Position numbers and translations under genes: made by a program
The notes under the pieces: model-generated
Database searches by the model: none
What the model was told of the DNA's origin: nothing
Seen by the model: the letters and a program-made list of their open reading frames with translations, nothing else
Assembly (NCBI GenBank): GCA_011048515.1
Contig: DSDW01000120.1
Coordinates: forward strand, 1 to 34,212
Source of the DNA: Campylobacterota bacterium
Lineage (GTDB): Bacteria > Campylobacterota > Campylobacteria > Campylobacterales > Sulfurovaceae
Length of the DNA stretch: 34,212 nt
Reading direction: 5' to 3'
In this document: positions 1-34,212 of the stretch, in pieces
How positions within the stretch are numbered: the first letter of the stretch is position 1
Layout of the letters: each line of letters starts with the position of its first letter

Positions 1-119
1 ACGGGACGGGAGGGGGTGTGCTGGCCAAACTGGTCACCGAGTATCTCAAAAAACATCCAAAGATCAAAAACTTTTATCGAATGCCCGGCAATCTCGGGAT
101 CACAGTAGTGGAACTGTAG
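1..119 (+). CDS. mutS2: MutS2-like protein, C-terminal Smr domain (5'-truncated by window)
   Basis: Frame 3 reads GTGGGVLAKLVTEYLKKHPKIKNFYRMPGNLGITVVEL* with TAG at 117-119; resembles the Smr-domain C-terminus of MutS2 (HGxGxGxL...V..YLKxHPxVKxF...G.TVVEL). Confidence 0.75.
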   Translation, partial: GTGGGVLAKLVTEYLKKHPKIKNFYRMPGNLGITVVEL

Positions 120-134
120 AAAGAAGGAATCCGG

Positions 135-617
135 ATGTGGTGCAGGAAAGCAAAAAAATATTTAGGTTATCTCCCCGCACTGCTTTTAATGACTTTTTTT
201 ACAGCAGGGTGTGCGAAGCAGCAGCCGTCACATTCTCTCTCCAGGGAGCTTCCTCTTCCTGAAAAGCATCTTCCACAAAAAAAGATGAGAAAGATGCAGG
301 TACACTCCAGCGCATACACTTCGCGAGTTAAAAGAAAAAATGCCATATATCCTGTCGGGGCATGGGGAGATGCCTTGACCCCCTCATGCCGCGGCATTGC
401 AGTTTCTGATGATCTGATCAGAATGGGCCTGACCCATCAAACCAGGGTAAGAATAGAAGGGCTTGAAGGGGAGTATGTCGTACTGGACAAAATGCATCCA
501 AAATGGAAGAAAAAAATCGATGTCTATATGGGAAATGATTTCAAAAGAGCAAGGTACTGGGGTGTCCGGACGGTAACCATACGGTGGGAAGAGCCCAAAA
601 AGAAAAATACGCGATAG
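135..617 (+). CDS. 3D-domain (MltA C-terminal-like double-psi beta barrel) lipoprotein
   Basis: Lipobox-like TFFTAGC; AYTS...GAWGDxLTPSCRGIAVSDDLI..GL and YVVLDKMHPKWKKKIDVYMG...ARYWGVR match the 3D-domain pattern. Confidence 0.75.
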   Translation: MWCRKAKKYLGYLPALLLMTFFTAGCAKQQPSHSLSRELPLPEKHLPQKKMRKMQVHSSAYTSRVKRKNAIYPVGAWGDALTPSCRGIAVSDDLIRMGLTHQTRVRIEGLEGEYVVLDKMHPKWKKKIDVYMGNDFKRARYWGVRTVTIRWEEPKKKNTR

Positions 618-713
618 AAAATATACAAGGGTGTTTGATCTGAAAGGAGACGGAAGAGGTGAATTTCAAGCGATCTCCACACTAACTCTAACCGAAATCT
701 TAACTCCAAAAGG

Positions 714-719
714 TATAAT
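714..719 (+). promoter_or_regulatory. putative -10 box (TATAAT) upstream of the 751 CDS
   Basis: aggTATAATatag about 30 bp upstream of the start codon. Confidence 0.45.
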
Positions 720-750
720 ATAGCCCATTAATACAGTTGAGGAGATCGTA

Positions 751-1320
751 GTGAAGATTGCAGATGTAAAACAAGAGTTGAGTAGTGATGAAAAGGTACT
801 TGAGAGTGCTTTTAAACTGGAAACGTTTTATAAAAAATATAGGGTTGCACTCTGGAGTTTTGTTGCAGTAGTGGCACTTTTCTTTATCGGTCGAAGCATT
901 ATAAACGTGATGGAAGAGACAAGATTGACCGAGGCCAACAGTGCACTTTTGACATTGCAGAAAAACCCCGAAGATAGTGCCGCACTCGATACGCTGAAGA
1001 AAAAAAATCCGGCGCTTTTTGAACTCTACAGTTATGCACAGGCTGCAAAAAAAAGGGATAAAGCGGTTTTGAGCACATTGTCTCAAAGCAATAATACGGT
1101 GGTCTCCGATGCAAGCAGGTATACCCTGGCTGTCATGGAAGAGAAAACAACAGACTCTGCCCTCTACAAAGAGATGACACTGTTGGAAGAGGCATACCTT
1201 GCGATCCAGAACAAAGAGATAAAAAAAGCAGAGGAGAAGCTCGGTATGATCGATCCGCGTTCACCGGTTGCAACACTGGCTCAGCTTCTGAAACACTCGA
1301 TGATAAAGGCTGATCAATGA
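751..1320 (+). CDS. single-TM TPR-like (YfgM-like) membrane protein
   Basis: GTG start. Short cytoplasmic N-terminus, one TM helix (VALWSFVAVVALFFIG), then helical repeat-like region; ATGA overlap with the downstream BamB-like lipoprotein. Confidence 0.55.
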   Translation: MKIADVKQELSSDEKVLESAFKLETFYKKYRVALWSFVAVVALFFIGRSIINVMEETRLTEANSALLTLQKNPEDSAALDTLKKKNPALFELYSYAQAAKKRDKAVLSTLSQSNNTVVSDASRYTLAVMEEKTTDSALYKEMTLLEEAYLAIQNKEIKKAEEKLGMIDPRSPVATLAQLLKHSMIKADQ

Positions 1321-2330
1321 AACAATCGGTACTCATTGTAATTGCAGCTGCTTTGATATTTACCGGGTGCAGCAGTAAAAAATATTTTGAGCCTGAAAAG
1401 ACTTTTAGTGCTTCCAAAGCAACAGGCAGCTATAACAGCAAGATCGTCTCCGTAAGCAGAGACGGCGCTACCCTGGAAGATCGCCGCTATATCAGCAGAA
1501 GTAAGGGAATGAGCTCTTTGGATCTGGGTGAGGGGTATCGGTTCTTAAGTGAGAGCGACCGCTATCTGCTGGCATCCAATATCGAAGGTGTGCTCAAAGT
1601 CATAGAGAGAAGTACCCAGAAGGTCGCGCATCAGGTAAGCTTTGACTCTCCGGTGGTCACAGCAGCGATCAGGGGTGGAAAGATCGCTTATATCCTCAAC
1701 AACAACACCTTCGGCCTTTATGATATGCAGACGCAGAAAAAGATGATAGAGGAGAGGTCAGATGAGACCTATGCGATCGATGCGAGAGCAGCAACACCAC
1801 TCTATATCGACCAGCTTGTTGTTTACCCTATGCTGGACGGGAAGCTGATTATCGTGAATAGTCGGGATGTCAGCAGTGCCAAGGTGGTCTATCTCAGCAG
1901 TGCCAAAGTCTTTAACAATGTGATCTACCTGGCTAGAACAGGCAACACAGTGGTGGCAGCGACACCAAAGACCATCATCACTCTGGGAGAGGCCGGAGAG
2001 CAGGAGTATCAGGCAAACATCTCTGACGTTGCTGTAGCGGACGGTATGGTCTACCTCTTTACCAAAGAGGGGGAGATCATTAAACTGAACAACGCATTGA
2101 AAGAGCTGAAGCGTACGAAGTTCAAGTTTGCGCACTACTCTGTCGCTACTGTGACCGGGGGGAAAGTCTATGCGCTCGATCAGAAAGGTTCGCTTATCGT
2201 ACTGGATGATGCGCTGACCAAGAGCAGGATCTATGATGTCGGTGAGGTGAAACAACCTGCATTTATCTCTGCAACAAAGCTCTATAAAGACGGAGATGTC
2301 ATAGAACTTTCAAAACTGGGTTATGAGTAA
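1317..2330 (+). CDS. lipoprotein with beta-propeller-like repeats (BamB/PQQ-like)
   Basis: Lipobox IFTGCSS; repeated beta blades such as GKVYALDQKGSLIVLD, GMVYLFTKEGEIIKLN. Confidence 0.6.
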   Translation: MKQSVLIVIAAALIFTGCSSKKYFEPEKTFSASKATGSYNSKIVSVSRDGATLEDRRYISRSKGMSSLDLGEGYRFLSESDRYLLASNIEGVLKVIERSTQKVAHQVSFDSPVVTAAIRGGKIAYILNNNTFGLYDMQTQKKMIEERSDETYAIDARAATPLYIDQLVVYPMLDGKLIIVNSRDVSSAKVVYLSSAKVFNNVIYLARTGNTVVAATPKTIITLGEAGEQEYQANISDVAVADGMVYLFTKEGEIIKLNNALKELKRTKFKFAHYSVATVTGGKVYALDQKGSLIVLDDALTKSRIYDVGEVKQPAFISATKLYKDGDVIELSKLGYE

Positions 2331-3144
2331 GAGCGATATACTCATTGCCTTTGAAGAGTATCTAAGCGTCACCAGGGCGCTTAGTGCCCATACGATCTCC
2401 TCCTATATTTCCGATCTTGAACAGCTTGAAGCGTCTGGCACCAAGGCATTAACGCAACTGGATACCAATGATGTTTTGGGCTTTTTGGCGACGTTTGGAA
2501 ACAAACGTACACTCAACCGTAAACTCTCATCGATCAACGCCTTTTTCCATTTTTGCCATCAGCATGATTTTGTCTCAAAGAAGATCAGAATACCGATGGC
2601 AAAAGTGCCCAAGAACCTGCCCAGATATCTAAGCAGTGAGGAGATCATGAAATACCTCTCCCTGATCGACCGTTCTACGCTGACGGGAATGCGGGACTAC
2701 GCATTGATACTTTTTTTGTATGCAAGCGGCTGCCGTATCTCCGAAGCACTGCATATACAGAGGGAAGATATCGTTGAGGGATGGTTGAAGATACGTTTTG
2801 CCAAGGGTGAAAAAGAGCGGGTGGTGCCTCTTGCACCAGTTGCGATAGAAGCACTGGAAACCTACCTTCAGCATGAGCAGATGCATAGCACTTATCTCTG
2901 GCTGAATTACCGGGGGGAGGTACTCAGCCGTATCTCTGCCTTCAAGATCGTCAAAAAGTACCTTGGGGTCTCGCCGCATGTTTTGCGTCACTCCTTTGCC
3001 TCTTCGCTCATTATAGGAGGGGCTGACCTGCGCGTGGTACAGGAGCTGTTGGGGCACAGTTCGCTGGAGACCACGCAGATCTACACCCATATCCAAAAAC
3101 AGAATCTGGCGGAGACAATGCGAAGCTACCATCCTTTGAGCTAA
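2323..3144 (+). CDS. tyrosine recombinase, XerC/XerD/XerH-like
   Basis: SAM-like N-terminus; catalytic motifs ASGCRISEAL (R), HVLRHSFAS (HxxR), LLGHSSLETTQIYTH (H...Y). Confidence 0.9.
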   Translation: MSKSDILIAFEEYLSVTRALSAHTISSYISDLEQLEASGTKALTQLDTNDVLGFLATFGNKRTLNRKLSSINAFFHFCHQHDFVSKKIRIPMAKVPKNLPRYLSSEEIMKYLSLIDRSTLTGMRDYALILFLYASGCRISEALHIQREDIVEGWLKIRFAKGEKERVVPLAPVAIEALETYLQHEQMHSTYLWLNYRGEVLSRISAFKIVKKYLGVSPHVLRHSFASSLIIGGADLRVVQELLGHSSLETTQIYTHIQKQNLAETMRSYHPLS

Positions 3145-3162
3145 ATAGGGTATCATACCGGT

Positions 3163-3495
3163 ATGAAAGAGATCACAGAGTATTTACAGAAAAAGAACCT
3201 TATCTTCAAGTCATTCAAAGAGATCAAGCCAAAAACACTAGGCTCCCGAAAGAGGGTCGAGATCTATCTGGGGGTTGACCTGAAGGGGTACTATACTCTG
3301 GTCATGCAGTTGGAGAAAAAGAGCAGGGTCTTGCAAAAAGAGGCACACGAGTTGATGGGATTGCATGAGAAACTTGAAATACTGACAGAGGCGAGGATCA
3401 CCCAAAAATATATCCTTATTGATGCTCCGCTCTGCTCCAAAGCCAAAGCTTTTTTGCAAGAGCAGGGCTGGGTAGTCTGGGAAAAAAAGGTATAG
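3163..3495 (+). CDS. hypothetical protein
   Basis: Intact 110-aa ORF between recombinase and coaX, co-directional and closely spaced. Confidence 0.7.
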   Translation: MKEITEYLQKKNLIFKSFKEIKPKTLGSRKRVEIYLGVDLKGYYTLVMQLEKKSRVLQKEAHELMGLHEKLEILTEARITQKYILIDAPLCSKAKAFLQEQGWVVWEKKV

Positions 3496-3498
3496 AAG

Positions 3499-4143
3499 AT
3501 GCAGCATAAACTTTTGGCCGATATCGGCAATACCCATATGCATATCCTGGATGAGGGGAAGATCCTCCACCTGAAGCATCAGGAGGCAATCGATCGCTAT
3601 CAAGACCGTGAACTCTGCTACATCTCCGTAAGTCACAGACTCGATTCGAAGATCACACAGATCAAAAGGTGGAAAGATATCGCTGCAAATATAGTGCTTG
3701 AAGGCACTTATGCAACAATGGGGGTGGATAGAAAGGCACTCTGCCTGAGCCGCAGGGATGGCCTCTTTGTCGATGCGGGTTCAGCGATCACCGTGGATAT
3801 CGTGAAAGACGGCATCTACTGGGGAGGATTTATCCTTCCGGGGATCAATGCATATCTTGAGAGTTACCGCAGGATATCTCCGGTACTCGATACCTCGATC
3901 AATCACACCATAGCGCTTGACAAACTTCCCCTTACAACCAAAGATGGGATAAGCTATGGTATAATCGCGTCTATAAAAGCACTCATTGATCAGCACAGGG
4001 ATGATCAGCCCCTCTATTTTACCGGAGGCGATGGAGCGTTTTTAAGCCGCTTTTTTGAAGATGCGATCTATGATGAATCACTAGTATTTCAGGGGATGAT
4101 GCAGGCTTTGAACGCAAGTGAGAAATTAGAAATTAAAAATTAG
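3499..4143 (+). CDS. coaX: type III pantothenate kinase
   Basis: LADIGNTHMHI, DAGSAITVDIV, GGFILPG motifs of CoaX/Baf family. Confidence 0.88.
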   Translation: MQHKLLADIGNTHMHILDEGKILHLKHQEAIDRYQDRELCYISVSHRLDSKITQIKRWKDIAANIVLEGTYATMGVDRKALCLSRRDGLFVDAGSAITVDIVKDGIYWGGFILPGINAYLESYRRISPVLDTSINHTIALDKLPLTTKDGISYGIIASIKALIDQHRDDQPLYFTGGDGAFLSRFFEDAIYDESLVFQGMMQALNASEKLEIKN

Positions 4144-4145
4144 AA
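4125..4145. repeat. degenerate heptanucleotide repeat (ATTAGAA ATTAAAA ATTAGAA) overlapping coaX stop codon
   Basis: Direct reading; coaX TAG at 4141-4143 lies within the third unit. Confidence 0.6.
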
Positions 4146-4222
4146 ATGATAGTTTGTTTTCTGCCAGAAAGCATCTGTTTGGTATAAGGGATGATATGGG
4201 AAAAAATGCTACAAAGAGAGAA

Positions 4223-4239
4223 GTATTGCGGAGCAATAC
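4223..4239. other. perfect inverted repeat GTATTGC-GGA-GCAATAC in coaX-hisG intergenic region
   Basis: 7-bp perfect stem, 3-nt loop. Confidence 0.6.
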
Positions 4240-4250
4240 ATACAATGATT

Positions 4251-4278
4251 ATTCACTATTCACTATTCACTATTCACT
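4251..4278. repeat. (ATTCACT)x4 heptanucleotide tandem repeat
   Basis: Four perfect copies, ending 21 bp before the hisG ATG. Confidence 0.97.
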
Positions 4279-4299
4279 TTTACTCAAAAGGAGCAACCC

Positions 4300-4920
4300 A
4301 TGTTGACAGTCGCACTTCCAAAGGGAAGGATCGCAGAGCAGACGCTGGAGATCTTTGCGGAGATCTTCGGCGGAGAGTTTAAGTTTGAGGGGCGTGAGCT
4401 GATCCTGGATATGGGAGAGTTCCGTTTTTTGAATGTGCGCAATCAGGATGTACCGACCTATGTAGAGCACGGCGCTGCAGATATCGGTGTCGTAGGTCTT
4501 GATGTCATCACTGAAAAGGAGTTGGATATCATCCAGCTTCTGGATATGCAGCTGGGCAAATGCAAGGTGGCGATCGGTATCAAAAATGAGGATGAGCTGG
4601 ACTGGAGCCGCCCGAATATCAAGATAGCGACAAAGATGGTCAACATCACCAAGGATTATTTCGCTCAGAAAGCAGTGGGTGTGGAGGTGATCAAGCTCTA
4701 CGGTTCGATCGAGCTGGCACCACTGGTCGGACTTGCCGATGCGATCGTGGATATCGTGGAGACAGGCAGTACGATGAGAGAGAATGGACTGAAGGTAGCC
4801 GAAGAGATCATGGACTCCTCGGCATACCTTATCTCTAATAAAAACAGCTACTATGCGAAGAAAGACGAGATCCTTTCTCTCTATGAGAAGATCAAGGAAG
4901 TGGTAGAACGTGACAACTAA
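4300..4920 (+). CDS. hisG: ATP phosphoribosyltransferase, short (HisGS) form
   Basis: MLTVALPKGRIAEQTLEIF; DVPTYVEHGAADIGVVGLDVI; LVGLADAIVDIVETGSTMRENGL; 206 aa and no C-terminal regulatory domain. Confidence 0.95.
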   Translation: MLTVALPKGRIAEQTLEIFAEIFGGEFKFEGRELILDMGEFRFLNVRNQDVPTYVEHGAADIGVVGLDVITEKELDIIQLLDMQLGKCKVAIGIKNEDELDWSRPNIKIATKMVNITKDYFAQKAVGVEVIKLYGSIELAPLVGLADAIVDIVETGSTMRENGLKVAEEIMDSSAYLISNKNSYYAKKDEILSLYEKIKEVVERDN

Positions 4921-5617
4921 CAGTTCAGATTCGCTTGACCTCTATGCCAAGGTAGAGGATCTTCTGGGGATAGAGGGGGCAATACCCCGCCTTTATGCCC
5001 ACTATCTTCTTTTTTTGCGATCGGTCCAGCCCAAAACGCTGCTGGATGTGGGATGCGGTTCGGGGGATTTTCTCGTACAGATGAAAAAAGCGCTAAAGCT
5101 GGAGGAAGCCAAAGGGATAGACCTGAGCCCTCTGATGGTCGAACGCACCCAAAGCAAAGGGATAGATGCAGCGTGTATCGACCTGTGCGACCTGGAGGGC
5201 AGGTATGATATGATCACCGCGGTATTTGATATGGTCAACTACCTGGATGCCAGATCACTGCAAAGATTTCTCGGATGCATCGCCGATCACCTCAATGAGG
5301 GCGGTTACTTCGTCTTTGATGTGAACACACTCTACGGATTTGAAAATGTCGCAGTGGGGGCCTTTATCGTGGATGATGAAGAGCGTTTTTTGGCTATCGA
5401 CAGTGATTTTGAGAAGCGGACCTATGAGATGGAACTGACGCTCTTTGAAAAAAAGGGTAATGCTTTTGTCAAATCAAAAGAGAGGATCACTCAGCACTAC
5501 CATACCCTTGAAGCGCTCACCTCTCACCCGGGACTCAAGCTTGTATCTTCCGAAGAGGTAGAACTCTATGAGATGGGTGAAGCCGATAAGCTTTTTGTCG
5601 TGCTGCAGAAAAGCTGA
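4910..5617 (+). CDS. class I SAM-dependent methyltransferase
   Basis: LLDVGCGSGDFLVQMK (motif I), AKGIDLSPLMVERTQ; GTG start overlapping the hisG end. Confidence 0.85.
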   Translation: MTTNSSDSLDLYAKVEDLLGIEGAIPRLYAHYLLFLRSVQPKTLLDVGCGSGDFLVQMKKALKLEEAKGIDLSPLMVERTQSKGIDAACIDLCDLEGRYDMITAVFDMVNYLDARSLQRFLGCIADHLNEGGYFVFDVNTLYGFENVAVGAFIVDDEERFLAIDSDFEKRTYEMELTLFEKKGNAFVKSKERITQHYHTLEALTSHPGLKLVSSEEVELYEMGEADKLFVVLQKS

Positions 5618-5628
5618 TCCCCCTGGCC

Positions 5629-6063
5629 TTACATAGGCCTATTGCGCTTCTCCCAGTTCGGTTTCAATGTCTTGATACCGGTTTCCTCTTTTAATATTTT
5701 TTCGATCAGGGCGATATCGCTGAGTTTGGATCGGTTTTGGAAGATATAGTATCCTATGACCATTTTGGATTTTAGTTTGAGCCGGTATTTCTCTTCAAAT
5801 GTCTCTATATCGACTGTCTCTGGATCAGTAAACTGGATGACGATCCCCTCGTGTGCTTCGATCTGCTTGGCGCCGTAGGGTGACATTTTACCCTCAAAAC
5901 GGCTCTCTTTGGGGATCAGTATCGTACGTTTTACTCCTTTATCGAGTATCGTGAAACTCCGGTAGTTCTGTTCTGCATCCATCGTTTCCATCTTTTTGGA
6001 AAGGGCAAAGGTGCTGCTTGCAAAAGTGATTATTAACACAATAAACAGGGCTGGTCTTTTCAT
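5629..6063 (-). CDS. secreted 144-aa protein; candidate stand-alone S8 prodomain / I9-like inhibitor
   Basis: Signal peptide MKRPALFIVLIITFASSTFA; C-terminal half GIVIQFTDPETVDIETFEEKYRLKLKSKMVIGYYIFQ...LIEKILKEETGIKTLKPNW fits a beta-alpha-beta-beta-alpha-beta propeptide layout ending in a (A)EPNY-like motif; 8 bp downstream of the S8 protease gene. Confidence 0.6.
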   Translation of the reverse strand: MKRPALFIVLIITFASSTFALSKKMETMDAEQNYRSFTILDKGVKRTILIPKESRFEGKMSPYGAKQIEAHEGIVIQFTDPETVDIETFEEKYRLKLKSKMVIGYYIFQNRSKLSDIALIEKILKEETGIKTLKPNWEKRNRPM

Positions 6064-6071
6064 ACTCTCTC

Positions 6072-8054
6072 CTAGTGTCCGTAGATTTTGATCTTTATGT
6101 TTTTGAGTGTACCGCTGTCAGGGGGCAGCATATCTTTCATCTCAACACGCCAAGTACCCGAAGTGGACTCGCCGAGGAAGGCCGCACTGCCAAGCCTGAA
6201 CCCGCCATCCATCCAATTTTCGTGTCCATCTATAGTAGAGGCAATGGAGTCCTCCTGGATAAGGGTCGTTTTGGTGCCTGAGGGTGAGATCAGTTCTACT
6301 CTGTAATCCGATGCATAGGAAGAGTTATTGTCTATCGTCACCTCGACCCACTCAACCTTGATATCATCATTTATCGTAATATCAAAGGTTTGTGTCGTCT
6401 TGTTATCTGCAATTGGCGTATTGAATGTCTTTGCTGCACTTAGCGAACGCTCTTGGGGAAGATTGCTGTATGTGCTGGTGCAGGTGTTGATCATCCCCTG
6501 GGCATTGATCAGCCCGAAACCGTAGTCGATACTGTGCCAATGGCCGGCAGCATTTTGAACCCAACTCCTATTGGCACTATCAATTTTTTGTGCATGTGCA
6601 GCGATAAGATATTTGACATCTCTCCAGGTCAGATCAGGGCACGCTTCCAGCACCAATGCTACGACCCCGGAGATTGTGGGAGTAGCCGCACTAGTCCCGT
6701 TCATTGCAAAGGTATAGTTTTCACTGGTATCTTCACTCCATGTAGTCATGGTATCGATATTTCCGCTATTGGAGGAAGTTCCCATCACGGTTGTCGTTCC
6801 GATGGTAGGACTATCCTGATAATAGTTCCCGCTGTAGCCTGAGACAAGGATATTTGAGCCCGGACTGGAGTAGTCTGCATGGGTATTGTCATGCTTCAAT
6901 CCAGTGACGGCAATGCAGTATCTGCTGCTCAGCAGATACTGGAGGTTTGCATTCCCCCCGCTTTCCCGATTATTCCCGGCAGGGAAGAGATAGATACGGC
7001 CTTTTCCGTCTCTGAGCTGCGAAGTCCCTAAAGCCATGATGTCTTCATAAAGCGTATCGGTATCAAATTCCGACCCCCAGCTGTTGTTTGTAAGGGCAAT
7101 CTCATTAGCGCCTTCTCCGGTAAGCCAGACCTTTTCAAGTATAGCCGCTCTTTGATTTTCCAGCCAGTCACTTCCGGCGATTTTGGCAAAGGGTGCGATC
7201 CCTCTGACTCCTTTGCCGTTGAAGGCTCTTGCGGCGATGATACCGGCTACCATCGTACCATGGGTATAGTCTCCATCATCCGTAACTGTTGCTGAAGGAT
7301 CGCCGACATTCTCTCCATTATAGGAGCGTGATAGATCCATATTGGCTTCGAGGTCCTCATGATCTGCATCTACACCATCATCCACAACCTGAACGATGAT
7401 ATTTTCTCCCTGGTTATACCCCATATAGCGATGGTAGACTTCCAAAAGAGCGAGATCGTTACCTGCTATGGTTTCTATGCCGCTTTCATTGGTGATCTCT
7501 CCCAAACTTCTAATGTGCCACTGTTTGTCAAAGAAAGTATCGCCAAATGCTTCTTCAGTATCAAGTCCGTCCTCTATACCATTCTCATTCTGGTCACTAT
7601 TATTATGATCCATCCCTAGGTGCATTTCGATATCATCAGGTATAAAGTCATTATCGCTGTCCGGATTTTCGTTGACGTCTGTTATCGTTACTGTGATGGT
7701 CTGCTGTGATTGGTTCTCATAAGTATCTGTAGCCGTAACAAGAACTTCGTAGATATTGTTGGTATCATTATCTTCCGGATTTTCAAAGTCGGGCGGATTT
7801 ATAAAGGATAATGAACCGGTATGAGTGTCAAGAGAAAATTTTGTACTGTCTTCCCCTCCAGATATACTGTAAGTCACAGTATTCTGATTGTATGCCTCAA
7901 TGATGATGACAAAGAGCCTATTCTCCGGTACTAATACAGTACTGTCCGAAGTGAACCGGGGGAGTGTGGGGCTGCTGCTCGTACCGCCTCCGCCACCACA
8001 TCCAACCAGCAGAATTGAAAAAAGTACCGGTAAGATTTTAAATAATCTATTCAT
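6072..8054 (-). CDS. lipoprotein S8 (subtilisin/kexin-like) serine protease with cadherin-like, Ca-binding-repeat-like and C-terminal P domains
   Basis: Lipobox LLVGCGGGG; cadherin-like VTATDTYENQSQQTITVTITDVNE; DSDNDFIPDDIE; catalytic Asp VQVVDDGVDADHEDL, His THGTMVAGIIAA, Ser NGTSAATPTISGVVAL; C-terminal P-domain-like sequence FDITINDDIKVEWVEVTIDNNSSYASDYRVELISPSGT...GTWRVEMKD. Confidence 0.92.
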   Translation of the reverse strand: MNRLFKILPVLFSILLVGCGGGGGTSSSPTLPRFTSDSTVLVPENRLFVIIIEAYNQNTVTYSISGGEDSTKFSLDTHTGSLSFINPPDFENPEDNDTNNIYEVLVTATDTYENQSQQTITVTITDVNENPDSDNDFIPDDIEMHLGMDHNNSDQNENGIEDGLDTEEAFGDTFFDKQWHIRSLGEITNESGIETIAGNDLALLEVYHRYMGYNQGENIIVQVVDDGVDADHEDLEANMDLSRSYNGENVGDPSATVTDDGDYTHGTMVAGIIAARAFNGKGVRGIAPFAKIAGSDWLENQRAAILEKVWLTGEGANEIALTNNSWGSEFDTDTLYEDIMALGTSQLRDGKGRIYLFPAGNNRESGGNANLQYLLSSRYCIAVTGLKHDNTHADYSSPGSNILVSGYSGNYYQDSPTIGTTTVMGTSSNSGNIDTMTTWSEDTSENYTFAMNGTSAATPTISGVVALVLEACPDLTWRDVKYLIAAHAQKIDSANRSWVQNAAGHWHSIDYGFGLINAQGMINTCTSTYSNLPQERSLSAAKTFNTPIADNKTTQTFDITINDDIKVEWVEVTIDNNSSYASDYRVELISPSGTKTTLIQEDSIASTIDGHENWMDGGFRLGSAAFLGESTSGTWRVEMKDMLPPDSGTLKNIKIKIYGH

Positions 8055-8144
8055 CGGTATAACCCCTTGGATTTAACTTACATAATTATAGCTATTTATA
8101 AAATGGGATTAGTTGAAAGAATACAGGGAATATTGAAACGGGGG

Positions 8145-8177
8145 AAAAAAAGATATCCACCTGAAAGAGGTGGATAT
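8145..8177 (-). terminator. Rho-independent terminator of the rpsF-ssb-rpsR operon
   Basis: Perfect 10-bp stem ATATCCACCT/AGGTGGATAT (8153-8162/8168-8177) with 5-nt loop, followed on the minus strand by a T-run (A-run 8145-8151). Confidence 0.9.
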
Positions 8178-8189
8178 TTTGAAGGGACC

Positions 8190-8453
8190 TTATTTGATCA
8201 TTTCAAATGGAGATTCTACAACGTTCTTTCTGTCAACGATGTATGGGATAAGCGCTGTTTGTCTCGCTCTTTTGATCGCTACTGTTACCATCTCCTGGTG
8301 TCTTTTACAGTTACCTGTCAATCTTCTTGGCATGATCTTAAATCTCTCTGAGAGAGAGAATTTAAGCTGTGCCAAGTCTTTATAATCGATGAAGTCAATT
8401 TTTGCTTCACAGTATTTACAGTATCTTTTTTTGAATTTTCTTCTTTCTGCCAT
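8190..8453 (-). CDS. rpsR: 30S ribosomal protein S18
   Basis: [12 protein letters not shown]...[49 protein letters not shown]. Confidence 0.98.
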
Positions 8454-8466
8454 GGTTTATGTTCTC

Positions 8467-8964
8467 CTAAAACGGTATTTCATCTTCACTGATGTCAATT
8501 TCTGGGATGGTATGATTTGACTGTTGCTGTTGTGGTGCACGCTGCGGCTCTGAAGGCGCATTGTATGACGGTTCAGGATGTGCATAGTTGTCTGAAGGCA
8601 TTGCATTGTTCTGATATGAACCTTCTGTACCTGCTTCGTCTTTGCCGCCCAGCATCTGCAGGTTCTCTACCGTAATTGTATGTCTGCTTCTTTTGCTGCC
8701 GTCTTGTGCCGTCCACTGCTCGAGTGTCAGTCTGCCATCTACTAAAACTTTGCTTCCCTTGCGTAGGTACTGATTGGCTATCTCAGCAGTTCTTCCGAAG
8801 AAGGTAAGGTCAATGAACATTACTTCTTCTTTCTGCTCGCCTGTTTGAGATTTGTATCTTCTGCTGGTTGCGATCGCGGTTTTTCCGATCGCACTCCCGC
8901 CTTGTGTATAACGGATCTCAATATCTCTTGCCAGGTTTCCTGCTAAAATAACTTTGTTGTACAT
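8467..8964 (-). CDS. ssb: single-stranded DNA-binding protein
   Basis: MYNKVILAGNLARDIEIRYTQGGSAIGKTAIATSRRYK; acidic C-terminal tip EIDISEDEIPF. Confidence 0.98.
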   Translation of the reverse strand: MYNKVILAGNLARDIEIRYTQGGSAIGKTAIATSRRYKSQTGEQKEEVMFIDLTFFGRTAEIANQYLRKGSKVLVDGRLTLEQWTAQDGSKRSRHTITVENLQMLGGKDEAGTEGSYQNNAMPSDNYAHPEPSYNAPSEPQRAPQQQQSNHTIPEIDISEDEIPF

Positions 8965-8993
8965 AGGGTTGCTCCTAGTTGTGTGCGAAGGGC

Positions 8994-9347
8994 TTACGCC
9001 TCTTTCGCTTCGCTTTTCTTCGCTGCTTCAACAAGCTTGTTGAACTGTGCCATCTCTTTGCTGTTTGTATATTTTACTGTGAGGAACTTGATCACATCTT
9101 CATTGATTCTAAGGTTTCTCTCCAGCTCTGTGATCACAGAACCATCCGCTTTGAAGTAAACTACAGTGTAGTATCCTCTGTCATTTTTCTGAACCTGGTA
9201 AGCAAGTTTTCTCATACCCATATCATCAGTCGCAAGAATCTCTGCACCCTCTTTAGTAAGTACATCTGTGATCTTAGCAACTTGTGCTGCTGTCTCTTCT
9301 TCTGTGAGTGTAGGTTTGACTACGAAGAGTGTTTCATAACAATTCAT
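8994..9347 (-). CDS. rpsF: 30S ribosomal protein S6
   Basis: MNCYETLFVVKPTLTEEE...GMRKLAYQVQKNDRGYYTVVYFKADGSVITELERNLRINEDVIKFL. Confidence 0.97.
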   Translation of the reverse strand: MNCYETLFVVKPTLTEEETAAQVAKITDVLTKEGAEILATDDMGMRKLAYQVQKNDRGYYTVVYFKADGSVITELERNLRINEDVIKFLTVKYTNSKEMAQFNKLVEAAKKSEAKEA

Positions 9348-9364
9348 GTTTTTCCTTTTGGTTT

Positions 9365-9420
9365 AATAGCCCATCTATTCAGATACGCTATTTCATTAAT
9401 AGCCTGGTTATAAAGTATCT
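9365..9420 (-). promoter_or_regulatory. structured rpsF leader (candidate S6:S18 autoregulatory element)
   Basis: On the minus strand: AGATAC-(TTTATAACCAG)-GCTATT-AATGA-AATAGC-GTATCT, plus a second GCTATT (9365-9370 complement) that can compete for AATAGC. Confidence 0.5.
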
Positions 9421-9583
9421 GTCCAAAAAATGAGCAGGAATTTTGGAAGCATTATTTTACTATAAAAATCTTATAGCAAGTTGAGGGCATCAAAGGGAAA
9501 GTGTAACGATGGGAAACACAAAGATGAAATCCGCATCCTTTGGCAGAAAATACTTGACACCTTGAAATGCTTAGGTAAATTTT

Positions 9584-9625
9584 ATTCACTATTCACTATT
9601 CACTATTCACTATTCACTATTCACT
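9584..9625. repeat. (ATTCACT)x6 heptanucleotide tandem repeat
   Basis: Six perfect copies; one base separates it from the holA stop codon (complement 9627-9629). Confidence 0.97.
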
Positions 9626-9626
9626 A

Positions 9627-10604
9627 TTAAAGGTATCCCTGTATCTTGATCAGTATGCTGTAGAGCAGCACCTCTCTCTGTGTGGCGGGTGCTTTTTTCA
9701 TCTCTATTTCACTCTCAAGCAGATGCTCAAAGATCCTGAGGAGCGCTGCCGATTTGACACGCAGCGCTAATGAGGCTTTCTGTTCTTCGATGTTCTTGGG
9801 CAGTTTGTACCCCAGGATGGCAGCAGAATCTACCTGTCCATGGAGTTTGATATAGGCGTGAAAAAGAAAGATCTGGTTCACAAAGTACTGTGTGGCACGC
9901 AGGATGGAAGCTTCATCCTCTCCCAATTCGAGCAGCCTGGTGATCGTATCAGTGATCGGTTTTTTCTGAAACAGCTCTATCAGCAACTGTTCGATCGCCA
10001 GTGGGGCGGTGGAGTAGACCAGCCTGTCGATATCTTTGCTGGTGATTTTACTCTCCAGGATGGCAAGCTTTTCCAGCTCGTTGGCACACAGCGCCAGATT
10101 GTTGTTGAGTACTAGCATCAGGTGCTGCAGGGCATAGTGGTCGATATCCAGCCCGATCTGCTGTGCCTTCTGCTGAAGCATTGCCACCCCTTCACGGACA
10201 TTGGGTTCAAAAAATCTCACCCAGACTCCGCCATTTTTGTCGCTGAAGGATGACTGCATGCTTTTGGCATCGCTTGCCGCACCGCTGTAACCATAGAGAA
10301 AGTAGTTCTCTTCACTTTTATTGGCAAGTTCCACCAGCAGATCGAGCTCTTTTTTCGGGATCTTCTTGTCCCTTTTGGCGACGACCAGGTTTGTCCCCCC
10401 AAAGAGAGAGCTTTGCGACAAAAATGCCTTGGCCTGTTCAAAATCCCACTCATCGTGATAGAGGGAGAGCATACTCTCTTTGGCATCGAGCTTTTTGATG
10501 TAGTAGTCGATATAGTAGTCGGTCAGATAGTCGTTCTCGCCGTAAAGCAGCACAGCTTTGGGAAGAGAGTTTTGAAGGCGCTGGTTGAACTCTTTTTGAT
10601 ACAT
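9627..10604 (-). CDS. holA: DNA polymerase III delta subunit
   Basis: MYQKEFNQRLQNSLPKAVLLYGENDYLTDYYIDYY; ANELEKLAIL; delta-subunit length and layout. Confidence 0.85.
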   Translation of the reverse strand: MYQKEFNQRLQNSLPKAVLLYGENDYLTDYYIDYYIKKLDAKESMLSLYHDEWDFEQAKAFLSQSSLFGGTNLVVAKRDKKIPKKELDLLVELANKSEENYFLYGYSGAASDAKSMQSSFSDKNGGVWVRFFEPNVREGVAMLQQKAQQIGLDIDHYALQHLMLVLNNNLALCANELEKLAILESKITSKDIDRLVYSTAPLAIEQLLIELFQKKPITDTITRLLELGEDEASILRATQYFVNQIFLFHAYIKLHGQVDSAAILGYKLPKNIEEQKASLALRVKSAALLRIFEHLLESEIEMKKAPATQREVLLYSILIKIQGYL

Positions 10605-12592
10605 TATACCAGCTCCGTTGCCTCACGGCTCAGTTTTTCCACGAACTCGCACTGGATAAAGGCCTGCGGGATACTGACGTCGCCGATACGTACCTTGATG
10701 CGGTCAAAGAGCATCACCTGATCGGCTCTGAGATGTACGGTGACCCCCTGTACATCAGCATAGAGTACGGCTTTGGCATCACCGCTCTCCTCGATCTCGA
10801 CCACTTCGGCCCCGAATACTTCACCCACTTTCGTAGCTGCCCATCTGGCAAATTTACGGTCCCTGAAGTCCCACTCGGATTTGACCTCTTTGCGTTCTAG
10901 TTCACTGACCCTTGCACAGAGTGATTCGATATTTCTCAGCAGGTACTCCATCTCCTGTTCATCATTCTGCAGCTGGGCTTTGATCATACGGTGCAGTATG
11001 AGATCCGAGTAGCGTCGGATCGGGGAAGTGAAGTGGCTGTAGTACCTGTATCCCAGACCGAAGTGTCCGACATTGTGGGCTGCATAGCTCGCCTGGCGCA
11101 GAGATTTGATCAACATCGCATCCACTTCGGCAGCAAGCCCCATCTTTTCGGCTTCTTTCTGGATCGCACGGATCAGTGATGGCGAATCTTCGTACTCCTC
11201 TACATAAAGCCCTACAGAGGCGAGCTGGACAAGCAGCTCTTCGAGTTTGGAGAGCTGCGGCGGTTCGTGGATACGGAAGATACCCAGTTGATCCTCTTCC
11301 TCCCCCGAAAACCTTTTGGCGGCAGCCTGGTTGGCAAGTAGCATACACTCCTCGACCAGTGAGTGTGACGGGGTTCCTGTCTCTATTTGTGTTCCTACCA
11401 GGAGATGATTGGCATCGATCGTGAGTTTGGTCTCATCCGTCCTGAAGTCAAACCCTTCTTTGAGACGTGTATTGCGCAGTCTGACGGTGATCTTCTGCAG
11501 CGGCAGCAGCCAGGTAAGCAGTCTTGCCACAGTTCCCTCCGCATCACGGCCCTCTGTGGCGATAATCTCATCGACCTGGTCATAGTTGAAACGGTGTTTG
11601 GAGTGGATGATCGCTTCAAAGAACTCCTCATGGAGAGGTTTCAGGGTGTTTCTGTCCAGTTCGATCTTGGAGACGAAGGCAAGTCTATCTACCCTTGGTT
11701 TGAGTGAACAGATGTTTTCACTCAGTTCACGCGGGAGCATCGGGAAGGATTTATGCGGGAAGTAGGTGGTAAACCCTCTTTTTTTCGCCTCTTTGTCGAT
11801 CTCAGTGAAGTAGGGTACATAGTGGCTGACATCCGCGATCGCCACATAGAGTGTGTAGTTTTTCAGGTCGAAGTAGATCGCATCATCGAAATCTTTTGCC
11901 GTGACAGGGTCGATGGTACAGAAGTCAAGATCTGTAAGGTCAACACGATCAGGGTGTTCACTTCTGGTCACCTCACTCTCTACCTCGACCGCTTCCGTCA
12001 CACAGGCTTCAGGAAATGCATCTTCGCGCTCATAGAGTGCCAGTGAGATCTTCTCGTCCACTTTGGGATCATCGAGTGTGCCGAATACCTCCAGTACATT
12101 GTCGGTATCGATATCGACTTTCAGTACCGTACCCAGCTTGAATGCTTTGAGGTCCATCCCATCCATTTTGGCATAAGTGGGTTCACCCGTGCGGATATCC
12201 AGGATCATGAAGTTGCCTGACTCGTCTCTGTGCGTATAGGCGATCGTAAAGAGGTGGGCTTTGTCTATGACCATCAGCACTTTGCCGCTGGCACGGCCGC
12301 GTCTGGCAATGATGCGCTTGACCACAACGGTATCGCCATGTCTCGCATCACCCAGGAAGTCAGGTTCGACCAACAGGTCCCGCTGCTCTTTGAACTCTGC
12401 TTCGACATAGCCGCGTCCGTCTTTTCCCATATAGAGGCGTCCGGTACGGTAAAGCGAGCCAAGTTTCCACAGGCCGTTCACCTCTTCGATAGCTCCGGCC
12501 TTCTGCAGGGCTTGAAAGGTATTTTGGTTCTCCTGCTCGATATCCGAAGCAAGACAACCGTTCATAAGTTGTATGGCAAATGGTGAGGACAA
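10604..12592 (-). CDS. rnr: RNase R-family exoribonuclease (RNB domain, S1)
   Basis: RVDLTDLDFCTIDPVTAKDFDDAIYFD; HYVPYFTEIDKEAKKRGFTTYFPHKSFPMLPRELSENICSL; YSHFTSPIRRYSDLILHRMI. Confidence 0.95.
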   Translation of the reverse strand: MSSPFAIQLMNGCLASDIEQENQNTFQALQKAGAIEEVNGLWKLGSLYRTGRLYMGKDGRGYVEAEFKEQRDLLVEPDFLGDARHGDTVVVKRIIARRGRASGKVLMVIDKAHLFTIAYTHRDESGNFMILDIRTGEPTYAKMDGMDLKAFKLGTVLKVDIDTDNVLEVFGTLDDPKVDEKISLALYEREDAFPEACVTEAVEVESEVTRSEHPDRVDLTDLDFCTIDPVTAKDFDDAIYFDLKNYTLYVAIADVSHYVPYFTEIDKEAKKRGFTTYFPHKSFPMLPRELSENICSLKPRVDRLAFVSKIELDRNTLKPLHEEFFEAIIHSKHRFNYDQVDEIIATEGRDAEGTVARLLTWLLPLQKITVRLRNTRLKEGFDFRTDETKLTIDANHLLVGTQIETGTPSHSLVEECMLLANQAAAKRFSGEEEDQLGIFRIHEPPQLSKLEELLVQLASVGLYVEEYEDSPSLIRAIQKEAEKMGLAAEVDAMLIKSLRQASYAAHNVGHFGLGYRYYSHFTSPIRRYSDLILHRMIKAQLQNDEQEMEYLLRNIESLCARVSELERKEVKSEWDFRDRKFARWAATKVGEVFGAEVVEIEESGDAKAVLYADVQGVTVHLRADQVMLFDRIKVRIGDVSIPQAFIQCEFVEKLSREATELV

Positions 12593-12626
12593 AGCAATCC
12601 CTTCTTTTTTGATTAATTATAGCACT

Positions 12627-13457
12627 TTAGTACTTCAACTGTTCCAGTCTGTCGATTCTCTCCTGTGTCGTCGGGTGGGTACGGAAAAGATTTTGCAGCG
12701 AGAAGTCTTTGCCCGTAAAGGGGTTGATGATAAACATGTGTGCCGTCTGAGGATCAGCATCATGCATCTCTATCCCCCTGGCATAATTCTCCAGTTTGGC
12801 CAGGCCTGACTGGAGCCATTCGGGATGTCCTGTCATACGAGCAGCCCCCTCATCAGCCATAAATTCTCTGCTTCTGCTTACTGTCATCTGTATCACGGTT
12901 GCTGCAAGCGGCATGATGATCATCAGGGCGATCATCACGACAGGGTTCGGCCGGTCGCGGTCCCCGCCAAAGAACATCCCGAAGTTTGCGAGCATACTGA
13001 TCGCCCCAGCGATGGTCGCTGCAACGGTCCCGATGAGCATATCGTAATGTTTGATATGGCTGAGTTCGTGAGCGATCACCGCTTCCACCTCATTCTCATT
13101 CATCAGGTTGAGCAGTCCTTCGGTGACTGCCACGGCAGCATTTTCATAGTTGCGTCCCGTTGCAAAGGCATTGGGCTGCTGATCGGGGATGATGTAGAGT
13201 GCGGGCATTGGAAGTCCGGCACGCTGTGTCAGTCTGGCAACGATCTCATGGAGTTCCGGAGCGTTGCTCTGATCTACGGGGATCGCATGGTAGTGTTTGA
13301 GCACCTGTTTATCACTGTAGTAGTAGGCATAGAAGTTCATCCCCGCAGCGATCAAAAAGGCGATGATCATTCCCCCGCGTCCGCCGATCATCCCGCCAAA
13401 CCAGATGAAGAGCAGGGTAAGCCCTATCATCAGGGCATAGGTTTTAAACTGTTCCAT
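12627..13457 (-). CDS. htpX: HtpX-like M48 zinc metalloprotease
   Basis: [29 protein letters not shown] (HEXXH); likely start [13 protein letters not shown] at 13457, so the ORF-track start at 13535 is probably too long. Confidence 0.93.
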
Positions 13458-13556
13458 GAATATGTATTCCTTTGGTAGATAGTGTATAGTTTTACCATTA
13501 TAGTATAAGATTAGCGTAAATTGAAGGTAAATCATAGATTTGGTTATAATGGAGTT

Positions 13557-14192
13557 ATGAAAAAAATAGCAGTTGTATTGATCGTATTGTCGGTTTCTGT
13601 TGTTGCCGAGTATCGGGCTGATATCTCCGTGATCACCGCTGAGATCAAGCAGCGTATGATTAAGGGAAACTCTTACAGGGAGGGGTGTCCTGTAGGGCTA
13701 AAAGAGCTTCGGTATCTGCGTATCAGGCATAAAAACTTCAGTGGTCAAGAGCAGTGGGGTGAACTGATCGTCCATCAAGAGGTGGCAGATGAGGTGGTTA
13801 AGATTTTTGAGGCATTGTATGAGGCAGACTATCCTATCTATCAGATGAGGCTGGTGAGCGACTATCAGGGAAACGACTGGCAATCTATCGAGGCAGACAA
13901 CACCTCCGCGTTCAATTGCCGCAGGGCCACAGGAAGCAGGAACTATTCCAAACATGCTTACGGCAAAGCGATCGATATCAACCCGATCGAAAACCCCTAT
14001 ATCTCCAGAAGCGGACATATCAGCCATAAAGCATCATTGGTCTATCGAAAAAGAGTGCATAAGAACGATACTGCAGCAGACAGGGCCGTACTTCTGTCGG
14101 AGGACAAGGCAGTAAGGATATTTAAAAAGTACGGCTGGCAGTGGGGCGGTGACTGGAGCGGTGTGAAGGATTATCAGCACTTTGCAAAGTGA
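13557..14192 (+). CDS. M15 (VanY/D,D-carboxypeptidase-like) peptidase, secreted
   Basis: [32 protein letters not shown] (SxHxxGxAxD) and [19 protein letters not shown]; start set at [17 protein letters not shown] with GGAG RBS. Confidence 0.88.
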
Positions 14193-14213
14193 GCGAGATT
14201 CGTTTTCTTTCTT

Positions 14214-14277
14214 CGTTACCACGTTGTACGTGGTAATGCCTATCCAAAATCGTATAACTCACCTAGAGGTGGATTTT
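14214..14277. repeat. REP-like double hairpin (intergenic)
   Basis: TTACCACGT-TGT-ACGTGGTAA (14216-14236), then AAAATC...CACC-TAGA-GGTG-GATTTT (14246-14277). Confidence 0.55.
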
Positions 14278-14322
14278 AACATCTTTGAAAAACCACTATA
14301 CCATGTATACAAACCAAGAAAA

Positions 14323-15279
14323 CTATTTTCTCTTTTTTCCCTGAGGCGTGCACCCCTTGGTGATCTCTTTTTGTGTAGCGTTTATGATCGATTGTATCTT
14401 ACTATCATCTGAAACCGCTTTTTTGATGATCGCCATTGCTTCATTTTGCCTGCCTGTATGGCAGAGGAGATCAGCGAGATTGTTCAGTGCCAGAGGATGT
14501 GCAGGCTCTACAGAGAGGAGTTCGCGATAGTATTTTTCTGCTGCGGCGAATTGCTTTGCCTGATAGCAGGCATTGGCCAATGCAAAAAGTATATTAATGT
14601 CTTTTGGCCAACGCTTTAAAGCACTCTTATAGGCAACGATCGCATCGTCTCTCATCCCTGTTTTTTCAAGATCATAGGCAGCGTGTAGAAATGCTTTGGA
14701 TGTAGCAGTTGCCGGTAGATATCCCGGGGGAAGGAGCACTACACCCCAATTGCCGCTTCGTTCCCAGAGTCTTCTGAAAGTAGCAATGCTTATTGCTTCA
14801 TGCGGGCGGTCGGAAAAGTGCATCAAAATAGTCTGATCCTTCTTGTTGTAGCCTGTGACAGGAGCATAGTGCCATAGCGGATACCAGGCGTAGCTACGGT
14901 TGAGCAGGACGATGACGGGATGTTGTTTCTCCAGTTCCCGGAGCAGGGCATCAAATGTGGGTGTCAGGGTATAGGCGATCAGGCCGTTTGCCCGTGCCGT
15001 GGCCATCAGTTCTATCTGCAGTGTGCCGCCTTTTTCGGGGATCAATGTCCTTGCATCGAGTTCCTCCTGTGACAGACGGGGCGTATAGGGAGCGGTTGCC
15101 TGCCAGTAGGAGGAGACCATTTCGATGGATGTCGCCGCGCACAAGTCTGAGCGTGGAGCCACAAAAGGGACTTTGATATGATCCCCGGATGGGAGCAGGG
15201 GTTCTTTGGGACCACACCCGCCAAGTATCAATAATGCAGCGAGAGCCGGCATTAAGCGGGTACGGTGGTTTCTTTTCAC
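14323..15279 (-). CDS. PA2778-family-like cysteine peptidase (C39-like fold) with C-terminal TPRs, lipoprotein
   Basis: LGGCGPK lipobox; KVPFVAPRSDLCAATSIEMV (Cys), YPLWHYAPVTGY (His); TPR-like AIVAYKSALKRWPKDINILFALANACYQAKQFAAAEKYYRELLSVEPAHPLALNNLADLL. Confidence 0.8.
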   Translation of the reverse strand: MKRNHRTRLMPALAALLILGGCGPKEPLLPSGDHIKVPFVAPRSDLCAATSIEMVSSYWQATAPYTPRLSQEELDARTLIPEKGGTLQIELMATARANGLIAYTLTPTFDALLRELEKQHPVIVLLNRSYAWYPLWHYAPVTGYNKKDQTILMHFSDRPHEAISIATFRRLWERSGNWGVVLLPPGYLPATATSKAFLHAAYDLEKTGMRDDAIVAYKSALKRWPKDINILFALANACYQAKQFAAAEKYYRELLSVEPAHPLALNNLADLLCHTGRQNEAMAIIKKAVSDDSKIQSIINATQKEITKGCTPQGKKRK

Positions 15280-15280
15280 T

Positions 15281-15670
15281 CTATCGGACAGAACGGGTGA
15301 AATTGAAAACTTTGGTCAATCCGAGAATATCGGTGATCAGCAGAACCACAAAAACAAAGACAGCAGCACCGATCAATGAACCGAGCGCATCGCTGCCGGC
15401 CGGCAATGTATCTATCTCCTGGGCAAACTTTGATGCCTCTTCATCCGTCATCGCTGCTACCCTCTCTTCGATCGTTTTGGGATCAACATCCATCTGTTCC
15501 AGGATTTTTGCCACATCCTGGCGGGCAGTGAATTGGATGATCTTCTCTTTTGAAGATAAGGTTTCCGTTTGATTGAAAAGGGCTTCTGTCGAAGCGATCT
15601 GTGCCCAGGAAGTTTGAGTCAATAGTGTGATACTTAAAATGAATGATAAAACCAGTTTTGATATCTTCAT
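15281..15670 (-). CDS. PA2779-family-like small membrane protein
   Basis: Signal peptide, VAAMTDEEASKFAQEIDTLPAGSD followed by a TM segment; immediately upstream of the PA2778-like gene; start at MKISKLV (15670). Confidence 0.75.
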   Translation of the reverse strand: MKISKLVLSFILSITLLTQTSWAQIASTEALFNQTETLSSKEKIIQFTARQDVAKILEQMDVDPKTIEERVAAMTDEEASKFAQEIDTLPAGSDALGSLIGAAVFVFVVLLITDILGLTKVFNFTRSVR

Positions 15671-15860
15671 TATAATCCTTTCATTGATTTTATTTTTTAT
15701 TGTTAAAAAGGTCAGTCCCATGGTCTGAAATTCTATAGGGTATTATAATGCAATGCTGCTTATGGTTAAAAGTGGGTTGTGATCGGAACGGGGATGAAGG
15801 ATTATCACTATTTTAGGCACTATGGAGGTATGCTCACCATTTTTTAGAGGTTTAACTCTC

Positions 15861-15890
15861 CTCCTCTTCCCCGGTTGACGGGAAGAGGAG
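15861..15890. terminator. strong hairpin CTCCTCTTCCC/GGGAAGAGGAG (terminator-like)
   Basis: 11-bp perfect stem, 8-nt loop, flanked by AT-rich sequence. Confidence 0.5.
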
Positions 15891-15930
15891 AGCTAAAAAG
15901 CCTGCATTTGCTATTCTTTCACTATTCAGC

Positions 15931-15936
15931 TATAAT
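15931..15936 (+). promoter_or_regulatory. putative -10 box for csp with long leader
   Basis: gcTATAATtactg about 150 bp upstream of the csp ATG. Confidence 0.4.
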
Positions 15937-16045
15937 TACTGCATTCAAAGATGATTTAGAGTTTCATCTTAGGCTAGACTTTTATTGCTTACATTTCGTT
16001 TACAGTATTATCCTTTCCAAAGAACACTCCACATTATATTTTGAG

Positions 16046-16063
16046 CATTTCATTCATGAAATG
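16046..16063. promoter_or_regulatory. palindrome CATTTCAT-TC-ATGAAATG in csp leader
   Basis: 8-bp perfect arms, 2-nt spacer, 23 bp upstream of csp start. Confidence 0.5.
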
Positions 16064-16086
16064 TATTAACACCTAAAGGAATTGCA

Positions 16087-16305
16087 ATGGCAACTCAAGT
16101 AAACGGAACTGTAAAATGGTTCAACAGCGAAAAAGGTTTCGGTTTTATCGAACAGGAAAATGGCGGAGATGATGTATTTGTACACTATCGCCAGATCAAC
16201 AGCAGCGGTTATGGCCGTGTCTCTCTCAATGAGGGGCAAAAAGTGACATTCGAGATCGGCAAAGGCGAAAAAGGCCTGCAGGCTGAAAACGTTACCGGTC
16301 TTTAA
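16087..16305 (+). CDS. cold-shock domain protein
   Basis: [31 protein letters not shown]...[21 protein letters not shown]. Confidence 0.97.
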
Positions 16306-16311
16306 GACTAT

Positions 16312-16335
16312 TATGGGCAGAGCATTCTGCCCATA
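16312..16335. terminator. intercistronic hairpin TATGGGCAGA-GCAT-TCTGCCCATA after csp
   Basis: Perfect 10-bp stem and 4-nt loop with no clear poly-T, so possibly an attenuator/processing site rather than a strong terminator. Confidence 0.65.
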
Positions 16336-16395
16336 GGTTAAATAGTTTAATAAAGAGACTGATGGGTCTTTTTATGAATTGCTTAAAGGAAACGT

Positions 16396-16596
16396 ATGCA
16401 AAGTAAAGAAGCTGTTTTTGAAGCGTTAAAAGAAGGTAAAAATCTCATTAGTAATATCACTGGGTTGCAATATACTCTTATTAACAACATATTGCATGCC
16501 CGTAACAGCGAGGGAGGCGAGTGGAACCAGAGTGAACTCGGTTTTCACAATCCGCCATCCTGGCTCAACCTCAAGATCATAGAAGAAAAATTATAA
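16396..16596 (+). CDS. 66-aa hypothetical protein
   Basis: Intact ORF with upstream aaaGGAaa; co-directional with csp. Confidence 0.6.
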   Translation: MQSKEAVFEALKEGKNLISNITGLQYTLINNILHARNSEGGEWNQSELGFHNPPSWLNLKIIEEKL

Positions 16597-16657
16597 ATCT
16601 ATCAGAGGTCACAGAATTCGATAGAGTTTTGTCGTGCCATACTTTTTCTTTCTTATG

Positions 16658-16816
16658 ACCGTTTCGGTTCCGAGCTTACAAAAGCCTTGTGCTTACACTC
16701 TCTGTGAGAAAGCAGTTTGCTTTCCCTTACAGCTCTCATGGTTTCAAACCTATGAACGATAAAGCATTATCGTTCATGTACAGTTCTCACTATTCACCTT
16801 TGTTTAACGGTTCTCA
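16658..16816. repeat. hairpin-dense intergenic cluster
   Basis: GAAAGCA-gtt-TGCTTTC (16708-16724), GGTTT-c-AAACC (16740-16750), ATGAACGATAA-agca-TTATCGTTCAT (16752-16777), CAGCTCTCA/CAGTTCTCA/CGGTTCTCA at 16730/16781/16808. Confidence 0.7.
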
Positions 16817-17671
16817 TTTTTTAAAGACATTCCCCAGCATCCCTTTGATCGCGCTTTGTAGATCGGCAGGATAGACCACGAACTTGGCATTTTGGCTTTT
16901 GCTCATCTCTTGAAGTGTACTGATGTATCGGTCACCCAGCAGGAACATCGCAGGGAGTTCGTTATCTTTGATGTTTTGGGTGATGATGTTGATCGCTTCT
17001 CCCGAGGCATTTGCCAGAGCGATCTGCGCCTGTGCTTCTCTTTTGGCCGCTTCCAGCTTGCCGTCCGCTTCAAGGATGGCAGCGTTTTTGTTCCCTTCTG
17101 CGGTGGTTTCGATCGCACGTCTCTCTCGCTCGGCAGCTGCCTGTCTCTCCATCGATGCCTGCATTGACGGGCTTGGGTTGATATCCTGGATCTCTACGGA
17201 TTTGACTGTCACGCCCCAGTCTGCCACATCGTCGATGATGGAGTCTTTGAGCTTTGTTTTGATCTGTTCACGGTTGGAGAGCGCATCATCAAGGTTCATC
17301 TCTCCCAGGATCGAACGCAGGGTTGTCATCACCAGCTGCTGTATCGCTGCTTTAAAATCCTCGATACCGTAGATCGCATCTCGTGGGTTGGTGACACGTG
17401 CGAAGGTGACGGCGTTGGTATGGATAACGGCGTTGTCTTTGGTGATCACCTCCTGTTCAGGGATATCAAGGATAAGGTCCCGGGTGGAGACACGCTCCCG
17501 GATCGACTCGATATAGGGAATGATAATATTAAGGCCGGGGGTAAGCGTACGGCTGAACTTTCCGAGCCGTTCCACGACCCACTCTTCACCCTGAGGTACG
17601 ATATTGATCCCTTTGTAGAGTGTAACGATGACTAAAACAGCGAGGATAATCAGTATATTGAGTGCTTCCAT
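16814..17671 (-). CDS. SPFH/stomatin-prohibitin (QmcA-like) membrane protein
   Basis: NIVPQGEEWVVERLGKFSRTLTPGLNIIIPYIESIRERVSTRD...; WGVTVKSVEIQDINP. Confidence 0.93.
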   Translation of the reverse strand: MEALNILIILAVLVIVTLYKGINIVPQGEEWVVERLGKFSRTLTPGLNIIIPYIESIRERVSTRDLILDIPEQEVITKDNAVIHTNAVTFARVTNPRDAIYGIEDFKAAIQQLVMTTLRSILGEMNLDDALSNREQIKTKLKDSIIDDVADWGVTVKSVEIQDINPSPSMQASMERQAAAERERRAIETTAEGNKNAAILEADGKLEAAKREAQAQIALANASGEAINIITQNIKDNELPAMFLLGDRYISTLQEMSKSQNAKFVVYPADLQSAIKGMLGNVFKK

Positions 17672-17740
17672 AAATTTTCTCCTTTTTTATTTGATAAGGG
17701 CGGACAAGAAGCGAAGCTCCTTATCCTACGTTGTGATCAC

Positions 17741-18193
17741 TTACACCGGTTCGACTTCGATGAGCTGACCATTGATCTGTACGATCCTGACACGTGTATC
17801 CTTGGCGATCCTGACCTTGGCTGTGGCATGCCATATCGTGTTGCCCAGTACTGGCGAGTCAAATTTCACTTTGCCTCTGTTGTGCGGTTCTATCTCCTCC
17901 AGCACTCTTCCCAGAGTATCCAGACGGTAGTTGGACTGGCCGCTGTCGGTCTGGTGCGGTTCACGGAACCACTTGAACCATGCAGCGATGGAGAGCAGCG
18001 AGAGGAGTATCCATACAAAGAGTTCGGTATTGAACGTTGTGCCAAAGAGCATATCGATCACACCGACCAGTATCGCTGCCACGCCGAGCCCCAGCATAAA
18101 GAACGTTCCCAGGTTCATCTCGATGATCAGAAGGATGATCCCCAGGACGATCCAGTGCCACCAGAGCATAAATTCGTTTAAAAATGTGATCAT
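17741..18193 (-). CDS. NfeD-like membrane protein
   Basis: Multiple N-terminal TM helices and C-terminal OB-like region (GRVLEEIEPHNRGKVKFDSPVLGNTIWHATA...RVRIVQINGQLIEVEPV); paired with SPFH gene. Confidence 0.88.
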   Translation of the reverse strand: MITFLNEFMLWWHWIVLGIILLIIEMNLGTFFMLGLGVAAILVGVIDMLFGTTFNTELFVWILLSLLSIAAWFKWFREPHQTDSGQSNYRLDTLGRVLEEIEPHNRGKVKFDSPVLGNTIWHATAKVRIAKDTRVRIVQINGQLIEVEPV

Positions 18194-18373
18194 TAATTCC
18201 CTCCTTTAATCGTCAATTATAGCATAAGGATCAGAGGTTTTGCGTGTAAAAAATATCTCTGAATATACCTTGAAGAAAAAGGAACAATTGATTAAAAAAT
18301 AATCTGCCTGCCGTGGCACGGCATGACTATTTGGGTTTATAATGATAAAAAATGAAAAAGATAAGGATCTCTA

Positions 18374-18937
18374 TTGAACGCGAAAGAAAAAAATTTGAAT
18401 AAACTCTATCAAGCAAGAGTTGCTCATCTTAAGTGGGTCAATACCATCAAACTCCTTGTATCAGGCTTGAAAGTGGATAAGAGTCATCTAACCCTGCCTA
18501 TTATTCAAGAGTCTGATGTTGGTGCATGGTACTACACTGATGCCATCCAGTTTTCACAATTTAAAAGCCAGAGTATTCTGGAGGAGATGGAATCGATTTT
18601 GGAGGAGATGTTTTCTACCTATGCAAAGATCTATGAGATATATTTCACCCGGAAGCAGAGTACATTAAAGAGCTTTTTAGGGATGAAAGATATCTCGCTC
18701 AGCAGACATGAGATAACGCTGGCTGCACGATACTATGAGGATATAGTGAAACTCTCCAACACATTCAAGGGCAAACTTCACATGTTCGAGAGGCAGATGT
18801 TGGCGATGCAGGAGAGTGAACATGTTTTGGTGAGCCATTTTGAAGTCGCAGAAGAAGAAAAAGCGGTACAACCGAAAAAAATGGTTACGCCGGTAAAAGA
18901 GGAGAGCAATTACTCCTATGGACCAAGATCACGCTAG
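18374..18937 (+). CDS. hypothetical protein with degenerate CZB-like helical region
   Basis: RVAHLKWVNTIKLLVSGLKVD...SDVGAWYYTDA...ILEEMESILEEM resembles CZB (HxxW...CxxGxWYY...HxxxH) with ligands substituted; start codon is TTG/ATT-region ambiguous. Confidence 0.5.
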   Translation: MNAKEKNLNKLYQARVAHLKWVNTIKLLVSGLKVDKSHLTLPIIQESDVGAWYYTDAIQFSQFKSQSILEEMESILEEMFSTYAKIYEIYFTRKQSTLKSFLGMKDISLSRHEITLAARYYEDIVKLSNTFKGKLHMFERQMLAMQESEHVLVSHFEVAEEEKAVQPKKMVTPVKEESNYSYGPRSR

Positions 18938-18950
18938 AGAAGCCGCCCTC

Positions 18951-19910
18951 TCAAACGAGTGTCTGAAGCACTTTCTGAAGTTCTTCGGACAGAGGGGCTT
19001 CTAAGCTGTATGTTTTGCCGTCAATCTTAAATGATACAAGAGTGGCGTGCAAAAAGAGCCGGGCAGAGTGGTGATGTTTGGCAAAGTAGCGGTTTTGTTT
19101 CTCGTCTCCGTAGCGTTCATCCCCGATGATGGGGTGGCCAAGATAGGCGAGCTGTGTGCGTATCTGATGCATACGGCCTGTGAGTATCTGAACATCCATC
19201 AGGGTAGCACCTTTGTAGTGCCTCAGGGGGGTGAAGATGCTTGTTGAAGCTTTTCCTGTGTCACTGACCTGTACTTTTTGGGTTCTCTCCTGTTTTCTCT
19301 CCAGTGTGTGTGTCATTTTCCTGGTTCCGCCCTTCCATTCTCCCGAGACCAGCGCGGTGTAGTGCTTTTCGATCTGATGGGCTTCCCTGAGCAGGGTATG
19401 GAGTGCCTGGAGCATTTTTCTGCTTTTTGCGACAAGGAGTAGGCCGCTGGTCTCCATATCGAGTCTGTGGACCAGTTCGAGGTAGTCAAGATCGGAGCGG
19501 AGCTGGCGGAGTATCTCGATGACTCCAAGCTCTGCATGGCTTCCCCCGTGTACGGCAAGCCCGCCGGGTTTGTTCAGTACGATGAGTTCTTCATCTTCGA
19601 AAAGCGTTGCCTCTTTGACAAGCCTCAGTAGATGATCCGGTGCTTTTGAAAGCGGTTTTTTCTCTTCCATGATCACAGGCGGGATACGTACGATGTCCCC
19701 CGGCTGGAGTTTCTGCTCGGGTTTTGTGCGTTTTTTGTTGACCCGTACTTCCCCTTTGCGGATAATACGGTAGATGCGTGTTTTTGGGATGCCTTTAAGC
19801 TGTCGAAGCAGGAAGTTGTCGATACGCTGTCCCGCGTCATGTTCGGTGATGGTATGGAAGGTGACTGCTGTGGTCTTTTGGGTTTGCTGCATAAAGCGGA
19901 TTATAGCCAA
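18951..19910 (-). CDS. rluC: ribosomal large subunit pseudouridine synthase, RluC-like
   Basis: DAGQRIDNFLLRQLKGIPKTRIYRIIRKGEVRVNKKRTKPEQKLQPGDIVRIPPV; LELVHRLDMETSGLLLVAKS; GRMHQIRTQLAYLGHPIIGDERYG. Start may be internal (19892). Confidence 0.92.
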   Translation of the reverse strand: MAIIRFMQQTQKTTAVTFHTITEHDAGQRIDNFLLRQLKGIPKTRIYRIIRKGEVRVNKKRTKPEQKLQPGDIVRIPPVIMEEKKPLSKAPDHLLRLVKEATLFEDEELIVLNKPGGLAVHGGSHAELGVIEILRQLRSDLDYLELVHRLDMETSGLLLVAKSRKMLQALHTLLREAHQIEKHYTALVSGEWKGGTRKMTHTLERKQERTQKVQVSDTGKASTSIFTPLRHYKGATLMDVQILTGRMHQIRTQLAYLGHPIIGDERYGDEKQNRYFAKHHHSARLFLHATLVSFKIDGKTYSLEAPLSEELQKVLQTLV

Positions 19911-19935
19911 ATCAGGGTTATAAGCTACATTTAGG

Positions 19936-19941
19936 TATAAT
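19936..19941 (+). promoter_or_regulatory. putative -10 box upstream of ilvC
   Basis: taggTATAATcgcgg about 40 bp upstream of the ATG. Confidence 0.5.
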
Positions 19942-19961
19942 CGCGGAAAATTTTTAGCTAA

Positions 19962-21008
<1,047 letters not shown>

Positions 21009-21257
21009 TCTTTTTGGTTATTTCCCTGCATCTTTAAGGGATGGATTCGGTCAGCTACTTCTTGTAGCCTCCCTTATCCAAACCCTCAAATCTACAGCCA
21101 ACTAACCAGAAATCTTGAGTTGGTTTGTATGTACTCCCTTCCCAATCATCAATAAAAGTTTTTCATTTTTACCCAATTTTCATAATTTGTTTTGTATTTG
21201 TTCCCAGATATCGGCAATCAGTTCTTTTTCGATAAAATAAGCAAAAAATAGAGACAA

Positions 21258-22397
21258 GTGGGAAATATGGCCAAAGAGAGAAAGCACAGAGCATCATCAA
21301 CAAGATCTACGACAAAAAAAACACCTGCCAGACGCAGCAGATCGGTCAGTAAAAAAAATACGCTGAAAAAGGACTTGATGATCTTTGGCACGGTGATAGT
21401 GATGGTCGCCATGGTAGTGCTTGGCTACTTTATAGGAAAAAGTGAAGCTGCCATCGAGCCCAATCCCAATACCCTATTACTGAAGAGCGCTTCCGATAAC
21501 AAAGTACTCTTTGAGAGTCTGGAAAAAGTCAAACAGGAGAGAGCGCTCAAAGAGAAGAAGAGAGAAGAGGAGCTTGCGCAGAAACGCAAAGCGAAGCAGC
21601 AGGAGGAGAGGGAAAAAGCTGCGCTTCAGGCTCAAAAGAGGGAAGAGCAGAAAAAAATTATTGAGAAGAAGCAGGGGCTCTCCTATCCAGAGGATGTGGT
21701 ACACTACGAAGAGACGATCAGTGCTTCAAAAAGCGAGAAGCCCAAACTGGTGATCATTATCGATGATGTCTCTTCCCGTTCACAGCTAGAGCAAATTCGT
21801 GCACTGGGATTGAAGCTCACCCCTTCGATATTCCCTCCATATAGCCTTTCGCCCTCAAACCAAAAGTTGGCGGAGGGGTTAAAGCACTACATGATCCATC
21901 TTCCTATGGAGTCAGGCAAAGTTTTTGACAAACAGGAAAAAACCCTGATGGTCACAGATACCCCGGAGATGATAGAGGCCAGGGTCAGAGAGCTTCGCAG
22001 CCTTTTCCCCGCAGCAAGATTTGTGAACAACCATACCGGCTCAGTGTTCACCGGGCACTATCCTGCGATGGAGAGGCTCTATCAGGCACTTCTGAAGGAG
22101 GGCTTTGTCTTTGTGGACAGCCGCACGATCGCAGGAAGTAAAGTGCCACAGATTGCCAAAAAATATGCACAACACTATATCTCACGTGATATATTTATAG
22201 ACAATAAACACAATGTCTCTTATATCCATAAACAGCTCAAACAGGCGGTAAAGATCGCCCAAAAAAGAGGTTATGCGATCGCCATCGGCCATCCTCATGA
22301 GGTGACACTGCAAGCACTGGCAAGCGCCGGGGAGATACTGAAGGAGATAGAGATCGTCTACATCGATGAACTCTATCCGCCAAAGGCAGGAAGATGA
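21258..22397 (+). CDS. divergent polysaccharide deacetylase (YibQ/DUF610-like)
   Basis: KLVIIIDDVSSRSQLEQIRALGLKLTPSIFPP; HLPMESG; FVNNHTGSVFT; VFVDSRTIAGSKV; AIAIGHPHEVTL. Confidence 0.85.
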   Translation: MGNMAKERKHRASSTRSTTKKTPARRSRSVSKKNTLKKDLMIFGTVIVMVAMVVLGYFIGKSEAAIEPNPNTLLLKSASDNKVLFESLEKVKQERALKEKKREEELAQKRKAKQQEEREKAALQAQKREEQKKIIEKKQGLSYPEDVVHYEETISASKSEKPKLVIIIDDVSSRSQLEQIRALGLKLTPSIFPPYSLSPSNQKLAEGLKHYMIHLPMESGKVFDKQEKTLMVTDTPEMIEARVRELRSLFPAARFVNNHTGSVFTGHYPAMERLYQALLKEGFVFVDSRTIAGSKVPQIAKKYAQHYISRDIFIDNKHNVSYIHKQLKQAVKIAQKRGYAIAIGHPHEVTLQALASAGEILKEIEIVYIDELYPPKAGR

Positions 22398-23728
22398 GAG
22401 GAATTGTTATCGCTGTACTGATAGGCCTGGTATTTTTTGCGCTCTCCATATGGGTATTTACTCCCCAGCACAGTCTGCTGATCGGGCTGGTTGCATTCAT
22501 GGTGGCACTCTGGACCAATGAAGCCTTACCGCTTGGGGCGGTCTCATTACTGCCGATAATGTTGTTTCCGCTCTTTGGTATCCTCGATGTCAATAAAGTT
22601 ACATCCAACTACTCCAATTCGATCATCTTTCTTTTTTTGGGGGGATTTATGCTGGCGATCGCACTGGAGAAGATCAATCTGCACAAATACTTCTCTGCAA
22701 AGCTTTTAAGTTTTTTCCCTAAAACCCCAAGAGGGATCATCTATGCCTTGGCCATTACTTCCGCACTTCTCAGTGGGATACTCTCCAACACGACGGTGAC
22801 ACTGATGTTGATGCCTATTGCACTTTTTTTGAGTGACAATATCAGGCTGAAGGTCCGCTTTTTGCTGGGTATGGCATATGGTTCAAGTATCGGGGGGATA
22901 CTCACGCCTATCGGAACACCCCCCAACCTGATCCTGCTTGGGTTCCTGGAGGAGCATGGGCTGCCTGTATTGGCTTTTGGCGAGTGGATGTACATGATGA
23001 CCCCGGTAGTTGCGGCGATGCTGCTGATCATTCCCTGGCTGCTTGCCCTGGGAGTGTCGAACGAATCTGTGGCAGATGTCCGCAATGAGGTTCCTCAGCT
23101 CAACAGTGAACAGAGAAGGCTCTACTGGATCATAGGGGTCCTTGCGACGATCCTGGTTGCAAATACATTTATGAAACAGATCGCAGGCTTTGCGCTTGAT
23201 GAGAAACTCGTGTTGCTGGGGTTTGGCCTCTTGATGTTCGTACCGCGCATCGGGTTTCTGGAGTGGGAAGATACACGGAATGTACCCTATGAGATCATCT
23301 TCTTGTTCGGTGCGGGATTCTCCATCGCTGCAGCCTTTACAAACACCGGACTTGCCGCAGATATCGCGACAAAACTGGCATTTATCTCATCGATCCCTCT
23401 CTTCTGGATGTTTTTGGTGGTAGCGCTTGTTGTCACATTCTCCACCGAAGTGACAAGCAACACGGCACTCACCTCCATCGCTATCCCGATCTTTTATGAG
23501 TTTTCAAAAATGATGCCCCAGAGCGAGGGAATCCTGCTGCTGATGGTCGCAACGGTGGCTGCGAGCTATGCCTTTATGCTTCCTATCGCAACGCCGCCAA
23601 ACGCGATCGTGATGAGCTCCAGGGTGATCCGTATCAAAGAGATGGCTGCTATCGGATTTAAGCTCAACCTGATCGGTGTGACCGTACTCTCTGTGATTGC
23701 CTATACGCTATGGAGACTCATGTTGTAA
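22394..23728 (+). CDS. DASS-family (SLC13-like) anion/dicarboxylate transporter
   Basis: Many TM helices; SNTTVTLMLMPIA, GTPPNLILLGFLEE, TSNTALTSIAIPIF, ATPPNAIVMSS. Confidence 0.9.
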   Translation: MRGIVIAVLIGLVFFALSIWVFTPQHSLLIGLVAFMVALWTNEALPLGAVSLLPIMLFPLFGILDVNKVTSNYSNSIIFLFLGGFMLAIALEKINLHKYFSAKLLSFFPKTPRGIIYALAITSALLSGILSNTTVTLMLMPIALFLSDNIRLKVRFLLGMAYGSSIGGILTPIGTPPNLILLGFLEEHGLPVLAFGEWMYMMTPVVAAMLLIIPWLLALGVSNESVADVRNEVPQLNSEQRRLYWIIGVLATILVANTFMKQIAGFALDEKLVLLGFGLLMFVPRIGFLEWEDTRNVPYEIIFLFGAGFSIAAAFTNTGLAADIATKLAFISSIPLFWMFLVVALVVTFSTEVTSNTALTSIAIPIFYEFSKMMPQSEGILLLMVATVAASYAFMLPIATPPNAIVMSSRVIRIKEMAAIGFKLNLIGVTVLSVIAYTLWRLML

Positions 23729-23738
23729 AAAAGAGTTG

Positions 23739-23884
23739 ATGCAAGAACTCCAGCCCTATCCTTTTACATTCTCTGGTAATACGATGAGAAGAGATACCAG
23801 CGGTCAGGAAAACGTGCCAAAGAGTACACCTACGAAGACTTAAAGTATAGAGCCAGGAGGGTGCTGGATAGCCTTTATATCTAA
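23739..23884 (+). pseudogene. frame-broken small ORF
   Basis: Frame A MQELQPYPFTFSGN (23739-23780) continues one base off as YDEKRYQRSGKRAKEYTYEDLKYRARRVLDSLYI* (23780-23884). Confidence 0.45.
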
Positions 23885-23988
23885 GAGTGTCGGTAAACAA
23901 TAGGAGTACCCGAAATTTTAGAGGTGAAATTGTACTTTAAATTTAAATTGGGGGGGGATAAATCTATGGGATTGATTGAAATGAGTAA

Positions 23989-24064
23989 TGGTGGAGCATA
24001 GCGGGATCGAACCGCTGACCTCTTCGCTGCCAGCGAAGCGCTCTCCCAGCTGAGCTAATGCCCC
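23989..24064 (-). tRNA. tRNA-Ala (anticodon GGC), CCA encoded
   Basis: Minus strand GGGGCATTAGCTCAGCTGGGAGAGCGCTTCGCTGGCAGCGAAGAGGTCAGCGGTTCGATCCCGCTATGCTCCACCA folds as a cloverleaf; loop CTGGCAG. Confidence 0.98.
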
Positions 24065-24253
24065 ATAAATAAAGCAAAGAATTTTACTAAAAAAATAGTT
24101 AAAATATACTGTATAGTGAGGCAAAGGCTCCAAGTGCGCTCCGATAGACTGAAATCATACGCTTCACTTCCCTATAGCATTTTGACGATATGGTATCATA
24201 TGAGATATGAAACGAGGAAAGATAATTCCAAAACACAAAAGAGGTGGAAACAG

Positions 24254-26332
24254 ATGCGCTCACTCTATATCACCGCAACGCAGAAAAATGTCGGGATGCT
24301 TTTTGTCTCTTTGGGGTTTATGGAGATGCTCAAACGCAAGCTTCACAGAGTGGCATTTTTCCGTCCGATCATAGAATCAAAAGAGAAAAAAGATCACAGC
24401 ATCACTTTTATGCTTCAGCACTACAAGCTCGATATGAACTACGAAGAGTGTTATGGATGTGATATTGAGTATGCCGAGAAGATGTTTGCTGCAGGAGAGA
24501 GTCAAAAGCTCTACAGTGAGCTTCTGGAAAAATTTAAAACACTTGAAGCGCGTTACGACTTTGTGCTGTGTGAGGGGCTGCCTCGAAGTGTTTTAAAGGC
24601 ATTGGAGTATTATGACCTGAACCTGCAGCTTGCGCAAAACTTTTCCAGTGCAGTTGTCAATGTCATCACGGCACAACATAGAGAGGCAGAAGATATCTAC
24701 GAAGAGATACTCGTTGAGCATGAGAAGTTCAGAGATGAGGGATGTGTGCACTTTGCAAGTTTTGTCAGCCGTGTGGATGAACAGCAGCAAAATTTCTTGC
24801 AAAAAAAACTCAAAAAGCTGGATGCTGGAGTCTATTATCTGCCTGAGATTCGGGAGCTTGGCACTCCCACGATCCAGGATCTGCTTGAGACGCTGGATCT
24901 AAGCAAGATACTCTTTGGTGAGAATGATCACACCCGTACTATACGGGCTTTTCGTGTGGCGGATATGGAGACAGTGCACTTTTTGGAGCAGATTCAAGAA
25001 GATGATCTTGTGGTGGTCCCTGCCGACAGGGTGGGGATCATTCTCTCACTATTTTTGGCACTCTATTCAAATGCGTATCCCAAGATCAGCGGAATCATCT
25101 TCCCCTCTTCGGTACCGCTGCATCCCAATATCAAAAAGATGATCGATGGGCTGGAGGGGCATAAGATACCTCTTTTGAGCACATCAAAAGAGACCTACCA
25201 AACCGTGCAGGCGCTCTCGGGTGTGCATGCACGCCTGCGTGCAGAGAACCGCAGGAAGATCGCTTTGGCACTGGGGCTTTTTGAAAAAAGTGTCGATACA
25301 GCGGTTTTGGAGCAGAAGCTCAGTCACCTGCAAAGTGAGGTGCTCACCCCTTTGATGTTTGAGTATACATTGTATGAACTGGCACGTAAAAAAATCAAAA
25401 AGATTGTCTTGCCCGAGAGCTCCGATGAGCGTATTTTAAGGGCTGCAGAGATCATTTTGCGCAGAGGCATCGCCCAGATAGTACTGCTGGGAGAGAAAAA
25501 GGAGATCGAACAGAACAGCCAAAGATTGGGGCTCGATCTTGCACAGGCAGAAGTGATCGATCCGCGCACTTCAGGGTACCTGGAGGGTTTTGCACAAGCA
25601 TACTATGCGCTGCGAAAAACAAAGGGGGTCAGTCAAAAGGGTGCAGATGAGAGGGTGCAGGATATGAACTATTTTGCAACGATGATGGTATATATGGGAT
25701 ATGCCGACGGTATGGTAAGCGGGGCGATACACTCAACCGCCGATACGATCCGGCCCGCTTTTCAGATCATTAAGGCAGCACCGGGTGTCAGTGCGGTCTC
25801 AAGCGTCTTTTTTATGTGTTTCAAAACAAGAGTGCTTGTATATGGAGACTGCGCGGTCAATCTTGACCCCGATGCTGAGACTTTGGCAGATATAGCGATC
25901 GCTTCGGCGGAAACGGCACGTGCCTTTGGGATAGAACCCAAAGTGGCAATGCTCTCCTATTCTACGGGTTCAAGCGGAAGCGGTGCAGATGTAGATAAAG
26001 TACGCGAAGCTACAGAAATTGTCAGGACAAAAAGAGCTGATCTCCCGGTAGAAGGACCGATCCAGTACGATGCAGCGATCGACAAAGCGGTGGCAAAAAC
26101 AAAGATCCCGGACTCGGAAGTCGCTGGAGAGGCAACTGTATTTATCTTCCCAGATCTTAACACAGGAAACAATACCTATAAAGCGGTTCAGAGTTCAAGC
26201 GGTGCCCTCGCTATCGGTCCGATCCTCCAGGGTCTCAGGAAACCGGTCAATGACCTGAGCCGCGGATGCAGTGTGGATGATATTGTCAATACGGTTGCCA
26301 TTACAGCGATCCAGGCAGGGGATGCCGGATGA
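24254..26332 (+). CDS. pta: phosphate acetyltransferase, long form with N-terminal P-loop-like/DRTGG region
   Basis: KKIVLPESSDERILRAAEIILRRGIAQIVLLG; MVSGAIHSTADTIRPAFQIIK; MLSYSTGSSGSGADVDKVREAT; preferred start MRSLYITATQKNVG at 24254 with gaggtgg RBS. Confidence 0.95.
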   Translation: MRSLYITATQKNVGMLFVSLGFMEMLKRKLHRVAFFRPIIESKEKKDHSITFMLQHYKLDMNYEECYGCDIEYAEKMFAAGESQKLYSELLEKFKTLEARYDFVLCEGLPRSVLKALEYYDLNLQLAQNFSSAVVNVITAQHREAEDIYEEILVEHEKFRDEGCVHFASFVSRVDEQQQNFLQKKLKKLDAGVYYLPEIRELGTPTIQDLLETLDLSKILFGENDHTRTIRAFRVADMETVHFLEQIQEDDLVVVPADRVGIILSLFLALYSNAYPKISGIIFPSSVPLHPNIKKMIDGLEGHKIPLLSTSKETYQTVQALSGVHARLRAENRRKIALALGLFEKSVDTAVLEQKLSHLQSEVLTPLMFEYTLYELARKKIKKIVLPESSDERILRAAEIILRRGIAQIVLLGEKKEIEQNSQRLGLDLAQAEVIDPRTSGYLEGFAQAYYALRKTKGVSQKGADERVQDMNYFATMMVYMGYADGMVSGAIHSTADTIRPAFQIIKAAPGVSAVSSVFFMCFKTRVLVYGDCAVNLDPDAETLADIAIASAETARAFGIEPKVAMLSYSTGSSGSGADVDKVREATEIVRTKRADLPVEGPIQYDAAIDKAVAKTKIPDSEVAGEATVFIFPDLNTGNNTYKAVQSSSGALAIGPILQGLRKPVNDLSRGCSVDDIVNTVAITAIQAGDAG

Positions 26333-27516
26333 AAATCGCAGTGATCAATTCCGGAAGCTCTTCGATCAAGTTTAAACTGTTTTATCATCATACTTTGGAG
26401 CTGCTCGCTCATATCCATCTGGAGAAGATAGGCGAGAGCTATTCTGTCGTAACACTGAAATACTCTAGCGGAGAAAAGGTGTTCAACACGGTGATCAGAG
26501 ATCACGAAGAGGGACTGGAGCAGATCGCTTCACTTTTGGCGAAGGAGCATATCCTGGAGGATTTTTCTTCTTTGGACGCAATAGCACATCGGGTGGTACA
26601 CGGCGGAGAGTATTTTCGTGAAGCGACCTTCATCACCGAGGATGTGATCGGGAAGATAGAGGGGCTGATCCCTTTGGCACCTTTGCACAACAGGGCGAAC
26701 CTGGAGGGGATCAGGATCTCCATGCAAAAGGCGCCCAAAGCACCGCAGATAGCCGTTTTTGATACCGCATTTCACGAGACAATGCCCAAAGAGGCTTATA
26801 TGTACGCCCTGAAGCACTCTATGTATGATGAACATAAAATACGCCGCTACGGTTTTCATGGGAGCTCTCATGCCTATGTTTTGAGTGAAGCGGCAAAATT
26901 GTTGGGGAAAGAGGCCAATGAGCTTAATGTGATCACGCTGCACTTGGGCAACGGATCGAGTGCCTGTGCGATACTGAAGGGAAAAAGCATCGACACCTCG
27001 ATGGGGTTCACCCCGCTGGAGGGACTTGTGATGGGTACACGAAGCGGAGATATCGACCCCGCCGTGGTGCTCTATATGCAGCGGGTTCTGGGGCTGAGTG
27101 TTGATGAAGTGGACCGTATCTTAAATGAAGAATCTGGCCTTGTGGGGATCTGCGGCATCAAAGATGTACGAACGATCCTGGAGCAGGAGGATGAAGCCTC
27201 AAAGCTTGCCATTGCCATGATGGTGCGGCGTATCAAAAAATATATCGGGGCATATATGGCACTTTTGGGAGATGTCGATGCGATTGTATTTACCGGTGGA
27301 ATAGGGGAGAACAGCGCTGTGATCCGCCGGAAAGTTCTGGAAAATATCGGCTTTGGAATTGTTCTGGAGAGAGAACAAAACATTCGCAATGCCAGATCTA
27401 TCTCTGCTCCCCAAAGCAGTATAGCGCTACTCGTGATCCCGACTGATGAGGAGCTTGAGATCGCCAAAGAATCACTGAAGCTTCTGGAGAAAAAGCAGAC
27501 ACCGAGTGTAAAATGA
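26329..27516 (+). CDS. ackA: acetate kinase
   Basis: VINSGSSSIKFKLF; VHGGEYF; FDTAFHETMP; HLGNGSSACAI; FTPLEGLVMGTRSGDIDPAV; FTGGIGENSAVIR. Confidence 0.98.
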   Translation: MKIAVINSGSSSIKFKLFYHHTLELLAHIHLEKIGESYSVVTLKYSSGEKVFNTVIRDHEEGLEQIASLLAKEHILEDFSSLDAIAHRVVHGGEYFREATFITEDVIGKIEGLIPLAPLHNRANLEGIRISMQKAPKAPQIAVFDTAFHETMPKEAYMYALKHSMYDEHKIRRYGFHGSSHAYVLSEAAKLLGKEANELNVITLHLGNGSSACAILKGKSIDTSMGFTPLEGLVMGTRSGDIDPAVVLYMQRVLGLSVDEVDRILNEESGLVGICGIKDVRTILEQEDEASKLAIAMMVRRIKKYIGAYMALLGDVDAIVFTGGIGENSAVIRRKVLENIGFGIVLEREQNIRNARSISAPQSSIALLVIPTDEELEIAKESLKLLEKKQTPSVK

Positions 27517-27588
27517 AAATATGACAATTTGAAATACTTTTCAGGCTGGGGCTGTCTGTTAGGCTATCATCTATAAAAAAGGGGTGGT

Positions 27589-28365
27589 ATGAGCCAGAAA
27601 GTGACAGCGCATATCCGGGAACTCGAAGCGATGAAGAAGTACCCTGATCCGCTCTTCTACAAGGGGGATCTTGCACTTTTAAGCCGTCCGAAAGTCTCTA
27701 TCGTCGGCACAAGGAGTCCCTCTGTCTATACCCAGAATTTCACCTATACCCTTGCCAGGGCATTGGCCAAAAGAGGGGTATCTGTCGTGAGCGGTGCGGC
27801 GATGGGGGTCGATGCGATAGCACATAAAGGTGCAGGGGAGGAAAATACGATCGCCGTGGCAGCCAACGGGCTGGATATACGTTATCCTGCGGTCAACAGA
27901 AAACTGATCGAGACAATTGAATCCAGAGGACTGGTGCTGAGTCAGTTCGATGAGGGGTTCAAGGCAACAGGATGGAGCTTTGTCGTACGCAATGAACTGG
28001 TCGTTGCGCTCGGGGAGATACTGATCGTCACCGAAGCGGATATGGAGAGCGGTTCGATGCGTTCGGTGGAGTATGCTCTGAAAATGGGCAAGGAGATCTA
28101 TGTATGTCCCCATAGACTTGGAGAGAGCCGGGGGACCAATACCCTGCTTGCAGAGGGCAAAGCCAAGCCTATCTATGAGATAGAAGCTTTCGCTTCACGC
28201 TTTGGAAGGAAGGTAAAGAGTGAAATTCCCAGAGATGAGTTTTTCTATTTTTGTCAGACCTCGCCGACATTCGATGCCGCACTGGAACGTTTCGGGGGCA
28301 GGGTCTACGAAGCAGAACTGGAAGGGGCCATCACGATACAAAACGGTATCGTGAGACTGGATTGA
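27589..28365 (+). CDS. dprA: DprA/Smf-family DNA-processing protein
   Basis: YKGDLALLSRPKVSIVGTRSPSVYTQNFTYTLARALAKRGVSVVSGAAMGVDAIAHKGA; AANGLDIRYPAVNRKL. Confidence 0.92.
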   Translation: MSQKVTAHIRELEAMKKYPDPLFYKGDLALLSRPKVSIVGTRSPSVYTQNFTYTLARALAKRGVSVVSGAAMGVDAIAHKGAGEENTIAVAANGLDIRYPAVNRKLIETIESRGLVLSQFDEGFKATGWSFVVRNELVVALGEILIVTEADMESGSMRSVEYALKMGKEIYVCPHRLGESRGTNTLLAEGKAKPIYEIEAFASRFGRKVKSEIPRDEFFYFCQTSPTFDAALERFGGRVYEAELEGAITIQNGIVRLD

Positions 28366-28374
28366 TCCGAAGGA

Positions 28375-28887
28375 TTACTTTGAAAGCTGCTCAAGAAGGT
28401 TTTCGAGATAATCCTGAGGGATCATCCCTGCCTGTACGGACTGTACATCACCTTTTGTATCCATAGCGACCATAAAAGGGATGCTTCCGCTCCATTCGGC
28501 ACGTACAGCGATATAGTTGACCAGCATCCTTGCATTTTTTTCTGTGGAAACGGTATAGTTGATCCCTTTTTGGGAGACAAAATCTTTTAACTCTGCTTCA
28601 TTCATCCCCTGTACTTCAATCGATACAATCGCCAGCTTGTCCTTGTATTTTTCCTGAAGTTCGATGAGATGGGGGATAGACTTGAGGCATGGAGGGCATT
28701 TGTGTCCAAAAAACTCAAGAAAAACCACTTTCCCTTTCAGCGAAGGGATATCCAGCCCCTGATCGGCACCTTTGACCTGCACAGTTGTACCATTGATATC
28801 TTTGAAAGAGAGATCAGGCTGTTCTTCCGCATATGACCATGTCCCAAGCGAAACAATAACAAAAAATAGAGTAAGCATTTTTTTCAT
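28375..28887 (-). CDS. TlpA-like periplasmic thioredoxin-family protein
   Basis: Signal peptide; KVVFLEFFGHKCPPCLKSIPHLIELQEKYKDKLAIVSIEVQ (CPPC); SIPFMVAMDTKG. Confidence 0.92.
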   Translation of the reverse strand: MKKMLTLFFVIVSLGTWSYAEEQPDLSFKDINGTTVQVKGADQGLDIPSLKGKVVFLEFFGHKCPPCLKSIPHLIELQEKYKDKLAIVSIEVQGMNEAELKDFVSQKGINYTVSTEKNARMLVNYIAVRAEWSGSIPFMVAMDTKGDVQSVQAGMIPQDYLENLLEQLSK

Positions 28888-28991
28888 CGATAAAACCTTT
28901 GTAAGAAATTAATGCCCACATTATACAGAAACAATATGTAATAAACGTGAAGCGAATAATAAAAGTATCTGAGGGGATAAATCGATGAACA

Positions 28992-29100
28992 AAGAGCAAT
29001 TATGGAAGGGGTTGTTTTAAAGGGAAAAGTTTGAAATGTTTATAAGGAGGTATGAAATCTTCAAGGGGAGTTAAGATCTATACAGCCCATAATTGCTCTT
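28992..29100. repeat. 14-bp perfect inverted repeats AAGAGCAATTATGG / CCATAATTGCTCTT flanking 81 bp
   Basis: 28992-29005 and 29087-29100 are exact reverse complements. Confidence 0.9.
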
Positions 29101-29208
29101 GTAAGCAAATGATACAAAGATAAGGTAAACCGAACACTAATCACAAAGAGTGATTTAACCTTAGAAGGGATAAGATAATGGAATAGATCATAGAGAAAAG
29201 GAGAAAAT

Positions 29209-29418
29209 ATGGATCCGGTAGAAAAAGATATTCAGGCAAGAAAAGAGGAGATTCTTACCGAGGTGAGAGCGATCTTTAAAGCCAATATGAAGTTCACAGA
29301 CTGGAATGTCCCTGAAGCAAATGACAGGCTTGGAGCCGAGCTGATCATAGGGGTGATGCAGGAGGCGCTTGACACACTGAAAAAAGATGTAGAGGAGGGG
29401 AAATACGATATCTATTGA
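29209..29418 (+). CDS. 69-aa hypothetical protein
   Basis: Intact ORF with aaaaggagaaaat RBS: MDPVEKDIQARKEEILTEVRAIFKANMKFTDWNVPEAND... Confidence 0.7.
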   Translation: MDPVEKDIQARKEEILTEVRAIFKANMKFTDWNVPEANDRLGAELIIGVMQEALDTLKKDVEEGKYDIY

Positions 29419-29465
29419 TCCTGTAAGCATAGTGTCCGATAGCGCGGAATGAAGTCTAGTTGTAC

Positions 29466-29471
29466 TATAAT
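29466..29471 (+). promoter_or_regulatory. putative -10 box upstream of nagZ
   Basis: tgtacTATAATgggc 30 bp upstream of the ATG. Confidence 0.45.
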
Positions 29472-29500
29472 GGGCTTTTTAAGTCAAAGAAGGGCATTGC

Positions 29501-30604
29501 ATGAGTAGAAAATTTTGGTTTATGTTTTTCATCCTGCTGACAGGGGTTGGAAGTTCGGCAGATGAGATGAAGGAGAGGAAACTTTCCCAGATGGCCGGAC
29601 AGATGCTGATGGTCGGGTTTCACGGCACCTCTGCCCCTAAAGGTTCGCAGATCTGTGAGGATATCAGAAGATACGATCTGGGAGGAGTGATACTCTTTGA
29701 CTTCAACCCTGTGGACAAGAACAAACCTAAAAATATAGCAAACAGGGCACAACTGGCAAAACTGACAAAAGAGCTTCAAGCCTGTTCCAATGACGGTAAG
29801 CTTTTAATCGCTGTGGATCAGGAGGGCGGACGGGTACAGCGTCTGAAGATCAGGTACGGCTTTTACGGTCAGTACCCCAAAGCCTCAGATGTCAGCAAAA
29901 TGAGTAACTCAGAGGTGAAAAGCACCTATGAAAAGATGGCCAAAGAGCTTCAAAGCGTAGGAGTCAATTTCGATCTTGCACCGGTCGTCGATCTCTCTAT
30001 CAATCCTCACAACCATGTGATCAACGGCTTGGGAAGATCTTTCGGTAAAGATCCCAAAAAGGTTGCTGCATTCTCTTCTCTCTTTATCGATGCAATGCAT
30101 CGTTATGGTGTGTTGACTTCTCTCAAGCACTTTCCGGGGCATGGCTCTTCGCTTGGAGATACCCACAAAGGCTTTGTGGATGTGACCGATCTTTGGCAGC
30201 CTGAAGAGCTGGAACCCTACAGGCTGCTTGCCGATAAAGCAGATACCGTGATGGTCGCCCATGTCTTCAACAAAAAACTGGACAGCCAATACCCTGCCAG
30301 TCTCTCCTATGAGACGGTGACCAAAAAGCTTCGGTGGCATCTGGGGTATCACGGTGTCGTGATCACCGATGATCTGCAGATGGGAGCGATCTCCAAAAAA
30401 TATGGCTTGAAAAATACGCTCAAACTGGCGATCAATGCGGGAAATGATATCCTGCTCTTTGGAAATCAATTAGATCCCAAAAAGACGGTAAGCACAAAAG
30501 AACTTGTTGAGAATGTCATGGCACTGGTAAAGAGCGGAGAGATCAAGGAAGAGAGTCTGACCAAAGCCTATCAGAGGATACAAAGGCTCAAAGAGAAACT
30601 GTAA
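29501..30604 (+). CDS. nagZ: beta-N-acetylhexosaminidase, GH3
   Basis: LIAVDQEGGRVQRL; NGLGRSFGKDP; LKHFPGHGSSLGDTHKGF; GVVITDDLQMGAI. Confidence 0.94.
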   Translation: MSRKFWFMFFILLTGVGSSADEMKERKLSQMAGQMLMVGFHGTSAPKGSQICEDIRRYDLGGVILFDFNPVDKNKPKNIANRAQLAKLTKELQACSNDGKLLIAVDQEGGRVQRLKIRYGFYGQYPKASDVSKMSNSEVKSTYEKMAKELQSVGVNFDLAPVVDLSINPHNHVINGLGRSFGKDPKKVAAFSSLFIDAMHRYGVLTSLKHFPGHGSSLGDTHKGFVDVTDLWQPEELEPYRLLADKADTVMVAHVFNKKLDSQYPASLSYETVTKKLRWHLGYHGVVITDDLQMGAISKKYGLKNTLKLAINAGNDILLFGNQLDPKKTVSTKELVENVMALVKSGEIKEESLTKAYQRIQRLKEKL

Positions 30605-30697
30605 CCTATTATAGAACTAAAGAAAGTCTATGGTATTGCTTTTACTCGGCAGCGGTTTTAACATCTTAAATGATGAAACGGAACAGAAGGGTTTAGG

Positions 30698-31867
30698 ATG
30701 AAGCGTATCGATAAAAATGTGGTGATGCTTGGATGGGTCAGCTACTTTACCGATATGGCGACGGCTATGATCCAGCCCATACTTCCGCTTTTTATCGTAT
30801 TGATACTGCATGAGGGAATGGACAAACTGGGGTTTGTCATCGCAGTTGCAACATTTGTCTCCTATGCGATGCGGCTCATCTCAGGCTATCTCAGTGACCG
30901 TTATGGGATCGTTAAACCTTTGGTAGTGGCAGGGTATGGACTCTCTGCCACTACCAAACCGTTGATAGGTTTTACCGGTAATTATCAGCAGATCACCGTG
31001 CTTCAGTCTCTTGAACGTCTGGGAAAAGGGCTGCGTTCTGCGCCCAAAGACCTGATGATTGCAGAGTATAGTGAAAAAAATGCGTCAGGAAAGACCTTTG
31101 GATTTCACAAGATGATGGATATCGCAGGAGAGCTCAGCGGGACAGTGATCCTCTTTGCGCTGCTTGCGATCTTCGGACAAAGTGAGAGTGTGATGAGAAA
31201 TATCTTCTATGCTACACTGATCCCGGGGCTGATCGGTTTGGCGATCATGATCTTTTGGGTACGGGATATCCCCAAACCCTCAAAACATGAAAGTATGAAA
31301 TTTAGCTTCAGTGATCAGGATAAGCTGACCATCAGAGCGTTGTTTGTCTATTTTTTCTTTGTATTTTTCATGTTCTCTGCCGCCTTTTTTACGGTACAGG
31401 CAAAAGAGGTCGGCATCGCAATTGCACTTATTCCGCTGCTTTTTATCGTCTCTACCGGAATACAGACATTAACCAGCTACATCATTGGGGCATGGGTCGA
31501 CAAGATCGGGGTGAAGCGTATCATGTTGTTTGCCTATCTCAGCGGAGTGATCGCGCAGGTGCTTCTGTACCTTCAAAACCCTCTTTCGACGTGGTTTGCT
31601 TTTGCCTTTATGGGGCTCTTCACTGTTGCCTCGCTCAATGCCAACCGTGCCTATATCGCTGACAGGGCACAGAATAAAGGAACGGTTTATGGGATATTTT
31701 ATGCAGGGGTAGCACTCTTTGGTGCGCTTGGAGCCTATGTGGGAGGTGTGATCTGGGAGTATTTTGGGATGCATACAGCACTTGGGTATTCGCTTGTAGG
31801 GACATTGGCGGTGCTGGTGCTTTTTGGTGCGATCGTGAGAAATGGCAAAGAGACTGACAAGGGGTAA
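30698..31867 (+). CDS. MFS transporter
   Basis: About 12 TM segments; SGYLSDRYGIVKPLVVAGYGLSATTKPLIG; RLGKGLRSAPKDLMIAEY. Confidence 0.88.
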   Translation: MKRIDKNVVMLGWVSYFTDMATAMIQPILPLFIVLILHEGMDKLGFVIAVATFVSYAMRLISGYLSDRYGIVKPLVVAGYGLSATTKPLIGFTGNYQQITVLQSLERLGKGLRSAPKDLMIAEYSEKNASGKTFGFHKMMDIAGELSGTVILFALLAIFGQSESVMRNIFYATLIPGLIGLAIMIFWVRDIPKPSKHESMKFSFSDQDKLTIRALFVYFFFVFFMFSAAFFTVQAKEVGIAIALIPLLFIVSTGIQTLTSYIIGAWVDKIGVKRIMLFAYLSGVIAQVLLYLQNPLSTWFAFAFMGLFTVASLNANRAYIADRAQNKGTVYGIFYAGVALFGALGAYVGGVIWEYFGMHTALGYSLVGTLAVLVLFGAIVRNGKETDKG

Positions 31868-31869
31868 AA

Positions 31870-32157
31870 TTAAATCTTATATTTTTCTTTCCGTTCAGCT
31901 GTAAATGCCCACCATACTTTCGGCTCTCCTCCATCCATAAAATCCGTGATCGACATCAATACATCAAGTACACAGGGGTCTTGTCTCATGCCTGTCTCTT
32001 CACAGAGTTTTTTATAGAGTTTATAGGGGTCTTTCCCTTCGAGTTTTTTTGGGGTGTCGATACCGATACGTTCCAGATCCTTTGCGAGAGACTTGCCGAT
32101 ATTGGGAAGGTCGGTGAGTTTTTTTGTCCTTTTTCTTACAACTTTTTGTGGGTTCAT
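31870..32157 (-). CDS. helix-hairpin-helix protein, Cdd1/'pathogenicity locus'-like
   Basis: KKLTDLPNIGKSLAKDLERIGIDTPKKLEGKDPYKLYKKLCEETGMRQDPCVLDVLMSITDFMDGGEPKVWW. Confidence 0.85.
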   Translation of the reverse strand: MNPQKVVRKRTKKLTDLPNIGKSLAKDLERIGIDTPKKLEGKDPYKLYKKLCEETGMRQDPCVLDVLMSITDFMDGGEPKVWWAFTAERKEKYKI

Positions 32158-33347
32158 TGCACTTTTCTTTTAGAGATTATCTGCATAACGACAGCGGCAA
32201 AGACCAACCCGCCCAGTGTCATTCCGATGACCACAAAAAAGTGCTGCACTCCGAAATAGTCTACCACAGGGTGAAAGAGGATAGGCGAAAAAAACTGTCC
32301 CATAAAGAGAAAACTTGTCAGGTAGCCTGAGGATCTGATACGTCTGCTTTCATGGGCAAGATGGAGCATCCAAGCGATGATATTGGTCATCATCAGGCCA
32401 CCGCCAAACCCCAGGATCGGTGAGGTGAAGAAGAAGAGATAGACGTGATGGACATTACCGATGAGCAGAAAACCTACCGCGACGATACCCATAACGATCA
32501 TGTAGATGGATTTAAAATCATAGTATATGTTAAGACGGGCAAAAGTGAGCGCCCCGAGTGCATTGAAGATAAATGCCATAGAGATGATCATCCCTGTGAG
32601 TTTTCCATCCGCTCCGAAATGGTTCATCATCAAAAAAGGCATCTGTGTCGGCAGGATATAAAAAATCAGCATCAAGAAAAATGCAAGGAGATAGATAGAG
32701 AAAAGTCTGGGTTGGACACCCCGTTCATCAGTCAATGGATGACAATGCAACGGCTCTTTGATATACAAAAGGACCAGGGGCAAAAAGAGTATTCCGACCA
32801 GATAGATGCCAAAACTGTAACGCCAGTCAATGTCGCTGAGTATACCTCCCGTGAGCAGAAAGAGAAGTCCGCCTATCGAGGTAAAAGCACTTTGCAGACC
32901 CATATAGCGATGCCGCTCTTCAGTTTGAAAGTAGTCTCCGACCAGAGAGGTGGTCAATATCATCAGAACGGCGATCGCTACTCCCAGTGCAAAACGGGAA
33001 AGAAGCAGAGAGTGGATATCGGACAGATAGAGACCGGCACTTCCCGAGAGTGCGAAGAAGAGCAGTGCTGCCATCAGCGCATGGGTTCGCTTGAAACGAT
33101 GCAGGAAGTGTCCGAGGAAAGGTGCGAGGATCGCGATGGCCAGAGAGGGGAGGGTAATCATCATCCTGGAGAGAAATTCGATCTGCGAGGTATCGGGGAA
33201 ATGGTCTTTCAGATGAGGCAGGGAGGTAACGATGGCTACGTTGGACATCATCGTTGTCATCGAGAGCAGCAATAGCGTGAACTTTGTATTGTTTGCGATA
33301 GGCAAAACAACTCCTTGGGATACGGTTTTCAATAATATTATATCCAA
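32154..33347 (-). CDS. MFS transporter
   Basis: About 12 TM segments; GRLSD-like loops, RFALGVAIAVLMILTTSLVGDYF; ATGA overlap with the HhH gene. Start codon uncertain. Confidence 0.87.
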   Translation of the reverse strand: MDIILLKTVSQGVVLPIANNTKFTLLLLSMTTMMSNVAIVTSLPHLKDHFPDTSQIEFLSRMMITLPSLAIAILAPFLGHFLHRFKRTHALMAALLFFALSGSAGLYLSDIHSLLLSRFALGVAIAVLMILTTSLVGDYFQTEERHRYMGLQSAFTSIGGLLFLLTGGILSDIDWRYSFGIYLVGILFLPLVLLYIKEPLHCHPLTDERGVQPRLFSIYLLAFFLMLIFYILPTQMPFLMMNHFGADGKLTGMIISMAFIFNALGALTFARLNIYYDFKSIYMIVMGIVAVGFLLIGNVHHVYLFFFTSPILGFGGGLMMTNIIAWMLHLAHESRRIRSSGYLTSFLFMGQFFSPILFHPVVDYFGVQHFFVVIGMTLGGLVFAAVVMQIISKRKVQ

Positions 33348-33417
33348 GCTCTGCTAGAATGGTATAAAGAGTACTTCTGCAGGTCAGGGGGTGTTCATGT
33401 CCCAGAAAGGTTAGCGC

Positions 33418-34212
33418 ATGGAAGAGATGCAAAAGATCATCAACTATCATAAAGATACACGCAAATGGCGAATTGGAGTGATCGTTGTCATCGGTGTCAT
33501 GCTCATTGCTCTCTATCTCTTTTTTTCAAGGGATTCACAGCAGATGGCGTATCGTTATGTGACGGAAGCATTGGAAAAAAGCGATCTTTCCCTGACCGTC
33601 TCAGCCAGCGGGTATATCCAGCCGCTGGAGAGTGTGGATGTGGGTACCGAGGTGTCGGGTACCATCGAAGAGGTCTATGTCGATTATAATGATCAGGTAA
33701 AAAAAGGCCAGCTTCTGGCGAGCCTGGATACGACGAAGTATCAAAGTGCCTACGACAGGGCAAAGGCTGCGCTTCAGATCTCCAAAGCGGCGCTGGAGAG
33801 TGCACAGGCGCAACAGTATCAGGCCGATACAACCATAGAGCGTTATAAACAGCTTAGGATCTCTTCTCGAGGTACCTTGCCGACACAGAGTGACTGGGAC
33901 AGGGAGTGGTCAAACTACCTGCTTGCCAAAGCGCAGATCGCCAATGCCCAGGCACAGATCGACCAGGCGGGCCATGCGTTGAAGGCTGCCGAGTACGATC
34001 TGGAGCGTACCAAGATCTACTCACCCGTAGACGGGACGATCCTGGTGAGAAATGTCGATCCCGGGCAGACAGTGGCAGCAACTTTTCAGACCCCGGTACT
34101 TTTCAATATCGCAAAAGACCTGAGCAAAATGGAACTTCAGATCAGTATCGATGAGGCGGATATCGGGAAGATAGATGCTGGGCAAAAAGCAAGCTTTAGT
34201 GTTGATGCCTAT
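33418..34212 (+). CDS. HlyD/MacA-type periplasmic adaptor (3'-truncated by window)
   Basis: Not in ORF track because it runs off the end. Reads MEEMQKIINYHKDTRKWRIGVIVVIGVMLIALYLFF...VSASGYIQPLESVDVGTEVSGTIEEVYVDYNDQVKKGQLLASLDTTKY...YDLERTKIYSPVDGTILVRNVDPGQTVAATFQTPVLF. Confidence 0.93.
   Translation, partial: MEEMQKIINYHKDTRKWRIGVIVVIGVMLIALYLFFSRDSQQMAYRYVTEALEKSDLSLTVSASGYIQPLESVDVGTEVSGTIEEVYVDYNDQVKKGQLLASLDTTKYQSAYDRAKAALQISKAALESAQAQQYQADTTIERYKQLRISSRGTLPTQSDWDREWSNYLLAKAQIANAQAQIDQAGHALKAAEYDLERTKIYSPVDGTILVRNVDPGQTVAATFQTPVLFNIAKDLSKMELQISIDEADIGKIDAGQKASFSVDAY

Follow-up and report, generated by a model that had tools for sequence, protein, structure and literature searches.

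According to a survey published in 2022, subtilases except ASP have an N-terminal propeptide that serves as an intramolecular chaperone (PMC9549277). ASP of Aeromonas is a kexin-like S8 protease without a propeptide, whose external chaperone, ORF2, is encoded downstream, and homologous ASP-ORF2 operons occur in Vibrio, Shewanella, Chromobacterium and Pseudoalteromonas (PMC5638518). Active ASP requires ORF2, ORF2 inhibits ASP with an IC50 of 84 nM, and the C-terminal Lys of ORF2 seems to be in contact with the catalytic centre of ASP (PMC5638518). A separate chaperone gene is therefore not a new principle. For CspB, a prodomain supplied in trans restores folding, its final three residues act as a gate to the active site, and the cleavage position is conserved although P1 varies (PMC3567191). 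In addition, stand-alone propeptide-like inhibitors exist and can work independently of chaperoning; one of them, SUB1-ProM, adjoins subtilase genes, and SUB1 keeps its own propeptide (PMC6993865).

In this study, we analyzed a stretch of 34,212 nucleotides (the window) from a Campylobacterota bacterium of the Sulfurovaceae, which is part of contig C6 of a 2.08-Mb draft genome. An earlier note, made from the sequence alone, had described two ORFs 8 bp apart on one strand, and the sequence bore this out: the ORF of 660 aa is followed on the minus strand by that of 144 aa (Table 1). The intergenic DNA reads TAG-GAGAGAGT-ATG, so that a Shine-Dalgarno-like AGGAGAG, as read from the sequence, shares bases with the TAG stop ahead of the 144-aa gene. 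Upstream of the protease gene, beyond an intrinsic terminator, lie rpsR, ssb and rpsF (gene names assigned from the sequence), and the genes downstream of the pair are convergent on the opposite strand. It is thus probable that the pair forms a transcription unit by itself. A hisG-like neighbour gene (window 4300-4920, plus strand) has a product of just 206 aa, which suggests a short-form HisG.

Table 1. Features of the protease/prodomain locus, numbered along the 34,212-nucleotide window
Feature	Position	Strand	Evidence
Intrinsic terminator separating the protease gene from rpsF-ssb-rpsR	8153..8177	-	10-bp stem and T run
660-aa kexin-like S8 lipoprotein protease (P0002)	6072..8054	-	Pfam Cadherin, Peptidase_S8 and P_proprotein; PDB match ASP; triad
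P0002 lipobox cysteine C19 (LLVG-C)	7998..8000	-	Sequence; lipobox in many homologues too
P0002 cadherin-like domain, residues 56-125	7680..7889	-	Pfam PF00028, 1.3e-7
P0002 Asp-rich calcium-binding-like segment, residues 132-167	7554..7661	-	Sequence pattern only; Pfam match none
P0002 S8 catalytic domain, residues 216-492	6579..7409	-	PF00082, 5.5e-37
P0002 P-domain, residues 567-656	6087..6356	-	PF01483, 1.8e-12
144-aa prodomain-like protein (P0001), chaperone/inhibitor candidate	5629..6063	-	AF2 fold; Foldseek rank 1 = 3wqb_B; family profiles; tail rule
P0001 signal peptide, about residues 1-21	6001..6063	-	Sequence; inferred cleavage between TFA and LS
P0001 prodomain-fold part, residues 74-135	5659..5844	-	AF2 pLDDT about 90-98
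P0001 C-terminal tail WEKRNRPM, 8 residues, Met144 at predicted P1	5632..5655	-	Tail length 54/55; Arg at +8 in cis-fused relatives

P0002 is a kexin-like S8 protease by its S8 domain above the Pfam cut-off, its P-domain and its intact catalytic triad D225/H265/S455, with the oxyanion N361 present. The best PDB sequence match was the Aeromonas sobria serine protease (ASP; 3hjr/3wqb, 6.5e-43), and furin and kexin were also among the best matches. The domain order proposed earlier, from lipobox through cadherin-like and calcium-binding-like segments to the catalytic domain, held for the lipobox, the cadherin and the S8 domain, while the calcium-binding-like segment remained a pattern without a Pfam match. 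The further claim that the protease lacks its own propeptide agreed with both searches made inside P0002, as no I9 or other Pfam prodomain was found at E<=10, and the profile of the P0001 family gave no match. Outside the window, the same genome encodes a second S8 lipoprotein of ~810 aa with a P-domain (G000:C24:14743-16011; L001 718-3150); no prodomain for it was detectable in cis or among its neighbours, and it may rely on P0001 as well, or on a partner that escaped detection.

The partner, P0001, begins with a Sec signal as read from its sequence, and its closest named relatives are Sulfurovum and Campylobacterales MAGs (82-85% identity). With a dN/dS of 0.14-0.19 against three close orthologues, P0001 is a real chain under purifying selection. 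Searched alone against curated families/Pfam and PDB sequences, it matched nothing and thus no prodomain family; searches of PDB sequences with P0001 and its family, both by single sequence and by profile, returned chance matches only, and the profile of the family failed to reach 3wqb_B. An AlphaFold2 model built on a 20-sequence alignment (mean pLDDT 84.8) predicted a prodomain fold, with the order E-H-E-E-H-E across residues 74-135, which is the strand/helix order of a subtilisin propeptide that had been suspected in the C-terminal half. When the model was compared with 350,542 PDB chains in Foldseek, rank 1 was 3wqb_B (prob 0.97, E 0.055), the ORF2 chaperone in complex with ASP. Fervidolysin, pro-subtilisin E, PAM protease and the PC1/3 prodomain were in the top 50 as well, but RRM domains, which belong to this fold class, were scattered among them, and the E-values were weak (0.055 for rank 1).

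Relatives of P0001 were gathered in three rounds, namely a single-sequence search of 150 genomes of the family, with matches in 22, a search of 399 genomes of the order with a 20-sequence profile, with matches in 43, and an inspection of the genes around related S8 genes. Most relatives come from draft genomes, and the N-terminal alignment columns are noisy. One of the 22 genomes, G019, entered through a false match to an unrelated gene (L047), which was removed, and its true partner was found there later. In a Pfam scan of 55 family members, the two families matched by most of them were Fervidolysin_NPro-like (nine members, best 5.9e-5) and ORF_2_N (eight members, best 2.8e-6), both of which are subtilase prodomain families. 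Profile comparison with hhalign linked the P0001 group to the group with the best ORF_2_N matches (prob 98.9) and to prodomains fused in cis to S8 (97.0), against 1.1 for ribosomal protein S6, whose alpha/beta fold is related, and 0.1 for SSB, both taken from the same genomes as controls. As to single families, P0001 had no match to ORF_2_N (PF18492), for which its relatives peak at 26.9 bits versus a cut-off of 29.2; I9 (PF05922) matched neither P0001 nor any of the 55 members at E<=0.1; and P0001 did not match PF22148 (Fervidolysin_NPro-like), the cut-off of which was passed only by the upstream-split relatives L202-L205 (G010, G271, G289), each adjoining an S8 gene. The evidence that these profiles supply for a putative prodomain identity is independent of the structure model. 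Taken together, the 55 aligned members, the AlphaFold model and the profile comparisons identify P0001 as a subtilase prodomain, and the proposal that such a prodomain is encoded here as a separate gene gained support from the predicted fold, the ORF2 match and the profile links.

The end of the chain is constant. Counted from a conserved Pro-Asn (or its counterpart) that closes the last strand, exactly 8 residues precede the stop in 54 of the 55 aligned proteins, the total length of which varies from 108 to 172 aa, and the same tail length was found in 11 of 12 further upstream-split proteins; the motif was not placeable in two divergent downstream partners, L151 and L152. In the cis-fused relatives, residue +8 is an Arg, invariant in seven aligned sequences, after which the mature enzyme follows, and this Arg lies at the predicted cleavage site. 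Given the fixed tail and the Arg at +8, the alignments are most simply read as showing a stop codon where the scissile bond would be, and the free C-terminus would be a product-like occupant of S1. A possible parallel, that the furin prodomain likewise ends 8 residues past the equivalent strand, was set aside, as a literature search for the furin prodomain sequence found nothing. Many relatives end in -xPR or -QPK, P0001 and its closest relatives in -RPM, and the predicted P1 of P0001 is thus Met, not Lys/Arg, which counts against the prodomain reading. A co-variation of the C-terminal residue of the chaperone with an acidic protease column near the S1 region (Fisher p 0.008, uncorrected) was also considered and was rejected, since phylogenetically independent pairs show no signal.

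We consider, at a probability of about 0.78, that P0001 is the separately encoded prodomain of P0002 and acts in trans both as a folding aid and as a product-like blocker of the active site. The homology to prodomains, the predicted fold, the propeptide-less protease, the pairing of the genes and a tail length coinciding with the predicted cis cleavage site are established by the data, and we infer binding, folding help, inhibition and release. Both proteins would be exported, P0002 to become a lipoprotein and P0001 a soluble periplasmic or secreted protein. P0001 would bind the nascent catalytic domain and aid its folding, and its 8-residue tail would reach into the active-site cleft, placing Met144 at P1. 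Since its chain stops at the position where propeptide and enzyme are normally cleaved apart, P0001 would act like a propeptide already cut, and autocleavage would not be needed; activity would begin once P0001 is removed or degraded.

Four arrangements of the S8 and prodomain modules were seen among relatives. First, as in the window, the prodomain gene comes after a P-domain S8 gene; this is the state of most relatives in the family, and of more than 20 in the order. Second, the prodomain gene lies directly upstream of a P-less S8 gene (L064, L129, L157-L160, L166, L168, L169, L176, L202-L205). Third, the prodomain is fused N-terminally to S8 in eight proteins (L113, L114, L117, L118, L121, L123, L124, L128). 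Fourth, a P-domain S8 gene and the prodomain gene are unlinked in two lineages, f23 and genus g11. In f23 the two genes are ~600 kb apart on a single contig (G442) or 43 kb apart (G447); in g11 (G011, G030) the S8 gene still adjoins rpsF-ssb with the prodomain gene elsewhere, which suggests that it was the partner gene that moved. The neighbourhoods of the lone S8 genes were searched and no partner was found. The prodomain gene of g11 stands alone beside another small conserved gene (L039 4496-4879, L040 4694-5077; L201 4207-6030). A tree of the catalytic domain separated the first and fourth arrangements from the second and third with support 100/100; since its root is the midpoint, the direction of change is not fixed by it, and either two splits or one split and a re-fusion could have taken place.

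In three genomes, tandem arrays of the order protease-prodomain-protease-prodomain were found (L107, L108, L116). The protease paralogues share 62% or 68-69% identity within a type and 49-52% between types, the prodomain paralogues 57-71% and 39-50%, respectively, and the prodomain tails fall into two classes (ending in Q, or in R/K/M) that track the protease paralogue. As both partners cluster alike, each tandem protease keeps its own prodomain partner. Some prodomain proteins have a lipobox of their own (L046, L094, L095, L099, L100) and are therefore probably membrane-anchored like their proteases. For the fused protein L123, Foldseek aligned the AlphaFold model across prodomain and enzyme to unautoprocessed pro-subtilisin E (TMt 0.70), and this model was given little weight, its prodomain having a pLDDT of 93-96 and its catalytic domain being poor.

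These arrangements bear on the strongest competing explanation, namely that P0001 is a dedicated periplasmic inhibitor with a prodomain-like fold, serving self-protection or timing, and that P0002 folds without it, in the manner of SUB1-ProM propeptide mimics or of the potempin-type neighbours of secreted proteases. The unlinked prodomain genes of the two lineages would fit such a regulator. The target proteases of stand-alone I9-like inhibitors keep their own propeptides, however, and P0002 has none; the same domain is fused in cis in relatives, and the gene order is that of ASP-ORF2, a system whose protease depends on the partner for activity. Stand-alone propeptide-like inhibitors are known, and SUB1-ProM does adjoin subtilase genes, but SUB1 itself retains its propeptide (PMC6993865). 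We regard a pure inhibitor as unlikely on balance.

The separately encoded prodomain is also favored by the way the two genes occur together. Of 150 family genomes, 27 encode a close relative of P0002 (E<=1e-45), and a P0001 relative was present in 21 of these, against 1 of the other 123 (Fisher 2.8e-19, relatedness of genomes ignored), so that the conservation of the pair that the earlier note had named as a check was observed. Of the six exceptions, two have an S8 gene cut off by the contig end and one, G028, has a weak partner next to its S8 gene; a search for a downstream-type partner came up empty in the other three, G021, G039 and G047. The protease/prodomain pairs are for the most part adjacent, co-occurring and under purifying selection. 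It is accordingly very improbable that the ferredoxin-like fold is a coincidence and that P0001 has an unrelated role in the same operon: the fold class is common and P0001 itself has no significant family match, but the profile comparisons, with clean controls, tie it to cis prodomains and to proteins like ORF2, and the invariant 8-residue tail, the co-occurrence and the fused forms speak against a coincidence as well. In G126, both genes have decayed to one 199-aa fused remnant (L044 4670-5269) at the same hisG-methyltransferase locus, in which S8 residues 402-566 run in frame into the final 30 residues encoded by the prodomain gene. That the split in the window is likewise a degenerating locus, or an assembly error, is scarcely credible given the low dN/dS of P0001 and of P0002 (0.15-0.17 for the latter against close orthologues), the intact two-gene form in dozens of genomes and the export signal that each protein has.

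The data argue that an ASP-like propeptide-less state, as predicted from sequence, is common in Campylobacterota across many genera. The wider proposal stands at even odds in our estimate: Campylobacterota would hold a large undescribed class of subtilases from which the prodomain was split off precisely at the scissile bond, with the prodomain gene downstream of P-domain proteases in one architectural lineage, upstream of P-less proteases in a second, and unlinked in two groups; autoprocessing would be bypassed, contrary to the published view, and ASP would no longer be an exception. The cis, upstream-split, tandem and unlinked relatives form a natural series on how a foldase detaches from its enzyme, in which one can also ask whether autocleavage is dispensable. 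Furthermore, the rule that a stop takes the place of the scissile bond is a concrete prediction and a simple way to find partners that family searches leave unnamed.

Compared with known systems, P0001 and P0002 share single features with several of them. The S8 plus P-domain architecture of P0002 is that of furin/kexin and PC1/3, and the PC1/3 prodomain is in the Foldseek top 50 of P0001, whereas those prodomains are in cis and autocleaved and P0001 comes from a gene of its own that stops at the corresponding site. The prodomain fold is common to P0001 and the fervidolysin-type prodomain (PF22148), which relatives of P0001 match, some over the cut-off; fervidolysin, however, carries it in cis, and P0001 is separate and without a PF22148 match. 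The clostridial CspB prodomain (PF18425) works when supplied in trans and its tail blocks the active site, yet it is naturally in cis and the trans form is laboratory-made, while P0001 is naturally separate. POIA1, the yeast peptidase B inhibitor, TgMIC5 and SUB1-ProM are free-standing prodomain-like subtilase inhibitors (PMC6993865), as proposed for P0001, but their targets keep their own propeptides and P0002 has none. The closest system is ASP-ORF2 (3hjr, 3wqb; PF18492): in both, a P-domain S8 protease without a propeptide has a small exported partner directly downstream, with a prodomain fold (predicted for P0001) and a C-terminus expected at the catalytic centre. ORF2 ends in -QPK, as do several P0001 relatives, others ending in -xPR and P0001 itself in -RPM. 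Unlike ASP, P0002 is a lipoprotein that carries cadherin and Asp-rich segments ahead of its catalytic domain, and the host phylum differs from the genera named for ASP-ORF2 (PMC5638518). Unlike ORF2, P0001 falls outside PF18492 by sequence, and since it fails this family test, it would best be classed as a variant that probably works like ORF2, rather than as an ORF2.
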